NCBI RefSeq assembly: GCF_003050835.1
Contig: NZ_QAOJ01000009.1
Coordinates: 124,001-188,000, forward strand
Reading direction: 5' to 3'
Source of the DNA: Pseudomonas sp. GV071
GTDB lineage: Bacteria > Pseudomonadota > Gammaproteobacteria > Pseudomonadales > Pseudomonadaceae
Length of the DNA: 64,000 nt
The translations under genes and the position numbers were made by a program. Below are positions 1-64,000 of the stretch, piece by piece (position 1 is the stretch's first letter; each line of letters begins with the position of its first letter). The notes below the pieces were generated by a model. It searched no databases. It was not told where the DNA came from and saw nothing but the letters and a program-made list of their open reading frames with translations.

Positions 1-2065
1 GGCCCGGACGAAGCACGGCGTAATGGCCGCTCAGGTCATCCGCCCGTAGTTCGATGTCTTCGATATCGGAGTCCAAGTCCACGATCATGCCCGCGTCGCT
101 GGTCAGCTGCTGACCACTCAGGGCCATACTGTGAGCGCCCATCAACAGGGTGCTTTCCATATTCAGGCTTGCGGAGAGGTTCTGATTGTAAGAGGAGCGT
201 TGCAGCTGCAGATCGCCCTGGGTTACGTCTGTTTCAAATTGGGCGGTACCCGTCAAACCCACTCCATAAGTGTCGGCATTAACGTTGCCAGTGACTTGGC
301 GCAGGACGTCACCCTTGAGGTCCTGTTGGTAGCCGATACTGGCGTTGCGGTCGTTATCGCCGTCGCGTGAGGTTCGCGAACCCACGCTAGCCGTCAGGCG
401 CTTGCCTGGCCCCCCAATTGCCAGGTTGAGACTCAAGTCGATACCTCGATTGCGTTCGTTGCCACTACTGACCGACGCAGCGCGGTCGAACACCGAAAGG
501 CGCCAGTTGGCGTCGTTGCCAAACAGCTGGCTGTTACGCATCCAGCCAGCATCGAGGCCGATGCCGTTGTTATAACCGTCGCTGTGGGAAATCCTGGCAT
601 TCAAGCTGTCGTGGTGGCCCAGGCGGTGGGTGATGCCGAGGGCAGAGTTGCTGATATTGCCGTTGTAGCTATGGCGTTGGCGTATTCGGCTGCCATCAGG
701 CAGCGTTTCCCAGGTGTTGCGGTTGTCCATCCAGCTGCGGCTGTGGCTGAAAATAAGGCTACCGCTGCCATAGTTGTACAGCGCCTGCAGATCGGTACCG
801 GTACCGTGGTTCTGGGTTTGGTAGACGTTGGCATACAGGCTGGCGGTGGCGCCAATCCCCAGGTCCAGTGAAGTGCCCAGTTGGTTCTGTTCGCTGATCT
901 TGCGGGCCGAAATCCCTACTACGGCGCGCGGGTGCAGAAGGTAGTTGGCAGCGATCCCGGTCGTCAGTGTGCCGTCTTCGCGAGTAGTGCTGTTGCTCAA
1001 CGCGCTGCTTTCACGGCCGGCAAAAATGTTGTAACGCCAGCGTTGATCTGGATTGCTCCAGTTATTGGGCTTGTACACCAATTCATCGGTAGTGGAACTT
1101 ACGATGCCGTCTTCCACCAGGCGTACTTCGATGTCGTAGATGCCACCCGGCAATGTGCGGGTGTCCAGGGTCTGCAAACCGGGCGCTACCTGTTGACTAT
1201 TGATCAGCGCGCCGTTGCGGTAGATCTCGACGGTGGCGTTGCGGTTGGCGGTTACGTAGATGGGGTAAATTGCCGGTTGATTGCCGTCTTTGCTAAGGCT
1301 GTCGGAGCTGCCCATCATCAGCCCGATGGCGGTGTCAGGGGAGTTGCCGAACGTGCGCAGGTTACGGTTCAACCCTATGGATTCAGGCGTGAAATAACCC
1401 AACCGCAGAAAATGGTCTTGCCACTCTTTCTGTGTGTGCAGCTCATACACTTGGTATTGGTGGGTTTGGTCCGGGGTGTCATTTCTGGATGCCTGGCCGT
1501 AAAACGTCTGTGTCCAGTTACCGACACTGGTCAGACCTTTTACAGCGACGCGCCCGTATGAGTCCTGCTGCTCTCCGCCGGCGAGGTTGATCTGATTACG
1601 CAGCATGAGACCGGTGCTGCCATCTACCGGAGGTTGGTGGTAGTTGCTTACCTTGATATCGCGTTCAGCGTTATCGGTCAGTAACGACAGTTCGGAGTTC
1701 TCCAGGCTGTAGTGCGCGGCAACCAGGCCGTTTTTGCACTGCTGCAGGCAGGGGCCGAGAGCGATACCGCGTTGCAACTCAGCCTTCCAGTTATCCAGTT
1801 CGGTGCTGCTTAGACTGGTGTCGCGGGTGTCAGTGAATTCTACAAGAGTGACTCGTTCATCTTTGGATAGCGTGACCATGGCTTCGCCTAACTCCTGGCG
1901 ATCCAGACGGATGCGCACGGCCAAAGGAACGTCGAAAAAGTGTTCGTGAAACTCCTTGGGCAAACCCCGGGCTTGCGCTATCACGCTTAAAGGAGCGGCC
2001 TGAAGCGATGTAGCGCCGTATGCAGCTAGGGCTACTGCGGCAGCTACTTGAGTGATTCGGAACAT
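1..2065 (-). CDS. CS1-type (alpha) fimbrial outer-membrane usher, 3' end outside window
   Basis: The minus strand is open from an ATG at 2065 to the left edge, about 688 codons, with no stop. The product starts with a signal peptide (MFRITQVAAAVALAAYGATS, then LQA). It continues as an outer-membrane usher of the CooC/CblC/TcfC type, which secretes and assembles fimbrial subunits. Recognisable stretches are the barrel-like repeats rich in alternating aromatic/Gly residues and the segment reading YPIYVTANRNATVEIYRNG (about residues 265-285). The gene lies 131 nt downstream of the major subunit gene, as in CS1/cable-pilus operons (subunit, usher, tip protein). The tip gene, and possibly the chaperone, should lie beyond the left edge. 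Family assignment is from recognition of the translation, not a search. Confidence 0.85.
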   Translation of the reverse strand, partial: MFRITQVAAAVALAAYGATSLQAAPLSVIAQARGLPKEFHEHFFDVPLAVRIRLDRQELGEAMVTLSKDERVTLVEFTDTRDTSLSSTELDNWKAELQRGIALGPCLQQCKNGLVAAHYSLENSELSLLTDNAERDIKVSNYHQPPVDGSTGLMLRNQINLAGGEQQDSYGRVAVKGLTSVGNWTQTFYGQASRNDTPDQTHQYQVYELHTQKEWQDHFLRLGYFTPESIGLNRNLRTFGNSPDTAIGLMMGSSDSLSKDGNQPAIYPIYVTANRNATVEIYRNGALINSQQVAPGLQTLDTRTLPGGIYDIEVRLVEDGIVSSTTDELVYKPNNWSNPDQRWRYNIFAGRESSALSNSTTREDGTLTTGIAANYLLHPRAVVGISARKISEQNQLGTSLDLGIGATASLYANVYQTQNHGTGTDLQALYNYGSGSLIFSHSRSWMDNRNTWETLPDGSRIRQRHSYNGNISNSALGITHRLGHHDSLNARISHSDGYNNGIGLDAGWMRNSQLFGNDANWRLSVFDRAASVSSGNERNRGIDLSLNLAIGGPGKRLTASVGSRTSRDGDNDRNASIGYQQDLKGDVLRQVTGNVNADTYGVGLTGTAQFETDVTQGDLQLQRSSYNQNLSASLNMESTLLMGAHSMALSGQQLTSDAGMIVDLDSDIEDIELRADDLSGHYAVLRPG

Positions 2066-2154
2066 GATTGGCACCACTTTCAGCGAAGCGATACGACCTG
2101 CTGCGCGGTGCGCCAGCAGGAAAAATTTTGGTAGAAGTCGGTGATACGTTGGAA

Positions 2155-2187
2155 ATGCGCTTATCGCAGTGGGTGTGATAAGCGCAT
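2155..2187 (-). promoter_or_regulatory. Stem-loop between fimbrial subunit and usher genes
   Basis: A perfect 11-bp inverted repeat (ATGCGCTTATC at 2155-2165, GATAAGCGCAT at 2177-2187) with an 11-nt loop begins 10 nt after the subunit stop codon. There is no U-run on the minus strand. It is therefore more likely an attenuating or mRNA-stabilising hairpin than a full terminator, which would fit the need for far more subunit than usher. The role is inferred. Confidence 0.6.
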
Positions 2188-2196
2188 CAAGCTCAC

Positions 2197-2673
2197 TTAG
2201 ATGGCAGCATCGAACGAGAGCTGTACGTTGCCGCTGTAGTTGCCCGGTGTGTGACTGGTGCCAGCTTGGCGAACCGGGATGATTTCGAGGTTTACGGTGG
2301 ACGCAGCCGCTGCAGCAGCTTGGGTCACGACTGACGCGTCGGTGGTGGAGAGGGTGATGCTATTGAATTTTACGGTGAGTGGGATGCTCGCGGAGCCGCT
2401 GCTCAGCGTGGCTGGCGCCAGCAATTTACCGGTGATGGCGCCCGCTGTATTTTTTACGTCGAACTGTTTGGTCAACTTGGACAAGTCGCCGGTGTAAGGG
2501 CTGTAGGAGAGGACCTGAGTTTGGTTGATCCAGGTCGAATCTTTTGGCAGTACGTAAAAGTCAGAAGTTGGAACAGTCGCTTCGAGCGTGATGGTGTGAC
2601 TGATCGGTGCGGCAAACGCCTGAAAAGAAGCGGCAGCAACCAGCGCGAACAGAGTGGTTTTGATAAAGGTCAT
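2197..2673 (-). CDS. CS1-type fimbrial major subunit
   Basis: This 158-residue secreted protein has a signal peptide of about 21 residues (MTFIKTTLFALVAAASFQAFA). The mature Ala/Ser/Thr-rich beta domain resembles the CooA/CblA family of alpha fimbriae: ISHTITLEATVPTSDFYV near its N-terminus and YSGNVQLSFDAAI at its C-terminus. It lacks the paired cysteines of type-1 pilins, as CS1 pilins do. It is the first gene of the operon seen here; the usher follows. An AGA/GGAG-like element precedes the ATG (read on the minus strand as ACGGAGATG...). No chaperone gene is visible upstream, although alpha-fimbrial operons normally carry one, so it may lie left of the window. Confidence 0.85.
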   Translation of the reverse strand: MTFIKTTLFALVAAASFQAFAAPISHTITLEATVPTSDFYVLPKDSTWINQTQVLSYSPYTGDLSKLTKQFDVKNTAGAITGKLLAPATLSSGSASIPLTVKFNSITLSTTDASVVTQAAAAAASTVNLEIIPVRQAGTSHTPGNYSGNVQLSFDAAI

Positions 2674-3562
2674 TCTGATACATCTCCGTAACGTTTAATT
2701 CAGATAGGCTCCTCGTTCGGGAACGTACTAAGTTGGTAGCAGTTGGCCGACTCGGAGGTGTGCAACTTTAGTGAGCTGCCAACGCTGGAGATGTAGGGGA
2801 CTTTCGTTTGTTTACGCCAAAAAGTTCCTGCGGCTGGGTAGGTTCTTTGTTTAAGTGCCTAGCGAAAATAGGTCGGATTTATTTATGTTGCCCTAATTTC
2901 TAGTAGATAGTCGTTCAGAGTATGGAAAATAAATCTGTTCCCTTTTCGAAGACCTTGCTGTAGTGGGAGTGGGCGGGATAAGGGCTGAAACATTAGCCGA
3001 CGCGAAAGTGGGCAGACTTCCGTAGGGGCATTCATGGCGGGAGAGCTTGATTAACCGTTTTGCAGATGACAGCGATCGTACTGATGCACCTCCGCACGCT
3101 GAACGGATGTGGCTTATGGCAAGCGGGTGCTTTGATCAAGGCAGGCGTGAGACGACTCCAACCGCGTATTGCTAAGGCAGTAACGGAAGGTTGGTGGATC
3201 AAGGTCAGAATCTTGCAACACCTGCTGACCCACTCATACAGCGGCAAGATTTTAGCCGTCAAATGAGTGGCAGAAAATCGTGGCGAGAGAACGCCAATGG
3301 GCAGTGTTCCACATCTGTGCGTCAAACAACTCCTACAAGCTTTCAGAAAAACCCTACAGCTATTGCGTTGTAAATCCCCGAAGCTTTTAAGTGTCCTTTA
3401 ATACTTCGTTTAACTGCGCTAATTAAAGCCAACCAAATACGTCAAACTTTGCTACTGAAGCAAGTTCGTTGCATTCGGCTTTAAGCTTGGCGCAAGCAAG
3501 CGATCTATTTTTCAGGATAAAAATTAATCTTGTAATTTTGATAAATGTAATAGAGGTGTTTT
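2674..3562. other. AT-richer 0.9-kb intergenic stretch, no recognisable gene
   Basis: This region separates the fimbrial operon from the DUF5339 gene and is visibly AT-richer than the surrounding genes at its ends. Open frames of 60-97 codons occur on both strands around 3030-3370, but none has a recognisable domain, a good ribosome binding site or Pseudomonas-like codon use. It contains a degenerate palindromic element (2869-2946). The promoter of the fimbrial operon should lie just above 2673, but I could not define its boxes. The composition and the palindrome suggest a site of insertion and decay. Confidence 0.5.
2869..2946. repeat. Degenerate palindromic element (GGGACAGATTTATTT-type ends)
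   Basis: The right end (2926-2946), read on the minus strand, is AAAAGGGAACAGATTTATTT. The left end (2869-2890) is a weaker copy in inverted orientation, AAAATAGGTCGGATTTATTT; I count about 15 of 22 matching positions. Motifs of this kind flank REP-associated tyrosine transposase genes and other small elements in gammaproteobacteria (from memory). No transposase is present, so this would be a remnant or a non-autonomous element. Confidence 0.45.
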
Positions 3563-3823
3563 ATGAAAAGTTTTTTGACCGCAATTGCTTTGATCGCAAT
3601 GTCGAGCGCCACTATGGCAGCTGACCTCGGCCCATCTTGCACCGAGTATTTCAAGCAAATTGATGAAGTTGTGGCTGCTAACCCTCAGGGAGAAGCCATG
3701 AAGTCGCAGTATGAAACTGCAAAAAAGCAAATGGCGAGTATGCCTGCCGCAACGCAAGAGGCGGCTTGTAAGCAGGCATCTGACATGTTGAAGCAAGCGA
3801 TGGCAGCCACGCCTGCAAATTAA
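3563..3823 (+). CDS. Small secreted DUF5339 family protein
   Basis: This 86-residue protein has a clear signal peptide (MKSFLTAIALIAMSSATMA, cut before ADLG). The short helical mature domain has two cysteines (in GPSCTEYF and AACKQA), which could form a disulfide. The pattern SCTEYFKQIDE...AACKQASDMLKQAM matches the DUF5339 family of small periplasmic proteins, whose function is unknown. The ATG follows an AGAGG box at a suitable distance. A hairpin lies 18 nt after the stop, so it looks monocistronic. It sits alone in an AT-rich stretch between the fimbrial genes and aroA. Confidence 0.8.
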   Translation: MKSFLTAIALIAMSSATMAADLGPSCTEYFKQIDEVVAANPQGEAMKSQYETAKKQMASMPAATQEAACKQASDMLKQAMAATPAN

Positions 3824-3841
3824 TTTAACTTTCTGATTTGA

Positions 3842-3879
3842 ACCGCCATGTGTATTACTGAAATAAGATGCATGGCGGT
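3842..3879 (+). terminator. Probable terminator of the DUF5339 gene
   Basis: ACCGCCATG (3842-3850, first base at 3842) pairs perfectly with CATGGCGGT (3871-3879) across a 20-nt loop. It lies 18 nt after the stop codon, and a T-rich tract follows. Confidence 0.55.
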
Positions 3880-4008
3880 ATCTTCATGATTTTAAATTCT
3901 TTTTATAATGTGTAAAACTTAAAAGTTACCACTTGGCTGTTCTTTGTTTTCGTGGTGGCAACGGTTACATTGTGTTTGTTTTTGAAAAGCAAAGATTTCA
4001 TTCCATAT

Positions 4009-4070
4009 AAAGGGGACGATTTTATTTAACTGCTCTAATGTAGAGCCGATTAATAAACTGTCCCCTTTTT
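4009..4070. repeat. 62-bp palindromic element (MITE/REP-like)
   Basis: The outer arms AAAGGGGAC (4009-4017) and GTCCCCTTT (4060-4068) are perfectly complementary. Each is continued by an AT-rich TTTATT-type block. The centre is a perfect small hairpin, GCTCTA-ATG-TAGAGC (4032-4046). The arms resemble the ends of the element at 2869-2946. The 3' end (CCCCTTTTT) could also terminate plus-strand transcripts. Whether it is mobile or merely a hairpin cannot be told from one copy. Confidence 0.55.
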
Positions 4071-4139
4071 CCTGAAACAGGAGTCCAGAATAGTGCGGCT
4101 GGAGGGGACGCCTGATTTACAGGCCCAAATCGCTAAGTC

Positions 4140-4163
4140 GCCGTCCGACGAGAGTAGGACGGC
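4140..4163 (-). terminator. Hairpin directly after the aroA stop codon
   Basis: GCCGTCC (4140-4146) and GGACGGC (4157-4163) form a perfect 7-bp stem that abuts the aroA stop codon. There is no U-run on the minus strand, so it may mark the 3' end of the mRNA rather than act as a classical intrinsic terminator. Confidence 0.4.
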
Positions 4164-5435
4164 TCAGTCTGTGCTCTCCGCCATATTCACCGTTACCCCA
4201 AGCGAGCGCAGCGCATCCCAGTAACCTGGGTAGGTCTTGCCCACGCACTCCGGGTCCAGCAGGCGAATGCCGCTCACCTTCAAGCCGGTCAGGGCGAAGC
4301 ACATGGCGATGCGGTGGTCGCTGTGGGTGTCCACCAGCGCGTCGCAGCTAGTGCCGGCCAATGCCGGGTCTGCCGCCACTAACAAGTCATCACCCTCCAC
4401 GGTCGCAAGCCCTGGGCGAATGGCGTTAAGGCCGTCGAGCAGGGCCTGCACGCGGTCGCATTCTTTTACCCGCAAGTTGGCCAGTTCGGTGAAGCGCACG
4501 GGGGTGTTGTTGAAGGCGGCGAGCACGGCCAGGGTCGGTACGGCGTCTTGCATCTGCGAGCCGTTGATGACCGCCGGCATGTCCGGGTAGGCGGCGATAA
4601 AGGTTTGCGCGTTGGCGTCGGGTTGGGTGAAGCAGTCGTCGGCGACGCCGAGGTCGATGTTGCCGTCGGTCAATGCCTGGGCTGCCCACAGGTAGGTGGC
4701 GGCGGAGGCGTCGGGTTCGATCAGGTAGTCGCAGGCCTGGTAGCCGGTGGCGGCGATGCGCCAGGTGACTTCGTCGACTACCTCCACTTTGGCGCCGAAG
4801 GCTTGCATGCAGGCCAGGGTCAGGTCGACGTAGCCGCGGGCGCCGATGTCTTTGCCGGTCAGTTTTACCTCGATGGGGGCGGTGCCGCAGGCGGCCAGCA
4901 TCAGCAGGGCGGATACGTATTGGCTGGACAGCCCACCGTCAATTTCGAAGGTTTTGGCGCTCAGGCTGCCGCTGCCTTGCACCAGCACTGGCGGGCAGCC
5001 GGTGGCGCTGGAAACCTGGATGCCGCCGGCGCGCATGGCCTCTAGCAGCGGGCCAATCGGGCGTTTTTGCATATAGGCGTCGCCGTCCAGGGTGACGTCG
5101 CCGTTTACCGTAGCCACAGCGGCGGTAAGAAAGCGCATGGCGGTGCCGGCATTGCCGAGGAACAGCGGTTCGCTGGGGGCCTGCAGGTAACCGGCGCTGG
5201 TGACCACGAAGGTGGTGCTGTCCGGCTCGTCCACGGTCACGCCCATTTGCCGCAGGGCGTTGGACATGTGGCGGGTGTCATCGCTTTTCAGCGCGCCGGT
5301 CAGGCGGCTGGTGCCCTTGGCCAGGGCGGCCAGCAGCAGCGCACGGTTGGTGATGGATTTGGAGCCCGGTGGCGACACTTTGCCCTGCAGGGCAAAGCCA
5401 GGTGGAACGACGGTAGCGGTGTGCGGCGCGCCCAT
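4164..5435 (-). CDS. aroA: 3-phosphoshikimate 1-carboxyvinyltransferase (EPSP synthase), stand-alone
   Basis: This 423-residue enzyme joins shikimate-3-phosphate and PEP to give EPSP, the sixth step of the chorismate pathway, in the cytosol. Class I signatures are present: PGSKSITNRALLLAALAKGTS (residues 23-43, catalytic Lys26), SDDTRHMSNAL (51-61), LFLGNAGTAMRFL (91-103) and RVKECDRVQALLDGL near residue 340. The length matches E. coli AroA (427). In pseudomonads the usual AroA is the class II-like half of a TyrA-AroA fusion in the serC-pheA-hisC cluster, so this single-domain class I gene is probably a second copy. The residue matching E. coli Pro101, next to the glyphosate site, is Phe102. 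No other aromatic-pathway gene lies nearby. Confidence 0.93.
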   Translation of the reverse strand: MGAPHTATVVPPGFALQGKVSPPGSKSITNRALLLAALAKGTSRLTGALKSDDTRHMSNALRQMGVTVDEPDSTTFVVTSAGYLQAPSEPLFLGNAGTAMRFLTAAVATVNGDVTLDGDAYMQKRPIGPLLEAMRAGGIQVSSATGCPPVLVQGSGSLSAKTFEIDGGLSSQYVSALLMLAACGTAPIEVKLTGKDIGARGYVDLTLACMQAFGAKVEVVDEVTWRIAATGYQACDYLIEPDASAATYLWAAQALTDGNIDLGVADDCFTQPDANAQTFIAAYPDMPAVINGSQMQDAVPTLAVLAAFNNTPVRFTELANLRVKECDRVQALLDGLNAIRPGLATVEGDDLLVAADPALAGTSCDALVDTHSDHRIAMCFALTGLKVSGIRLLDPECVGKTYPGYWDALRSLGVTVNMAESTD

Positions 5436-5597
5436 AACAGCGGTTCTCCGAATAAGACGTGGCGCACAGCGGCGCGCAAAGGGGCGAATAATGCCATTGA
5501 TGCCACGCCCAATGAAGCCTTCTCGGCCAAGGAACGAGGGGAGATTGACTGCTTAACGCTCAAGCGGATTTTTTTGCAGAGTGTCAGTGCGGGGCTG

Positions 5598-6158
5598 CTA
5601 GTTACTCAGCGTTATGGTGATGTCGAGGATGCTAAGTGGCGCGTACACCAAGGTGATTACGCTGTAAACGCGGCGTGAGTTGAAGCTGAAGGCAATCAAC
5701 GGCAGCAGCATCATGATCAGATCCAGCCCGCCCCAGGGCGCCCACGGTGACGCTTCGAAGAGCACCACGTTGACGATAAAACCGAAAATTAAATAGACCG
5801 ATATGGATAACAGCGCAAAGCGGCCGTCTTGCTCGAAATAAATCCGCAGCCCATCTTTTTCGTCCTCGCTGCGACTGGGCAGCAGTAACGCAGCGGAGAT
5901 GAACAGCGATAAGGCCAGCAATACCAGTAAGAGAAACTCGGGAAACGTGAAGGTGGTTTTGATGGAGGGCAGCGAGTTTACCGCCCACCAGAAATCGAGC
6001 TGCATGGTGAACAGAATGGCGGCCCACACTAACGGTATCCAGTCCACTTTCGCGTCGCGGCGAATACGGAACACGGTCAGCGAACCCAGCAGCAGGCGAG
6101 TTACGGACAAGCCCAATATCATTGAAAGTACCGTCGCAATGATTGGGAAGTTGCTCAT
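5598..6158 (-). CDS. Conserved multi-pass inner-membrane protein, function unknown
   Basis: From the ATG at 6158 the product has 186 residues and about five to six hydrophobic segments (for example IIATVLSMILGLSVTRLLLG, FLLLVLLALSLFISAALLL, VYLIFGFIVNVVLF). A GLSVTRLL motif follows the first helix, and short acidic/basic loops separate the helices. The frame extends 26 codons further upstream to 6236. I prefer the internal ATG because AGGA sits six bases before it on the minus strand, and the product then starts MSNFPIIATV with a hydrophobic helix. No catalytic motif is visible. It lies between aroA and the small exported ORF without an obvious operon partner. Confidence 0.65.
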   Translation of the reverse strand: MSNFPIIATVLSMILGLSVTRLLLGSLTVFRIRRDAKVDWIPLVWAAILFTMQLDFWWAVNSLPSIKTTFTFPEFLLLVLLALSLFISAALLLPSRSEDEKDGLRIYFEQDGRFALLSISVYLIFGFIVNVVLFEASPWAPWGGLDLIMMLLPLIAFSFNSRRVYSVITLVYAPLSILDITITLSN

Positions 6159-6277
6159 GACCATTCCTGTTGAACTGAGTGTTGGCGTGACGCGCGGGAG
6201 AACGGCGCGGACCAATAAATATGGAGCAAACCACACCCTATGAAAAGCAGTGTGGTGGTTGCGCTTTCAACTGCTTT

Positions 6278-6472
6278 TCAGCGTTTGTTCAGGTCACCTG
6301 GTTTCCAGGTTTTCTCGAAGAAGGGTTTGGTCGGGCCATACAGCCGGAGGATGACGAAGTAGCCTTCGGTGGCTTCGCTAGCTTGGCTGACCGGCACCAT
6401 CAGGGCGGTGCCGGCCAAGGCTCCCAGCAACGTCAGCGCGAACAGCTTACGGCGAGGGGAGAGCGCGTTCAT
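6278..6472 (-). CDS. Exported 64-residue protein resembling the C-terminal tail of DUF1254/DUF1214 proteins
   Basis: The product is a signal peptide (MNALSPRRKLFALTLLGALA..., cut after SQA at about residue 31) followed by about 32 residues: EGYFVILRLYGPTKPFFEKT, then WKPGDLNKR. That mature part reads like the extreme C-terminus of DUF1254/DUF1214 proteins, which typically end in a strand of the form F..YFRFYGPTE.YFDKSW. Full-length members have about 350-500 residues, so the catalytic or binding core is missing. This could be an internal-deletion derivative or a purposeful microprotein. AAGGAT precedes the ATG at a good distance. It lies 76 nt downstream of the autotransporter gene on the same strand and may be co-transcribed. 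Confidence 0.6.
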   Translation of the reverse strand: MNALSPRRKLFALTLLGALAGTALMVPVSQASEATEGYFVILRLYGPTKPFFEKTWKPGDLNKR

Positions 6473-6493
6473 AAAGCATCCTTACTAGTCAGG

Positions 6494-6512
6494 CTCACCT
6501 ACCGCAGGTGAG
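6494..6512 (-). promoter_or_regulatory. Hairpin between autotransporter and downstream small gene
   Basis: CTCACCT (6494-6500) and AGGTGAG (6506-6512) form a perfect 7-bp stem with a 5-nt loop. It starts 36 nt after the autotransporter stop and 21 nt before the start of the 64-residue exported protein. No U-run follows. Confidence 0.4.
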
Positions 6513-6548
6513 TCGCTGGAACGACAGACCAAGTTTTCCTGCCCGCCG

Positions 6549-9524
6549 TTACCAGAGATAACGCACACCCAGGTTGACGGCCCACGGTTCCTCCACCGAT
6601 TCGCCTTGGGCATGTTCAACATCCAGCGAAACTTTGACCTTTTCGCTCACTTGCAAGATGCCGCCCAAGCCCACTTCAGCACGGCTGCCGGCGATCTGGT
6701 TGTCCAGCGTGTAGCCATTGACCTTGACGCTGCTGTCGCCAGCGAACTCATGCACGTAGGAGGCTTTGGCGTAGGGCTGGGCTGTCATGCCGTTTTCCAG
6801 TTTGAAGGTTTTTCCAAACAGCGAACCCACCCGGCCTTGCAGCGAATCGGCGTCACTGGCTTGCACCTTCAGGCCGCTGCTGGTTGTGTAGTTCGCGCCC
6901 TCGGTATGGGTGTAGGAGAGCTCCACCTGCGGTTCCACAAACCAGCCGTGTTGCAGTTGGATGTGTTTGCCCACTTCAACATCGCCGGCAAAGCCGTTGG
7001 TGCTGTACGAGCCCTTGGTTTGCTCGCCGGTGTTGGTCAGGGTTTTTACCTCGTTGTTCATGCGGTTGTATTTGGCGACGGTGTCGACGTAGTAGCCGTT
7101 GTCATCCAGCCAGGTGGCGTAGGCGCCGATCAGCTTGCTGTCGATGGTGCCGCTGCTGCCGTCGCCATAGTCCTGGTCAGACTGCGCGGTGCCGACCAGG
7201 CCGCCGACGTAGAGCTTGCCGCCGTCCAAGACCACGGCGGTATCGGCGCCGATTTCCATGCCCACTACCGATTGGTCGAAGCCGCGGCTGTTGCCGTTGT
7301 CCACTTCAAAGGTTTTGCCGATGCCGCGGGCCCACACGCCGCCATTGTCTTCGCCCATGCGCAGCTCGCCAAGGCGTTTTACCAGGGCGTTCATCTGCGC
7401 GCTCCACAGGGTGGCGGTGGCGGCCTGGTTGCCCAGTGCGGCGTTGGCGCCGTTGGACAGGTTTTCCGGTTGTGGGTTATCCGCCGTGGCGGTATTGCGC
7501 AGAAACCAGTCGTCGCCTTGCTGTTCCAGGCTGTAGCGGAAGGCACCGGCATCCACGTAGCTGCGGCCGGCCAGGGTGAACTGGCCGTCACCGCCATTGC
7601 CGTCCACCAGGCGCAGTTGGCCGTTGGCGGCGCCGGGTTCGCGGCCCGAGTCGGCGACGGCGAGGCGGTGGTCGCCGCTGATGCTGCCGCCCACGCTAAG
7701 CAGGTCGCCCTGTTCGGCCGCCAGGTCGGTGTTCATGGCGAAGGTGCCGGCACCGCTGAGGTCGCCTTCGACGGCCAGGGTTTTGTAGGCGCCGCCGGGT
7801 TGGAAGGCAATTACGCCGTGGTGATCGAGGCTGGCGACGTTGGAGTCGGCGCTCATGTCCCAGCGGCTGTCAGCGTCGATCACCATCGCGTCGATGTTGT
7901 TGCCCTGACCGGTCCAGTGGGCGTTGTTTTTCAGGGTGACGTTGGCGGTGGAACGCAGCTCGCGGGTAAGCGTGTCGTAGGTGTCCATGTCCCAGTAGTA
8001 CTCAGTTTCGGTCGCGGTATCCCTGCTGATGGTGCCGTTCAATGTGCTGCCATCAACGGTCAGGTTGGCGGTGCCCAGGTGTTCGACAGTAAGCAAGTTG
8101 CCATCGCCTGCATCCAGGCTGCTGCCGTTCTGTACGGTGACGTCCAGCCGGCCGTAATCGCTGACCAGCAGGGCCGGGCCGTCGATACCGGTCACGCGGC
8201 TGCCGTCGATCACGACCTGGTCGATCGGTGAGCTGTCCTGGCGCGAGGTTCGGTCATCGCGGGCGCGAATGCCGGCGGTTTGGCCGGACACGTCGCTGCC
8301 ATTAACGATGTTCACCGTGGTGCCGGAGCCGGTCAGCACCACGCCGGCGGCGGGGCTGCCTTCGTTCATTCGCGCCGACACACTGCTGTTATCCAGCGTG
8401 ACGCTCACGTCGCTGCCGATCAGGCGCAGGCCGGCGCTGATGTCTTGATAGCCTTGCTGGAAGTCGGTCTGGTCGCCGCCTTGCACGACGATCTGGCTGT
8501 CTTGGAGCAGCACCTGGGTGTTGCCGCGGATATGCAGGCCAGTGATGGTGTTGCCCACGTTCTGCGGGCCGTTGTCGACCCTCACTGCTACGCCATCAAG
8601 GCTGATGGTTTGGGTGTGCCGGTCGTTGACACCTGTCGCTTCCAGACCGGTGTTGTGGGATTCGATGCTGCCGCCTTGCATGGTCAACGCTACTTCGCCG
8701 AGCAGCTCAACTGCCGGGCCGCTGCTGTTTGGCGCGGTGTTTCGGATAGTTGAGTCGAGCACGGCCACGTGCGCGGTTTCGCCGGTGGCCCCGCCCACGG
8801 CAAATAGCGCAGGGCCTGCGCCAAAACCGTCGAGCAGGGATCGCTGTACGTCGAGGTTGCTGGTGCCGCTGCCTGACAACTGGCCATGCACGGTGGAATC
8901 CAGTACCTGCGCCGACGCATTGGTAGTGGACAGGCTGCCGACGTCGCTGCCAGCGCTGACGATTAGCAGCGAGCCGTCGCCATTGGCCTGCATGCTCAGT
9001 TCCGCTGCTACGGTGGAATGGGCCAGGCTGATAGTGCCGCCATCGTTGGCCTGGATCGGCATGTTCCACATGCTGAAACCGCCAATGCTCAGGTCATTGG
9101 CCAGCACCTGGCTGCCCGCGCCCTCGGCCAGAATGGCGGTGGCGGAGCGGGAAAAGTCGTTGGGGTTGTCGTTCAGGGTAAGGCTGCCGCCGTTCAGGGT
9201 GATCTGCCCGCTATTGCTGGCGTGTACGACGATCGCATCGCTGCCTTGGGCATTTAGCTCGGGGTTGTCCAACTGCACCTGCGAGCCATCAGCCTCAATG
9301 CCGGCGATGCCAGCGCGCAGCGCAGTCAGTGGGCTGGCCAACCGACCGCTATCGAGGCTGGCTTGCGAGGGCAGGTTTTGTTCTTGGGGGGCTGCGCTGA
9401 CCACGGCGTCTTCGGCTTCGGCGCGCGCCACATTGAGGCTGAGCATGCCTGCCAATATCAGGCCAATGGCCTGAGCGAGGGGGTTGTGGTGGAAGTTCTC
9501 CAGCAGGGTGTGTGAGCTTTTCAT
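6549..9524 (-). CDS. Autotransporter with pertactin-like beta-helix passenger
   Basis: This 991-residue type Va secreted protein starts with an extended signal peptide (about residues 1-36, charged N-region then LAQAIGLILAGMLSLNVARA). A long repetitive passenger (about 37-690) follows, in which short Gly/Asn/Ser-rich strands (VTLDNSSV, VVIDGSRV, LTVDGSTL) suggest a right-handed parallel beta-helix of the pertactin kind. The C-terminal part from about 720 (GGVWARGIGK) to the end is the 12-strand translocator barrel, closing with VNLGVRYLW, a typical outer-membrane C-terminal signature with aromatic last residue. No serine-protease or lipase motif was seen, so an adhesin-type role is likely. 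The gene is divergent from the response regulator that starts 144 nt away, which may control it. Confidence 0.9.
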   Translation of the reverse strand: MKSSHTLLENFHHNPLAQAIGLILAGMLSLNVARAEAEDAVVSAAPQEQNLPSQASLDSGRLASPLTALRAGIAGIEADGSQVQLDNPELNAQGSDAIVVHASNSGQITLNGGSLTLNDNPNDFSRSATAILAEGAGSQVLANDLSIGGFSMWNMPIQANDGGTISLAHSTVAAELSMQANGDGSLLIVSAGSDVGSLSTTNASAQVLDSTVHGQLSGSGTSNLDVQRSLLDGFGAGPALFAVGGATGETAHVAVLDSTIRNTAPNSSGPAVELLGEVALTMQGGSIESHNTGLEATGVNDRHTQTISLDGVAVRVDNGPQNVGNTITGLHIRGNTQVLLQDSQIVVQGGDQTDFQQGYQDISAGLRLIGSDVSVTLDNSSVSARMNEGSPAAGVVLTGSGTTVNIVNGSDVSGQTAGIRARDDRTSRQDSSPIDQVVIDGSRVTGIDGPALLVSDYGRLDVTVQNGSSLDAGDGNLLTVEHLGTANLTVDGSTLNGTISRDTATETEYYWDMDTYDTLTRELRSTANVTLKNNAHWTGQGNNIDAMVIDADSRWDMSADSNVASLDHHGVIAFQPGGAYKTLAVEGDLSGAGTFAMNTDLAAEQGDLLSVGGSISGDHRLAVADSGREPGAANGQLRLVDGNGGDGQFTLAGRSYVDAGAFRYSLEQQGDDWFLRNTATADNPQPENLSNGANAALGNQAATATLWSAQMNALVKRLGELRMGEDNGGVWARGIGKTFEVDNGNSRGFDQSVVGMEIGADTAVVLDGGKLYVGGLVGTAQSDQDYGDGSSGTIDSKLIGAYATWLDDNGYYVDTVAKYNRMNNEVKTLTNTGEQTKGSYSTNGFAGDVEVGKHIQLQHGWFVEPQVELSYTHTEGANYTTSSGLKVQASDADSLQGRVGSLFGKTFKLENGMTAQPYAKASYVHEFAGDSSVKVNGYTLDNQIAGSRAEVGLGGILQVSEKVKVSLDVEHAQGESVEEPWAVNLGVRYLW

Positions 9525-9603
9525 GGCGGTTGCCTCGGTAGTTGAGCGTTGAGATCAGTCTCGGCGCCAACCACTGGGCGATCTGTAGGAGTCGTTCCCA
9601 CCC

Positions 9604-9620
9604 GGTGTGAGAGTCACTCC
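9604..9620. promoter_or_regulatory. Dyad in the autotransporter/response-regulator divergent promoter
   Basis: The 144-bp intergenic region contains GTGA-GAG-TCAC (9607-9617). With one mismatch it extends to GGTGTGA-GAG-TCACTCC. It lies 49 nt before the response regulator start and is a plausible operator; no factor can be assigned from sequence alone. Confidence 0.3.
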
Positions 9621-9668
9621 ACAGCTGGGCTACGCTTGGGGCGGGATTGAAGCGAAAGGGACAACCGC

Positions 9669-11333
9669 ATGAGTACGGTGATGCTGGTGGAAAACCAGCC
9701 GCTGATGGGCGACGGACTGCGCCGCTTGCTGGAGCAGGACCGGCACCAGGTGGTGGCCGAAGCGAGCAATCGTCAGGACGCGTTGCGCCTGTGCCGCGAG
9801 CACCGCCCGGAGGTGGTGATCATTGACCTGGAGATTGCCGGCCTCGGTGGGCTGGATATGCTGCGCCGCCTGCGCAGCAGCCATGGCGGCGTCAAGCTGC
9901 TGGTTTACAGCGCTCAGGAACCGGGGCTGTATGCGGCGCGTTCACGACAGAGCGGGGCAGATGCCTTTGTCAGCAAGTTCGAGCCGCTCAGCGAATTGAA
10001 AGTAGCGCTGGCCGCCGTGCTGCGTGGCCACAGCTACTTCCCCCGCGAGGTTGCGCGCCTTGAGGTAAACCAGGACAAAGGCGCACTGCAACAGCTCTCG
10101 GAGCGCGAGCTGACCGTGCTGCAACTGCTGGGGCAGGGGCTCAGCAACAAAGACATCGCCGAGCAGCTCAGCCTGAGCTACAAAACCGTCAGCACCTATA
10201 AAGCCCGTTTGCATGAAAAGCTCGCGGTTAGTAACGACTTTCAGTTGCTCGAAATCCTGCGTCAGCACGGCCTGGCAGACGAAGAACCCGTCGACAGTCC
10301 AACGCTAAACGCCGAACAGGATATGTTGCGCGCCTTGCTCGACGCCGCCCCCAGCCCGATGTTCGTGCGCGATCTGCAAGGCCGTTTGCTGATGTGCAAT
10401 CGGCTGTACCTGGCCCATGCCGGTAAAAGCTTTGCCGATATCCGTGACAGCCTGCTGGAGGAGGCGTCCTGGGTGTCGCCCGCCTTGCGCCAACGCTGCA
10501 GCGACCGCTACCGCGATGCGGTGCAGTGGCAAGAGCCGTTTATGGTCGAGGGGGTGCTGGAAGAAGAAGGAGCGCCCATCACCGTGTATGTGTGGTGCTT
10601 GCCGTATCGCAATGCGGCGGGTGAGCTGATCGCCATGCTCGGTGGCATGCGTTATCTCGGCGAGCGTGATGACTTGCTGATTGAACTGCGTCACCAGGGG
10701 GCGCAAGCACGGCTGCTCAGCCAATTGAAAAGCCAGACCTTGGCCACCGTGAGGCGCGCGGTGGCAGCGAACCTGGCAGTGTTCCAGGAGGGGCTGGCTG
10801 CTGTGGTGCAGCAGGCCGACAAGGTGGCCATCGAACACGCCGTCAATGCGTTGCGTCCGTCTATCGAAGACATCCATCGCCATCTGGAAAAGCTCGATGA
10901 ACTGCTGGAGCTGGACGACCACAGCGTTCCCCGCGAGGCCCACGACCTGGGTCATTTGAGCGCCGATATCCTGGCCCCGCTAATCGGCGACTTGGGCCAG
11001 AAAGGCTGCGCAGTGGAGCTAAACCTCGGTACCTTCCGGCCGGCCTGGATCAATGTGCGGCAGTACCAGCAATTGCTGGAAAGTGCGCTTGAACACCTGC
11101 AGCGCACGCTGCAACCAACGCAGATTTTCTTGCACGTCCACAGCAGCATTCTGCCGCGTGGCTATGTGTGCCTGAGTGTTGAGCTCAGTCCGTGGTCTTC
11201 CAATGTGGCGGCAGACAATTGGACCTATGCCCGCTTGCAGCGTCTGCTGTTGCTGATGCAGGCGAGGGTGCGAGTGGTTGAGTCGGTGTTGCGGATTGAA
11301 GTCGATCTGCCGGCGGCGCTGTCGGCGCCGTGA
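9669..11333 (+). CDS. LuxR-type response regulator with C-terminal PAS and kinase-like region
   Basis: This 554-residue protein has an unusual order. Residues 1-125 are a REC domain: phospho-acceptor Asp53 in VVIIDLEIAG, conserved Lys in FVSKFEP, but the usual acidic pair is Glu8-Asn9. Residues 138-200 are a LuxR/GerE helix-turn-helix (LSERELTVLQLLGQGLSNKD, then ...SYKTVSTYKARLHEKL). Residues 215-325 form a PAS domain (ALLDAAPSPMFVRDLQGRLL...). From 340 on comes a long helical segment and then about 110 residues laid out like a histidine-kinase DHp/ATPase pair (DILAPLIGDLGQKGCAVELN), but without N, G1 or G2 boxes. The usual NarL/FixJ regulator ends after the HTH. It diverges from the autotransporter gene, its likely target. 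Confidence 0.85.
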   Translation: MSTVMLVENQPLMGDGLRRLLEQDRHQVVAEASNRQDALRLCREHRPEVVIIDLEIAGLGGLDMLRRLRSSHGGVKLLVYSAQEPGLYAARSRQSGADAFVSKFEPLSELKVALAAVLRGHSYFPREVARLEVNQDKGALQQLSERELTVLQLLGQGLSNKDIAEQLSLSYKTVSTYKARLHEKLAVSNDFQLLEILRQHGLADEEPVDSPTLNAEQDMLRALLDAAPSPMFVRDLQGRLLMCNRLYLAHAGKSFADIRDSLLEEASWVSPALRQRCSDRYRDAVQWQEPFMVEGVLEEEGAPITVYVWCLPYRNAAGELIAMLGGMRYLGERDDLLIELRHQGAQARLLSQLKSQTLATVRRAVAANLAVFQEGLAAVVQQADKVAIEHAVNALRPSIEDIHRHLEKLDELLELDDHSVPREAHDLGHLSADILAPLIGDLGQKGCAVELNLGTFRPAWINVRQYQQLLESALEHLQRTLQPTQIFLHVHSSILPRGYVCLSVELSPWSSNVAADNWTYARLQRLLLLMQARVRVVESVLRIEVDLPAALSAP

Positions 11334-11404
11334 AGGCAATCGGGTTACAGCTCGCCCATCTGCAATGGTTTTCGACGCGCTGTTGAGCCAACAAAGGAGC
11401 CGCC

Positions 11405-11797
11405 ATGCCACTCGCCCGAATCGATGTCGCCGCCGACTACACAGCGGAAACGGTAAAAATCATTGGTGAGGTCATTTACGACGCCATGACCAGCACCGCC
11501 AATGTGCCGGTCAACGACCGCTTTCAAATCATCAACCGCCACGCCAAAGACGAGCTGGTGTATCCCGAAGCCGGGTATCTGGGCGTGAGCTATACGGCGA
11601 AGATCGTGTTTATCCAGATCACCTGGAACGCCGGGCGCAGAGTCGAGGTGAAGAAGGCGTTCTACCAGGCCGTCGCCGAAGGCCTGCACACCCGGGCCGG
11701 CATTCGCAAAGAAGATGTGTGGATCAGCCTGATCGATGTGCAGCGCGAAGACTGGTCGTTCGGCAATGGCGAAATGCAGTACGCACCCAAACTTTAG
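11405..11797 (+). CDS. Tautomerase-superfamily protein
   Basis: This 130-residue protein starts MPLARID, so removal of the initiator Met leaves the N-terminal proline that serves as general base in the 4-oxalocrotonate tautomerase superfamily. Two beta-alpha-beta units follow, and DVWISLIDVQREDWSFGNGE near the C-terminus is the typical second strand and hairpin of the 130-residue Tautomerase_2 type (single-chain, trimeric members). The substrate is unknown. AAAGGAG precedes the ATG. It is tandem to the response regulator with a 71-nt gap and convergent with the YbaK-like gene. Confidence 0.8.
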   Translation: MPLARIDVAADYTAETVKIIGEVIYDAMTSTANVPVNDRFQIINRHAKDELVYPEAGYLGVSYTAKIVFIQITWNAGRRVEVKKAFYQAVAEGLHTRAGIRKEDVWISLIDVQREDWSFGNGEMQYAPKL

Positions 11798-11819
11798 AAC
11801 CGTCGCTCCCCTGGCGCAC

Positions 11820-12281
11820 TCAGCTGCGGCACACATCCACCCACTGTGCATTGACCAACTGGGCCAAGCGTTCCGGCGATAGCCGCACGGCGCTGTTGGA
11901 TGACCCCGCCGCTGGATACACCTCGGTGTACTGCTGCAGCGAGATATCGCAGTAGATGGTCACCGGCGCGGGCAGCCCGAACGGGCATACGCCGCCGACG
12001 CGGTGGCTGGTCAGTTCGAGTGTTTCATCGGGGCTGAGCATCTTGGCCTTGGCGCCGAACGCCGCTTTGGCTTTCTGGTTGTCCAGCCGGGCATGGCCGG
12101 CGGCGACGAGCAATGCGTTTTGCTCGCCGAGACGCAGGGCCAGCGTTTTGGCGATCTGGCCTTCTTCCACGCCCAACGCGGCCGCCGCCAGGGCGACGGT
12201 GGCGGTGCTCAGTTGGTGTTCGAGAATGGTGATGTCCGGTGCGTTCGTGGCGAGAAATGCTTTCACGGATTCAAGCGACAT
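11820..12281 (-). CDS. YbaK/EbsC-family protein (aminoacyl-tRNA deacylase-like)
   Basis: This 153-residue single-domain protein is of the YbaK/ProX/INS superfamily, whose members hydrolyse mischarged aminoacyl-tRNAs. Signatures are QIAKTLALRLG (conserved catalytic-type Lys at about 44), LDNQKAKAAFGAKAKMLSPD and HRVGGVCPFGLP, which matches the GGxxPFG loop of the family. It is closer to the EbsC/PrdX-like stand-alone deacylases than to the longer YbaK of E. coli. It is on the minus strand between the tautomerase gene (convergent) and the MalT-like regulator (same strand, upstream). Confidence 0.8.
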   Translation of the reverse strand: MSLESVKAFLATNAPDITILEHQLSTATVALAAAALGVEEGQIAKTLALRLGEQNALLVAAGHARLDNQKAKAAFGAKAKMLSPDETLELTSHRVGGVCPFGLPAPVTIYCDISLQQYTEVYPAAGSSNSAVRLSPERLAQLVNAQWVDVCRS

Positions 12282-12357
12282 GGGCTCTCCTGAAGGGTGT
12301 GCAAACCTGCAGCAGAGGCTATCTATTTGCCCGGCAAAATCAAACTGCCACAGTGGC

Positions 12358-14970
12358 TCAGCTCAACCACCCCTCATTCTTCGCCTTGGCCACCGCATGG
12401 GTTCGGCGCTGCACTCCCAGTTTGGTGTTGATCCGTCTGGCGTGGGTTTTCACGGTGTGCACGGAGATAAACATCGCCTCGGCAATTTGCAGGTTGGAGT
12501 GGCCGCGGGCGATGAATTTCAGCACGGCGGCTTCGCGTTTGCTCAGGGGCGATTCGCTCGGGGTGATCGGGGTGCGGTTTTTGTCGGTGGCTTGCAACAG
12601 CTTTTTGCGCCACAGGGTGGTTTCGTCGAGCTGCGCCAGTTCGCTGGCCAGCCATTCCGGTTGGCGTTGATACAGGTGCAGCAGGGGCTGCAGGTGTTGC
12701 TGGTGTTCGGCTTCGCTCAGGCTCTGGGCGAGCTGGCGGTTGGCGAGGGTTTTGCGCTGTTCCAGCCACAGGGTTTCTGCCAGGCGCAGGCCGACGTAGA
12801 CCGCCAACTGGTGATGGCCGTTTTGTTGGCAGTCGGCCAGCAGGTGCTGCAAGGCATGGTGCGCGGCATCCAGGTCACCGAGGGCCATGTTGGCGCAGGC
12901 TTCGTCGAAGCGGGCGCGCAGGTGCAGGTCGTAGAAGCCGGCAGGGGGCATGGCGTATTCGCTGCTGAAGCGCTCGCGGACTTCCGCGAACAGCTGCTTG
13001 GCTTTTTCGGCTTCGCCGCGTTGCAACCACAGTTCGCCTTGGGCTACGCCGAGGGCATCGCGGTAGCGCACCACGGGCACCTTGTAGAGCTGCATTTTGC
13101 GTTCGGCGGTGCGCAGTAGTTGCTGCGCGGCGTCGAGCTGGCCGTCTCTGCTGATCAGGTCGGCCAGGCACAGATAGCCATACAGCAGGTAAGCGTCTTC
13201 ACACTGCTCGGCTTCTTGCAGACCTTCTTTCAAGGCGGCTTTGGCCTGCGCCGGTTCACCGCGAGTAACCAGCAGCGAGCCGCGCAGCATCTGCAGACGT
13301 GCAAGCACCGGGCCGCGCAGGCCGGCGTTTTTCAGCAGCTGCAGGGATTCCTCGGTGTGTTCCCAGGCCTGTTCGAACTCGCCCATGATCAGCAGTTGAT
13401 GAATATGGTCGGCGTTCACCAGCGCTTCGAACAGCACATTGCCGTTGGCGCGCGCCAGGCGCAGCGCTTCCCGGGTGTACTGGCGGGCAAGGTGCAGTTG
13501 CTGTTCGCCGGTGGCTTGTTGCGCCAGGGTTTGCAGGCAGAGGATGCGCAGCGACCAGGCGCCGTCTTCCAATGCTTCGAGCGCTTCCTGGCAATGCTGT
13601 TTGGCTTCGGGCTGTCCGCGCTGGCAATGCAGCACACCGAGCGCGGCCTGGTAGTGCGAGAGCAGCCGCCGTTGGCGTTCGGCCGAGGGTTGTGGCAGAA
13701 AGTTGGCCAGCTCGGCGAGGCAGCGCTCGGCTTCGTCGAGGCGGGTACAGATAAGCATCGCCCAGACCTGCAGCATCACCAGGCGTGGTGTGCAGGAGAA
13801 CAGCTCGGCGGGGAACTCCTCGCGCCAGTGCAGAAACTGCGAAACGCTTTCGCCGACCAGCAATTGGTCCTGGCCATAGCGGTGCAGGTAACTGGCCGCG
13901 ACCTCAGGCTGGCCGGCCCATAGCGCATGTTTGACAGCCTCGCGCACGTCGCCCTGGGCGGCAAACCATTGGCAGGCGCGCACATGGGTGGGCTGCGTGC
14001 TCTGCGTCGATGGGTGCGCCCGCAGCACGCGGGCCAAGGGCGCCCACAGGCTGACCCAGTGGTTGCCCGAGTCGTTGTCGCTGGCCAGCAAGTGGTGCGC
14101 GCGCAGCTCGCCGAGTAACTGTTCGGCGTTGTGCTCGGCGAGCAGATGGTGGCAAAGCTCGACGCTGAAGTGGGGGATGTGCGCCAGGGTTTGCAGGGGC
14201 GTCAGCAGCGCGGGCGGTAGGTCGGCGAGTACTTCACGGTCGACGTAGTCGCGCAGCAACGGTGACACGCTGTAGCTGGTGAGCGCTTCGAGTTTGCCTT
14301 CAATCAAGGTCAGGCCGATGGCGGCCGGCCAGCCGTCGCTGTTGGCAAGAATCTGCGCCTGGGTTTCGCTGGCGCAGTTCACTTCGCGGTGCTGCAGCAG
14401 GGTGGTCAGGTCGCGCTCGGTGAATGCCAGGGCGTGGGCGTCCACTTCCTGCAGGTCGCCTTGCAGTTGCAGGCGTGGCAGGTTCCAGGCCGGGCGCCGC
14501 CGGCAACCGATCCACCAGCGCACGGTGTGCGGGGTGCGTTCGAGCAGGGTGCCGAGCAGCTCATCCAGCTCGGGGCTGGGCTGGCGTGGGTAGTCGTCGA
14601 GGATGATCCACAGCGGGTGTTTGTAGCTGCTCAGCAGGTGGCTGAGCTCGCTTTTTACCTCGTCTTCCCCCAGCGTCAGGTGCAGGGAGCTGGCGATGCG
14701 CTCGAGCAGTTCGGTCGGGCTCAGGGCATTGCCGAGCAGGTCGAGCCAGACGATGCGGGTGTTGAGGCTGGCCTGGCGGATGCATTCGTTGAGCAGCACA
14801 CTTTTACCAAAGCCGGCCGGCGCGCTGAGCAGGGTCACGCTGCTGCGGCTGGCCAACAGCCCCTGGGCCAGCCGTGGGCGCTGCACATGGTGGGCCGGCA
14901 AACGCGGCAACAAGGCATCGAGGTTGCGTGCGCGGGCGCCGGTGGGCAGTTCGCCAGTGAGTTCGTGCAT
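12358..14970 (-). CDS. MalT-like (LAL) ATP-dependent transcriptional activator
   Basis: This 870-residue STAND-type regulator begins with a P-loop NTPase domain carrying Walker A PAGFGKS (51-57) and a Walker B-like WIILDDYPR near residue 128. A long helical, TPR-like sensor region follows (about 350-790). A LuxR helix-turn-helix occupies the last 64 residues (LSKREAAVLKFIARGHSNLQ...SVHTVKTHARRINTKLGV). Such LAL proteins bind ATP and a ligand, oligomerise and activate nearby operons. It is read toward the YbaK gene and lies downstream of the MFS/esterase/DUF1329/DUF1302 block on the same strand, so it is the likely activator of that block. AAAGGAT motifs precede it and also occur in the DUF1302 promoter. 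Confidence 0.88.
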   Translation of the reverse strand: MHELTGELPTGARARNLDALLPRLPAHHVQRPRLAQGLLASRSSVTLLSAPAGFGKSVLLNECIRQASLNTRIVWLDLLGNALSPTELLERIASSLHLTLGEDEVKSELSHLLSSYKHPLWIILDDYPRQPSPELDELLGTLLERTPHTVRWWIGCRRRPAWNLPRLQLQGDLQEVDAHALAFTERDLTTLLQHREVNCASETQAQILANSDGWPAAIGLTLIEGKLEALTSYSVSPLLRDYVDREVLADLPPALLTPLQTLAHIPHFSVELCHHLLAEHNAEQLLGELRAHHLLASDNDSGNHWVSLWAPLARVLRAHPSTQSTQPTHVRACQWFAAQGDVREAVKHALWAGQPEVAASYLHRYGQDQLLVGESVSQFLHWREEFPAELFSCTPRLVMLQVWAMLICTRLDEAERCLAELANFLPQPSAERQRRLLSHYQAALGVLHCQRGQPEAKQHCQEALEALEDGAWSLRILCLQTLAQQATGEQQLHLARQYTREALRLARANGNVLFEALVNADHIHQLLIMGEFEQAWEHTEESLQLLKNAGLRGPVLARLQMLRGSLLVTRGEPAQAKAALKEGLQEAEQCEDAYLLYGYLCLADLISRDGQLDAAQQLLRTAERKMQLYKVPVVRYRDALGVAQGELWLQRGEAEKAKQLFAEVRERFSSEYAMPPAGFYDLHLRARFDEACANMALGDLDAAHHALQHLLADCQQNGHHQLAVYVGLRLAETLWLEQRKTLANRQLAQSLSEAEHQQHLQPLLHLYQRQPEWLASELAQLDETTLWRKKLLQATDKNRTPITPSESPLSKREAAVLKFIARGHSNLQIAEAMFISVHTVKTHARRINTKLGVQRRTHAVAKAKNEGWLS

Positions 14971-15030
14971 GGTCGGGTCTCTTCGTGGCTAGCACGGCCA
15001 GGGCAGGGATGCTGAAGACGATAACAGGGC

Positions 15031-15085
15031 AAAGGATTAGAAAACCGCCGGGCAAGATGGATTTTCAGCTGTCATTCCAAAGGAT
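15031..15085. promoter_or_regulatory. AAAGGAT direct repeats upstream of the LAL regulator
   Basis: AAAGGAT occurs at 15031-15037 and again at 15079-15085, 61-115 nt upstream of the regulator start at 14970. The same heptamer appears as an inverted pair in the DUF1302 promoter (20951-20982). It is a candidate binding motif of the MalT-like protein, by inference only. Confidence 0.3.
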
Positions 15086-15198
15086 GAAAAGCCACTGAAA
15101 CCGGGGCTTCCGGCTGATAAGAGCAAGCGATGAATGCTTCATCATCAGCCATGTGGCAGGCGCATGGCGCGGCTAATCCTTGCCGCGCCGGAATGGCT

Positions 15199-16545
15199 TC
15201 ATCCCTGCGGCGGCGTGCCGGCCTCGGGCGTCCAGCGCTGCAAGTAGTCGAGACTCGCGCGGTAGGGTTTGAGGCCGAGGCTGAGCAGAATTGCCGAGGT
15301 GCCGACCGCCAGCGCGGTAATCAGCAGCAGCGAGTAACGCAGGGCATGGTCGTCGGCGAATACGTAGTCGGTCACCAGCGCCACGCTGGTGGGGCCCAAC
15401 CCCAGGCCGATCAGCGTGGTGATAAACAGGTACATGGCCGAGGCTTGCCCGCGCATGGGGTTGGGCATGATTTCCTGCAGCGCCGCCGGCCCCACACCAA
15501 ACGGCATGCTCAGGCAGAACACCGTAGGCGCCATCAGCACCGCCACCCAGAAGCCGTTGTCGAGCAGCGGAAAGGTCAGTACCAGCGGCAGGGCGATCAG
15601 CGAGGAGTACAGGCCGACCCGCATGTTTGCGTCGGTCTTGCCGCGTTTGGTCAGCCGGTCGGCCAGACGCCCGCCGAAGACGATACCCAGGCAACCGCAG
15701 ACGGCCACGGTGCTGCCGTAAACAATGCCGACCTGGCTGGCATCCCAGCCGAAGGTGCGGATAAAAAACGTCGGAATCCAGGCCGCGCTTCCGTAGCCGG
15801 CGAAGGCCAGGGCTGCGAAGCCGAAGTTGTGGCATAGCACGGTGCGACGGTTGGCGCGCATATACGCGGCCACTGCGCTGAGGGGCATCGCCACGCCCGC
15901 GCCGGCGCCACGGCGCAGGGGTTCCTTGATGGTACGCACCACCAGGCTGAACAGAATGCCAACGGCGCCGAGGATCAGAAAAATCAGCTGCCAGGGCCGT
16001 ACTTCACCCAGCAGCGGCACGTGCAGATCACCCTGGGCCGAGGCGAAATGAATCACCAGGCCGCCAAGCAGAAAGGCCACACCGGAGCCTAGGTAAATGC
16101 CCATGGCATACACGCTGATGGCGGTGGCGCGGCGCTCGGGTGGGAAGCTGTCGGCAATCAGTGAATAGGCGGCCGGCGACAGCGCCGCCTCACCCATGCC
16201 CACGCCGATGCGGCACAACAGGAACTGCCAATACAGCTTGGCCATGCCGCAGGCGGCGGTGGCGGCGCTCCAGAACATCACGCCGAACATGATCAGGCCA
16301 CGGCGACTTTTGGTGTCGGCCAGACGCCCCAGCGGGATGCCGCACAGGGTGTAGAAAATGGCGAAGGACAAGCCCATCAGCAGGCTCATCTGGGTGTCGT
16401 TGATGGCCAGGTCACGGCGGATCGGTTCGACCAGCAGGCTGAGAATCTGCCGGTCGATAAACGACAGCATGTACGCCACCATCAGAATGGCGACAGTAGT
16501 CCAGGCGGCAAGGCTGGTGGGGTAGCCGTGGGTGTTTTTGGGCAT
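15199..16545 (-). CDS. MFS transporter, spinster-like
   Basis: This 448-residue protein has twelve predicted transmembrane helices in two sets of six. The MFS signature loop between helices 2 and 3 reads GIPLGRLADTKSRRGLI, and there is a second copy (GGRLADRLTKRGK) in the C-terminal half. The N-terminal FIDRQILSLLVEPIRRDL is typical of spinster-like and organic-acid/lipid MFS carriers. The substrate is not known. It lies 51 nt downstream of the esterase gene on the same strand, which suggests uptake or efflux of the esterase product or of the compound handled by the DUF1302/DUF1329 pair. Confidence 0.85.
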   Translation of the reverse strand: MPKNTHGYPTSLAAWTTVAILMVAYMLSFIDRQILSLLVEPIRRDLAINDTQMSLLMGLSFAIFYTLCGIPLGRLADTKSRRGLIMFGVMFWSAATAACGMAKLYWQFLLCRIGVGMGEAALSPAAYSLIADSFPPERRATAISVYAMGIYLGSGVAFLLGGLVIHFASAQGDLHVPLLGEVRPWQLIFLILGAVGILFSLVVRTIKEPLRRGAGAGVAMPLSAVAAYMRANRRTVLCHNFGFAALAFAGYGSAAWIPTFFIRTFGWDASQVGIVYGSTVAVCGCLGIVFGGRLADRLTKRGKTDANMRVGLYSSLIALPLVLTFPLLDNGFWVAVLMAPTVFCLSMPFGVGPAALQEIMPNPMRGQASAMYLFITTLIGLGLGPTSVALVTDYVFADDHALRYSLLLITALAVGTSAILLSLGLKPYRASLDYLQRWTPEAGTPPQG

Positions 16546-16596
16546 GAGCAGTCTCTGCGCCGCCAGTGGGCGAACGTCGGGGAAACAGGGAAAGGG

Positions 16597-17496
16597 TTAG
16601 CGGGTCGGCTGTAACAGCTGACTGATTTCAGCGCGCGCGGCGCGGCCTTCGGGTATCGGTAGCAAGGGCCAGACATGGATCATGCCCTGGCCCATTCGCA
16701 CGTCGACGTTGACCCCTTGTTTGCGCGCTGCCGTGGCCAAGGCCAGGCTGTCGTGATGAACAATGTCGCGGGTCGCGGCGTAGATCGTGATGTCAGGCAG
16801 ACCGTGAAAGTCGCCGTGCAATGGGTTGGCCCACGCATGGGCCAGCGGCAAGGCACCGGCCCACGAGCGGCCTGCTTGTTTGAGGCTATGGCGACTGAGC
16901 ATCGGGTCCGATGGTTCGGTGGCAGCGATGGCCGGGTTGTTCATTTCCACGTCTACCCAGGGGCAGATCAGTATCAGGTGCCTGGGCTGTGGGCGTTGCA
17001 GTTCGCTCAGGGCGAAACACAGCGCCAGTGCCAGACCACCGCCGGCCGAGTCACCCATGACCACCAGCGATTGCCCGGCCGCCCGTTCCTGGGCCAGGCC
17101 GTAGACGCCCAAGGCGAATGGCACGGCATGCGCACAGGTGTGTTCCGGGGCGAGCGGGTAGAGCGGCACGCTGATGGTGCAGCCTTGTTCTTCGACCATT
17201 TGCTGCAAGAGTCGCCAATGGTATTGGGTAATGGCACGCACATAGGCACCGCCATGCAGATACAGCACGTGGTTGCCGGGGCGTGGGTTTTTCGGTTTAA
17301 GCGTGTACAGCTCGAAGCCCTTGAAGGATTCGAGGCTGACGTCGATACGTTGCTGCATGTTGGCCGTCGGCCGGTCGGGGCCGCGTTGGCGCTCTTGAGC
17401 GAGCAACGTGTCCGAAGACAGCAGGGCCGACAGCCCGCGTTTGCGGTTCATCAGCCGCAAGATAAAAATCAGTAGATGGTTGTGCAGGCTAGTCAC
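16597..17496 (-). CDS. HSL-type alpha/beta hydrolase (esterase/lipase)
   Basis: This 299-residue enzyme is of the hormone-sensitive-lipase family. The oxyanion motif HGGAY is at 81-85, and the nucleophile elbow GDSAGGG has Ser150. A candidate Asp lies in AATRDIVHHD and the catalytic His in GMIHVWPLLP near the C-terminus, so the triad is complete. It should hydrolyse small or medium acyl esters in the cytosol; no signal peptide is evident, although the N-terminus is hydrophobic (NHLLIFILRLM). It is placed between the DUF1329 gene and the MFS gene, with a strong hairpin just upstream. Confidence 0.88.
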   Translation of the reverse strand: MTSLHNHLLIFILRLMNRKRGLSALLSSDTLLAQERQRGPDRPTANMQQRIDVSLESFKGFELYTLKPKNPRPGNHVLYLHGGAYVRAITQYHWRLLQQMVEEQGCTISVPLYPLAPEHTCAHAVPFALGVYGLAQERAAGQSLVVMGDSAGGGLALALCFALSELQRPQPRHLILICPWVDVEMNNPAIAATEPSDPMLSRHSLKQAGRSWAGALPLAHAWANPLHGDFHGLPDITIYAATRDIVHHDSLALATAARKQGVNVDVRMGQGMIHVWPLLPIPEGRAARAEISQLLQPTR

Positions 17497-17522
17497 GTCT
17501 GGCTTCCGGTCGGTATCGGCAC

Positions 17523-17564
17523 ACCCTTTGGCGCCGTGGCTAGCAAGTCACGGCGCCAAAGGGT
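17523..17564 (-). promoter_or_regulatory. Long GC-rich hairpin inside the DUF1302-MFS block
   Basis: A perfect 16-bp inverted repeat (17523-17538 with 17549-17564, 10-nt loop) fills most of the 89-nt gap between the DUF1329 stop and the esterase start. It lacks a U-run on the minus strand. It could attenuate or protect the 3' end of the upstream DUF1302-DUF1329 message and so set different levels for envelope proteins and enzymes. Confidence 0.6.
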
Positions 17565-17585
17565 TGGCGCTAGGTTAGCTGAAGA

Positions 17586-18953
17586 CTAGCGCACGCCTTC
17601 GTTACGCAGCGCCGCCGGAGTGAAGTCGGCCGCAGTGGCTTTGAGGTCGAACTGGACGAACTCTTTCTCCTCGTTGCTCAGGCCCACGGCAATGTAGCGG
17701 CCGGCGATCAGGTCGTTGAGCGACTCAAGCGCGGTGGCCGGGATCTGCCGTGTGTAGTAGGGCATCAGCATGGCTTCGCCGACGCGCCAGAGTTGGCCGC
17801 GACCGTCGTAGTGGTCGGACAGGGCGATCATCCACGAGTCTTCGTCGATATAGAAACGCCGCTTGGCGTAGATGTTGCGCTCGCCTTCTTTCAGTGTCGC
17901 TTCCACTACCCACACGCGGTGCAGCTCATACCGCGCCAGGGCCGGGTTGGGGTGGCCGGGTGTGAGGATGTCGGCGTACTTCACGTTGGGGCTGGCCAGG
18001 CGGAAGTTGTTGTACGGGATGTACAGCTCTTTTTTGCCCACCAGCTTCCAGTCGTAGCGGTCCGGCGCGCCGTTGAACATGTCGAAGTTGTCGGAGGTGC
18101 GCAGGCCATCGGAAGCGGTACCCGGGCCGTCATAACCCACCTGCGGGGCGCGACGGACGCGGCGTTGGCCGGCGTTGTAGATCCAGGCCATGCGTGGGTC
18201 GTTCACCTGGTCGAGCGACTCGTGCACCAGCAGCACATTACCGGCCATACGCGCCGGCGCGGTCACCCGCTGCTTGAACATCAGCAGGGTGGCGGCGGCT
18301 TTTTTTGCGTCGAGATCGGGCATGCGCTCGGGGAAGGCCACGGTGTCTTCGAAGTTCACCAGGGTGTAGTTGCCGTTCACCTGCGGCGCCGCCTGAACAT
18401 ACAGGCGACGCAGGTTACCGCCGCGGTAACGGGTGATGTGGTTCCACACCACTTCCAGGCCGTTCTGCGGAATCGGGAAGGCGTAGTAGCGGCTCTCGGT
18501 GAAGCCCTTCAGGCCACTGCCGCCCTCCAGCAAGGTGACTTTGGCCGCACTGGTCTTGATCCGTTGTTGCACGTCCGCCGGCATGCCCACCGAGCGGTGG
18601 GTGGTGAACACCGGAATCTTGTAGGTGTCCGGGTAGCGCTTGAACATGGCCAGCTGCCCTTCGGAGAGCTTGGCTTTGTATTGCTCAGCGTTTTGCGCGG
18701 TGATGGTGAACAGCGGTTTTTCGTTGGCGTACGGGTCGCCAAGGAAACCGTTGGCGGTTACCGGCGCGGCATTGGTCGGCAGGCCGCCGTCATAGCTAGG
18801 GATGCTGCCATCGGCATTGCCGGCTTTCTCGGCACCGATAGGGGTGAGGGTGGTGCCCAGTTTGGCCACTTCATCCGGGCCGACTGCCGCCATGACGCTA
18901 CTGGCCAACAGGGACAGGGCGATGGCAGAAAACAACGTGCTGGTTTTGTTCAT
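17586..18953 (-). CDS. DUF1329 exported protein
   Basis: This 455-residue protein has a signal peptide (MNKTSTLFSAIALSLLASSVMA). It belongs to the DUF1329 family, whose members are usually about 450 residues and paired with DUF1302. Recognisable parts are the N-terminal GPDEVAKLGTTLTPIGAEKA, PSYDGGLP, and the central RVRRAPQVGYDGPGTASDGL with FNGAPDRYDWKLVGKKELYI. The fold is thought to resemble LolA/LolB-type lipid carriers, which fits a role in moving a hydrophobic compound through the periplasm. It lies 70 nt downstream of the DUF1302 gene in the same transcription unit. Confidence 0.88.
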   Translation of the reverse strand: MNKTSTLFSAIALSLLASSVMAAVGPDEVAKLGTTLTPIGAEKAGNADGSIPSYDGGLPTNAAPVTANGFLGDPYANEKPLFTITAQNAEQYKAKLSEGQLAMFKRYPDTYKIPVFTTHRSVGMPADVQQRIKTSAAKVTLLEGGSGLKGFTESRYYAFPIPQNGLEVVWNHITRYRGGNLRRLYVQAAPQVNGNYTLVNFEDTVAFPERMPDLDAKKAAATLLMFKQRVTAPARMAGNVLLVHESLDQVNDPRMAWIYNAGQRRVRRAPQVGYDGPGTASDGLRTSDNFDMFNGAPDRYDWKLVGKKELYIPYNNFRLASPNVKYADILTPGHPNPALARYELHRVWVVEATLKEGERNIYAKRRFYIDEDSWMIALSDHYDGRGQLWRVGEAMLMPYYTRQIPATALESLNDLIAGRYIAVGLSNEEKEFVQFDLKATAADFTPAALRNEGVR

Positions 18954-19023
18954 GGACTGATTCTCTACAGGGCCCGTGCGTACGGGCCGTTATCAGAAGA
19001 AGACGGTATCGCCAGGGGACGCC

Positions 19024-20856
19024 TTAGAAGTTCACGCCCACACTCAGGGCCACGAAGTCACGGTCGGTCTGCATGTTGTAATCGCCGCCGAAGAAATTCG
19101 TGTAGTTGAGGCTCGCCGTGTACATGTTCAGGTACTCGGCATCCAGGCCCAGGCTTACCGCTTTGGAGCCTTCGTTGAACACCGGACCGGTACCGTCGAC
19201 GTCGTGCGACCAGGCCACGTTGGGCTTCAGGTTGACCCCGGCGAACACGTTGCTGTAGTCCCAGATGGCGCGGGCGCGGTAGCCCCAGGAAGAGGAGGTG
19301 TAGAAGCCATGGCTGCCGTATTCATTGCGTGCGGCGGCCACTTCCGGAACGCTGAAGGTGGCGTCACGGCCGTAGCGTGCGTTCATGTCGTCGGTCATGG
19401 CGCCGACATAGGTCACGCCCACTTCGCCCACCAGGGTCATCCGCTCGGCGCCCATGAATTGGTCAACGAAGTGGGTGAAGGTGGTTTGCGCCTGGGTGAC
19501 TTCCTTGCGCACATAGCCTTTGCTTTCGTAGCCGGCCATGCTGCGTGCCGCTGCCACGCCGGCACCCAACCCGCCGCTGGCCAGGCCGCCGAGGAACGCG
19601 TTGTTCACCGTGTTGCCCAGCTCACCGCCGAGGTCGGTGGTGTTCAACTGGATGGGCATGTTCGGCCGGTAGCTCAGCTCACCGGACCAGGCGGTCCCGG
19701 TAGGCAGGGTGGTGGAGAAGCTCACGCCGTACAGGCGGATATCTTCCGGGTACTCGAGGAAGTAGTTGCCGCCGCCGGTGAGAATCCCCGCCGCGCGATC
19801 CAGGCTACCCTGTACCAGCAACGCGTTGAGCGCGGCGTTGATGCCAGCCAGGTTGGTGTTTTGCACGCTGACCATCGGCGTGCGGCTGTGGTAGTTCATG
19901 GCATAGGCGCCGTACTCGGTCTCATCGCCCAACCAGCGCAGGGACAGCCCCCACTGGCCCGAGTCGCGCGCATCGCGGTCGCCGCCACGGCTAACCAGCA
20001 GGCCTTCCTGCTCGACGTTGATATTGGCCGGCAGCAAGCCGTTCTGTTTGTCTTGCAGCAACTGCGCGATGGCCGCGGGTTGCAGCACGTTGTAATTGGT
20101 GTCGCAGCCATCGGCCGCCACGTCGGTACCGGAGAAGAAGGTGCCGCAGTTATCGATAACGGTCTGGTCCCACTCCAGCTGGTAGAAGGCTTCAGCGGAA
20201 AGATTGTCGGTGATGCTCTGCTGCACGAAGAACATGTTGACCGGAATCAGGCCTTCTTTGATCTCGGCGCCAGGGCGGCGGAAGGCCGACACGTCGACCG
20301 GGTTGATCGAGTTGATGCTGTTGCCGATGAAGGTGCTTTCGCCCCAGCTCACTACTTGTTTGCCTAGGCGAACCGAGCCTGGTTTATCGGCGATGGCGTA
20401 GTTCTGGTAGACGAAGGCGTCGAGAATTTGCGCGCCTGAGGCCTGGGCACCTTCCTTGCGGTTGTGGTCATCGATGTCTTTGAACTCGCGGTGTTCGTCT
20501 TTCAGTTCAAAGTCATACCAGTACTTACCGCGCACAAACACGCCAGTGTCGCCGTATTTCAGCTCCAGGTCGTGAATGCCTTTGAAGATTTTCGAGAAGG
20601 TTTCGCCGCGCTTGAAGTTCAGCCGGCCATCGTCGTTGGTCTGGGTGAAGCCCTTGCCGCCGTTGGCTTGGCCGATGAGGTCTTTGTCCGGTTTGGCGGT
20701 GGACCAGCTGGAGCCTACGGACAGGCTCGAATCGAACTGCCCCTCGATCTCCCCGATGTTGAAGTTGACGGCTTGCGCTTGAGCGCAAGCGCCCAGACTG
20801 ATAGCCACGGCCAGCGCTTTTGGCGAGAACCCGGCGAGCCTTATTGTTGTTGTCAT
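19024..20856 (-). CDS. DUF1302 outer-membrane protein
   Basis: This 610-residue protein has a signal peptide ending ...GACAQAQA. The body is rich in beta-strands and aromatics, ending LSVGVNF (C-terminal Phe, as in outer-membrane barrels). Family features include VNFNIGEIEGQFDSSLSVG at the mature N-terminus and RLGKQVVSWGESTFIGNSIN at about 145-165. DUF1302 and DUF1329 partners accompany RND-type pumps or lipophilic-substrate pathways in many Gram-negatives. Here no RND pump is adjacent, only an MFS carrier and an esterase. It is the first gene of the minus-strand block, and its promoter region faces the SDR gene. Confidence 0.88.
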   Translation of the reverse strand: MTTTIRLAGFSPKALAVAISLGACAQAQAVNFNIGEIEGQFDSSLSVGSSWSTAKPDKDLIGQANGGKGFTQTNDDGRLNFKRGETFSKIFKGIHDLELKYGDTGVFVRGKYWYDFELKDEHREFKDIDDHNRKEGAQASGAQILDAFVYQNYAIADKPGSVRLGKQVVSWGESTFIGNSINSINPVDVSAFRRPGAEIKEGLIPVNMFFVQQSITDNLSAEAFYQLEWDQTVIDNCGTFFSGTDVAADGCDTNYNVLQPAAIAQLLQDKQNGLLPANINVEQEGLLVSRGGDRDARDSGQWGLSLRWLGDETEYGAYAMNYHSRTPMVSVQNTNLAGINAALNALLVQGSLDRAAGILTGGGNYFLEYPEDIRLYGVSFSTTLPTGTAWSGELSYRPNMPIQLNTTDLGGELGNTVNNAFLGGLASGGLGAGVAAARSMAGYESKGYVRKEVTQAQTTFTHFVDQFMGAERMTLVGEVGVTYVGAMTDDMNARYGRDATFSVPEVAAARNEYGSHGFYTSSSWGYRARAIWDYSNVFAGVNLKPNVAWSHDVDGTGPVFNEGSKAVSLGLDAEYLNMYTASLNYTNFFGGDYNMQTDRDFVALSVGVNF

Positions 20857-20950
20857 GTGGCACTCCCTGATGGAATTAAGGAGTGACGGACATTAGCGAT
20901 GCACCGGCCAGGGAGTAATTGCACGAATGTAGGAACTTTGCCGGGCATCA

Positions 20951-20982
20951 AAAAGGATGGTTTTTCTCGGTGTAATCCTTTT
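20951..20982. promoter_or_regulatory. Inverted AAAAGGAT pair in the DUF1302 promoter
   Basis: AAAAGGAT (20951-20958) and ATCCTTTT (20975-20982) are perfectly inverted with a 16-nt spacer. They centre about 110 nt upstream of the DUF1302 start, a normal activator position. The same heptamer occurs upstream of the MalT-like regulator, so this may be its operator. Confidence 0.35.
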
Positions 20983-21150
20983 GCTGCTGAAGGGCGCGGC
21001 GTGGCGCTACGGGGGCACCCATTTGTGTTTCTGATGACCCGGTATCAACCGCTCTGCAACGGGTCTTTTGCGCGCAGCGCTGGGCGCCGCAAGCAGCCGC
21101 TGGACGCTTTTCTGCCAGGGATGATGTTGACGCTGATTCGGCGACAAAAA

Positions 21151-21166
21151 TAAGGTGATTACCTTA
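21151..21166. promoter_or_regulatory. Probable TetR operator upstream of the SDR gene
   Basis: TAAGGTGATTACCTTA is a near-perfect palindrome (14 of 16 positions match the reverse complement). A related 16-mer lies in the tetR/aldehyde-dehydrogenase intergenic region at 22736-22751, with 12 of 16 identical positions including TAAGGT and ACC. That makes it the best candidate binding site of the TetR protein encoded at 22096-22704. Confidence 0.6.
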
Positions 21167-21253
21167 GTTGTGTTGATCGACTCATCCGTTCATCACGTTT
21201 CCATCTCACCACTTACTCCGCGATGGAGAAGGTGGAGCAGGAGCGCCATCGCC

Positions 21254-22090
21254 GTGTCCCAGCTTGCCCATTACTACAACAACAAAGTCGCCGTGGTCAC
21301 CGGTGCGGGTGCCGGTATCGGCCGCGCCATTGCGACCTTGCTCGGCGCCAACGGCGCGCGTGTGTATTGCCTCGACATCAACCTGAACGCTGCGCAAGCC
21401 GTGGCTGCCAGCCTGCCTGGTGGTCAGGCGTTTGCCCTGGATGTTGCCGATGCCGGAGCGGTGACGGCTTTCGCCGACCGCGTGTATGCGCAGGAAGGAC
21501 GGGTCGATCTGCTGTTCAACAATGCCGGGGTAGGGCATTCCGGATTGTTTGTCGATTGTGAACTGGCCGACTGGAAGCTGATGCTCGACGTCAACGTGAT
21601 GGGCGTGGTGCACGGCATCAACGCGTTCCTGCCGCGCATGCTCAAACAAACCGGCCCCTGCCACATTATCAATACTGCTTCCGGCGCGGGCATCATCCCC
21701 ATGCCCCGTGCGGCGCCGTACTGCGCGGCCAAACATGCGGTGGTCGGCTTGTCGCAATCGTTGGCGGCCGAGCTATACGGCACCTCCGTCAGCGTGACCA
21801 TTCTGTGCCCAGGCACCATCAACACCGACATCATCAAGAACACCACCATGCGCGGCAGCACCGCTGCCACCCGCCAGGAACAAGCCGCGCAGCACTACGC
21901 CGCCAAAGGTACCTCTCCCGACCTCGTGGCCCGTGACGTGCTTGAGGACGTGCGCAACCGCAAGCTGTTCTGCACCACGCCGCGTAACGAGGTGTGGGTC
22001 GGTTGGCTGCTGCAACGGCTATCGCCAACTTTCATGCAGCGCCTGATGCGTTGGCGCATGGAAAAAGTCTCCGGGGCCGACGCCAAGTGA
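21254..22090 (+). CDS. Short-chain dehydrogenase/reductase
   Basis: From the GTG at 21254 the product is a 278-residue classical SDR with a Rossmann nucleotide-binding motif TGAGAGIG (16-23). Asp in CLDINLN suggests NAD(H) preference. NNAGVGHSG and the catalytic Ser...YCAAK are present. It oxidises or reduces an alcohol/ketone. I chose GTG 21254 because AGGAG lies ten bases before it. The frame is also open up to 21155, but that longer start would fall inside the operator palindrome and would add an unrelated leader. It is convergent with the TetR gene (5-nt gap) and shares a probable operator with it. Confidence 0.88.
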   Translation: MSQLAHYYNNKVAVVTGAGAGIGRAIATLLGANGARVYCLDINLNAAQAVAASLPGGQAFALDVADAGAVTAFADRVYAQEGRVDLLFNNAGVGHSGLFVDCELADWKLMLDVNVMGVVHGINAFLPRMLKQTGPCHIINTASGAGIIPMPRAAPYCAAKHAVVGLSQSLAAELYGTSVSVTILCPGTINTDIIKNTTMRGSTAATRQEQAAQHYAAKGTSPDLVARDVLEDVRNRKLFCTTPRNEVWVGWLLQRLSPTFMQRLMRWRMEKVSGADAK

Positions 22091-22095
22091 AGCGC

Positions 22096-22704
22096 TCATG
22101 CCAGGTCCGGGTGCGGCAGAAAATCGCTGCTGGCCAACAGCTGCTGGCTCGCTACCCGGTAGGGCTGAAACAACGCGGCCATCTGCCGGTAGCCCCAGTC
22201 GAGGTGCTTTTTGGTTACCCGATTGATGCCGTGGCGCGAGTGCAGGTACTCGATCCAGTAGGTGGAAATGATCCAGCAGTTTTCCAGCAGCACATCCAGT
22301 TCGGCCTCGGTGGCCTTGAGTTGGCCGAGTTCGATCATTTCCATCAGCTTCAGCCGTCCGCGGCTTTGCACCTGGTCGGCTAGGTGCTTGAGGTGGCTGC
22401 GCAGGCTCGGGTCCATGGCCAGGATGGCCATGGTGTCGCGATAGAAAAAGCGCCACTCCCACATCAGCTCAAACCAGTCGCGCAGGTTGCGGTCCTGCTC
22501 GGCCAGCCGCAGTTGTTTCGCAGCGAACTGCTCGAAGAGGGCGGCGACCACGTCGCTCTTCTTCTTGAAGTAGTAGTACAGGTTGCCCTCGTTGATGCCC
22601 ACGGCCTCGGCGATAGCCGCAGTGGTTACCGCCCCGACGGTTTTGGCGTTAAACAGTTTTCGGCAGGTGAGCAGAATCTTGTCGCGAGTGCTCTGGCGTT
22701 TCAT
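22096..22704 (-). CDS. TetR-family transcriptional regulator
   Basis: This 202-residue protein has an N-terminal TetR helix-turn-helix (STRDKILLTCRKLFNAKTVG..., then AVGINEGNLYYYFKKKSDVV, residues 5-55). A helical ligand-binding domain rich in Trp and Tyr (WFELMWEWRFFYRDTMAILA) follows. It is probably a repressor released by a pathway intermediate. It is divergent from the aldehyde dehydrogenase gene and convergent with the SDR gene. Palindromes matching each other precede both of those genes. Confidence 0.9.
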   Translation of the reverse strand: MKRQSTRDKILLTCRKLFNAKTVGAVTTAAIAEAVGINEGNLYYYFKKKSDVVAALFEQFAAKQLRLAEQDRNLRDWFELMWEWRFFYRDTMAILAMDPSLRSHLKHLADQVQSRGRLKLMEMIELGQLKATEAELDVLLENCWIISTYWIEYLHSRHGINRVTKKHLDWGYRQMAALFQPYRVASQQLLASSDFLPHPDLA

Positions 22705-22735
22705 GGAGCGTCCGTTGGCTTGGGCTATCGGAATC

Positions 22736-22751
22736 TAAGGTATTCACCCTA
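22736..22751. promoter_or_regulatory. Probable TetR operator in the tetR/aldehyde-dehydrogenase intergenic region
   Basis: TAAGGTATTCACCCTA lies 32 nt upstream of the tetR start and 104 nt upstream of the dehydrogenase start. It matches the palindrome at 21151-21166 at 12 of 16 positions and keeps the TAAGGT/ACC-TA half sites. This suggests autoregulation plus control of the divergent dehydrogenase. Confidence 0.5.
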
Positions 22752-22854
22752 GAAATGGGCTGGCGCGTTGCATCATAACGAGGTCGCGGCGCCGAAGAAA
22801 ACCAGGCAATTCATTCATCTCAAACAGCAATAACAACAATCAGGAGACGTCCCC

Positions 22855-24303
22855 ATGGCTTTTATCGAACGCGACACGCTCGCCGGTTCCGATGCCCCGG
22901 CGATTGCTGAACTGCGGCGTACCTTTACCCTGCAGAAAAACGCTTTCCTGCGCGAGCCGCCGCCCAGCCTCAACCAGCGCCTGGAGCTGCTCGGCGCCTT
23001 TGCCGGGATGATGGTGAGCAACCGTCAGCGTATTCAACAGGCCCTGGCGGCCGACTTCGGCGCCCACCCCACGCAATTCGCCGACCTGGTGGAATGCCTC
23101 GGCGTAGCGGGGCGCGTGCAGTACGTGGCGCAGAACCTCGCCGAGTGGATGAAAGCCCAGGCACGCCCCATGGAGCCGGCCTTGTATGGCAGCGCCAAGG
23201 CCTATATCCAGCCGCAGCCCAAGGGTGTGATCGGAAATATGGCGCCCTGGAATTTCCCCTTTGATATCGGCTTTGGCCCAGTGGTGGAGATGCTTGCCGC
23301 CGGTAACCGCGCCATTATCAAACCGTCCGACCTGACGCCTGCGTGCAGTGAGCTGACGCTGGAAATGGTCCGCGCCACCTTCGACCCGGAACAGGTTGCC
23401 GCTGTAGCCGGTGGCCTGGAATTGGCCCAACACTTCCCCACGCTGGAATGGGACCACCTGATGTACACCGGCAGCACCCAGGTCGGCCGTTCGGTGGCCG
23501 TTGCGGCCGCGCACAATCTGGTGCCGGTGACCCTGGAGCTGGGCGGTAAGTGCCCGGCGTTGATCGCTGAAGATGGCCTTGACGCGGCGACGGTTGAACA
23601 GATCATCGGTTGCAAAACCATCAAGAACGGCCAGATGTGCGTGACCGTCGATTACGTGCTGCTGCCGGAGGCGGCGAGGACGCAGTTTGTGGCGATGGTC
23701 GAGCAACTGTTCGCCAGCAACCTGCCGAACTACGCCAGCCACCCGGATACCACCGGCATCATCAACCAGCGCCACCTCGATCGCTTGCTGGGCTACCTCG
23801 ATGATGCCCGCAGCAAGGGCGCGCAGATCGTGGAAATCGGCGGCCCGCTGGACCGAGCCGCGCGGCGCATGCCGTTCTACCTGGTGCTGGATGTGACCGA
23901 TGACATGGCGCTGATGCGCAACGAAATTTTTGGCCCGATTCTGCCGGTGAAAACCTACCGCTCCCTCAACGATGCCATCACCTATATCAACGACAACGAG
24001 CGCCCGCTCGGCGTGTACATCTTCACCCACAGCGCCTCGGTAGCCGAGCAGGTATTGGCGCGCACCACCTCTGGCGGCGCCTGCGTCAACGCCGCTGCGC
24101 TGCATGCGGCGGTGCCGACGTTGCCGTTTGGCGGGGTGGGCAAAAGCGGCTCCGGGCGCCACCACGGCTACGAGGGGTTCCTCGAATTTTCCAACCTGCG
24201 CTCGGTGGTCGAGCGCGGCAGCAATGATCTGGTCGCGGCGATGTTTGCGCCCTACGGCGCCACCGTCGACGCCCTGATTGCCGGCGCGCTCGGTGAGAGC
24301 TGA
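22855..24303 (+). CDS. calB: Aldehyde dehydrogenase, coniferyl-aldehyde-dehydrogenase type
   Basis: This 482-residue NAD(P)-dependent enzyme oxidises an aldehyde to the acid. Family signatures are PWNFPFDIGFGPVVEMLAAG (about 140), the ELGGKCP motif with the general-base Glu, catalytic Cys262 in NGQMCVTVDYVL, and NEIFGPILPV. The NGQMCV context and C-terminal LPFGGVGKSGSGRHHGYEGF fit the coniferyl aldehyde dehydrogenase (CalB) subgroup, which also contains enzymes for other aliphatic or terpenoid aldehydes, so the natural substrate is uncertain. AGGAG lies before the ATG. It is followed after 69 nt by the ThDP enzyme gene and preceded by a probable TetR operator. Confidence 0.8.
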   Translation: MAFIERDTLAGSDAPAIAELRRTFTLQKNAFLREPPPSLNQRLELLGAFAGMMVSNRQRIQQALAADFGAHPTQFADLVECLGVAGRVQYVAQNLAEWMKAQARPMEPALYGSAKAYIQPQPKGVIGNMAPWNFPFDIGFGPVVEMLAAGNRAIIKPSDLTPACSELTLEMVRATFDPEQVAAVAGGLELAQHFPTLEWDHLMYTGSTQVGRSVAVAAAHNLVPVTLELGGKCPALIAEDGLDAATVEQIIGCKTIKNGQMCVTVDYVLLPEAARTQFVAMVEQLFASNLPNYASHPDTTGIINQRHLDRLLGYLDDARSKGAQIVEIGGPLDRAARRMPFYLVLDVTDDMALMRNEIFGPILPVKTYRSLNDAITYINDNERPLGVYIFTHSASVAEQVLARTTSGGACVNAAALHAAVPTLPFGGVGKSGSGRHHGYEGFLEFSNLRSVVERGSNDLVAAMFAPYGATVDALIAGALGES

Positions 24304-24372
24304 GCCGGCGCTAGCCCTTTTTTGAATAGCGCGCAGCGCTGAGATTAATCCGTCCCAAGGTAGTTAACCGCC

Positions 24373-26076
24373 ATGACCTATTTCGTACACGACAGAATGC
24401 TCGAACTGATGGAAGCCGAAGGGATGAAAACCCTGTTCGGCATTCCCGACCCAAGCTTTATCGGCCTGTTCAATGCCGCTGCCGCACGCGGCTGGCGGGT
24501 AATCGCCCCGCACCATGAACAAGCGGGCGCCTTTATGGCCGATGCCCACTGGCGCATGACCGGCATTCCTTCCGTGGTAGTCGGCAACCAGGGCCCTGGC
24601 GTTGCCAACCTGGCCGCTGCGGCCATCTGCGCGGCGAAAGAAAACGTGCCGACGATTTTTATCGCCGGTCAGCGTGAGCGGGTGTTCGACCAGAAGGTGC
24701 GCAAAGGCCAGTTTCAGTACACCCGTCAGCCCAAGTACTTCGAAGAGGCCATGAAGTACGTCGGCATCATCGAGTTCGCCGAGCAGGTGGATGAGATCTT
24801 CCACGAAGCCTTTCGCCGCGCGCTGTCCGGCACGCCTGGCCCGGTGTACATCGAGTACCCGATGAACGTGCTGGAGTCACAGCTCAAACAAACCCCAGTG
24901 AAGCGCCCCGAGCAGTACCGCCTGGTGCGCCAGGGCGCCGATGCACAGCGCATCGAAGAAGCGCTGGAATTGGTCAAGCACGCGCAGTCGCCAATTCTGT
25001 TGGTGGGGCAGGGCGTACTGGTCAGCCGTGCCCACGAAGCGGTGGCCGAACTGGCCAAGGCCATCGGTTGTCCGGTGATCACCACCCCTGGCGCCGGCGC
25101 GGTATTGCCAGGGCTCGACAGCCAATGTTTTCCCTATCCGACGCCGTCCGGTACCGCCGCTGTGGCCGCCGCTGACCTGGTGATCGCTATCGGCACCGAG
25201 ATCGGCGAACCGGTGCACTACGGCACCGGTCGGCACTGGGAAAAAGGCCAGGTGGATCGCAAGTGGATCTATATCGAGCGCGACTCCCTGGCCATCGGCG
25301 TCAACCGGCCCATCGACGTGCCGCTGGTGGGCGACCTGCGTGACGTGGTGCCGCAGCTAACCGCACCGATCCGTGCGCTGAATCGCCAGCCTTCGGCCAA
25401 GCTGCCGGAGCTCGCCGCCCTGGCGCAAAAGGTGCGCGGCGTTATGGTCAGTAACCTGCCAACCCGCTCGCAGCCTATTCACCCTGGGCATTTGGTGGTG
25501 GAGGCGACGCGCCTGCTGCCGGAAAACACCGTGATGGTGCGTGACGGCGGCTCCTTCGCCATCTTCGCCTCGGCCTACAGCCAACTGCGTGCCCGCGATG
25601 CCATGTGGTGCCAGAACTTCGGCCACCTGGGCACCGGTTTGCCCCACGCCATCGGCGCGCAGCTGGCGGTGGGCGACAGCCGCCGTGTGGTGCTGATGTC
25701 CGGCGACTCGGCGTTCCAATTCCATATTTCCGAACTGGAAACCGCCGTGCGCAAAAACCTGCCGATCGTCTGCATCGTCGGCTGCGATTACGCCTGGGGC
25801 CTGGAAGTGGCGGTGTACCGCAACGCCTTCGGTATGGACTCGGCCGAAACCGAAGCGCACTGGGGCAAACAGCTGCGCCTGGACAAGATCGCCGAAGGTT
25901 TTGGTGCGTACGGCGAGTATGTCGACCGCGCCGAAGACATCGCCGGGGCGGTGCAGCGGGCGCTGGACAGCAACCGGCCGGCAGTGGTGCAGGTGGTTAT
26001 CGACGGCGCCGCCAATGCGTCGGAGATGCCCGGGATTGAAGAGTTCATGTCCTGGTATGGCGAACGCGGCTACTGA
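24373..26076 (+). CDS. Thiamine-diphosphate-dependent lyase/decarboxylase (acetolactate-synthase superfamily)
   Basis: This 567-residue protein has the three-domain layout of the POX/BFDC family: a pyrimidine-binding domain with the activating Glu49 in PHHEQAGAFMADAH, a central domain (ILLVGQGVLVSRAHEAVAEL), and a PP-binding domain with GDSAFQFHISELETAVRKNL followed by GCDYAWG. The usual GDG...NN cofactor motif is changed to GDS...CD, keeping the two metal-binding positions as Asp and Asp. No FAD-binding or CoA-binding feature is obvious. It could be a decarboxylase or a carboligase/lyase like benzaldehyde lyase. It follows the aldehyde dehydrogenase gene in the same direction and is probably co-regulated. 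Confidence 0.82.
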   Translation: MTYFVHDRMLELMEAEGMKTLFGIPDPSFIGLFNAAAARGWRVIAPHHEQAGAFMADAHWRMTGIPSVVVGNQGPGVANLAAAAICAAKENVPTIFIAGQRERVFDQKVRKGQFQYTRQPKYFEEAMKYVGIIEFAEQVDEIFHEAFRRALSGTPGPVYIEYPMNVLESQLKQTPVKRPEQYRLVRQGADAQRIEEALELVKHAQSPILLVGQGVLVSRAHEAVAELAKAIGCPVITTPGAGAVLPGLDSQCFPYPTPSGTAAVAAADLVIAIGTEIGEPVHYGTGRHWEKGQVDRKWIYIERDSLAIGVNRPIDVPLVGDLRDVVPQLTAPIRALNRQPSAKLPELAALAQKVRGVMVSNLPTRSQPIHPGHLVVEATRLLPENTVMVRDGGSFAIFASAYSQLRARDAMWCQNFGHLGTGLPHAIGAQLAVGDSRRVVLMSGDSAFQFHISELETAVRKNLPIVCIVGCDYAWGLEVAVYRNAFGMDSAETEAHWGKQLRLDKIAEGFGAYGEYVDRAEDIAGAVQRALDSNRPAVVQVVIDGAANASEMPGIEEFMSWYGERGY

Positions 26077-26090
26077 GTCTGCCGCACTGC

Positions 26091-26109
26091 GCACCCCGCA
26101 ACGGGGTGC
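26091..26109 (+). terminator. Hairpin after the ThDP enzyme gene
   Basis: GCACCCCG (26091-26098) and CGGGGTGC (26102-26109) form a perfect 8-bp stem with a CAA loop, 14 nt after the stop codon. It sits between convergent genes and probably acts in both directions, although no U-run follows. Confidence 0.5.
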
Positions 26110-26167
26110 TGCAGCGCCGGGTGTTCGTCCTTTATTGTCAACGCAGTCAGGCCGGTGCTCGGCTGAA

Positions 26168-26872
26168 TCAGCCGATCCGCTCTTCGAAATTGCTGCTGTA
26201 TTCGCCGGTAATCGGCATGGCCAGAACCGGGCGTGAATCGATGTTGGCGAGGGCCTGTTGCCAGTCGCCGAGGATGTCCCGGCGGGCCTGATCGTCCAGG
26301 TACGGTACGTGATAGCCGAAGAATGGCTCGAGCACCTCGAAACCGGTGTAGCCGAGGGTGCCTTTCAGTAGCGGACGGAACAGGTCGCGCAGGTCGTCGT
26401 GAATGCCTTCGGCGGAGAACATCCGCTCCCGCCCGCCCAAGGTGGCGCAGACCAACGCGCGTTTGCCGCGCATGCCGCCCTGGTCGAAGATCCGCCGCCC
26501 GCCATAGAACAGGCCGGAAACGAATACGCGGTCGATCCAGCCTTTGAGAATCGCCGGCATCGAATACCAGTACACGGGGAAGCTGAGGATCAGCAGGTCG
26601 CAGCGGTTGATCTTGTCGATCTCGCTCTGGATGTCGCTGCGCAGGGTACCGGCCTTGGCCGCGTGGCGTTGCTCGAGGGCGTACACCAGGTAGTCGGCTT
26701 CGGCGCGGCTGGTGAAGTCCTGGTCGCTGGCGACCGGGTCGAACTGCGTCGCGTAGAGGTCGGAAACTTCCACCGTCGCGCCTTGGCTCTGGAAGTGTTC
26801 GCGGGCTGCTTGGAACAGCGCCGAAGTAAAGGACGCAGGCTCAGGATGGGCGTGGACGATCAGGACATTCAT
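26168..26872 (-). CDS. NAD(P)H:quinone oxidoreductase, flavodoxin-like fold
   Basis: This 234-residue cytosolic flavoprotein is of the KefF/MdaB/NQO1 family. It has the N-terminal strand MNVLIVHAHPEPASFTSALF, which binds the FAD/FMN phosphate, and FPVYWYSMPAILKGWIDRVF (about 112-131), the family hallmark for the flavin isoalloxazine site. GKRALVCATLGG is a further conserved strand. It should carry out two-electron reduction of quinones, which protects against redox stress. The GlxA-like regulator gene lies 97 nt upstream on the same strand. Confidence 0.88.
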   Translation of the reverse strand: MNVLIVHAHPEPASFTSALFQAAREHFQSQGATVEVSDLYATQFDPVASDQDFTSRAEADYLVYALEQRHAAKAGTLRSDIQSEIDKINRCDLLILSFPVYWYSMPAILKGWIDRVFVSGLFYGGRRIFDQGGMRGKRALVCATLGGRERMFSAEGIHDDLRDLFRPLLKGTLGYTGFEVLEPFFGYHVPYLDDQARRDILGDWQQALANIDSRPVLAMPITGEYSSNFEERIG

Positions 26873-26969
26873 AGGCGCACCTCATGGACAATGGGCGCCA
26901 GGGTAGGCGGCCGCAGCGTACAGGCCCAGTGGCGAAAATGACGCTAAATGTGCGGATGCTGCCAATCGC

Positions 26970-27950
26970 TCAACTGCCGCCAATGCGGAATTTGCGCCTG
27001 TACGCGGCCGGTGTCAGGCCAACGCGCTGGCGAAACAGACGGACGAAGGAGCTGTCATCGACATAACCGACCGCCTGGGCGATGTCTTCGATGCGCTGAC
27101 TGCCAGCCTCCAGTAATCCCCGCGCCGCCTCGATGCGCAGGTTTTGCAGGTAGGCCAATGGCGTGTTTTGCAGCGCCAGGTGAAAACGCCGGATCAGTGT
27201 GCGTTCACTGACCGCCAGGCGTTTGGCCAGCTCGGGCAGGCGGATCTGCGCCGCCAGATTTTGCTGCAAGTAATCCTGCGCCTGCTGCACCACGGCATCG
27301 CTGTGCGAACGCTGAGCCAGTAGCGGCAAGAAGGGTGTTTGTTGGGTCTGGCTGACGTCAATCAGCAGGCTTTTTGCGCACTGAGCCGCCAGCTCGGCGC
27401 CGGAATGGCGTTCGATGGTCTGGATCGACTGCAGGTGGTAGGAAGACAGCGCGCCGGCGCAAAACAGCCGCTCGGCTTGGGTCAGCACCGGGTCCATCTG
27501 CAGGTTGACCGCCGGGAACCAGGAGCGAAATTGCTCCTCCAGCCACCAGGTGGTGGTCGCCACGCGGCCGTCGAGCAAGCCGGTGTTGGCCAGCAGAAAG
27601 GTGCCGGTGCAGGTGGCGATCAGTTCGGCGCCTTGCTGCCATTGCTCGATCAGCCAGGCGCAGGGCACCTGTTGCTGATCAAGGAAGGCGCGAAAGGGGT
27701 GATAGCCCTGGTAGTGGCAGGCGGGAATATAGATAAAGTCGAACTGCTCGCCGGCCTCGGGGCGTCGTGAGGCCAGGGGCTGGCCGTTGCTGGCGATGAC
27801 CTGGTCGCTGTGGGCCAGAAACGTCCAGCTGTAGCGCTGCGTCGAGCCTTGCGCGGCAAGGTGGGCGTTGGCCACCTGCATGACGTCGGCCACGCCGTTG
27901 ACGCTGGAGGCATAGCACTGGTCGTAGAGGTAGATCGCGGCCGCAGGCAT
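26970..27950 (-). CDS. GlxA-type transcriptional regulator (DJ-1/PfpI plus AraC)
   Basis: This 326-residue protein has an N-terminal DJ-1/PfpI-like domain (about 1-190; AAAIYLYDQCYASSVNGVAD at the start, and ATCTGTFLLANTGLLDGRVA with the nucleophile-elbow Cys). A C-terminal AraC helix-turn-helix pair follows (LPELAKRLAVSERTLIRRFH and IEDIAQAVGYVDDSSFVRLF). It may sense a small molecule through the PfpI part and activate neighbouring genes, for instance the quinone reductase immediately downstream. The signal is not known. Confidence 0.87.
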   Translation of the reverse strand: MPAAAIYLYDQCYASSVNGVADVMQVANAHLAAQGSTQRYSWTFLAHSDQVIASNGQPLASRRPEAGEQFDFIYIPACHYQGYHPFRAFLDQQQVPCAWLIEQWQQGAELIATCTGTFLLANTGLLDGRVATTTWWLEEQFRSWFPAVNLQMDPVLTQAERLFCAGALSSYHLQSIQTIERHSGAELAAQCAKSLLIDVSQTQQTPFLPLLAQRSHSDAVVQQAQDYLQQNLAAQIRLPELAKRLAVSERTLIRRFHLALQNTPLAYLQNLRIEAARGLLEAGSQRIEDIAQAVGYVDDSSFVRLFRQRVGLTPAAYRRKFRIGGS

Positions 27951-28016
27951 GCCGAGGGTTCCGTATAAGAGGTGGTCTTTTTACACCAGGGCGGTGTTAC
28001 GCGGCAAAACCGGCAC

Positions 28017-28928
28017 TCAAGGGTCGGTTCTGAACGCCTCGACGATCTGCTCCTTGAGCCAACGCAAGCCCACTGCGCGGTCCTGCTGCTGGTGCCAGAT
28101 CAGGCTGACCTGCACCGCTGGCATCTCCAGTGGCAGCGGGAAAATCTGCAGCGCGTAGTGCCGGGCAAAGTGCTCGGCGAGTTGTCGTGGCACGGTGCCG
28201 AGCAGGTCGGACTGCGCGACGATGGCCGGAATCGCCAGGTAGTGCGACACATAGAGCTGCACCTTGCGGCGCAACTTGGCCGAGCCGAGGACGATCTCCA
28301 GCGGTGAGCCGCGGCCGGCGCGGGAATGCACCGAGACATGCTGACTGTCCTGGTACTGCGCCAGGCTCAAACCTTCGCGGCAGGCCGGGTGGTCATGGCG
28401 GGCGATCACCACCAGGTCCTGCTCACGCAGGGGTTGGTAGCGTAGGTCTTCATCGTCGAAGTGCAGGTAATCGATGGCCAGGTCCAACTCACTGGTCTTC
28501 AGTCGCTGCAGCAAGGTGTCGGCATCGTCCGATTGCACCGACAACACCACGCGCGGTGCCAGGGCATGGATGCGGGCGAGCAAGCCGGGCAGAAAAAGCG
28601 CCTGGGCGTAGTCGTTCATCGACAGGCGAAACGTCTGCTCGGCCTGCAGGTCGATGGCTTCTTGCGGGCCCAGGCCTATTCGCAGCAGGTGCAGGGCCTG
28701 GCGCACCGGGGTGTACAGCGAATGGGCGTGTGGTGTCGGCACCATGCCGCGCGCGGTGCGCTGAAACAGTGGCTCGCCGAGTTGCTGGCGCAAACGGGCC
28801 AGAGCATTGCTCACGGTCGACTGGCTCAGGTGTAGACGCAGGGCGGCGCGCGACAGGTTCTGCTCTTGCATCAGGGCGTCGAACACCAGCAGCAGGTTGA
28901 GATCCAGTTGGCGCAAATTCGTAATCAT
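28017..28928 (-). CDS. LysR-type transcriptional regulator (NodD/NahR-like)
   Basis: This 303-residue regulator has an N-terminal winged helix (LRQLDLNLLLVFDALMQEQN, LSQSTVSNALARLRQQLGEP) and a C-terminal periplasmic-binding-protein-like effector domain. The start LDLNLLLVFDAL places it with the NodD/NahR/LinR subgroup that often senses aromatic compounds. It diverges from the sterol-desaturase/SRPBCC gene with an 86-nt gap, the normal layout for a LysR regulator and its target. Confidence 0.9.
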   Translation of the reverse strand: MITNLRQLDLNLLLVFDALMQEQNLSRAALRLHLSQSTVSNALARLRQQLGEPLFQRTARGMVPTPHAHSLYTPVRQALHLLRIGLGPQEAIDLQAEQTFRLSMNDYAQALFLPGLLARIHALAPRVVLSVQSDDADTLLQRLKTSELDLAIDYLHFDDEDLRYQPLREQDLVVIARHDHPACREGLSLAQYQDSQHVSVHSRAGRGSPLEIVLGSAKLRRKVQLYVSHYLAIPAIVAQSDLLGTVPRQLAEHFARHYALQIFPLPLEMPAVQVSLIWHQQQDRAVGLRWLKEQIVEAFRTDP

Positions 28929-29014
28929 GAATAAAGCTCTTTCTGAATATCCGTTATACGAATAATGGCCAGCGGCTTATCTTCGGTCAACGCCTCGACA
29001 AGAAGGATTGCCCG

Positions 29015-30121
29015 ATGAAATTTGATACCGCCACGTTCCGCGCCCGTTACCGGGCAGACATCCACCCGCGTTACAACGCCTGGCTGCACGGCGGCTTCGT
29101 GCTGCTGTTCGGCGCCCTGTGCATTGGCCTGTTCTGGAGTAGAACCGAGCACGTGCAGCCATGGGAGTGGCTGGCCGTTCCGCTGGCGCTGGTGTTCCAG
29201 AACTGGGGCGAGTACATGGTGCACAAGCACCTCGGGCACCATAAACACGGCTTCAGCGCACTGTTCTACAAACGCCATACGGGCGACCACCACAGCTTCT
29301 TCGCCCAGGGGCAGATGGCCTTCGAAACCCGCCAGGACTGGCGCGTGATCTTCTTCCCGCCCTGGCTGATCGCGGTGTTCGCTCTCGGCACCCTGGGTGT
29401 GTTCGGGTTGCTAAGCCTGGTCAACAGCAACGTCGCCGCGCTGTTCAGTGGTTCGATGCTGCTCGGCTACCTCAGCTACGAAATACTGCATGCCTGCGAG
29501 CACCTGCCCGAACAACACCCGATTTCAGGTCTGCCCTGGGTTCGGCAGATGCGCCGTTTGCACGAGCTGCACCATGCACGTGAGCTGATGCATACGCACA
29601 ACTTCAACATCGTCTTTCCGCTGTGGGACTGGATCTACGGCACGCTTTACTGGGAGGCACCGGAATCAACCGCCAGCCGTTGGATGCAGCACCACGTCGA
29701 CATCCGTCGTTCACCCGCGCAGGTATTCGCCTACGTCAGCTGCCCGACCCGTTGGCACGAATGGCATCCCTACCACATCGCCATCGACGGCCCACCAGGC
29801 TCGCTGCCAGCCGGCAGCACGTTCGAGTATCAAGGCGGACGCGCCGGCGCGTTGCGCTGGCAGGTGCTGGATGTGATTGCCGGGCAACGCTGGCAGGCGA
29901 GGGCGAGTGGCAAATATGGCTTGCAGATGGTGGTGACTTACGACTGCTCGGCCACTGCTACCGGCACCCGTTTTACCCGCACGCTGGAGTATCGCTTCGG
30001 CCACTGGATAGGCCGGTTGGCGGCGCGCCTGGGGCTGCATAAACGCATCGAACGGGATTCGGTGGCACTGTTGCAGCGGCTTGGCGAGATGGCGGAGAAG
30101 GTGATTGCGCCCTTGGTGTGA
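29015..30121 (+). CDS. Sterol desaturase-family di-iron hydroxylase fused to an SRPBCC domain
   Basis: This 368-residue protein has two parts. Residues 1-220 are a membrane-bound fatty-acid-hydroxylase/sterol-desaturase domain with histidine clusters HKHLGHHKHG, HTGDHH, HACEHLP, LHELHHARELMHTHN, and four hydrophobic helices, so it should bind a di-iron centre and hydroxylate or desaturate a lipid-like substrate. Residues 232-368 form an SRPBCC/polyketide-cyclase-like domain (VDIRRSPAQVFAYVSCPTRW, then HEWHPYHIAIDG, ending in a long helix ALLQRLGEMAEKVIAPLV). Such domains bind hydrophobic ligands, so the fusion may present substrate to the hydroxylase. The frame is continuous through the junction. 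A LysR gene diverges from it. Confidence 0.82.
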   Translation: MKFDTATFRARYRADIHPRYNAWLHGGFVLLFGALCIGLFWSRTEHVQPWEWLAVPLALVFQNWGEYMVHKHLGHHKHGFSALFYKRHTGDHHSFFAQGQMAFETRQDWRVIFFPPWLIAVFALGTLGVFGLLSLVNSNVAALFSGSMLLGYLSYEILHACEHLPEQHPISGLPWVRQMRRLHELHHARELMHTHNFNIVFPLWDWIYGTLYWEAPESTASRWMQHHVDIRRSPAQVFAYVSCPTRWHEWHPYHIAIDGPPGSLPAGSTFEYQGGRAGALRWQVLDVIAGQRWQARASGKYGLQMVVTYDCSATATGTRFTRTLEYRFGHWIGRLAARLGLHKRIERDSVALLQRLGEMAEKVIAPLV

Positions 30122-30124
30122 CGT

Positions 30125-30565
30125 TCAATACAACCCCGGCCCAGCCTCACGCATAAAGATCTGCACGGTCTTGGGCCCTACACCCTTGAACGCCTGTAGA
30201 CGCTGTTCGAGGTCCGCCCGATCAGCGCTCTGCTCATGGATGTTGCGCACTTTGCCGCCGTAGTCCTCGATCAGCTGTTTGCCCAGCTTGATCAAGCGCT
30301 CGGCGGTGGAGTTGTCGTAGCGCACGTAATGCGCTTCGCCGAGCATGCGCACCAGCTCGGCCTGGGTGCAGTTGGCCAGTTTGCGTGGAGTGTCGCGTTG
30401 GTACTTTTCAACGATCACGCGATAGGCCTGTTCGGCAATCTGTTGCTGGATCGGTTTGCCGAACAGAAAGCTCGCCAACAGCCATTTGAACAGGGCCTCT
30501 TCATCGCCCTTGGCCAGCCCTGTATGAAGTCCCAGTTGCTGGGCGCTGATGTGCTTTGTGGCCAT
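30125..30565 (-). CDS. Truncated HhH-GPD (endonuclease III-like) protein
   Basis: This 146-residue protein resembles the first two thirds of HhH-GPD base-excision glycosylases. The helical domain leads to the helix-hairpin-helix LQAFKGVGPKTVQIFMRE (residues 123-140), containing the Lys of the GxKT loop. It stops immediately afterwards (AGPGLY), so the catalytic Asp segment and the iron-sulfur cluster loop of endonuclease III are absent. It may be a DNA-binding relative without glycosylase activity. It ends tail to tail with the sterol-desaturase fusion, 3 nt apart. Confidence 0.65.
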   Translation of the reverse strand: MATKHISAQQLGLHTGLAKGDEEALFKWLLASFLFGKPIQQQIAEQAYRVIVEKYQRDTPRKLANCTQAELVRMLGEAHYVRYDNSTAERLIKLGKQLIEDYGGKVRNIHEQSADRADLEQRLQAFKGVGPKTVQIFMREAGPGLY

Positions 30566-30674
30566 GCAGGTGTCCTTGCGTTGGATGGCTATCTGCTAGG
30601 GACTGAGTGCGGGCATTAGGGTTCGGGCTTTCGGCTTAATGGGCCACTCGATGGGGAGAAAAGAGGTGAACCTT

Positions 30675-30708
30675 GAGAAAGGCGTGGTGCACCTAACGGA
30701 CCTTTCTC
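30675..30708. repeat. Inverted repeat between HhH gene and antitoxin
   Basis: GAGAAAGG (30675-30682) and CCTTTCTC (30701-30708) are perfectly complementary with an 18-nt loop. They lie in the 245-nt gap that otherwise holds no gene I can support. It may end transcripts of the toxin-antitoxin pair, whose last gene stops at 30811. Confidence 0.3.
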
Positions 30709-30810
30709 GTTTCGCGGCTTGGCCGATTTGGCGGTGTCAAACGAGTGTCGAACAGCGACGCGGTTCTTTTTCCAGAAATACATCAAGCTCACGGCTGCTG
30801 GACGGCAGCG

Positions 30811-31263
30811 TTAACCTTGGTGAAGTTCCTTTGCTGCTGTGGGCTTTGCAGCTGCCGCGGCTTTCGCTTTGGCAGGTTTTTTCGCGATTGCCGCAGTGCG
30901 TGTGGCGACGGTTGGCGGGGCTGTGGTTGCGCCAATGGGCTGTACAGTCAGCTCTACCCCCAGCGCTTTCATCACCTTTCTAACCGTCTCAAAGCGAGTT
31001 TTTTCGCCGCCTTTGAGCGATTTGTACAGGCTTTCCCGATTCACCCCCGCCTCTTGCGCAACCTTGTGGACGCCCTGGGCCTTGGCAACTTCGGCAAGCG
31101 CCTTCATGAGTAATTGCGGGTCTTGTGCCTTCATGCTTTCGGCAAGATACGCGCTGATGACTTCCGGGCTATCGAGGAAGCGCGAGGCCTCATAGCGACT
31201 GGTTTCAGAGGTGTCCAAGTCGAGGATTGGCATATCCTCAGGATTGAATTTAGCTTCGTTCAT
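30811..31263 (-). CDS. HigA-like antitoxin with Lys/Ala-rich tail
   Basis: Residues 1-100 match the probable addiction-module antidote family: PILDLDTSETSRYEASRFLD at the start, then the helix-turn-helix LAEVAKAQGVHKVAQEAGVN with RESLYKSLKGG. The usual member ends near residue 100. Here about 50 more residues follow, rich in Ala, Lys, Thr and Pro (TRTAAIAKKPAKAKAAAAAK), like the tails of AlgP/histone-H1-like proteins. It begins one base after the toxin stop, with its ribosome site (GAGGAAA) inside the toxin's last codons. That is the toxin-first order of HigBA systems. It should neutralise the toxin and repress the operon. Confidence 0.85.
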   Translation of the reverse strand: MNEAKFNPEDMPILDLDTSETSRYEASRFLDSPEVISAYLAESMKAQDPQLLMKALAEVAKAQGVHKVAQEAGVNRESLYKSLKGGEKTRFETVRKVMKALGVELTVQPIGATTAPPTVATRTAAIAKKPAKAKAAAAAKPTAAKELHQG

Positions 31264-31264
31264 T

Positions 31265-31567
31265 TCAATTTCCTCGCAACGCTTTAAGGATCTCTTTAGC
31301 TCGCTTGATGCCTCTTTGCTGATCAGTTTTATCGCTCCCCCACAGCATCAGGTAAGCCGTGTGGCCGGTGCGTACAAAATAGATTCGGTACCCCGGGCCG
31401 ACAAAAATACGCATTTCGCTGACGCCATCACCTACAGGCTCACAATCGCCAAAGTTGCCTGCCTCGGCGCGGTCCAGTCGGGACATCACGGCTGCCTTTG
31501 TCTGAACATCCTTCACGCCATCGAGCCAGCTATCGAACTCGGATGTTTTGCTGAGCGTGTTGATCAT
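31265..31567 (-). CDS. HigB/RelE-superfamily toxin
   Basis: This 100-residue protein is of the RelE/ParE (Gp49-like, addiction-module killer) family: FDSWLDGVKDVQTKAAVMSR LDRAEAGNFG, then the core strand MRIFVGPGYRIYFVRTG and the basic C-terminal helix GIKRAKEILKAL. Such toxins are usually ribosome-dependent mRNA interferases. It is the first gene of the two-gene operon; the antitoxin follows after one base. A palindrome TGTAGC-N6-GCTACA lies 10 nt upstream of its start. Confidence 0.88.
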   Translation of the reverse strand: MINTLSKTSEFDSWLDGVKDVQTKAAVMSRLDRAEAGNFGDCEPVGDGVSEMRIFVGPGYRIYFVRTGHTAYLMLWGSDKTDQQRGIKRAKEILKALRGN

Positions 31568-31576
31568 AGTCTCGCG

Positions 31577-31594
31577 TGTAGCCTTCTAGCTACA
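31577..31594. promoter_or_regulatory. Palindromic operator candidate of the HigBA-like operon
   Basis: TGTAGCCTTCTAGCTACA contains perfect 6-bp half sites (TGTAGC at 31577-31582, GCTACA at 31589-31594). It lies immediately upstream of the toxin start, where antitoxin-toxin complexes normally bind to autoregulate. Confidence 0.5.
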
Positions 31595-31746
31595 TTCTGT
31601 TGATGCTTACCCCAAAAGGGCGCGGATACTTCATCCCGCAATCGTACCGCCCCTTTTCCGCCCCCAATCGAGCCACGCCCTCCAGTGCCCCGCACGCTTA
31701 TCCGTCACTCCCTGCATAAAAGTCTTGGTATTCGCACTCTGTCTTA

Positions 31747-31765
31747 AATAGAATCCATTCTCATT
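31747..31765. promoter_or_regulatory. Fur box upstream of the ECF sigma gene
   Basis: AATAGAATCCATTCTCATT has the inverted core AGAAT-CC-ATTCT and resembles the 19-bp Fur box of Pseudomonas fecI-type promoters. It lies 26 nt before the sigma factor ATG, so iron should repress the operon. Confidence 0.6.
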
Positions 31766-31790
31766 TGTTCCGCAGGCAGAGCCTCTAGCG

Positions 31791-32300
31791 ATGATTGACG
31801 CCGCGACACCCCCGGATCACAGCCTGAGCACGCTGTACCGCGAGCACCGCAGTTGGTTGGAGAACTGGCTGCGCCGGCGGGTGGGTAATGCCTGGGATGC
31901 GGCGGACCTCAGCCAGGATACGTTCCTGCGGGTACTCGCCAGCTCCCAGCAACTGGCGGAGTTGCGTGAGCCGCGGGCTTATCTGTTGACGGTGGGCAAG
32001 CGCCTGCTGAGCAATTTCTACAGCCGTCGTAGCCTGGAACAGGCGTATCTGGAAGCGTTGGCGCAGTTGCCGGAAGACTGTGTGCCGTCGCCGGAGCAGC
32101 GCTGGTTGGTGCTGGAAACCCTGCATGCGCTGGACGAGCTACTTGATGGCCTGCCGGCGCTGGTACGCCGCGCGTTTCTCTGGAGCCAGTTGCACGGCCT
32201 GGGTTATCGCGAGATTGCCGAGCGCCTGGAGGTGTCTGAGCGCACGGTGAAGCGCTATATGGCGCAGGCCTATGAGCATTGCCTGTTGGTTGAGCTCTAA
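31791..32300 (+). CDS. FecI-like ECF sigma factor (iron starvation)
   Basis: This 169-residue protein has region 2 (LYREHRSWLENWLRRRVGNA with DAADLSQDTFLRVL) and region 4 (LPALVRRAFLWSQLHGLGYR, then EIAERLEVSERTVKRYMAQA). Sequence and length are typical of FecI-type sigma factors, which direct transcription of a TonB receptor gene when the receptor senses its siderophore. A Fur box precedes it. The stop codon overlaps the next ATG by one base (TAATG), so it is translationally coupled to the anti-sigma gene. Confidence 0.92.
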   Translation: MIDAATPPDHSLSTLYREHRSWLENWLRRRVGNAWDAADLSQDTFLRVLASSQQLAELREPRAYLLTVGKRLLSNFYSRRSLEQAYLEALAQLPEDCVPSPEQRWLVLETLHALDELLDGLPALVRRAFLWSQLHGLGYREIAERLEVSERTVKRYMAQAYEHCLLVEL

Positions 32301-33235
32301 TGGCCAGCGAAGCCCTCGAAGTGGCCCGCGCGGCGGCGCGCTGGTTGGCGTTGCTGGAGTCGGGCGCGGCCACTGAGGCCGATCATCAGCGGCTGCAGGC
32401 GTGGCGTAGCAGCCATGCGCAGCACGAAAGCACCTGGCAGAAAGCGCAGCTATTGCGTCAGCGGTTTGCCGATGTGCCAGCGGCGTTGGCCATGGCCACG
32501 CTGGATCGCCCGGACCTCGCTCGCCGCGGCGCACTCAAGCGAGCCCTGGGTGTCGCCGCGCTGGTGCCGGCCGCCTGGCTGCTCGGCCGCCAGTTGCCAC
32601 TGGAGGTGTGGACCGCTGACCTGCACACCGCTACCGGCGAACGCAAACAGCTGACCCTGGCCGACGGCAGCAATCTGCAGCTGAGTACTGACAGCGCGGT
32701 GAACGTCGACCTGCTTGCCCGCCAACTGATCCTGCTGCGTGGGGAAATGGCGTTGACCGTGCCGGGCAGTTCGATGCTGACGATTCAGTCGCCGTATGGG
32801 CAGGTGATGGTCAGCAGCAGCGACGTCTGCGTGCGCCTCAATGAGCGCGATTGCCGGGTGTCGGTGGTCAGCGGCGTGGCGCGAGTGCAGCCATTGTCGG
32901 GCGCCGAATTGCTGCTGCAAGAAGGGCAGCAAATCAGTTTGCAGGCCGGCGGTATCGGTCCGCTCCAAGCGTTTGACGCCGCCAAGCCAGGCTGGCGCGA
33001 GGGTGTGCTGATTGCGGAGAACCAGCCACTGGGTGATTTCCTCCGCGAGTTGAGCCGCTTCCGCCCAGGCCTGTTGCGTTGGGAGCCGGCGCTGGAGACC
33101 TTGCGGGTCACCGGTAGCTTCCGCCTCGACAACACCGACAAGGTGCTGGCGCTGCTGGCGGCCAGCCTGCCCATCGAAGTGCAGAGTCGCAGCCGTTACT
33201 GGGTGACGTTGGTCCCGCGAAAAAATCTTGCGTGA
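32300..33235 (+). CDS. FecR-like sigma regulator
   Basis: This 311-residue inner-membrane protein has an N-terminal cytosolic anti-sigma domain (about 1-80, with the DUF4880-type EVARAAARWLALLESGAATE and a Trp-rich WRSSHAQHESTWQKAQLL). One hydrophobic segment (about 82-98, ALGVAALVPAAWLLG) follows, then the periplasmic FecR domain (GERKQLTLADGSNLQLSTDS; LNERDCRVSVVSGVARVQ) with a C-terminal STN-like part that contacts the receptor (ENQPLGDFLRELSRF). It transmits the siderophore signal from the TonB receptor to the sigma factor encoded immediately upstream. Confidence 0.92.
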   Translation: MASEALEVARAAARWLALLESGAATEADHQRLQAWRSSHAQHESTWQKAQLLRQRFADVPAALAMATLDRPDLARRGALKRALGVAALVPAAWLLGRQLPLEVWTADLHTATGERKQLTLADGSNLQLSTDSAVNVDLLARQLILLRGEMALTVPGSSMLTIQSPYGQVMVSSSDVCVRLNERDCRVSVVSGVARVQPLSGAELLLQEGQQISLQAGGIGPLQAFDAAKPGWREGVLIAENQPLGDFLRELSRFRPGLLRWEPALETLRVTGSFRLDNTDKVLALLAASLPIEVQSRSRYWVTLVPRKNLA

Positions 33236-33303
33236 GTGCTGTCCCTTTTTTTCACCTCGCCGGTCATTCCAGGCAAGTGAATAGAAATCGAGAGCCTCTT
33301 GCC

Positions 33304-35724
33304 ATGCCAGCAGTACAGCCTTACCGCGCCAAACGCCTGCCTTTTGCTCTGCGTCCGTTGTCCCGCCTGGGCCTGGTGTTGAGCCTGGCCAGCCCGCTGT
33401 TCAGCGCCACGTCCTGGGCCGATGACGCCCGCCGCAGTTACGAGGTGCAGGCCGGCACCTTGAGCAGTGCGTTGACCCGTTTTGCCAGCCAGGCCGGGGT
33501 CAATCTGTCGGTCGACCCGGCGCTGGTCAGCGGCCGTGACAGTGCCGGGTTGTCCGGCACCTTTGGGGTGCAGGAAGGCTTCGCGCGCCTACTGCAAGGC
33601 AGCGGTTTGCAGCTGCAGTCGGCAGGTGAGGGCGCCTACACCCTGGTGCCGGCGCCAGACAGTTCCGGCACCCTGGAAATTGCTCCGACGGCGATCACCG
33701 GCGGTTACCTCAGCAGCGACGGCGAGCGTTACGCCGGTGGCCAGGTGGCGCGCCGCAGCTCGCAAGGCTTGCTGGGCTCGCGCGACTTTATGGACATCCC
33801 GTTCAGCATTACCACCTACACCAGTGAGGCAGCGAAGAACCAGCAGGCGCGGACCCTCAACGACCTGGTGGCGAGCGACCCTTCGGTCCGCGCCACCAAT
33901 CCCGCCGGGGGCCGATTCGAGCAATTCACCATCCGCGGCCTCAGCCTGTTCAACACCGACGTCGCCTACAACGGTCTGTATGGCGTGCTGCCGACGTATT
34001 CCATCGACATGGAAATGGCCGACCGCGTCGACATCGTCAAAGGCCCGACTCAGTTGATCAATGGCATCTCGCCGCGCGGCAGTGTCGGCGGCGGGATCAA
34101 CATAGTGCCCAAGCGTGCCGAAGAAAAACCGTTGACCGAATTCACCGGCAGCTATGCCTCCGACAGCCAGGTCGGTGGCGCCGTGGATATCGGCCGCCGC
34201 TTCGGTGACAGCAACGAGTACGGCCTGCGTTTCAACGGGGTCAAACAGTCGGGTGACACCGAGTGGGATCACCAGAGCGTGGACCGCGAGATGGCGGTGC
34301 TGGGCCTGGATTTCCATGGCGAGCGCCTGCGTCTGTCCACCGATATCGGCCACACCACCCGCGACACCGATGCACCCCAGGAGCGCGTGTTGATCGGCGC
34401 CAATGCCAAGGTGCCGGATGCCGACGACGTGCACCGCAATTACGCCCAGGCCTGGAGCAAGGCGCGCACCGAAGACACCTTTGGCGCGGTGAACGGCGAG
34501 TACGACCTAAGCGATTCGCTGATGGCCTACGCCGCCTTCGGTGCCCGTGAAAGCAACCACGACTTCCTGCGCCACAACGTGCCGGTGACCAACGATGCCG
34601 GCGACTTCATTGTGCAGCCGCGTGATTTCACCCGCGACGAATCGGTACGCACCGCCATGGCCGGCGTGCGCAACTGGTTCGACACCGGCCCGGTCAGCCA
34701 TGAAATCAACCTGGCGGCCAGCTACTTCTACATGGACTTCACCAACGGCGGCGCACGTTACGCCACGGCGCCGAGCAACTTGTATGACCCGGTACAAACG
34801 CCGACGCCGAGCACAGCCACGCGCCAGGACGACGAGGTGTACACCGAGAACCGTTTCAGCGGCGTGGCACTGTCCGACACCCTGGGCTTTTTCGACAACC
34901 GCCTGCAGCTGACCCTTGGCGGACGCTGGCAGCGGGTCAAGGTGGATGACTGGACCAACGACGTCAAAGGCGCCACCGCCTACGACGAGGAAAAGGTCTC
35001 GCCCTCTGGCGGCATTCTGTACAAGGTCAGCGAGCAGTTCTCGGTGTATGCCAACTACATGGAAGGCCTGAGCCAGGGCAAAATCGCGCCGACCACCTCG
35101 CGCAACTCGAATGAAATCTTCCCGCCATTTATCAGCCGGCAAGTTGAGGTCGGCGCCAAGTACGACTTCGGCAGCGTCGCCTTCACCGCCAGTGCCTTTC
35201 GCATCAAGCAGCCAGCCTACGAAACCAACGCCACCTCGCGGGTATTCGGTCCCAACGGCAAACGTGAGAACAAAGGCATCGAGCTCAGCGTGTTTGGCGA
35301 GCCGCTGCAGGGCTTCCGCCTGCTCGGTGGGGTGATGTATATCGACAGCGAACTGACCGGCACCGTTGGCGGCCTTTCGGACGGCAACCGTGCGCCAGCC
35401 ACCCCGGAATACAACGTCAATCTTGGCGCCGAGTGGGACGTGCCAACCCTGGCCGGCCTGACCCTGACCGCACGCGGCATCCACTCCAGCTCGCAGTACC
35501 TGGACCAGGGCAACACCAAGCAGATCGATGGCTGGGAACGTCTCGACCTCGGCGTGCGCTATGCCTTCAAGGCAGCAGAAAAAGACATCACCCTACGTGC
35601 CGGCGTCGAGAACGCGTTGGACGCCCGCTACTGGGCATCCTCCGGTGCCTCTGATGACAGCGAGCCGGGGCTGAGCTTGTCCACGCCACGCACGTACCTG
35701 GTGTCCGCCACTATCGGCTTCTGA
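33304..35724 (+). CDS. TonB-dependent siderophore transducer/receptor
   Basis: From the ATG at 33304 the product has 806 residues. It has a signal peptide (MPAVQPYRAKRLPFALRPLS ... TSWA) and an N-terminal STN signalling domain (YEVQAGTLSSALTRFASQAG; SGTFGVQEGFARLLQGSGLQ). A possible TonB box lies around LEIAPTAITG, followed by the plug (ARTLNDLVASDPSVRATNPA; VDIVKGPTQLINGISPRG) and a 22-strand barrel ending YLVSATIGF. The STN domain marks a transducer that signals to the upstream FecR/FecI pair. A 24-codon longer frame exists to 33232, overlapping fecR, but the shorter start gives a proper signal peptide. The ligand is probably a ferric siderophore produced by another organism. Confidence 0.92.
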   Translation: MPAVQPYRAKRLPFALRPLSRLGLVLSLASPLFSATSWADDARRSYEVQAGTLSSALTRFASQAGVNLSVDPALVSGRDSAGLSGTFGVQEGFARLLQGSGLQLQSAGEGAYTLVPAPDSSGTLEIAPTAITGGYLSSDGERYAGGQVARRSSQGLLGSRDFMDIPFSITTYTSEAAKNQQARTLNDLVASDPSVRATNPAGGRFEQFTIRGLSLFNTDVAYNGLYGVLPTYSIDMEMADRVDIVKGPTQLINGISPRGSVGGGINIVPKRAEEKPLTEFTGSYASDSQVGGAVDIGRRFGDSNEYGLRFNGVKQSGDTEWDHQSVDREMAVLGLDFHGERLRLSTDIGHTTRDTDAPQERVLIGANAKVPDADDVHRNYAQAWSKARTEDTFGAVNGEYDLSDSLMAYAAFGARESNHDFLRHNVPVTNDAGDFIVQPRDFTRDESVRTAMAGVRNWFDTGPVSHEINLAASYFYMDFTNGGARYATAPSNLYDPVQTPTPSTATRQDDEVYTENRFSGVALSDTLGFFDNRLQLTLGGRWQRVKVDDWTNDVKGATAYDEEKVSPSGGILYKVSEQFSVYANYMEGLSQGKIAPTTSRNSNEIFPPFISRQVEVGAKYDFGSVAFTASAFRIKQPAYETNATSRVFGPNGKRENKGIELSVFGEPLQGFRLLGGVMYIDSELTGTVGGLSDGNRAPATPEYNVNLGAEWDVPTLAGLTLTARGIHSSSQYLDQGNTKQIDGWERLDLGVRYAFKAAEKDITLRAGVENALDARYWASSGASDDSEPGLSLSTPRTYLVSATIGF

Positions 35725-35805
35725 CACCGGCGAGCCTGCCTGCTCAAGCCAATACCCTCGCGGCGCAATATCGGATAGAGTTTCCGCGCTTGCGCCGGGA
35801 GGCGT

Positions 35806-35824
35806 GGCTGACAGCGTGTCAGCC
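35806..35824. repeat. Small perfect hairpin after the TonB receptor gene
   Basis: GGCTGACA (35806-35813) and TGTCAGCC (35817-35824) pair perfectly around a GCG triloop, 82 nt after the receptor stop and just before the intrinsic terminator. Confidence 0.45.
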
Positions 35825-35841
35825 CTTCCTGGAAATAGCTG

Positions 35842-35871
35842 AAAGCCCATCGCGTCACGGTGGGCTTTTTT
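35842..35871 (+). terminator. Intrinsic terminator of the sigma/anti-sigma/receptor unit
   Basis: AAAGCCCA (35842-35849) pairs with TGGGCTTT (35861-35868) and the stem runs into a T6 tract. It separates the receptor gene from the diguanylate cyclase gene. Confidence 0.85.
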
Positions 35872-35940
35872 ATTCAGGGTTGGCCAAGGCCGCTCCGGGC
35901 ATCAGTGGCGGCTGGTCGCCGCACCAAGGTAGTCGTAATC

Positions 35941-37137
35941 ATGGCTCTCGCGCTTGATCTGCCTAGCATCTTGATTTTCTCCACCCTCATTCATGTGATG
36001 CTGGCGTTCCTGCTCGGGGTGTTCTGGCGCTCATCGAGCCACAGCATCGGCTTCGGTTGGTGGGTGGCCAACGAGGTGCTGCTGAGCCTCGGCAGCTTTC
36101 TGCTGATTGCCTTCGCCATTGCGCCCCATCCGCTGATGTTGATCGTCGCCAATATTTCCTTCTTCGCCGCCATCCCGTTGATCGAAGCAGGGCTGCGCGA
36201 CTGGTTTGGTCTGCGCAAAGGCATGTGGCTGCGCTGGGCGGTGGCGGGCCTGGCTTACCTGGCGTTGTTGTCCACCTGGGTGCTGGGAACCGACTTTGCC
36301 ACCCGTGCGATGGTGTTTTCGGCCGGCACCGGTGTACAGGCACTGCTGTTTCTGGCCCTGCTCCTGAGCATTCGCCCGCTAGCGCCGCGGCTGCCGATGC
36401 AGATCATGTTGTTCAGTGCCCTGGTGGTGCTGCTGGTGACCCTGTACCGCATGGCGAAAACCGTGCCCGCGCTGGGCCTGGACTTGCCGCCGGACCGAGG
36501 CCTGCTCGCGGTCTTGTTGATTGCCACGGTGATTGCCGCCGTACTGCGTATCTGCGCGATGTTGCTGTTGCTGCATGGCCGCGTGGAAAGCGGCTTCAAA
36601 CGCGCCAAGGCGGAGTTGGAACACCGCGCCAACGTCGACTCGCTTACCGCGCTTTACTCACGCGCGTACTTCGAAGCGTCCTGCAACCAGATGATCGAAC
36701 TGGCCCATAACGTACGGGCCCCAGTGTGTTTGATGCTCTGTGATATGGACGACTTCAAAGGCATCAACGACCAGCTCGGCCACCCCGAAGGCGACGCGAT
36801 CCTCGAACGTTTCGCCAGCCTGGTGAAACACACCATCCGCAAAGGCGACATCGCCGGACGCCTGGGTGGCGACGAATTTGCCGTGTTGTTTTATGGCTGC
36901 GACTTGGCCGTGGCGCGGGATATTGTCGAGCGCTTGCGGCGCAATACTGCCCAGGTGCTGGCAGTCGATGGACGCCACATCAGCATCAGCGCCGGGCTGG
37001 TCAGCGTAGAGCAGGGCGCCTGCTTCGAAGACGCCTATGTGCTCGCCGACCAGGCGCTGTACGCGGCCAAGGCCGATGGTCGCAATACCGTGGTGGTGCG
37101 TTCGGGTCACCAAACGCCGGTGCTTGAGAACGTCTAA
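35941..37137 (+). CDS. Membrane-bound GGDEF diguanylate cyclase
   Basis: From the ATG at 35941 this is a 398-residue protein with six to seven hydrophobic helices (about 10-215, for example ILIFSTLIHVMLAFLLGVFW) followed by a GGDEF domain. The active-site motif GGDEF is intact at 309-313. The product-inhibition I-site RxxD (R300-D303) precedes it by the usual five residues, so it should make c-di-GMP from two GTP and be feedback-inhibited. DCD-type elements LTALYSRAYFE and DMDDFKGINDQLGHPEGDAI are present. The frame extends upstream to 35860, but that would begin inside the terminator. No EAL domain or known sensor domain is present. Confidence 0.92.
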   Translation: MALALDLPSILIFSTLIHVMLAFLLGVFWRSSSHSIGFGWWVANEVLLSLGSFLLIAFAIAPHPLMLIVANISFFAAIPLIEAGLRDWFGLRKGMWLRWAVAGLAYLALLSTWVLGTDFATRAMVFSAGTGVQALLFLALLLSIRPLAPRLPMQIMLFSALVVLLVTLYRMAKTVPALGLDLPPDRGLLAVLLIATVIAAVLRICAMLLLLHGRVESGFKRAKAELEHRANVDSLTALYSRAYFEASCNQMIELAHNVRAPVCLMLCDMDDFKGINDQLGHPEGDAILERFASLVKHTIRKGDIAGRLGGDEFAVLFYGCDLAVARDIVERLRRNTAQVLAVDGRHISISAGLVSVEQGACFEDAYVLADQALYAAKADGRNTVVVRSGHQTPVLENV

Positions 37138-37187
37138 TCAGCATTGAGCTACGAGTGGCTCAACGTAACCCAGCACGGCAGGTTTTT

Positions 37188-37565
37188 CTAAACCTGCTGC
37201 CCCACATCGATACGGTTGCCATCCGGGTCGGCAAACACGAACGCACGTAAACCGTAGTCCTGGTTTTTCAGCCCTTTGATCACCCGTGCGCCGTGTTGCA
37301 CGCAGGTGGCGTACAGCGTGTCGACATCATCCACCAACAGGTGAGCGGCATTAAAACTGCTCGGTTGGTGCTGGGGATGCAGAGTCAAATGCAGCTCGCC
37401 CTGGTCGCGCTTGAGAATCATGAAACCCACCGGGTTGCCATTCTCGAACGTCTTGGTGAAGCCCAGTACTTGGGTATAAAAGTCATGGGCCTTGGCCATG
37501 TCTGTTACCGGAAGGGTGACGGCAATTCGTCCGAAACGGACGCCGTGATCAACGACTTCGCTCAT
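37188..37565 (-). CDS. VOC/glyoxalase-superfamily protein
   Basis: This 125-residue protein has two beta-alpha-beta-beta-beta modules (FGRIAVTLPVTDMAKAHDFY TQVLGFTKTF and HLLVDDVDTLYATCVQHGA), ending ADPDGNRIDVGQQV as in bleomycin-resistance/glyoxalase relatives. The C-terminal DPDGN and Asp suggest the family's metal-site edge, but the substrate is unknown. It is convergent with the cyclase gene. The 8-bp stem GCAGGTTT/AAACCTGC (37178-37197) overlaps its stop codon and could end transcripts. Confidence 0.8.
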   Translation of the reverse strand: MSEVVDHGVRFGRIAVTLPVTDMAKAHDFYTQVLGFTKTFENGNPVGFMILKRDQGELHLTLHPQHQPSSFNAAHLLVDDVDTLYATCVQHGARVIKGLKNQDYGLRAFVFADPDGNRIDVGQQV

Positions 37566-37798
37566 CGCAAAACCTCATGCCCGGTCACCACCACCGTCCA
37601 GGCGGTGCTGGAAAAGGGCGGCGCCTTGCGCTGTAAGAAATGGCAGGGCGGTGCCTGCGCGGCAGAGGGTATTGGCCGGGGTGGAACAAGTAAAGGGGGC
37701 GGTTTGCTGGGCGTACCAACGTGGAGTACAGCAGACACCGCGCAACCGTGCCGTTAGGATACGGCGCACAAGGACTGTTCACCTAAGTGAGGGATGCG

Positions 37799-38668
37799 AT
37801 GACGTTGCGTATGGCACTGGCCTCCATGGCCGTTCTGTTTACTCTGCCAGCCTGGAGCGCCGCGCTCCCCGACATCGTGCTGCTTGGCGATGACATCCGC
37901 GTGGCAGTACTGCAGCAATGCCCGCAACCGTGCCGCTCAGGCAGCAACAGCGTCGCGACTGCGCCACAGGGCAGTTCGGCATCCAGCATCGCCAGCCTGG
38001 CGCAGCGGGCAAAACACGCGGTGATTGTCGTCAACGCCACCCAGGGCCCATTGCCGATCACTCGTGAACATATCCAGATCGCCCGGCAAGCGGGTGTGCC
38101 GAGCCTCTCCATACTGCTGGTCAACGTCGCCCAAGTGGACGACACCGAACTGCTTGAGCTGGAGGAGCTGGAAATACGCGAGTTGATGAACGCCTACGAA
38201 ATGCACGGCGACAGCGCCCCGGTGTTTTATGACGCCAGTCATGCCGCCGAGATGCCGGTGCAACAAGTCAACGGTCTGGCCAGCGCCCTGACTGCGCTCA
38301 AGGACGAACCCGCGCGGCCAGAACTGGAGCTCACGGACGTCACCGGGAAGAACCTGGCGACGGTTATCTACCTGCTAACGCCCGAAGAATCGGCACTCTC
38401 GCTGCCGCTGCGCAAAGACAGCCCGGTCAACGTCTGGGTCAACGGCCAGGTTGGCCACGCAACGGTGTCCTCGACCAACGTGCTCAATCCTGGCGACAAC
38501 GGCGAGCTGGCCCTGCAACTGAGCGCTCCGGTGTCGGCGGCGGGTTCACGGCTGTTGCTTGAGCGCGAGGGCAGAATTATTGCGCTGGGTGTAGTGGTGG
38601 GTATCAGTTCCCGGTACGCCGAGCGCCAGATGGTTGAGGCTGATGAACTGGTCTTCGGCAATCTGTGA
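37799..38668 (+). CDS. Exported degenerate elongation factor Tu-like protein
   Basis: This 289-residue protein has a signal peptide (MTLRMALASMAVLFTLPAWS, then AA). Residues 73-150 align by eye with the second half of the EF-Tu G domain: HAVIVVNATQGPLPITREHI for the EF-Tu run ILVV.A.DGPMPQTREHI, and VDDTELLELEELEIRELMNA for VDDEELLELVEMEVRELL. Residues 184-270 match domain III: ATVIYLLTPEES, NVLNPGDNGELALQLSAPV, EREGRIIALGVVVGI. The P-loop, the switch regions, the NKxD motif (here NVAQ) and all of domain II are missing, so it cannot be a working translation GTPase. The start is set by GAGGG before ATG 37799. It probably acts in the periplasm or at the envelope; the role is unknown. Confidence 0.8.
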   Translation: MTLRMALASMAVLFTLPAWSAALPDIVLLGDDIRVAVLQQCPQPCRSGSNSVATAPQGSSASSIASLAQRAKHAVIVVNATQGPLPITREHIQIARQAGVPSLSILLVNVAQVDDTELLELEELEIRELMNAYEMHGDSAPVFYDASHAAEMPVQQVNGLASALTALKDEPARPELELTDVTGKNLATVIYLLTPEESALSLPLRKDSPVNVWVNGQVGHATVSSTNVLNPGDNGELALQLSAPVSAAGSRLLLEREGRIIALGVVVGISSRYAERQMVEADELVFGNL

Positions 38669-38934
38669 CAGACCTCCGTTCCTTAGCAAAAGCCATTGAA
38701 TGCCCCCCATCACCCTGCCACAGTGCCGCACGTATCAGCATCACTACAAAGGATTGCAAGCCTCTGGCGGCAAGGAACACGCCCGCCTGTAACTGCTAAC
38801 CCCCTCGCTGTCCGAGCCTTTTTTGCTACCTGTGCTGTGGCTTTGTCCTGTGGCGGCAAAAACGACCGGCGAAATCCTGGCCAAGGAAGGCTAAGCGCCT
38901 TTGCCAGTTCCTTTAGTCCCACTGGAGAAACGCA
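38669..38934. other. Gap without supported features
   Basis: Between the EF-Tu-like gene and the small lipoprotein gene I see no open frame with a ribosome binding site and no strong hairpin. It should contain the promoter of the lipoprotein gene. Confidence 0.4.
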
Positions 38935-39318
38935 ATGCGTAGCACGTTCGTCAAAGTCAGCTTGATCGTAACCCTGGGTTTGCTGGCCGCATGCGCCCAG
39001 CAAAAACCGTCTGCGCCACAAGCCAAAGAGCAACAAATCATCGGCCAGATTCCGGCTGGTAGCCCGTTCGCCAAACTGCGCCCTGGCATGTCCATGCAGC
39101 AAACCCACGACCTGATCGGCATGCCTACTGACGCCTACAGCCACACCACCGGCAAGGCGTTCATTCCGTTCTACTTCGGCAAAGACAGCATGCGCATGGA
39201 AGAGCTGTACAAAGGCCAAGGCCGCATCACCTACAACGGTGTAGGCATCGGCGGCTCGACCTTCAACATCTACCAGATCACCTACGACCCAAGCGAAGAC
39301 GGTTACAACAACCGCTAA
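38935..39318 (+). CDS. Small BamE/SmpA-like lipoprotein
   Basis: This 127-residue lipoprotein has a signal peptide ending in the lipobox LLAAC (Cys20). The mature part contains IPAGSPFAKLRPGMSMQQTH DLIGMPTD, which resembles the helix-turn of BamE/OmlA-like folds (the F..L..GM...V...IG.P pattern). It then continues GGSTFNIYQITYDPSEDGYN. Asn at +2/Gln after the Cys suggests outer-membrane retention. It is not BamE itself, which is shorter and sits next to fur. GGAG precedes the ATG and a strong terminator follows 27 nt after the stop. Confidence 0.78.
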   Translation: MRSTFVKVSLIVTLGLLAACAQQKPSAPQAKEQQIIGQIPAGSPFAKLRPGMSMQQTHDLIGMPTDAYSHTTGKAFIPFYFGKDSMRMEELYKGQGRITYNGVGIGGSTFNIYQITYDPSEDGYNNR

Positions 39319-39345
39319 GCTGCGCTGGGTTTACCGCGCTAGAAG

Positions 39346-39370
39346 AGCCCCGCCATGCGCGGGGCTTTTT
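39346..39370 (+). terminator. Strong intrinsic terminator after the lipoprotein gene
   Basis: AGCCCCGC (39346-39353) pairs with GCGGGGCT (39359-39366) and the stem runs into a T-tract (39366-39370). Confidence 0.9.
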
Positions 39371-39440
39371 ATTGATTGCGGCAGAAAAAGATCGCCAGTG
39401 GATCAATCTGAACCTTTCAGGCACTGGCGTCATATGGTTA

Positions 39441-39457
39441 ATATATGAATCGTATAT
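39441..39457. promoter_or_regulatory. AT-rich palindrome upstream of the ParD-like gene
   Basis: ATATATGAATCGTATAT is an imperfect palindrome (14 of 17 positions symmetric) 22 nt before the ATG of the ParD-like gene. Its place and symmetry fit autoregulation by that protein, and its AT content also fits a -10 region. Confidence 0.4.
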
Positions 39458-39479
39458 AAATCATGTGGTGGCGCTAGCT

Positions 39480-39692
39480 ATGGGCATCGTAAATATCGAT
39501 GAGGAATTGCACGACCAATTGCGCAAGGCGAGCGGCGTGTCGTGCCGCTCGATCAACGCGCAAGCGGCCTTCTGGATCAAGATCGGCATGCTCTGCGAGA
39601 TGAACCCAACCCAGAGTTTCAACGAGATCGTAGTGCGTGAACTGTACGCCGCCGGCGTTGCGCCGCACGCCGTCAACGGCGCCTCGGTATGA
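39480..39692 (+). CDS. ParD-like antitoxin-family protein
   Basis: From ATG 39480 this is a 70-residue protein starting MGIVNIDEELHDQLRKASGV, then SCRSINAQAAFWIKIGMLCE. The short N-terminal strand plus helix-helix is a ribbon-helix-helix of the ParD_like family, expected to bind DNA as a dimer. The frame is open upstream to 39372, but no ribosome site supports a longer form. Its last codons overlap the methionine aminopeptidase gene (ATGA), so the two are translationally coupled. There is no RelE/ParE toxin next to it; the aminopeptidase holds the toxin position. Confidence 0.78.
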   Translation: MGIVNIDEELHDQLRKASGVSCRSINAQAAFWIKIGMLCEMNPTQSFNEIVVRELYAAGVAPHAVNGASV

Positions 39693-40474
39693 CCAAGCGC
39701 CCCGAAGAAGTGGCCCTGATGGCGCAAGCCGGTCAACTGCTGGCCTCGGTGTTTACCTACCTCGATGGCCTGGACTTGCTCGGCTGCTCGACCCTGCAGG
39801 TCAACGACCTGGTCGACCAGTTCATCGTCAAACAGCTTAACGCGCGGCCAGCCAGCAAAGGCCAGTACGGCTTTGCCTACTCCCTGAATTCCTCGCGCAA
39901 CCAAGTGGTGTGCCACGGTGTCCCGGCCGCGAACGAGGTGTTGTTAAGCGGCGATATCGTCAACTTCGACATCACCCTGGAGAAAAACGGCTACATCGCC
40001 GACTCGAGCAAAACCTACTTGATAGGCGAAGTAAGCGCGCCGGCACAACGCTTGGTGCACGTTACCTATGAGGCACTGTGCAAAGGCATTCAAGCCGTTC
40101 GCCCCGGCGGCAGAATGGGTGACATCGGCCATGCCATCGAACGCCATGCGCGCGAGCATGGCTACTCGGTGGTCCGCGAATATTGCGGGCATGGCATCGG
40201 CAGGGAAATGCACGAGCCGCCGGAAGTGCTGCATTGGGGCAAACCGAACACTGGCCTGGTGTTGCGCGAAGGCATGGTGTTCACCATCGAACCGATGCTT
40301 AACCAGGGAGCATCAGCGGTGTTCACCCAAAAAGATGGCTGGACCGTGGTGACCCGCGACGGTCAACTGTCTGCCCAGTTCGAACACACCGTGGCCGTAA
40401 CCCGTGACGGTGTGCGCGTATTGACCCTGCGCCCCGAGGAAACCGCGCTGAGGGAACAGGTTCAAGCCGGTTAG
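39689..40474 (+). CDS. map: Type I methionine aminopeptidase, second-copy type
   Basis: This 261-residue metalloenzyme removes the initiator methionine from nascent proteins. All five metal ligands of the family can be seen: Asp in VNFDITLEKNGYIADSSKTY (two), His in GHGIGREMHEPP, Glu in FTIEPML, and Glu in AQFEHTVAV. The substrate His in VCHGVP is also present. The housekeeping map gene of Pseudomonas normally sits next to rpsB-tsf, so this copy, coupled to a ParD-like gene, is likely an extra one. Its start overlaps the ParD-like stop by four bases. Confidence 0.9.
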   Translation: MTKRPEEVALMAQAGQLLASVFTYLDGLDLLGCSTLQVNDLVDQFIVKQLNARPASKGQYGFAYSLNSSRNQVVCHGVPAANEVLLSGDIVNFDITLEKNGYIADSSKTYLIGEVSAPAQRLVHVTYEALCKGIQAVRPGGRMGDIGHAIERHAREHGYSVVREYCGHGIGREMHEPPEVLHWGKPNTGLVLREGMVFTIEPMLNQGASAVFTQKDGWTVVTRDGQLSAQFEHTVAVTRDGVRVLTLRPEETALREQVQAG

Positions 40475-40509
40475 GGCTTAGCCCTTTACATCAGAGAAAA
40501 GGAACTTCC

Positions 40510-40776
40510 ATGCGACCCCTGGTTACCGCGTTATTACTGGCCTTATTGAGTGGCTGCGCGACCCTCAATGAAACCTTCGATGACAACGCCCGCTGCGGCC
40601 CCCGGCCATACTGCGGGGCCGCCACCGATGTCGAGTACCTGCAGATGCTCACCGACGGCAAGGCCGGCGTATTGGCCGCCTTCATTCCGCTGGTGGTGAT
40701 CGACCTGCCGCTCAGCGTGGTCGGGGATACGCTGGTCCTGCCCTATACCGCCTTCAATGCGGGGCAGACTCGGTAA
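40510..40776 (+). CDS. YceK/YidQ-family lipoprotein
   Basis: This 88-residue lipoprotein has the signal peptide MRPLVTALLLALLSGC (lipobox LSGC, Cys16). The family signature follows: CGPRPYCGAATDVEYLQML, then AFIPLVVIDLPLSVVGDTLV LPYT, a hydrophobic segment typical of YceK/YidQ. Members are small outer- or inner-membrane lipoproteins of unknown role. It lies 35 nt after the aminopeptidase gene in the same direction and may be co-transcribed. Confidence 0.88.
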   Translation: MRPLVTALLLALLSGCATLNETFDDNARCGPRPYCGAATDVEYLQMLTDGKAGVLAAFIPLVVIDLPLSVVGDTLVLPYTAFNAGQTR

Positions 40777-40911
40777 GCATCTGGAACATCTGTTGGCGGC
40801 AGTGGACGCCGCCATGGACAGGCCGTTTTTGCCTCAGTAATGTACCGCCCAGCAACAGCGCTGTTCCCCCGCGGGATGCGGGTTTTCCACACAACGCCAG
40901 CAAGGACCGCC

Positions 40912-41580
40912 ATGCAAATTGCCCAGACCGTCGTCATGTTGCTCAGCCTGTGCCTGCTGCTTGGCTGCGCCGCCAAAGCACCTGATGTGCCCCTCGTACT
41001 CCCCGCACAAACCCACCCATTTGCAGAAGTCGACTGCACCCATGCCGAAGCGCCGGTCGACGCCTCGAAGCTGACCTATAAAAACGACAAAGAACGCCTC
41101 AAGGCCTTATCCCACCAGGCGACTGTCTACAGCTACGGGAAAAATGGCCGAGAGTCCTCCGTTATCACCCAAACGCCCCAAGTGGCGCTAAAAATGGCCG
41201 GCGGTTGGCTGACGGGCAGCGATAGAGGCGAGTGGGGCGGCGAACTGATGTTCGTCGACGGCAAAGGCGCAGCGCACAAGGTGGTGAAGGACAATATCGA
41301 CGAAATCTACGCCACAAAAAATGGCGTGATCGTGGTGGCTGGTCTTTCCCACATGTTAACGAGCAGAGGCAACGTCTATCTGGTGACAGAGAAGGGCGAG
41401 TCGGTTGGGGTTTCCCTTCTGTTCGGCCTGGATGCAGCCCCTGAAGATTCCTGGATGACCGAAAGCGGTGAGGTCTTTATCAACACCAGCTATGGCGCCT
41501 CGATCATCAGAGCGGATGGGACGTTGCAAAGGGCGCTGTGTAAAAAACATGAGTATTCCGAGTTTAGGGATTGGGACTGA
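40912..41580 (+). CDS. Lipoprotein of unknown function
   Basis: From ATG 40912 the product has 222 residues with a lipoprotein signal (MQIAQTVVMLLSLCLLLGC, Cys19). The mature part has a short Pro-rich linker. It then has strands that look like a small beta-propeller or sensor (GEWGGELMFVDGKGAAHKVV; EIYATKNGVIVVAGLSHMLT; SGEVFINTSYGASIIRADG), ending with a Cys that could pair with the one near residue 40. I do not recognise a family. The frame is open 24 codons further upstream, but the lipobox fixes the start. Confidence 0.7.
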   Translation: MQIAQTVVMLLSLCLLLGCAAKAPDVPLVLPAQTHPFAEVDCTHAEAPVDASKLTYKNDKERLKALSHQATVYSYGKNGRESSVITQTPQVALKMAGGWLTGSDRGEWGGELMFVDGKGAAHKVVKDNIDEIYATKNGVIVVAGLSHMLTSRGNVYLVTEKGESVGVSLLFGLDAAPEDSWMTESGEVFINTSYGASIIRADGTLQRALCKKHEYSEFRDWD

Positions 41581-41720
41581 CCTCCGATGCGCCTGTTGGA
41601 TGCTGGAGCTAAATCAGACATTCGCCCGAGATTTGGAACTGCAGCGGATGACAAGTAACGGCCGTTGGCGGCGAGGTAGCCGGCGGGCTTCAAGGCGCAC
41701 GGCGCAAGGAGGGTTTCACA

Positions 41721-42377
41721 ATGAACGTTCGAAAACTTTTCACAACCGCTTTACTGGGCATGCCCCTGATGGCCTTGGCCGTAGACAACAACCTGCCTCT
41801 GGCGGAGGCCAAGAAAGTCGCCGCTCAATCCGTCCTGAGCCAAACAGCCGAGATCCTTGGCATTTCGCAATCACAGGTGGCGCTCGACACCTCATTCGCC
41901 AATCAACCATCACCCGCCGATGAGCTGGATTTAGTCGAGATCATCATGGCGATTGAAAGTGATATCGGCGTGTCGATTGACGACGCGGCGTTGTCGCAGC
42001 TTGCCGGGACAACGGACCCAGATGAGCTGCTGAGTCGCCTGACGGTTCGCACACTTCAGGATTACGTTGGCACGCTGCCTGTACCCAGCACCCCGCCAAG
42101 TCCTGCGGCCGCTCAACCCAAGCCCGCCAATGCGCCGTTGGCGATTGGCGATGCAGGCGCTTACGGTGCGTTGGCCGCTCGCCCGAATCCCGCTGGCTAT
42201 GTGATTGTCACCGTGCCCGATATCAGCGAACTGATTCCGTTGATCGAGCAGCACGAGGGGCGTCAGTTAACCGCTGATGAAGCCAAAGAAGCTCATGCCA
42301 CGGCGCCGTCGTTAGTCATGACTCGCGATGATGCTGAAGAATTTAAAAGGCGGCGGGAACATAGCGACGAGCGCTGA
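41721..42377 (+). CDS. Exported protein with a degenerate acyl-carrier-protein-like domain
   Basis: This 218-residue protein has a signal peptide (MNVRKLFTTALLGMPLMALA). Residues 35-117 follow the ACP pattern: VLSQTAEILGISQSQVALDT for the first helix and loop, ADELDLVEIIMAIESDIGVS for the DSLD...E..MALE helix, and LTVRTLQDYV for the last helix. The phosphopantetheine-carrying Ser of DSL is replaced by Glu68 (D-E-L), so it cannot carry an acyl group. A Pro/Ala linker (118-145) leads to a C-terminal segment GYVIVTVPDISELIPLIEQH, then TADEAKEAHATAPSLVMTRD, of unknown kind. A ribosome site (AAGGAGG) precedes the ATG. The function is unknown; its location should be the periplasm. Confidence 0.75.
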   Translation: MNVRKLFTTALLGMPLMALAVDNNLPLAEAKKVAAQSVLSQTAEILGISQSQVALDTSFANQPSPADELDLVEIIMAIESDIGVSIDDAALSQLAGTTDPDELLSRLTVRTLQDYVGTLPVPSTPPSPAAAQPKPANAPLAIGDAGAYGALAARPNPAGYVIVTVPDISELIPLIEQHEGRQLTADEAKEAHATAPSLVMTRDDAEEFKRRREHSDER

Positions 42378-42501
42378 TATAGGTTCTATCTATTCCATTA
42401 TTCCCTTGCCAAAGTACTGCTAGAGGTGATTAGGGAAAGGCTGAATTAATTTATGAAGTACGAGACGATGGCGTTACCAGTACCTGACCTCAGTGGGCGC
42501 G

Positions 42502-43617
42502 ATGAGCGACGAAAAAATACCTAAGAAAATTAGCCTGGACGATTTAAAACCAGCCGAGCCTCTTGTTGTTGAGTTGGAAGGGCTGAGGTTTGAGGTCACT
42601 CCTGTGAATGTTGGGCTGATGATGGAAATGTCGAGTCCTGCGGAACAAGACACTCCGAATCGAGACATTGGCTTGCGTGCGCTCAAAACAGCGTTGAGTG
42701 TTGGCGGTGAAGTGGTTTCTGAAGAGAGAATTTCATCTCTTGCGGAAGATTCGCTGCAACAGCTTGCCGCGGCGCTTCTCGAGGTCTCTGGATTCAGCTG
42801 GAAAGAGGGACATCCTCTCGACGTGCTTGGAGAGAGATTGAAGAGCAGGAACTTATTGTTTTCTGGATTGCATTTAGGGGAAGCACTGAGCGCTCAGATG
42901 GCTGCGAGTTATAAGGGCATCAGGGCTGCCGGAAAGGTTATAGACGCTCTCACGGCAAAGATGAAGCCGGAAGCATGGGACACCATAGCGCGCGTGACGG
43001 AGCTAAGTAAAAGCTTCACAGACAGAACCTCCAAGATTGAATTTGAGCAGCCGTCATTACCTAAGTTCGATTGGTCCAAGACTGCTGAGGCAAGATCTGC
43101 GCGCGCTGCGGAAACAACAGCCGAGAGCATGAAGGAAATGCTGGTTGCACAGGGAGCGATGCTAAAGCATATCGGCGACCTGGCGAATTCGGTTACTCGA
43201 GTCGCGCTTCCGCAATGGCTCGCCCAAGTCCGTGCCTCAGAGGTAGAGGCAAAACAATCGGCTGATAGAGCGAACAGAAGCTTGTGGTGGGCGGTGGCTG
43301 CTGTGTTCGTATCTGTGGTGTCGACCGTCGTAACAGCAATATTCGACGCTAGTCAATCCGCTGACTCTGACATCAATCTCAATACGCGAGCCAATGCGTT
43401 CGAAGGGCTCTTGTATCAACAGATTCAGCAAAACTCGGAGCTTCTAGAAGCATTGCAGCAAGAGCGCTATGAACAGTTTGACCAGTTAAGCGCAATTCGG
43501 GCTCAAGCTGCCGCGACAGCTGAAACTCAGGAAAAGATCCATACGGCCTTGAGTGAGCTAGCTGCTGCACCTGTCCAGCTCAAATTGACTGAGCCCGTGC
43601 TACAAAAGAAAAACTGA
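42502..43617 (+). CDS. Single-pass membrane protein with coiled coils, unknown function
   Basis: From ATG 42502 this has 371 residues. The N-terminal 250 residues are helical and charged, without a signal peptide (MSDEKIPKKISLDDLKPAEP...). One transmembrane helix lies at about 262-284 (LWWAVAAVFVSVVSTVVTAI). The C-terminal 80 residues are predicted coiled coil with many Gln/Glu (LLYQQIQQNSELLEALQQER). Codon use and base composition are more AT-rich than in the flanking genes, which suggests later acquisition. The start is uncertain because no clear ribosome site is present. It precedes the zinc-ribbon/ClpP-fold gene by 64 nt, and the two may work together. Confidence 0.6.
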   Translation: MSDEKIPKKISLDDLKPAEPLVVELEGLRFEVTPVNVGLMMEMSSPAEQDTPNRDIGLRALKTALSVGGEVVSEERISSLAEDSLQQLAAALLEVSGFSWKEGHPLDVLGERLKSRNLLFSGLHLGEALSAQMAASYKGIRAAGKVIDALTAKMKPEAWDTIARVTELSKSFTDRTSKIEFEQPSLPKFDWSKTAEARSARAAETTAESMKEMLVAQGAMLKHIGDLANSVTRVALPQWLAQVRASEVEAKQSADRANRSLWWAVAAVFVSVVSTVVTAIFDASQSADSDINLNTRANAFEGLLYQQIQQNSELLEALQQERYEQFDQLSAIRAQAAATAETQEKIHTALSELAAAPVQLKLTEPVLQKKN

Positions 43618-43681
43618 CGTCGTGTGATTCGAGTAATTGGAGTACGAAACCGCCCCCAAAACCGGCCACCAGGAGAATGAT

Positions 43682-45418
43682 TTGAAAGGGACTTTCTACT
43701 GCACCAAGTGCACCGCCGAGAACGCGGCTGGCGCCGGCTTCTGTTTCAGTTGCGGTCAGTCGAGCGCGTTGACCCATGCGGGGATCACCGAAGAGTTCGT
43801 GCTGCCTGACGAGCCGGTCGCCTATGAGCAGTCCCGTGACACCTTTGCTGTTCCGCCACCATCACCCACCCGCTCACGCGGCTTTATTGCCAAGCACTGG
43901 CGCGGTGGCTACTCGCTCGGGGTGGCCTATTGGGTGTTCGGCACGCTGCTCACCCTTCTGTCACTTGGGGTAGCGCTGTTCCTTCGTGCCGTTATCGACC
44001 AACTGAGTCTCAGCGCCGCTGTGTTGGGTACGCTGAATTTGCTGTTCTATGGCTTTTTCGTGGCCCTGTCGGTTTGGCAGATTGTCGGCATAGTGCGTTC
44101 GGCGTCTGCCCATGTTTCGCGTGGCGGTAAGCAGTTCTGGGCGGCGCTGGCGACCGTGATGGTGTGCGTGGCGATATTGCGTGGGGTGGTCAGTTTTATC
44201 AGTGATGGCGTGCCGGTGATTCGCGATGCGGTGCACATGATCACCGGCACCGACAGCATTGCGCCGTATGCGCTGCGCCTGATGCGTGATGACACTGAGC
44301 TGGAGCTGGCCGGCGGCATTCCGATTGGCACTGCGGATGCGGTGAAAAAGATCCTTGATTCAGCTCCGGGCGTACGCATCATTCACTTGAACAGCGTCGG
44401 TGGACGAATCACTGAGGGCGACAAGTTGGCGCGGCTGATTGCCGAACGCGGGCTGATTACCTATACCCCCGACACCTGTGCCAGCGCCTGTGCGTTGGCC
44501 TATCTGGCTGGCCGTGAGCGTTACCTTGGCGAGAAGGGCAAAATCGGCTTTCACAGCGCCTCGGTGAACGGTGAGCGGGGCAGTGCTGCGCTGGATGTGA
44601 ACGCCAGCTTTCGCAAGGCACTTTACGCTGCCGGCGCCACCACCAAGTTCGTGGAAAAAGTGATCGCCACCAGCCCCCATGACATGTGGTATCCCAGCCC
44701 GGACGAGTTGAAGCAGCAGCACATCATCACCGCAGTGGTCGACTCGCGGCGCTTCGGTTTGTCGGGTATCGCTGGCTGGCAGGACGCCTCGGTGATCGAG
44801 CGGTCGATCCTGAAGGTGCCGGTGTTTGCGGCGATGTCGACCTATGACCCGCCGGCATACGCCAAACTGAAAGCCATGATGATCGAGGGCGTGAAGCGCG
44901 GCCGCTCGATGGACGAGTTGCACACCGAGCTGCAAGCGAAGTTCCTCGACTCGATTCTGCCAGCCTATCTGTCGCGCGCGCCGGACCAGGCGTTGCTTCG
45001 CTACTGGCGCTCGCAGATCGCTGAACTGCGCTACCTGAACAAGACCAGCGCCGGCGACTGCATGAGTTTTCTCGGTCTGGATACCAACGCGCCGAAGACC
45101 GACCTGATCGCTAAGTTGCCGAAGGAGCTGACTCAGGAAGACCTGGCGGCGCTGACGGTGGTCATCCAGAAGTCGGGGGAAAATCCGGTCAAGGCCAAGC
45201 CGCTGTCGGCTTACGCCAAGGAGTTGCAAGGCGTGCTGGCCGCCACCACGGCCAAGGATCGGGATGCGGTGAAGGTGATTAGCGATCCGCAAAAGTTCGC
45301 TAAAAACCCGGCCAAAGTGTGCTCGAGCATGATTCTGCTGTATGACAATATTCTGGCCTTGAAAGACCCGAGTAAATCGGCCGGCATCTTGCGCGGCATG
45401 GCGTTGGAAGAGGAGTAG
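43682..45418 (+). CDS. Membrane protein with zinc ribbon and ClpP-fold domain
   Basis: From TTG 43682 the product has 578 residues. An N-terminal zinc ribbon (FYCTKCTAENAAGAGFCFSCG, four Cys) is followed by four hydrophobic helices (about 78-190). A domain like ClpP/signal-peptide-peptidase crotonases (COG3904 type) comes next: IHLNSVGGRITEGDKLARLI, then CASACALAYLAGRERYLG with a candidate nucleophile Ser, and IGFHSAS with a candidate His. The C-terminal 200 residues are helical. The TTG has AGGAG six bases upstream, while the nearby ATG at 43677 reads straight into a stop. The longer frame from 43637 lacks such a site. The domain order suggests a membrane-anchored protease facing the periplasm. 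Confidence 0.7.
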   Translation: MKGTFYCTKCTAENAAGAGFCFSCGQSSALTHAGITEEFVLPDEPVAYEQSRDTFAVPPPSPTRSRGFIAKHWRGGYSLGVAYWVFGTLLTLLSLGVALFLRAVIDQLSLSAAVLGTLNLLFYGFFVALSVWQIVGIVRSASAHVSRGGKQFWAALATVMVCVAILRGVVSFISDGVPVIRDAVHMITGTDSIAPYALRLMRDDTELELAGGIPIGTADAVKKILDSAPGVRIIHLNSVGGRITEGDKLARLIAERGLITYTPDTCASACALAYLAGRERYLGEKGKIGFHSASVNGERGSAALDVNASFRKALYAAGATTKFVEKVIATSPHDMWYPSPDELKQQHIITAVVDSRRFGLSGIAGWQDASVIERSILKVPVFAAMSTYDPPAYAKLKAMMIEGVKRGRSMDELHTELQAKFLDSILPAYLSRAPDQALLRYWRSQIAELRYLNKTSAGDCMSFLGLDTNAPKTDLIAKLPKELTQEDLAALTVVIQKSGENPVKAKPLSAYAKELQGVLAATTAKDRDAVKVISDPQKFAKNPAKVCSSMILLYDNILALKDPSKSAGILRGMALEEE

Positions 45419-45450
45419 GGGCGTTGCTGCACTCAGCCAAAGGAGCAGGG

Positions 45451-45942
45451 ATGTTGATCGATGCCTACCGCTACAAGGTCTGGGCCGATGAGCGCACCCT
45501 GCAAGCCATCGCGGCACTCGCGCAGGAAAAACCCGCCGAGCCGTCGCTGGCGTTTATGTGCCAACAGCTCAACCACCTGGTTATCGTTGAGGAGCTGTTC
45601 AAGGCCCGTCTGCTGGGCGTTGCCCCGCCTCACCGCGCCACCAATACGGCCAGCGTGCCGCCGTTTGCGGCGCTCAGGCAGCGCTTGCTGGCGAGCAATC
45701 AGTGGGCAACGGACTACCTGGCGAGCATCAGCCTCGATGAGCTTGAACAGAGGCTTACGTTTCAGTTTGCCGATGGTCAGCGCGGAGCGATGACGCGGCA
45801 GGAGATGCTCTTTCATCTGCTCAATCACGCCACCTACCATCGAGGCGCAATCGGTCATGCCCTGGACTTGGCGGGTGGCCAACGCCCGGCGGATACCTAC
45901 ACGGTGTTTATCCATGCGGCGGAGCCGGAGCGCCGGCTGTGA
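45451..45942 (+). CDS. DinB-family protein
   Basis: From ATG 45451 this is a 163-residue four-helix-bundle protein of the DinB/YfiT superfamily. It begins with YRYKVWADERTLQAIAAL, and it has HLVIVEELFKARLLGVAPPH and FHLLNHATYHRGAIGHAL, which supply the three metal-binding histidines. Members are metal-dependent hydrolases or thiol transferases. AAAGGAG lies seven bases before the ATG. It is 32 nt downstream of the ClpP-fold gene. Confidence 0.85.
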   Translation: MLIDAYRYKVWADERTLQAIAALAQEKPAEPSLAFMCQQLNHLVIVEELFKARLLGVAPPHRATNTASVPPFAALRQRLLASNQWATDYLASISLDELEQRLTFQFADGQRGAMTRQEMLFHLLNHATYHRGAIGHALDLAGGQRPADTYTVFIHAAEPERRL

Positions 45943-46002
45943 ACCTGCGTGCGCCCCCTGACAAGCCTCGCTGCCACCGACCCACTGTTAGCTGTTGGCC
46001 AC

Positions 46003-46908
<906 letters not shown>

Positions 46909-46995
46909 TTAGCCATCCAATGTCGATTGCGTTTATGTGCTTCTGGTATGAGTGCATTGCCACTGATGCGGTTTATCCATCAATGCGCGCGGCGT

Positions 46996-47015
46996 AAGTT
47001 GTTCACAAGCAACTT
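46996..47015. promoter_or_regulatory. Dyad upstream of the cupin-CMD gene
   Basis: AAGTTG (46996-47001) and CAACTT (47010-47015) form a perfect inverted repeat with an 8-nt spacer. It lies 30 nt before the cupin-CMD start in the divergent region and could be an operator for a nearby regulator. Confidence 0.3.
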
Positions 47016-47045
47016 GGCTTCCCTTTTTGATGGAGTACCCGCGCA

Positions 47046-48200
47046 ATGAAACAGACCCTTTTTGGCATCGCCATTTGCGTGGCCAGCCCGTTCGTTGAGG
47101 CCGCCGAGTCCGCTGGCAGCGCGGGCTCCGCTCACGCTGCTCAGCACATCAGCCAGGCCGGGAGCCAACCCTCGGCGCCAGGCCCAGCGGAGTATTTCAC
47201 TGGCAAGGTGCGGGTTGAGCCGCTGTTCCCGGCAGGTGATCAAATCGAGGCCTCGGGTGCCTACGTTTCCTTCGAGCCTGGCGCCCGCTCGGCGTGGCAT
47301 ACGCACCCGGCCGGGCAACGTCTGGTGGTGGTTTCCGGCGTCGGGCTGACCCAGGAGTGGGGCAAGCCGGTGCAGCACATCCACCCCGGCGACGTGGTGG
47401 TTTGCCCGCCAGGCGTCAAGCATTGGCACGGTGCGGCCGCGGGTTCGGCGATGACCCACCTGGCGGTTACCGGCAGCGTGGATGGCAAGGCAGTGGAGTG
47501 GCTGGAGCAGGTCAGTGACGAGCAGTACAACGCTGGCCAAACCGCAAAAGCTGAGGTTGTGCCGGCGCCGTCGGCCAGCTTGTCGGCCAAACAGCAGACT
47601 ATTCCTATGATTGCTGCCGCTACGGCGGCAAGCGATATGCCTGCGCTCGACGCCGCGCTCAATCAGGCCCTGGATGCCGGTTTGAGCATCAGCGAATCCA
47701 AGGAGATCCTGGTGCAGCTCTACGCCTACAGCGGTTTTCCCCGCAGCCTCAATGCCCTTGGCCAATTGATGAAAGTGGTTGAAGCGCGTAAACAACGCGG
47801 CATTCAGGACGCCGTCGGACATGAGCCCTCACACCCGGTCGCCACCGGCGAAGCCTTGCTGGCAGTCGGCAAGGCTAACCAGACGCGGATCGCCGGTGCG
47901 CCGGTTCAGGGGCCGCTGTTCGATTTCGCCCCGGTGATCAATCAGTACCTGCAAGCGCACCTGTTTGGCGACATTTTCGAGCGCGACAACCTCGACTGGC
48001 AGAGCCGCGAGCTGGCCACTGTCGGCGCGTTGGCCGCTACGCCGGGCGCCGAGTCGCAGCTGCGCTCGCACATGGCTGCCAGCCTGCGGGTGGGGCTGAG
48101 TGTCGGGCAGTTGCAGCAATTGGTGCAGGGGCTCGGCGACTACGCCGGCGCCGAGGCGGCCACACGTGCGCGCGAAGCCTTGGCGGCGGTGCAGCAATAA
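47046..48200 (+). CDS. Exported cupin/carboxymuconolactone decarboxylase-like fusion
   Basis: This 384-residue protein has a signal peptide (MKQTLFGIAICVASPFVEAA). A cupin domain (about 45-165) carries SAWHTHPAGQRLVVVSGVGL, giving two metal-binding His, and HPGDVVVCPPGVKHWHGAAA with the second cupin motif. A carboxymuconolactone-decarboxylase-like domain (about 195-375) has FPRSLNALGQL and two halves of the AhpD-type fold, but no CxxC. Similar fusions are annotated as mandelonitrile lyase-like cupins or CMD proteins. An exported form suggests action in the periplasm. It is convergent with the LysR gene. Confidence 0.82.
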   Translation: MKQTLFGIAICVASPFVEAAESAGSAGSAHAAQHISQAGSQPSAPGPAEYFTGKVRVEPLFPAGDQIEASGAYVSFEPGARSAWHTHPAGQRLVVVSGVGLTQEWGKPVQHIHPGDVVVCPPGVKHWHGAAAGSAMTHLAVTGSVDGKAVEWLEQVSDEQYNAGQTAKAEVVPAPSASLSAKQQTIPMIAAATAASDMPALDAALNQALDAGLSISESKEILVQLYAYSGFPRSLNALGQLMKVVEARKQRGIQDAVGHEPSHPVATGEALLAVGKANQTRIAGAPVQGPLFDFAPVINQYLQAHLFGDIFERDNLDWQSRELATVGALAATPGAESQLRSHMAASLRVGLSVGQLQQLVQGLGDYAGAEAATRAREALAAVQQ

Positions 48201-48209
48201 AACGCTTAC

Positions 48210-49103
48210 CTATTGCGCATAACGCAGGGCGTCGCGCAGCAAGGTGAAGGCGGGAGATGACTGGCGGCGGCTGGGGTAGTACAGGTGATAACCAGAGAAC
48301 GGCTCGCACCAGTCGGCCAGCACGCGAACCAGGCGGCCGTCATCGATGTACGGCTGCACCACGTCCTCAAGCATATAGGCCAGGCCCAGGCCTTGAAGCA
48401 CGGCGTCCAGACGCAGGCCGAGGGTGTTGAACACAAGCTGACCTTCGACCCGCACGTTCACCTCCTGGCCCTTTTTCTCGAACTCCCACACGTACACGCC
48501 GCCATAGGTCGGCAGGCGCATATTGATGCAATTGTGCTGGGTGAGGTCGCGCGGCAGTTTGGGTTTCGGGTAGCGGGTGAAGTAGTCCGGCGACGCCACC
48601 ACCGCCATGCGCAGATCCGGGCCGATGCGCACCGCGATCATGTCCTTGGCCACCTGTTCGCCAAGGCGCACACCGGCGTCAAAACCTTCGGCGACGATAT
48701 CGGTGAAGCCGTAGTCAACGATGATTTCGATGTGCAGGTCCGGATGCTCGGGCAGCAGCTTGGCCAGCACCGGTTGCAGCACCGTGTTGGCTGAGTGCTC
48801 ACCGGCGGTGAGGCGCAATTTGCCGGCCGGCTTGTCGCGAAACTCGCTGAGCTGGACCAGCTCGCTGTCGATTTCCTCGAAGCGCGGCGCGACCACCCGC
48901 AACAGTTGTTCACCGGCTTCCGTGGGCGACACACTGCGCGTGGTGCGGGCCAGCAGGCGCACGCCCAGGCGTTCCTCCAACTGGCGCATGGACCGGCTCA
49001 AGGCCGGCTGCGACATGTTCAGCTTGGCCGCCGCGCGGGTGAAACTGCGCTCCTGGGCCACCACGGCGAAGATCGCAATCTGGTCATAGCTTTCGCTGCC
49101 CAT
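48210..49103 (-). CDS. LysR-type transcriptional regulator
   Basis: This 297-residue regulator has the winged helix at residues 5-65 (IAIFAVVAQERSFTRAAAKL NMSQPALSRSMRQLEERLG) and an effector domain of the CrgA/DmlR subgroup (GKLRLTAGEHSANTVLQPVL; NCINMRLPTYGGVYVWEFEK). Such regulators often control adjacent aldo/keto reductase or cupin/CMD genes, and both lie next to it, so it is the likely regulator of the cupin-CMD gene, with which it is convergent. Confidence 0.9.
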   Translation of the reverse strand: MGSESYDQIAIFAVVAQERSFTRAAAKLNMSQPALSRSMRQLEERLGVRLLARTTRSVSPTEAGEQLLRVVAPRFEEIDSELVQLSEFRDKPAGKLRLTAGEHSANTVLQPVLAKLLPEHPDLHIEIIVDYGFTDIVAEGFDAGVRLGEQVAKDMIAVRIGPDLRMAVVASPDYFTRYPKPKLPRDLTQHNCINMRLPTYGGVYVWEFEKKGQEVNVRVEGQLVFNTLGLRLDAVLQGLGLAYMLEDVVQPYIDDGRLVRVLADWCEPFSGYHLYYPSRRQSSPAFTLLRDALRYAQ

Positions 49104-49273
49104 TTATTTGTCTCCGCTATGAATTCACCGGGATTATGCCAGCAGCGCGGTTGCTCAAGCATTCGCATTCGAGCGGCCATGCGTGTGTTTCTGTCGCTGG
49201 CAAGCATGCCGAGGCCCGTGCCTTTCAGCTACCGTGGGCCCGGACGTATTGGTTAAAGGCGAGGCAAACCGCA

Positions 49274-50281
49274 ATGCAACGTCGTGACTTCAGTGACGTG
49301 ATGAAGAACAAGAACTACCGCTACCTGGACGATGGCAAGAAAGCGTCCGGCAAACAGGCGCGGGTGGGCTTTCTGCTGCTAGAGCATTTTTCCCTGCCGG
49401 CGTTTACCCAGGCGCTGGACACCCTGATCACCGCCAATCTGCTGCAGGCCAACTCGTTTGCAGTGACGCATTTCAGCCTCGACGGTAATGAAGTGATCAG
49501 CGACCTGGGCCTGGTGATCAGTCCCGATGCCGAGCTTAACCATGCCGGCCTCAATGACTTGAACATGCTGGTGGTGTGCGGTGGCTACCGCACGCCTTTG
49601 CACGCCGACAAAGCCTTGATGCAGCTACTTCGCGACGCCGCTCGCTTGGGCATGCCATTGGGCGGCTTGTGGAACGGTGCCTGGTTTCTCGGCCATGCCG
49701 GGCTGCTCGATGGCTACCGCTGCGCCATTCATCCCGAGCATCGTTCGGCCTTGGTGGAAGTCGCCAAACGGGCCGAGGTGACAAGCGAAAGTTATGTGAT
49801 TGACCGCGACCGACTCACCGCTTCGTCCGCTTCCGGCGCACCCGCCATGATTCTGGAATGGATCAAACAGCAACATACCCGCGCCCTGGTCGATGGCATT
49901 GAAGACATCCTCGCCTTCGAGGCTTCGCGCTATCGGCGGGTGAACCCCAAGTCCCTGCTGAAAATCAGCGACCCCACCCGCCAGGTGGTGGAACTGATGG
50001 AAGCCAACCTGGAAGAGCTGCTCGAACTCGACCAATTGGCCGAGTACGTCGGCCGTTCACGACGCCAGGTCGAGCGCCTGTTCCGCGAGCAACTGGGCAC
50101 CACCCCGCAACGCTACTACCTGGAGCTGCGCATCACCGAAGCGCGGCGCTTGCTGCAGCACAGCAAACTGTCGGTGGCAGACGTTGGCCTGGCCTGCGGT
50201 TTTGTCACCAGCAGCCACTTCAGCCGCTGCTACAGCTCCTACTACGGCTATCGGCCGTCGAAGGAAAAGCGCTTGGTGTGA
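49274..50281 (+). CDS. GlxA-type transcriptional regulator (PfpI-like plus AraC)
   Basis: From ATG 49274 this is a 335-residue protein. An N-terminal DJ-1/PfpI-like domain (about 20-190) has RVGFLLLEHFSLPAFTQALD and GGLWNGAWFLGHAGLLDGYR, where Asn-Gly-Ala replaces the usual nucleophile Cys. A C-terminal AraC domain follows (LDQLAEYVGRSRRQVERLFR; LSVADVGLACGFVTSSHFSR). It belongs with the CdhR/GbdR/ArgR-like regulators that control quaternary amine or amino acid catabolism. The longer frame to 49136 has no ribosome site; GAGG lies before the chosen ATG. Its target is not evident here. Confidence 0.85.
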   Translation: MQRRDFSDVMKNKNYRYLDDGKKASGKQARVGFLLLEHFSLPAFTQALDTLITANLLQANSFAVTHFSLDGNEVISDLGLVISPDAELNHAGLNDLNMLVVCGGYRTPLHADKALMQLLRDAARLGMPLGGLWNGAWFLGHAGLLDGYRCAIHPEHRSALVEVAKRAEVTSESYVIDRDRLTASSASGAPAMILEWIKQQHTRALVDGIEDILAFEASRYRRVNPKSLLKISDPTRQVVELMEANLEELLELDQLAEYVGRSRRQVERLFREQLGTTPQRYYLELRITEARRLLQHSKLSVADVGLACGFVTSSHFSRCYSSYYGYRPSKEKRLV

Positions 50282-50365
50282 ATGGCCATTTTGCCTGCTG
50301 GTCAGCACCCAGGAGGTGCCCAAACACTGCACTGAACTGTCGTTGATTCGGGTTTGCCCAATAGG

Positions 50366-51073
50366 CTAATTGATAATTTTCACGCCGTTCCTGATGGTGT
50401 CGATCGGCCCGAACAGCGTCGCGTAGCGTAACGTCGCGTTGGCGTGCTCGCGCATGATTGCTTCGGCGCGGGCGCCTTGCCCGTTGGCCAGCGCGTCGAC
50501 CGCTGCATGGTGTTGCAGATGGGCAAAATTGAAACGCCGATATTCCTGCGCCAGGTTGTTGCGGTCCACTGCTAGCGAGCTGACCGACGCGAACGGCAGG
50601 TGCGCATGGCGCGCCAGCGCCTCGGCGATGGCCGGGTTGGCGCTGGCCGCCACCACCAGCTGATGAAACCGTTTGTTGATGTCGTGGTACTGCACCAGAT
50701 CGTCTTCGCTGACAAAGCCCTTCTCGAACAGCTTGTCGCCGTCTGCCAGGCACGCCAGCAGCGCTGTATGCGTCTGCGGCGATAACCCGCGCTCGGCCGC
50801 CTGCCGCGCCGCCAAGCCCTCCAGCACACCGCGCACTTCTACTGCGCCGGCCAGGTCCTCGGCGGACATCTTGCGCACCGCCAGGCCGCGCGCGCCCTGG
50901 GCGATCAGCAAGCCTTCCTGTTTCAACGCACGAAACGCCATGCGAATGGGCATACGCGATACACCCAAACGTTCGGCCAGGGACGTCTCAGTGACGCGAT
51001 CGCCAGCGGCCAGTTCGCCGTCGACGATCATCTTGCGAAGCAAGCTCAACACTCGTTGTCCGGCACCACTCAT
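50366..51073 (-). CDS. vanR: GntR-family (FCD) repressor of vanillate catabolism
   Basis: This 235-residue regulator has an N-terminal GntR winged helix (LLRKMIVDGELAAGDRVTET SLAERLGVSRMPIRMAFRAL, residues 10-50). A C-terminal FCD helical domain follows (VRGVLEGLAARQAAERG; HDINKRFHQLVVAASANPAI) that binds an organic acid with a metal. It diverges from vanA, and three GGATCC-centred palindromes lie between them, one of them 11 nt from its own start. By analogy with VanR of other bacteria, vanillate should release repression of vanAB and vanR. Confidence 0.88.
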   Translation of the reverse strand: MSGAGQRVLSLLRKMIVDGELAAGDRVTETSLAERLGVSRMPIRMAFRALKQEGLLIAQGARGLAVRKMSAEDLAGAVEVRGVLEGLAARQAAERGLSPQTHTALLACLADGDKLFEKGFVSEDDLVQYHDINKRFHQLVVAASANPAIAEALARHAHLPFASVSSLAVDRNNLAQEYRRFNFAHLQHHAAVDALANGQGARAEAIMREHANATLRYATLFGPIDTIRNGVKIIN

Positions 51074-51083
51074 GATTGCTCTC

Positions 51084-51093
51084 TTGGATCCAA
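51084..51093. promoter_or_regulatory. VanR operator site 1
   Basis: TTGGATCCAA is a perfect 10-bp palindrome 11 nt upstream of the vanR start. It matches the ATTGGATCCAAT-type VanR operator known from other bacteria. Confidence 0.65.
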
Positions 51094-51185
51094 AGCTTGG
51101 GCGCCACTGTAGCGCTTGCTGGCCCGATCGTGCAGCTATGCAGCGCTGCGTTTCTGCCTAGAAGGTGTTCGCTGATCGAACGGCT

Positions 51186-51195
51186 ATTGGATCCA
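51186..51195. promoter_or_regulatory. VanR operator site 2
   Basis: ATTGGATCCA contains the same TGGATCCA core as sites 1 and 3. Its centre is 103 bp from site 1 and 52 bp from site 3, close to whole helical turns. Confidence 0.6.
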
Positions 51196-51237
51196 CTGGC
51201 TGGTAATTTTTACGGGTTAACCTGAGGCTAAGCACAA

Positions 51238-51248
51238 ATTGGATCCAT
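51238..51248. promoter_or_regulatory. VanR operator site 3 at the vanA promoter
   Basis: ATTGGATCCAT lies 26 nt before the vanA ATG, where binding would block RNA polymerase. Confidence 0.65.
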
Positions 51249-51274
51249 AAAAATAACAGCCAATGGTGAGAAAC

Positions 51275-52330
51275 ATGTTTCCCAAGAACACATGGTATGT
51301 AGCGGCAACTGCGGACGAACTGACGGACAAGCCGCTGGCCAGAACCCTCTGCAACGAACGGATGGTGTTCTATCGCAATGCCCAGGGTCAGGTTACGGCC
51401 CTGGAAGACTTCTGCCCTCACCGCGGTGCACCCCTGTCTTTGGGATCCATTGTCGACGGCAATCTGGTGTGCGGTTACCACGGTCTGGTGATGGGCGAGG
51501 ACGGAAAAACCGTGTCGATGCCCAACCAGCGCGTGCAGAGTTTTCCCTGCATCAAGCGCTTTGCCGCGCAGGAGCGATACGGGTTTATCTGGGTCTGGCC
51601 GGGCGACGCGGCACTGGCCGATCCGGCACTGATCCATCATCTGGAATGGGCGGACAACCCGCAGTGGGCGTATGGCGGCGGGCTGTATCACATCGCCTGC
51701 GATTACCGCCTGATGATCGACAACCTCATGGACCTCACCCACGAAACCTACGTGCACGCCTCAAGCATTGGCCAAAAGGAAATCGATGAGGCGCCGGTTA
51801 CCACCAAGGTCGAAGGCGACAGCGTGGTGACCAGTCGCTTTATGCAGAACGTGATGGCACCGCCTTTCTGGCAGGCGGCGTTACGTGGCAATGGCCTGGC
51901 TGACAATGTGCCGGTGGATCGCTGGCAGATCTGCCGGTTCACTCCGCCGTCCCATGTGTTGATTGAAGTGGGCGTCGCCCATGCTGGCAAGGGTGGCTAC
52001 GACGCGCCTGCCGAGCATAAGGCCGGCAGCATAGTGGTCGACTTTATTACGCCTGAAACAGATACCTCGATCTGGTACTTCTGGGGCATGGCCCGCCACT
52101 TCAACCCAGGCGACTCCGAGCTCACGGAAACCATTCGTATGGGGCAGGGCAAAATCTTTGCCGAAGACCTCGAGATGCTTGAGCAGCAACAACGCAACCT
52201 GTTGGCCCATCCCGACCGAGCCCTGTTGAAACTGAATATCGATGCCGGTGGCGTGCAGTCGCGGCGCATTCTGCAACGGATCATCGCCAGCGAGCAGCCG
52301 GTGGCGATTATCGCGCGGAGCGCATCGTGA
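51275..52330 (+). CDS. vanA: Vanillate O-demethylase, oxygenase subunit
   Basis: From ATG 51275 the product is a 351-residue Rieske non-heme iron oxygenase alpha subunit. The Rieske cluster ligands are CPHRGAPLS and CGYHGLVM. The mononuclear iron ligands are in [16 protein letters not shown]. It demethylates vanillate to protocatechuate and formaldehyde with electrons from VanB, linking lignin-derived aromatics to the beta-ketoadipate route. [12 protein letters not shown] is the family's standard N-terminus, which sets the start (four codons inside the open frame). The stop codon overlaps the vanB ATG. Confidence 0.95.
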
Positions 52331-53280
52331 TGGAACTGCGCATTGCTGCCATGCGCTGGTTGGCAACCGAAATCATCGGCGTGGAACTGGTGGCGTTGGA
52401 CGGCTCGGTACTGCCGCCATTCGATGCCGGAGCCCATATCGACGTACATTTGCCGGGCGCGCTGATTCGCCAATATTCGCTCTGCAACCACCCCGACGAG
52501 CGCCATCGGTATTGCATCGGCGTGCTTAAGGATGCCGCCTCGCGCGGCGGCTCCCGTGCCGTCCATGACCAGTTGCGCGTCGGCCAGACGGTGCAGGTAA
52601 GCGCGCCGCGCAACCTCTTCGCTCTGCAGGGCGGTGCCGGTCGCAGCGTGTTGTTGGCTGGCGGCATTGGCATCACGCCGATGCTGAGCATGGCCCAGCG
52701 CCTGGCGCAGCAAGGACGCGATTTCGAACTGCACTATTGCGTACGCTCCAAAGGCCGTGCGGCCTTTATCGACACATTGCACAACAGTGCTTTTGCCGCA
52801 CAGGTGCACCTGCATGTCGATGACGGAGCGGCGCAGCAAAAGCTCGATATGGCGGGCGTGCTCGCCGCCCAGGACGATCAGGCCCATCTGTATGTGTGTG
52901 GGCCGACGGGTTTTATGGAGCACGTGCTGAACAGTGCGCGCGCCCATCAATGGCCCGAGGCACGGTTGCACCGCGAGTACTTCGCTGCGGCTCCGCGCGC
53001 CGAGGGCGACGCTGGCAGCTTTGAAGTGCGCCTGCGCAGCACCGGCCTGCAGGTTCTGGTGCCGGCAGACAAGACGGTGGTTCAGGCACTGGAGGAGGCC
53101 GGCGTTTTTATTCCGGTGTCGTGCGAGCAAGGGTTTTGCGGAACGTGCCTGACCGCTGTACTGGGCGGGCAGCCCGACCACCGGGATTCGTTTTTGACTG
53201 ACGCAGAGAAAGCCCGAAACAACCAGTTCACGCCCTGTTGTTCACGAGCAAAAAGTGCGGTGCTCGAATTGGATCTGTAA
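52330..53280 (+). CDS. vanB: Vanillate O-demethylase, reductase subunit
   Basis: This 316-residue class IA-type reductase has an N-terminal flavin domain ([20 protein letters not shown], the RxYS FMN motif), an NAD(H)-binding part ([28 protein letters not shown]), and a C-terminal plant-type [2Fe-2S] ferredoxin with four Cys ([15 protein letters not shown] ... PCCS). It passes electrons from NADH to VanA. The ATG at 52330 overlaps the vanA TGA by one base, so the two are co-translated. Confidence 0.95.
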
Positions 53281-53410
53281 GGCCGACCGCGCCTCGGACT
53301 AATCGGGTGCACACCGCGCTTGCGTGGCGGCAGCTGTGCCTTGACCAACTCCACGGAGGGAGAGGTCAAACAGTCGCGGGCGTTCCTCCCATTACTGTGC
53401 GCCATACAAC

Positions 53411-53426
53411 TGTTGCTCCAGCAACA
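53411..53426. promoter_or_regulatory. Enhancer-type dyad TGTTGC-N4-GCAACA (SfnR site candidate)
   Basis: TGTTGCTCCAGCAACA is a perfect inverted repeat with a two-base centre, ending 84 nt upstream of the -24 GG at 53511. The same half sites occur at 60738-60753 with the same 84-nt distance to the msu sigma-54 promoter. It is a likely binding site of the sigma-54 activator encoded at 56425-57531. Confidence 0.65.
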
Positions 53427-53508
53427 CCTGATCAGCAGGCTGTTTCTCCTCTAACAGCCGTTTTTCCATGCTTTCTGCCAAAGCCCCGGCCCGCCTGGGT
53501 TTCACGGG

Positions 53509-53526
53509 TTGGCATGAGTGCTGCAA
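53509..53526 (+). promoter_or_regulatory. Sigma-54 (-24/-12) promoter of the sulfonate transporter operon
   Basis: TTGGCATGAGTGCTGCAA contains GG (53511-53512), ten bases, then GC (53523-53524), as in TGGCAC-N5-TTGCA. The predicted start is near 53536, 82 nt before the first codon. Confidence 0.7.
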
Positions 53527-53617
53527 TATTCCTGGTGAATAGCGAGGTTCTTTCTTTTCCTTTCTTTTTGGAATAAGCAAAGCGCCAATCGTGCCCGCCC
53601 TCGTCAGGAGTTCTGCC

Positions 53618-54625
53618 ATGCGTTCCACCCCGTTCAGCACAAGCCGTCTGGCTCGTTTTTTCTCGGTTGCCAGCCTGGTGCTGGGTTCTTCGTTGGGTTT
53701 GCTCGGCAGCGCGCAAGCGGATGAAGCGCTGCCCAAAGAGCTGCGTCTGGACTACGCCTACTACTCGCCGACCAGCCTGGTGCTCAAACACTTCGGCTGG
53801 CTGGAGCAAAGCGTGGGCGAGGGTAGCAAGGTGACCTGGACCCTCAGCCAGGGCAGCAACCGCGCGTTGGAATACCTCAACAGTGGCAGCATCGATTTCG
53901 GTTCCACCGCCGGCCTGGCCGCCGTGTTGAGCCGCGCCAACGGCAGCCCGATCAAGACCGTGTACATCGCCAGCCGTCCGGAGTGGACCGCGTTGGTGGT
54001 GGGCAAAGACTCGCCGATCAAAACCGTCGCTGACCTCAAGGGTCACAAGATCGCTGCCACCAAGGGCACCGACCCGTACCTGTTTACCCTGCGCAGCCTG
54101 GAGCAGGCCGGCCTGAGCAAAAACGATGTGGAGCTGGTGCACCTGCAGCACGCCGATGGCCGCATTGCCCTGGAGAAAGGTGATGTCGACGCCTGGGCTG
54201 GCCTCGACCCGTTGCTGGCGGCCAGCCAGCTGCAGGCCGGTTCGCGGATCCTTTACCACAACGTCAATTTCAACAGCTACGGCGTGATCAACGTCACCGA
54301 GAAGTTCGCCAAGCAATACCCGCAGGCCATCGACAAGGTGATCAGCGCTTATGAAAAAGCCCGCAAGTGGGCACAGGAAAACCCGGAAGAGCTGGCGCAG
54401 ATCCTTTCCAAGGAATCCGGCCTGCCGCTGGACGTGGCCAAGCTGCAACTGCAGCGCACTGATTTCAGCAATTCGCAGCCAGGTGCCGAGCACATTGCGG
54501 CGCTGAAAGCGGCGGCGCCGATTCTGGTGACCGAAGAACTGGTGCGCAAAGGTGTGGATGTGAATGCCGTAGTGGATCAGTTGATCGAGCCGTCGTTCAG
54601 CAAGCAGGCCGTTGCGGCTAAGTAA
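53618..54625 (+). CDS. Sulfonate-type ABC transporter substrate-binding protein
   Basis: From ATG 53618 this is a 335-residue periplasmic protein with a signal peptide (MRSTPFSTSRLARFFSVASL ... SAQA) and the SsuA/TauA fold: RLDYAYYSPTSLVLKHFGWL, SQGSNRALEYLNSGSIDFGS, SVADLKGHKIAATKGTDPYL-like strand after SPIKT. It captures an aliphatic sulfonate or sulfonate-like compound for the permease and ATPase encoded downstream. AGGAG lies nine bases before the ATG. A sigma-54 promoter precedes it, unlike the CysB-type promoters usual for ssu genes, which suggests it belongs to the SfnR regulon. Confidence 0.88.
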   Translation: MRSTPFSTSRLARFFSVASLVLGSSLGLLGSAQADEALPKELRLDYAYYSPTSLVLKHFGWLEQSVGEGSKVTWTLSQGSNRALEYLNSGSIDFGSTAGLAAVLSRANGSPIKTVYIASRPEWTALVVGKDSPIKTVADLKGHKIAATKGTDPYLFTLRSLEQAGLSKNDVELVHLQHADGRIALEKGDVDAWAGLDPLLAASQLQAGSRILYHNVNFNSYGVINVTEKFAKQYPQAIDKVISAYEKARKWAQENPEELAQILSKESGLPLDVAKLQLQRTDFSNSQPGAEHIAALKAAAPILVTEELVRKGVDVNAVVDQLIEPSFSKQAVAAK

Positions 54626-54643
54626 TTTTTTATGGCTACCCCT

Positions 54644-54701
54644 GTGGGAGGGGCTTCAGCCGCGATGCTGTTAAAAGCATCGCGGCTGAAGCCCCTCCCA
54701 C
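54644..54701. repeat. REP-type long palindrome between binding-protein and permease genes
   Basis: Perfect 26-bp arms (54644-54669 and 54676-54701) flank a 6-nt loop and carry the REP-like core GGCTTCAGCCGCGATGC. A related pair lies at 60784-60851. In the transcript it forms a very stable hairpin that may raise the level of binding protein over permease. Confidence 0.85.
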
Positions 54702-54729
54702 CTGTACATCGTTACATTGGGACAACCCT

Positions 54730-55569
54730 ATGACGAGCAAAAGCAAAACCCTGCCCGCCCTTGCGGAAAACCACTGGAAGCCGGGCTTCAACGCCGCCGC
54801 CTGGAAACGCCGTGGCAAAGGCTTGGTGTTGCCGGTGCTAGCCTTGTTGCTGCTTGAATTCGTGGTGCGCATCGGTTGGGTGCCTTCGTACCAGTTGCCC
54901 GCGCCCAGCGAGATTTTCCTCACCCTGCGCGACCTCGCTGACGGCCCGTTGTGGAGCCATATCGGCGTAAGCCTGCTGCGGGTTTTTTCCGGCTTTGCCA
55001 TCGGTGCTTCGCTGGCCTTGCTGGCCGCCGCCTGGGTCGGTTTGAGTCGCGAAGCGGAGGCCTATCTGGAACCGACCTTCGCCGGCCTGCGGGCGATTCC
55101 GAGCCTGGCCTGGGTGCCGCTGTTGCTGCTGTGGCTGGGCATCGATGAAACCTCCAAGGTGGTGCTGATCGCCATCGGCGCGTTTTTTCCGGTGTACCTC
55201 AACGGCGTGGCGGCGATCCGTAATATCGACCGCAAGCTGGTGGAAGTGGGGCAGATGTACGGCTTCAGTTCCGCCCGTTTGGCGCGGCGCATCCTCTTGC
55301 CTGCGGCGCTGCCGGGGCTGTTTACCGGGTTGCGCAGCGGCATGAGCCTGGCCTGGATGTTCCTCGTGGCGGCCGAGCTGATTGCCGCCACCAAGGGCCT
55401 GGGTTACCTGCTTACCGACGGCCGCGAAACCTCGCGCCCGGACATCGTGCTGGCGGCGATCATTGTGCTGGCCCTGCTGGGCAAACTCTGTGATGGCCTG
55501 CTGGCCAAACTGGAACAGCATTTTCTCGATTGGCGTGATGCCTTTACCGGCAATGGCGGGGAGCGTTGA
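54730..55569 (+). CDS. Sulfonate-type ABC transporter permease
   Basis: This 279-residue inner-membrane protein has six helices and the binding-protein-dependent transport EAA loop (EVGQMYGFSSARLARRILLP, then AALPGLFTGLRSGMSLAWMF). It is closest to SsuC/TauC. The hydrophilic first 30 residues are cytosolic. It is followed at a 2-nt gap by the ATPase gene, and the REP-type hairpin separates it from the binding-protein gene. Confidence 0.9.
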   Translation: MTSKSKTLPALAENHWKPGFNAAAWKRRGKGLVLPVLALLLLEFVVRIGWVPSYQLPAPSEIFLTLRDLADGPLWSHIGVSLLRVFSGFAIGASLALLAAAWVGLSREAEAYLEPTFAGLRAIPSLAWVPLLLLWLGIDETSKVVLIAIGAFFPVYLNGVAAIRNIDRKLVEVGQMYGFSSARLARRILLPAALPGLFTGLRSGMSLAWMFLVAAELIAATKGLGYLLTDGRETSRPDIVLAAIIVLALLGKLCDGLLAKLEQHFLDWRDAFTGNGGER

Positions 55570-55571
55570 GC

Positions 55572-56294
55572 ATGGCCGAGGCCTTATTGAACGTGCGCGT
55601 CGAGCGCAAGAATTTCGCTGCTGTCACCGTGCTGCGCAACATCCACCTGCAGTTGCAAGAACGCGAAGTGGTCAGCCTGCTCGGCCCCAGTGGCTGCGGC
55701 AAAAGCACCTTGCTGCGCATCGCCGCCGGCCTTGAGCGTGAGTTCAGCGGCGCGGTAAACCGTGGCGGGCAGGGCGGTGAAGTGGCTTTCGTGTTTCAGG
55801 AACCACGGCTGATGCCCTGGCTCAGCGTGGCGGAAAACATCGGCTTCAGCGCCGGCCCCCAGTACGACAAAAAGTGGGTACAGCAACTGATCAGCGAAGT
55901 CGGCCTCGACGGTTTTGCCGAGGCCTTGCCCAAGCAATTGTCGGGCGGCATGGCCCAGCGTGTGGCCCTGGCCCGTGGTCTGTATTCACGGCCACGGGTG
56001 TTGCTGCTGGATGAACCCTTCAGTGCCGTCGACGCTTTCACCCGCATGAAGCTGCAGGACCTGTTGCTGCAACTGGCCGAGCGCCACGGCATTGCCTTGC
56101 TGCTGGTGACCCATGATGTCGACGAGGCGCTGTACCTGAGCGATCGGGTGCTGGTGATGGGCAGCTCGCAGCCGAGCAGTATTCGTCTGGAGCTGGGCGT
56201 GCCAGTGACCCGGCCACGGGATCGCCGCGATCCGCGCTTGGCCACGCTGAAAGTGGAAGCGTTGACCGAATTGCAGTTGGCGCATGTGATTTAG
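55572..56294 (+). CDS. Sulfonate-type ABC transporter ATP-binding protein
   Basis: This 240-residue ABC ATPase has Walker A GPSGCGKST (about residues 37-45), the Q-loop FQEPRLMPW, the signature LSGGMAQRVALARGL, Walker B VLLLDEPFSAVD and the H-loop VTHDVDEAL. FQEPRLMPWLSVAENI is typical of SsuB/TauB-type importers. ATG 55572 lies just after the permease stop. A repeat follows the gene. Confidence 0.92.
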   Translation: MAEALLNVRVERKNFAAVTVLRNIHLQLQEREVVSLLGPSGCGKSTLLRIAAGLEREFSGAVNRGGQGGEVAFVFQEPRLMPWLSVAENIGFSAGPQYDKKWVQQLISEVGLDGFAEALPKQLSGGMAQRVALARGLYSRPRVLLLDEPFSAVDAFTRMKLQDLLLQLAERHGIALLLVTHDVDEALYLSDRVLVMGSSQPSSIRLELGVPVTRPRDRRDPRLATLKVEALTELQLAHVI

Positions 56295-56308
56295 GGGGTA
56301 CCGCTGAC

Positions 56309-56411
56309 CCTCTCCCCCAGCCCCTCTCCCGCACGCGGGAGAGGGGAGCTCAACCGTGTCACGGTCCAGTCCCCTCGCCCCACCGGGGAGAGGGTTAGGG
56401 TGAGGGGGGCA
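56309..56411. repeat. CCCTCTCCCC-type repeat between convergent genes
   Basis: Outer arms CCCTCTCCCC (56309-56318) and GGGGAGAGGG (56386-56395) enclose a perfect 12-bp hairpin (56322-56333 with 56336-56347). A tail of the GGGTTAGGGTGAGGGGG kind follows. This dispersed palindromic repeat is common in Pseudomonas genomes (from memory). It lies between the convergent transporter and sfnR genes and may stop transcription both ways. Confidence 0.75.
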
Positions 56412-56424
56412 ACGAACAGCCTGG

Positions 56425-57531
56425 CTAAATCGAAAGGTGCAACACCCGATTCCCCGCCTGCACCTCTTCCCCACGCCGTTTGTTCACCACCAGCTCACCA
56501 ATGGCAATCAACCGTGCGCGGGTGATGTTGCGGCTCAGGCCCAGCAGGCTGGCGGTGTGTACCTGGTTGTAGTGGCAGAAGCGGTAGGCGGCGCGCAGCA
56601 GGGTGTCTTCGACCTTTTCGTGCAGGCCCCCGGCTTGTTCTTCGAACAGGCGCAGGAAGGCGCGTTGCAGCAAGGCCTCGGCGGACTCTTCGGTGGTTGG
56701 CTGTTCGTCCTGACGCTCGATGCGCATGTTCGATAGGCGCAGGTCATCTTCGCGGATCAGGTCGTCGCGGCAGATCAGCAGGGTGTGGTGAATGACGTTT
56801 TCAAGCTCGCGGATATTGCCCGGCCAGCCGTAGCTCACCAGTTTGCGTTCGGCCTCGCTGCTCAGCTGAACGTCGCCATAACCCAGGCGCCCGCTGTAGC
56901 TGCGCACGAAGTGGCGGGTCAGTGGCAGGATGTCGCCGGGGCGTTCGCGCAGGGGGTGCAGTTGCAGGCTGACGACGTTCAGGCGGTAGAACAGGTCTTC
57001 ACGGAAATGCCCGGCGTTGATGGCTTTTTCCAGCAGAACGTTGGTGGCGGCCAGCACCCGTACGTTGATAGGAATGCTTTTGCGTGACCCCAGGCGCACG
57101 ACTTCGCGCTCTTGCAACACGCGCAGCAGTTTCACCTGGATGGCCATTGGCAGGTCGCCGATCTCATCGAGGAACAGGGTGCCGCCGTTGGCTTCTTCAA
57201 ACCACCCGGCCTTGGCCGCCAGGGCGCCGGTGAAGGCGCCTTTTTCGTGGCCGAACAGTTCGGCCTCCACCAGTGACTCGGAAAACGCGCCGCAGTTGAC
57301 CGCCACGAACGGCCCACTGCTGCGGTGGCTGAGGTTGTGGATATGCCGCGCCACCAACTCTTTACCGGTACCGGTTTCGCCAATGATCAGGACGCTGGCC
57401 TCGCTGGGGGCGACCTGTTGCAAGTGGGCGAGAAGGGCCTGCGATTTGGGGTCTTCGAACACCTGTGCGGTGGCCCGGATCGAGGTTGCCAGTGCGGGAG
57501 AAGCTGGGAGGGTAAGCAGTTGCATGGTCAT
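56425..57531 (-). CDS. sfnR: Sigma-54-dependent activator without sensory domain (SfnR type)
   Basis: This 368-residue enhancer-binding protein consists almost only of the AAA+ domain (about 30-265) and a Fis-like helix-turn-helix (about 325-355, TASLLGLSRNITRARLIAIG). Walker A is GETGTGKE, the sigma-54-contact loop GAFTGA is intact, and Walker B is GGTLFLDEIGDLP. Lack of an N-terminal sensor domain is typical of SfnR, whose activity is set by its expression in sulfur limitation. It is the last gene of msuE-msuD-msuC-sfnR (2-nt gap to msuC). Both sigma-54 promoters of the region carry the same upstream dyad, probably its site. ATG 57525 is an alternative start. Confidence 0.88.
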   Translation of the reverse strand: MTMQLLTLPASPALATSIRATAQVFEDPKSQALLAHLQQVAPSEASVLIIGETGTGKELVARHIHNLSHRSSGPFVAVNCGAFSESLVEAELFGHEKGAFTGALAAKAGWFEEANGGTLFLDEIGDLPMAIQVKLLRVLQEREVVRLGSRKSIPINVRVLAATNVLLEKAINAGHFREDLFYRLNVVSLQLHPLRERPGDILPLTRHFVRSYSGRLGYGDVQLSSEAERKLVSYGWPGNIRELENVIHHTLLICRDDLIREDDLRLSNMRIERQDEQPTTEESAEALLQRAFLRLFEEQAGGLHEKVEDTLLRAAYRFCHYNQVHTASLLGLSRNITRARLIAIGELVVNKRRGEEVQAGNRVLHLSI

Positions 57532-57533
57532 GC

Positions 57534-58721
57534 CTATGAGTAAAAGGTCGGGGTCGGCAAGCTGTGGTTCAGTGCCCAGTCGCCCAGTTCGTGAATCTTG
57601 TAATCCACTGGGTCGTGCAGGGTTTGCGTGCGCAGGTTGCGCCAGTAGCGGTCCAGGCGCAGGGAAGCGTGGGTGGCGCGGGCGCCGGTAACCTCGAACA
57701 AGCGGCTACACACATCGAGGCCGGTGCGGGTGGCTGAGACCTTGGCGGCGGCAATTGCCAGGGCCAGGTGGCCGCGCTCTTCGCTGCTCAGGTGGTGCTC
57801 TTTGTGCCAAGCCTCGTCGAGCAGGTGAGCGGCGCGTTCCACCAGCAGCCGGGTGCCTTCCAGGGCGGCCCAGAACTCGCCGTAATGGCGCAGTACGTAA
57901 GGGTCTTCACTGACGCTGGCAGCGCTGGACTTGAACCACGGCCGGCTTTCCTTGAGGGTGTAGTGGCGCGCTTCTTCCAGCGCGCCTTCGCTGATGCCAA
58001 GGAAGATATGGGCGAAGTGCAGCTGGGCAATCAGCGGCCGCAGGCAGGCGAACGGGGTGCTCAGCGGGCCCGGGTCGAGCAGCAGTTCCGACTCTTCCAC
58101 CCGCACCCGTTCGAAACTGGCGCTGCCGCTGTCGGTCTGGCGCTGGCCCATGTTGTTCCAGTCGTCATGCAGGGTGATGCCAGTGCGCGCGGTCGGCACG
58201 GCGGCGATCAGCAGCTTGCCGCCGGCTGTTTCGTCGATGGCCGAGGCAATCAGCATTTCCGAATCGGTGGCACCGGAGCAGAAGCTTTTTTTGCCGGAGA
58301 ACTCGCGGTGGTCGGCAAATTTCTTCACCACCGTGCGGGTGTCCAGCGGGTTGAGGGCGTTGCCCCAGAACCAGTTCTTGCGCGCGGTGGCCTCGAACCA
58401 CGGTTGCCATTGTTCCGGGCGGGAAAACAGCCTTACGGTGGCCAGCATCAGGTGCTGAAAGCCGAAGACGTGGGCGATCGAGCTGTCGACCTTGGCGAAC
58501 TCGCGGACCACGGCCAGGGTTTCACTCCAGCTCGCGCCAATGCCGCCGAACTGGGTGGGAATGCTCAGGGCCAACAGGCCGCTGGCACGCAGCGCATCGC
58601 GCTCGGCCTTCGGCGTGCCGCCGCGCTGGTCGCGCTCGACGGCAGTTTCGGCAAAGTCGGCGGCCAGCAGGCGGGCGGTTTGCAGAGGGTTGAGTACCGC
58701 CGGGTTGGGGTGGGTGCTCAC
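57534..58721 (-). CDS. msuC: FMNH2-dependent methanesulfinate monooxygenase (acyl-CoA-dehydrogenase fold)
   Basis: From GTG 58721 this is a 395-residue flavoprotein of the acyl-CoA dehydrogenase/DszC superfamily. ALSIPTQFGGIGASWSETLA, KKSFCSGATDSEMLIASAID and the C-terminal GARATHASLRLDRYWRNLRT (the family's R-D-x-R...H/T segment) are recognisable. In msuEDC operons MsuC oxidises methanesulfinate to methanesulfonate, which MsuD then desulfonates; SfnB-like enzymes are close relatives. GAGGA precedes the GTG; the frame also reaches TTG 58739. It is separated from msuD by 120 nt containing an inverted repeat. Confidence 0.8.
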   Translation of the reverse strand: MSTHPNPAVLNPLQTARLLAADFAETAVERDQRGGTPKAERDALRASGLLALSIPTQFGGIGASWSETLAVVREFAKVDSSIAHVFGFQHLMLATVRLFSRPEQWQPWFEATARKNWFWGNALNPLDTRTVVKKFADHREFSGKKSFCSGATDSEMLIASAIDETAGGKLLIAAVPTARTGITLHDDWNNMGQRQTDSGSASFERVRVEESELLLDPGPLSTPFACLRPLIAQLHFAHIFLGISEGALEEARHYTLKESRPWFKSSAASVSEDPYVLRHYGEFWAALEGTRLLVERAAHLLDEAWHKEHHLSSEERGHLALAIAAAKVSATRTGLDVCSRLFEVTGARATHASLRLDRYWRNLRTQTLHDPVDYKIHELGDWALNHSLPTPTFYS

Positions 58722-58742
58722 ACGGTGTTCCTCATTCAAGAA

Positions 58743-58820
58743 TCTGGATCCCGGCCTGCGCCGGGATGACGGAAGTTGTTGTCCGGAGCACCGTCATCCC
58801 AGAGCAGGCTGGGATCCAGA
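58743..58820. repeat. Inverted repeat inside the msu operon
   Basis: Arms of 30 nt (58743-58772 and 58791-58820) are complementary at 27 of 30 positions, with TCTGGATCCC and GGGATGACGG at their ends and an 18-nt loop. This is the dispersed CTGGATCCC...GGGATGACGG palindrome found in many Proteobacteria. It fills the msuD-msuC gap. Confidence 0.8.
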
Positions 58821-58841
58821 ATGTCCGTGTTAACGAAGGTC

Positions 58842-59996
58842 TCAAGCTGGCTGCTTACGTTGCGAAGCAGGCAACACATCGTTGGCGATCATTTCGCCAA
58901 ACGGCCCGGTAAGGTTGGTCACCCCGCGCCCCGCCAGGCTGGCGTAGGGTTCTGGCAGTAGCGGGAATACCAGCTCGGCGAAGCGGTAAGCCTCTTCCAG
59001 GTGCGGGTAACCGGAGAAAATAAAGCTGTCGATACCCAGGTCGGCGTATTCCTTGATGCGTGCGGCCACCTGCTGCGGGTCGCCCACCAGCGCGGTGCCG
59101 GCACCGCCGCGGACCAGGCCGACGCCGGCCCATAGATTCGGGGCGATTTCCAGGTTGTCGCGGCGGCCGTTGTGCAGCGCGGCCATGCGTTTCTGCCCTT
59201 CGGAGTCAAAGCGCGAAAACGATTTCTGCGCGGCTTCGATAGTCTCGTCGCTGATGTGCTCGATCAGCTTGCTGGCGGCCTGCCAGGCTTCATCGGCGGT
59301 CTCGCGCACGATTACATGCAGACGAATGCCGAACTTCACCGTGCGGCCCTGCTTGGCGGCGCGGGCACGGACATCGGCAAGTTTCTCGGCGACGGAGGCG
59401 GGCGGTTCACCCCAGGTCAGGTACACGTCGACTTGCTCGGCCGCCAGGTCGTGGGCGGCATCGGACGAGCCGCCGAAATACAGCGGTGGGTAGGGCTGTT
59501 GAATCGGCGGGTACAGGGCTTTGGCGTTCTGCACCTTGATGTGTTTGCCGTCGAAATCCACCGACTCGCCTTGCAGCACGCGGCGCCAGACTTTAAGGAA
59601 TTCGTCGGTCACTTCGTAGCGCTCGGCATGGCTCAGGTGAATGCCGTCGCCGCGGTTTTCATCCGGGTCGCCGCCGGTAACCACGTTGATCAACAGGCGC
59701 CCGCCGGACAGGCGATCGAGAGTCGCGGCCATGCGTGCCGATACGGTCGGCGAGATGATCCCGGGACGGATCGCCACCAGGTAACGCAGGCGCTCGGTCA
59801 GCGGCGCCAGGGCCGAGGCCACTACCCAGGAATCTTCGCAGGAGCGGCCGGTGGGAATCAGCACGCCGTAGTAACCGAGGCTGTCAGCGGCCTGCGCCAC
59901 TTGTTTGAGGTAGGGCAGGGTGACCGGGCGGGCGCCTTGGGTGGTGCCGAGGAAATGACCGTCGCCGTGGGTGGGGAGAAACCAGAACACATTCAT
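58842..59996 (-). CDS. msuD: FMNH2-dependent alkanesulfonate/methanesulfonate monooxygenase
   Basis: From ATG 59996 this is a 384-residue TIM-barrel flavin monooxygenase of the SsuD/MsuD family. Family features are [17 protein letters not shown] at the N-terminus, [20 protein letters not shown] (Cys at the SsuD position), [35 protein letters not shown] and a lid segment near [12 protein letters not shown]. It cleaves the C-S bond of sulfonates to release sulfite, using FMNH2 from MsuE. MsuD and SsuD are hard to separate by eye; I choose msuD from the msuE-D-C gene order. It starts 11 nt after the msuE stop. Confidence 0.87.
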
Positions 59997-60006
59997 TGCA
60001 GGGGCC

Positions 60007-60579
60007 TCAGGCAATTTTTTTCAACGGGGTGTTAGCCAGCAACGGCACGGCACGTTCGACCGCCAGTTGGATGCGTGCTTTGAGCAGCTCGTTGCTGACC
60101 TGGTAATTGAGGAAGTCGGACTCGCTGGCGTATACGCCGATGGGCAGCGTCAGGGCCTGGAAGAAGCTGAACAGCGGGCGCAGCTGGTGGTCGATGACCA
60201 ACGCATGGCGCTCGCTGCCACCGGTGGCGGCGAGCAGCACCGGGGTGTCGATCAGCGCGTTCATTTCCACCAGGTCGAACAGGTGCTTGAGCAGGCCCGG
60301 GTAGGAGCCGCGGTATACCGGCGAGGCGACGATCAGCAGGTCGGCGTTCTCGATGGCCTGTAGCTGTGTTTCGACCTCGGCTGGCAGCTCACTGCGCGAC
60401 AACGCACCGCCCACATCGCGGGCAATGCTGCCCAGCTCGATTACCTGGCCATGTACCTTGCGGCCGTCGGCGTTGAGTTGCCGGGTGAGTTGCGCCAACA
60501 GTTCCTCGGCCAGCACCAGCGTGCGGGAAGGCCGGTACGAGCTACCGGCGATGGCGATTACATTCAGGGCTGTAGTCAT
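60007..60579 (-). CDS. msuE: NAD(P)H-dependent FMN reductase
   Basis: This 190-residue flavodoxin-fold reductase supplies FMNH2 to MsuD and MsuC. Signatures are [20 protein letters not shown] (phosphate-binding GSxxxxS/T loop), [20 protein letters not shown] and [20 protein letters not shown]. It is the first gene of the msu operon. A good sigma-54 promoter lies 58 nt upstream and a dyad 158 nt upstream, so it should be induced through the SfnR-like activator when sulfate is short. Confidence 0.88.
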
Positions 60580-60636
60580 GTTGGTTTCCTGTGGTGTTGC
60601 GCGAGCAACAGGCTGATTCGCGCCGTTGCACAGGGG

Positions 60637-60655
60637 TTTGCAAGTGCTGTACCAG
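60637..60655 (-). promoter_or_regulatory. Sigma-54 promoter of the msuEDC-sfnR operon
   Basis: Read on the minus strand, CTGGTACAGCACTTGCAA has GG (60653-60652), ten bases, then GC (60641-60640). It matches TGGYAC-N5-TTGCA almost completely. The expected start is near 60628, 49 nt before msuE. Confidence 0.8.
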
Positions 60656-60737
60656 CTGCGCAGGCCCCGGAATACGGGGCTTTCAGGGCTGTTCCAGAAG
60701 GCGCCGATGTTGGTTGGGCAGGGGATTGCTGCTTTGC

Positions 60738-60753
60738 TGTTGCTGGGGCAACA
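60738..60753. promoter_or_regulatory. Enhancer-type dyad upstream of msuE (SfnR site candidate)
   Basis: TGTTGCTGGGGCAACA has the same TGTTGC/GCAACA half sites and 16-bp length as 53411-53426. It lies exactly 84 nt from the -24 GG of the msu promoter. The extended form is CTGTTGC-N4-GCAACAG. Confidence 0.65.
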
Positions 60754-60783
60754 GTTGCTGAGCCAACACTTTGTGGTGCAAGA

Positions 60784-60851
60784 GCATCGCGGCTGAAGCC
60801 GCTCCTACAGGACCGCGCCAACTTGTAGGAGCGCCTTCAGCCGCGATCGCC
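60784..60851. repeat. REP pair (REPIN-like) upstream of the msu promoter
   Basis: Two inverted REP-type units (about 60784-60811 and 60823-60851) carry the core GGCTGAAG and CTTCAGCC with CTCCTACA/TGTAGGAG ends. They are related to the palindrome at 54644-54701. They sit between the metI stop and the msu regulatory region and probably separate the two transcription units. Confidence 0.8.
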
Positions 60852-60862
60852 TTTACTCGGTC

Positions 60863-61507
60863 TCACCGCTTGTTCAACACCCGCGCCAACCGATCCCCAC
60901 CCAACTGAATCGCTGTCACCAGAATCACCAACAACACAATCACCGTGAGCATCACCTGGCTGTCAAAGCGCTGGTAACCGTAGCGGTAGGCGATATCGCC
61001 GAGGCCGCCAGCACCGATGGCGCCGGCCATGGCCGAGGAATTGATCATGGTCACCAGGGTGATGGTGAAACCGCCGACGATGCCCGGCAGCGCTTCGGGC
61101 AGCAGTACGTGCCAGACGATGTGCCAGCGCCGGCAGCCCATGGCTTGCGCGGCTTCGATCAGGCCGTGGTCGACTTCACGCAGACTGACTTCGGCGATGC
61201 GCGCAAAGAACGGCGTGGCAGCAATGGTCAGCGGCACCACAGCTGCCCACACACCATAGGTGGTGCCGACGATCAGGCGGGTGAAGGGGATCAGCGCCAC
61301 CATCAGGATCAGAAACGGGATCGAGCGGAACAGGTTGACGAAGGCGCCCAGCGCCCGGTTCAGATGGGGCGCGGCGTAGATGCCGCCCTTGTCGCTGGTG
61401 ACCAGAATCACCGCCAGCGGAATGCCCGCCAGCAGCGCGATCAGCGACGACACGCCGACCATCAGAAAGGTGTCGAGCACCCCTTGCAGCAAACGATCAA
61501 ACCACAT
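60863..61507 (-). CDS. metI: Methionine-type ABC transporter permease
   Basis: This 214-residue inner-membrane protein has five to six helices and the EAA-type loop ([20 protein letters not shown], then [20 protein letters not shown]). The segment [20 protein letters not shown] is diagnostic for MetI. It overlaps the end of metN by 11 nt. In this place beside msu genes the system may import methionine derivatives or other sulfur compounds, rather than being the housekeeping methionine importer. Confidence 0.9.
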
Positions 61508-62609
61508 AGCCGAGCACCTCCACCTGTTGGGCCCACTGGCCGGCGCGTTTGCGCAGGCGTTCGGCGTCCAGCGCCGAGCCGCTCACGGCCAGCAGCAGTT
61601 GGCCGAGGGCATGGCCTTGAATGCGTTCAACGCCGCCCTGGAGCAAGCGCACCCGTCCGCCGAGGGCGCTGAACAAGGCGGCCAGGTCGGGCTCGTCGTG
61701 GCTGCTGCCGGTGAACTGCAAGCGCAGCACCACAGCGGCTGAGGCGGCTACCGGGAAGCTGTGCAGGCGACTGCGCAGCTCTTCCGGCAGGTCGTGCTGC
61801 AGTGGCGCCAACAGGGTTTTGCTGACCTCGTGTTGCGGGTTGCCGAACACTTCCCAGACCGGTCCCTGTTCGACGATGCGCCCGTGTTCAAGCACCACCA
61901 CGCGGTCGCAGATGTCGCGGATCACCGCCATCTCGTGGGTGATCAGCACGATGGTCAGGCCCAGGCGCTGGTTGATGGCTTTGAGCAGGGCGAGAATCGA
62001 CTGGGTGGTTTCCGGGTCGAGCGCTGAGGTGGCTTCGTCGCAGAGCAGAATCTCGGGGTCATGCACCAGGGCGCGGGCAATGCCGACGCGTTGTTTCTGG
62101 CCGCCGGACAACTGCGCGGGGTAGGCCTGGTGTTTGTCGCTGAGGCCCACCAGTTCCAGCAGTTCGCGCACCTTGCGCTGGCGGTCTGCTTTGGGCATGC
62201 CAGCCACCTTCAGCGGCAGCTCGACGTTCTGCCACACGGTCTTGGCGGACATCAGGTTGAAGTGCTGGAAAATCATTCCGGTGCGGCGGCGCAGCTCCAC
62301 CAAGCGGTCTTCGTCGAAGGCGCCGATATCCACCTGGTCGATCAGCACACGGCCGCTGGTGGGTTGCTCCAGACGGTTGATGGTGCGGATCAGGGAGGAC
62401 TTGCCCGCACCGCTGCGGCCGATAATCCCGAACACTTCGCCACGGACGATGGCCAGGTCGATGCCCTGCAAGGCCTGCACGTCGCCATAGGTCTTGCCCA
62501 CGCCGATAAAGCGCACATGGGCACGGTTCAGCTCCGGGTGCAGCTCGGTGTGTTCGGCGCGCTGTGGTGCCGCCAGCGGCGCGTTACGGGGCAGGTTGGC
62601 AACCGCCAT
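61497..62609 (-). CDS. metN: Methionine-type ABC transporter ATP-binding protein
   Basis: This 370-residue ATPase has Walker [10 protein letters not shown] (about 68-76), the Q-loop [20 protein letters not shown], signature [17 protein letters not shown], Walker [21 protein letters not shown] and H-loop [17 protein letters not shown]-terminal NIL-like regulatory domain (about 285-370) in known MetN proteins binds methionine and inhibits transport. The first 30 residues are an extension relative to E. coli MetN (343). The ATG overlaps the metQ stop (TAATG). Confidence 0.93.
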
Positions 62610-63409
62610 TACTGCGCCCAGCCTGGCTGGTACAGGGTGCCGTTGGCTTTATCCAGGGCAGCACGCACCACCGGCGAGTGCTGGTAGATGTCGACGAACT
62701 TGATCAGCCGCGGGTCGGTTTTGCTCTTCGGCTGGATCACAAACTGAATCACGTATTCCGGGTGGTCGAGGCCGTCGAAGAGAATCGCTGACGTGGCGTC
62801 GAAGCTTTTCGCCTGGCGGATATACGCCGGGTAGCCCTGCACCAGGTCGGCATCGTCATAGGCGCGCACCAGTTGCACGGCCTCGACCTGAATGATCTTG
62901 AGGTCTTTCGGGTTGCTTTCGATATCGTCTTCGGTGGCCTTGAAACCTACACCCGGTTTCAGCGTCAGCAGCCCGGCCTTGGCCAGCAGTTGCAGGCCAC
63001 GGCCGGCATTGATCGGATCGTTGGCGATGGCCACCGTGGCGCCTTCCGGCAGCTCGGCGAAGCTTTTGTATTTCTTCGAGTAGAGGCCGACGTTGTTGAT
63101 GATGCCCGGGGCAAATGGCACCAGATCAAAACCGGCGGCGGTCTTGGCGTTTTCCAGGAAGGGAATGTGCTGGAAGTAGTTCACGTCGATATCGCCAGCG
63201 GCCAGGCTGACGTTGGGCGCGATCCAGTCGGTGAACTCCACCAGTTCCACCTTCAGGCCCTGCTTGTCGGCCTCGGCTACGGCGGCTTCGAGGGGAATGG
63301 CGAAGGCGGCGGTGGTGCCGATTTTCAATGGCGCGTCAGCGGCGAAGGCGCTGCTGGCAAATAGGGCAAGGGCGGTGACCAAGGCTTTTAATGGCGCGTT
63401 TTTCATCAA
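62609..63409 (-). CDS. metQ: MetQ/NlpA-type substrate-binding protein
   Basis: This 266-residue periplasmic protein has a signal peptide ([23 protein letters not shown]) without a lipobox Cys, so it is a soluble rather than lipid-anchored member of the NlpA family. [36 protein letters not shown] and [24 protein letters not shown] are family signatures. It is the first gene of metQ-metN-metI and starts 22 nt after the LLM monooxygenase gene, which suggests transport of the substrate of that enzyme. Confidence 0.9.
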
Positions 63410-63430
63410 GGGTTTTCCTGTGTCCGAGGC

Positions 63431-64000
63431 TTAACGGCGGTAACTGGCGCCGGTGTGTTGGGGTGGCAACTGCGCGGCGCGAGCAAACAGCTTTTCGCGC
63501 AGGGTGCCGGTGGCATAAGCGGTCTTGTAGGAGCCGCGGCGTTGCAGTTCGGGAATCACCAGGTCGATGAAGTCGACATAGCTTTCCGGGGTGACGATGC
63601 GGGTGAGGTTGAAGCCGTCCAGACCGGTTTCGGCGATCCAGGCTTCCAGCTCATCGGCGACCTGCTCGGGCGAACCCACCAGGGTGATATAGCGTCCGCC
63701 GAGGGCGTGTTGCTCGAGCAACTTGCGCCGGGTCCAGTCGTTGTTTTGCAGAATCTTGGTGGCCGATTGGATGGCGTTACTCTTCACGTGCTGGATCGGT
63801 TCATCCAGTTCGTACTGGGAAAAGTCGATGGCGGTGGAGGCAGAAAAATGCGCTACCCCGGCCTCGGCGCTGGCGTAGCGGCGGTACTCGGCGAGCTTGG
63901 CCTGGGCCTCTGCTTCGGTTGTGCCGACGATGACGTTGAGGCCCATGAAAATCTTCACGTCCTCGCCGTTACGGCCGGCGGCAATTGCGCTGGCGCGTAC
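63431..64000 (-). CDS. LLM-class FMN-dependent monooxygenase (NtaA/SnaA/DszA type), 5' end outside window
   Basis: The minus-strand frame is open from the right edge through ATG 63958 and on to the stop at 63431; about 189 residues are visible. VKIFMGLNVIVGTTEAEAQA and KLLEQHALGGRYITLVGSPE with QVADELEAWIAETGLDGFNL are typical of the C-terminal half of NtaA/SnaA/DszA flavin monooxygenases, as is VIPELQRRGSYKTAYATGTL REKLF. The start codon lies beyond 64000. It probably oxidises an organosulfur compound imported by the MetQNI system encoded directly downstream, using reduced flavin. Confidence 0.88.
   Translation of the reverse strand, partial: VRASAIAAGRNGEDVKIFMGLNVIVGTTEAEAQAKLAEYRRYASAEAGVAHFSASTAIDFSQYELDEPIQHVKSNAIQSATKILQNNDWTRRKLLEQHALGGRYITLVGSPEQVADELEAWIAETGLDGFNLTRIVTPESYVDFIDLVIPELQRRGSYKTAYATGTLREKLFARAAQLPPQHTGASYRR

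Follow-up and report, generated by a model that had tools for sequence, protein, structure and literature searches.

Introduction

The closest described system is that of Pseudomonas putida DS1, for which SfnR and the regulation of sfnFG and sfnECR have been reported (Endoh 2003, 2005; Habe 2007; Kouzuma 2008; cited in PMC8234197, PMC5372953 and PMC10949508). SfnR directly regulates sfnFG in P. putida, going by the title of a study cited in PMC8234197 (Endoh 2005). For P. aeruginosa, SfnR1 and SfnR2 have been described together with msuEDC (Lundgren 2019; Kertesz 1999; both cited in PMC8234197).

The locus described here lies in a window, meaning the whole 64,000-nt stretch of Pseudomonas sp. 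GV071 DNA that was analysed. Its msuE, msuD, msuC-like and sfnR genes form a tight minus-strand operon, and an ssuA-ssuC-ssuB-like cluster (53591-56294) converges on it from the plus strand (Table 1). Common to this locus and P. putida DS1 are an orthologous sensorless sigma-54 activator encoded by the last gene of an msuE/msuC operon and the sulfur-starvation gene set, and the dyad of the window recurs at sfnG promoters in relatives. Unlike the DS1 system, the window operon includes msuD, and the genome has a site at an ssuACB-like transporter and at a second msuE, an extra dyad in the msuE leader and no sfnG above the family cut-off. The P. putida sfnR operon is reportedly activated by CysB and repressed by SfnR.

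As in P. aeruginosa, msuEDC is linked to sfnR and the genome encodes several SfnR-like activators; the paralogues differ from SfnR1 and SfnR2 in that they are distant from the msu operon and adjoin SsuA-like and TonB-receptor genes, with a dyad of the TGCTGC variant. In NtrC-type paired enhancers, such as that of glnA, tandem activator sites are located roughly 100-140 nt upstream of a -24/-12 promoter. The window shares this tandem arrangement but differs in the dyad, in the activator subfamily and in the half-site spacing (15, 21 and 40 nt). The enhancer pair is a further case of a known type of switch, not a new type, and the TGTTGC-N4-GCAACA consensus may itself already be known.

Methods

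The whole genome was scanned for perfect and one-mismatch dyads and for a half-site combined with a sigma-54 element (GCAACA-N68-98-TGGYAYN5YTGC). The genus scan covered 149 Pseudomonas genomes and looked for a perfect dyad plus promoter with 70-100 nt between dyad and TGG. SfnR-type DNA-binding domains were counted at an identity of at least 69%. A profile of the sequences flanking the dyad was trained on other species, without the window's species.

Table 1. Genes and control elements of the msuE-sfnR operon and the ssuA-like cluster, in window coordinates
Feature	Position	Strand	Basis
Core SfnR enhancer dyad (predicted) TGTTGCCCCAGCAACA, msuE promoter	60738-60753	minus	Direct reading and scan; 1 of 4 perfect sites in genome
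Sigma-54 -24/-12 element TGGTACAGCACTTGCA of msuE, GG-N10-GC	60639-60654	minus	Direct reading
Core SfnR enhancer dyad (predicted) TGTTGCTCCAGCAACA, ssuA-like promoter	53411-53426	plus	Direct reading and scan
Sigma-54 -24/-12 element TGGCATGAGTGCTGCA of ssuA-like operon	53510-53525	plus	Direct reading
Overlapping degenerate dyad TGTTGGCTCAGCAACT, 15 nt upstream of msuE core, one base common to both	60753-60768	minus	
Half-sites GCAGCA (+21) and CCAACA (+40), downstream of msuE core dyad	60708-60732	minus	Genus alignment
Third perfect dyad TGTTGCTCGCGCAACA, msuE leader, about +18 to +34 from predicted start site; candidate operator or leader hairpin	60595-60610	minus	
msuE, NADH:FMN reductase	60007-60579	minus	TIGR03566 above cut-off
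msuD, FMNH2-dependent alkanesulfonate monooxygenase	58842-60014	minus	TIGR03565 above cut-off
msuC-like acyl-CoA-dehydrogenase-fold monooxygenase (methanesulfinate monooxygenase type)	57534-58739	minus	Operon position
sfnR, sigma-54 activator	56425-57531	minus	PF00158
ssuA-like sulfonate-binding protein, likely start ATG 53618, first gene of ABC transporter cluster	53591-54625	plus	TIGR01728 above cut-off
ssuC-like permease and ssuB-like ATPase genes, convergent with sfnR	54730-56294	plus	

Results

Two sigma-54 promoters share a rare dyad

The first-pass annotation had described two promoters on opposite strands with a common TGTTGC/GCAACA dyad placed 84 nt before the GG of the -24 element, and this holds to the base. 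Both dyads read TGTTGC-N4-GCAACA, and direct reading of the sequence gives a gap of exactly 84 nt to the GG at the msuE and the ssuA-like promoters. The elements TGGTACAGCACTTGCA and TGGCATGAGTGCTGCA both contain GG-N10-GC, resemble TGGCACG-N4-TTGC and are kept in orthologues; at msuE, the sigma-54 element is kept at nearly all Pseudomonas loci examined. A strict consensus scan, which may miss a promoter, detected no sigma-70/CysB promoter in the msuE intergenic region. The best match to an IHF site between dyad and promoter has three mismatches and lends no support to such a site. A REP-like inverted repeat (gcgatcgcggctgaaggcgctcctacaag and its partner, 60785-60850) separates msuE from the upstream NlpA/ABC transporter genes.

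Short consensus elements are readily found within one window, and the strict pattern of dyad plus promoter occurs in under a quarter of the sampled genomes, so that the 84-nt distance of two unrelated palindromes from two sigma-54-like elements might be simple coincidence. The counts make this explanation almost negligible and agree with the earlier judgement that the shared sequence and spacing are unlikely to arise by chance. Base composition predicts about 0.24 perfect dyads per genome, the 5,718,241-base genome holds four, and the reversed control pattern has none; the dyad is therefore not frequent at random positions, the outcome named beforehand as refuting its role. Three of the four perfect dyads fall inside the window, at the msuE promoter, the ssuA-like promoter and the msuE leader. 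The combined half-site and sigma-54 pattern occurs at three places in the genome, before msuE, the ssuA-like gene and the second msuE, all of them sulfonate-use genes, and its control at none. One-mismatch dyads show little enrichment (33 versus 21 for the control pattern), so the dyad is informative mainly in combination with a promoter. Across the genus, the same gene classes follow the dyad and the reversed control gives one match in all 149 genomes, and this survey already refutes a chance origin.

The second msuE (C9:65651-66214) has its own sigma-54 promoter, with a one-mismatch dyad 74 nt upstream of the TGG. It belongs to a sulfur-gene region (C9:60000-77500) that also contains SfnB-like and SsuA-like genes and further sigma-54 promoters with TGCTGC-type dyads. 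The fourth perfect dyad (C1:678700) is not supported as another SfnR promoter, having neither a GG-N10-GC downstream on that strand nor a flanking array; it forms a tandem with a one-mismatch dyad, 340-370 nt before a TonB-dependent receptor gene and without a recognisable -24/-12 element. A one-mismatch dyad at 63708, within a luciferase-family coding sequence, is probably due to chance.

Preferred spacing and predicted enhancer array

A perfect dyad with a promoter is present in 36 of the 149 Pseudomonas genomes. The 70-100 nt range yields 55 matches, compared with 11 and 14 in the adjacent ranges. The spacing from dyad to TGG is 82-86 nt in 33 of the 55 (p=2e-13 against a uniform distribution) and 100 nt in nine; at both window promoters it is 83, equivalent to 84 to the GG. 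The identical spacing noted at the outset is thus exact for the window pair and belongs to the commonest class, but it is not unique, and 84 nt was discarded as a strict rule since spacings of 72, 74, 88, 100 and 106-109 nt also occur. In the Pseudomonas msuE loci listed, the upstream dyad frequently departs from the consensus at one to three bases; it mostly starts 98-102 nt before the start of the TGG while the surrounding sequence diverges.

Conservation extends beyond the 16-bp dyad. In the genus alignment, an overlapping dyad at -15 (CTGTTNGCC..GCAAC) is fused to the core, half-sites CAACA(A) appear near +21 and +40, and columns +21 to +28 and +41 to +45 are conserved. The overlapping upstream dyad is present in most Pseudomonas msuE promoters. 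The flank profile recognises the msuE enhancer (p<=1e-4) and the ssuA-like enhancer (p=2e-4), and fails at the leader dyad (p=0.36) and at the fourth genomic dyad (p=0.62). Judged from this alignment and profile, the functional unit is the array, more than the dyad itself.

Probable assignment of the dyad to SfnR

The encoded SfnR has an AAA+ domain (PF00158 from residue 26), a GAFTGA motif and a C-terminal helix-turn-helix segment (NQVHTASLLGLSRN), which was assigned by eye and by alignment, Pfam HTH_8 giving no match. Because the protein begins almost directly with the AAA+ domain, it has no N-terminal sensor domain. Its identity to the sfnR product at the same operon position is 81-94% in those other Pseudomonas msuE loci where the match is full-length. 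The msuC-like gene takes its name from its place in the operon, its best NCBIfam matches, DszC and SfnB, both being below cut-off.

Genes behind the dyad, in the genus matches and separately collected msuE loci, include 23 msuE, 16 SfnG-type genes, SsuA-like genes and other transporters. Two SfnG-type genes were tested, and both exceed the TIGR04021 cut-off of 383 bits with scores of 620-633. The expectation that the dyad would be found at sfnG is borne out in relatives, where the promoters of all 16 SfnG-type genes carry a perfect copy; no gene of the window's own genome reaches the sfnG family cut-off. Since sfnFG is known to be activated by SfnR, a dyad at sfnG ties the site to this activator. 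An SfnR-type DNA-binding domain is encoded in 34 of the 36 dyad-positive genomes compared with 93 of 149 overall (Fisher p=1e-6, for genomes that are not phylogenetically independent), and in the two exceptions no gene follows the match. Conversely, in 59 SfnR-positive genomes the 70-100 nt range contains no promoter with a perfect dyad, which implies either that mismatches are allowed in the site or that genomes are not all alike.

The genome encodes three SfnR-like activators, 60-63% identical overall, whose promoters carry related dyads; in principle the dyads of the window could be bound mainly by one of the two paralogues (C9:18466 and C6:307178) instead of the SfnR encoded there. This is highly improbable, given that the paralogue DNA-binding domains are only 46-51% identical to that of SfnR and that nearby sigma-54 promoters carry dyads of the TGCTGC/GCAGCA type. 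Moreover, Burkholderia relatives with only the paralogue type at the msuE locus have no TGTTGC dyad before msuE. The two paralogues probably use the TGCTGC variant, and it is a reasonable inference that one base per half-site (TGTTGC versus TGCTGC) separates SfnR from them.

In the regions around the paralogues (C9:12000-25000 and C6:302000-318000), these adjoin an SsuA-like gene and a TonB-receptor gene whose sigma-54 promoters have TGCTGC..GCAGCA-like dyads, which points to a shifted recognition sequence. Among Burkholderia and Xanthomonas msuE promoters, most have sigma-54 elements and the TGTTGC dyad is absent; Burkholderia loci such as L083, L091 and L097 have near-consensus sigma-54 promoters (TGGCACGCTCCTTGCT) without it. 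Many Burkholderia msuE loci have, upstream and in divergent orientation, a gene for an SfnR-like activator of the 60-64% class.

Rarity, gene content, co-occurrence with SfnR and conserved position thus strongly support the proposal of the first-pass annotation that the SfnR-like activator recognises the dyad, which is very probably the SfnR enhancer. We infer the following sequence of events. Sulfate starvation would cause SfnR to be made, and SfnR would bind directly, as a multi-dimer array, to the dyad and the half-sites flanking it, some 85 nt upstream of the -24 element. Bound SfnR would then loop to the sigma-54 RNA polymerase and open the promoters of msuEDC-sfnR, the ssuACB-like transporter and the second msuE operon. 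In our assessment it is highly likely that sensorless SfnR acts on these three promoters under sulfate starvation, by array and loop, through an upstream activating sequence whose core is the dyad. Such a genus-wide definition of the site, comprising core dyad, flanking half-sites and preferred spacing, would make the Pseudomonas sulfur-starvation regulon readable from sequence and adds transporter genes to the predicted SfnR targets.

Possible autoregulation and the leader dyad

The operon order msuE-msuD-msuC-sfnR agrees with the earlier description of sfnR as its last gene, and activation of the operon would consequently feed back on the level of SfnR. Positive feedback is plausible because the sigma-54 promoter and the enhancer are conserved before sfnR-containing operons. 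In P. putida, SfnR is said to bind downstream of the sfnECR start site and to regulate these genes negatively, with CysB as their activator, which conflicts with simple positive feedback.

A third perfect dyad, absent from the first-pass annotation, sits between the msuE promoter and the ATG and could serve repression. Among the species examined it is common only to the window's species and P. turukhanskensis (L030), where a leader block of about 40 nt including the dyad is identical and nearby sequence differs; a search of 397 other Pseudomonas genomes detected no copy in a msuE-leader setting. At this position, relatives show either degenerate dyads or leader hairpins whose register differs.

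One reading gives SfnR both signs, the upstream array activating the sigma-54 promoter and the leader dyad letting abundant SfnR block its own transcription. The dyad lies just after the predicted start and is one of only four perfect copies in the genome, the shared leader block and the downstream binding reported for P. putida are in keeping with an operator, and an activator without a sensor domain would need control of its level. The lack of flanking half-sites and the restriction to two species, relatives keeping only degenerate versions, speak against this reading, which is tentative. Alternatively, the leader dyad forms an RNA hairpin preceding the ribosome-binding site and resembles the SfnR site only by coincidence. 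As RNA (UGUUGC UCGC GCAACA), the stem has pair probabilities of 0.47-0.62 in the predicted transcript, and relatives have leader hairpins of 5-6 bp at a similar distance to the start codon, with different sequence. Their hairpin is in another register, however, so the structure is not conserved base for base, and a coincidental match to a rare 12-base site is improbable. A hairpin is about equally likely as an operator.

The more specific proposal that SfnR controls itself in both directions in this species, switched on by the upstream array and off at high SfnR by a leader copy gained in the lineage, is rather doubtful. If true, it would explain how a conserved enhancer can go together with the repression described in P. 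putida, and would reveal by what means a sigma-54 activator lacking a sensor domain keeps itself in check. The site definition also makes it directly testable whether SfnR raises or lowers transcription of its own operon. Between msuD and msuC, an inverted repeat (tctggatcccagcctg.. / ..caggccgggatccaga, 58745-58822) might leave msuC and sfnR less strongly expressed than msuE and msuD.
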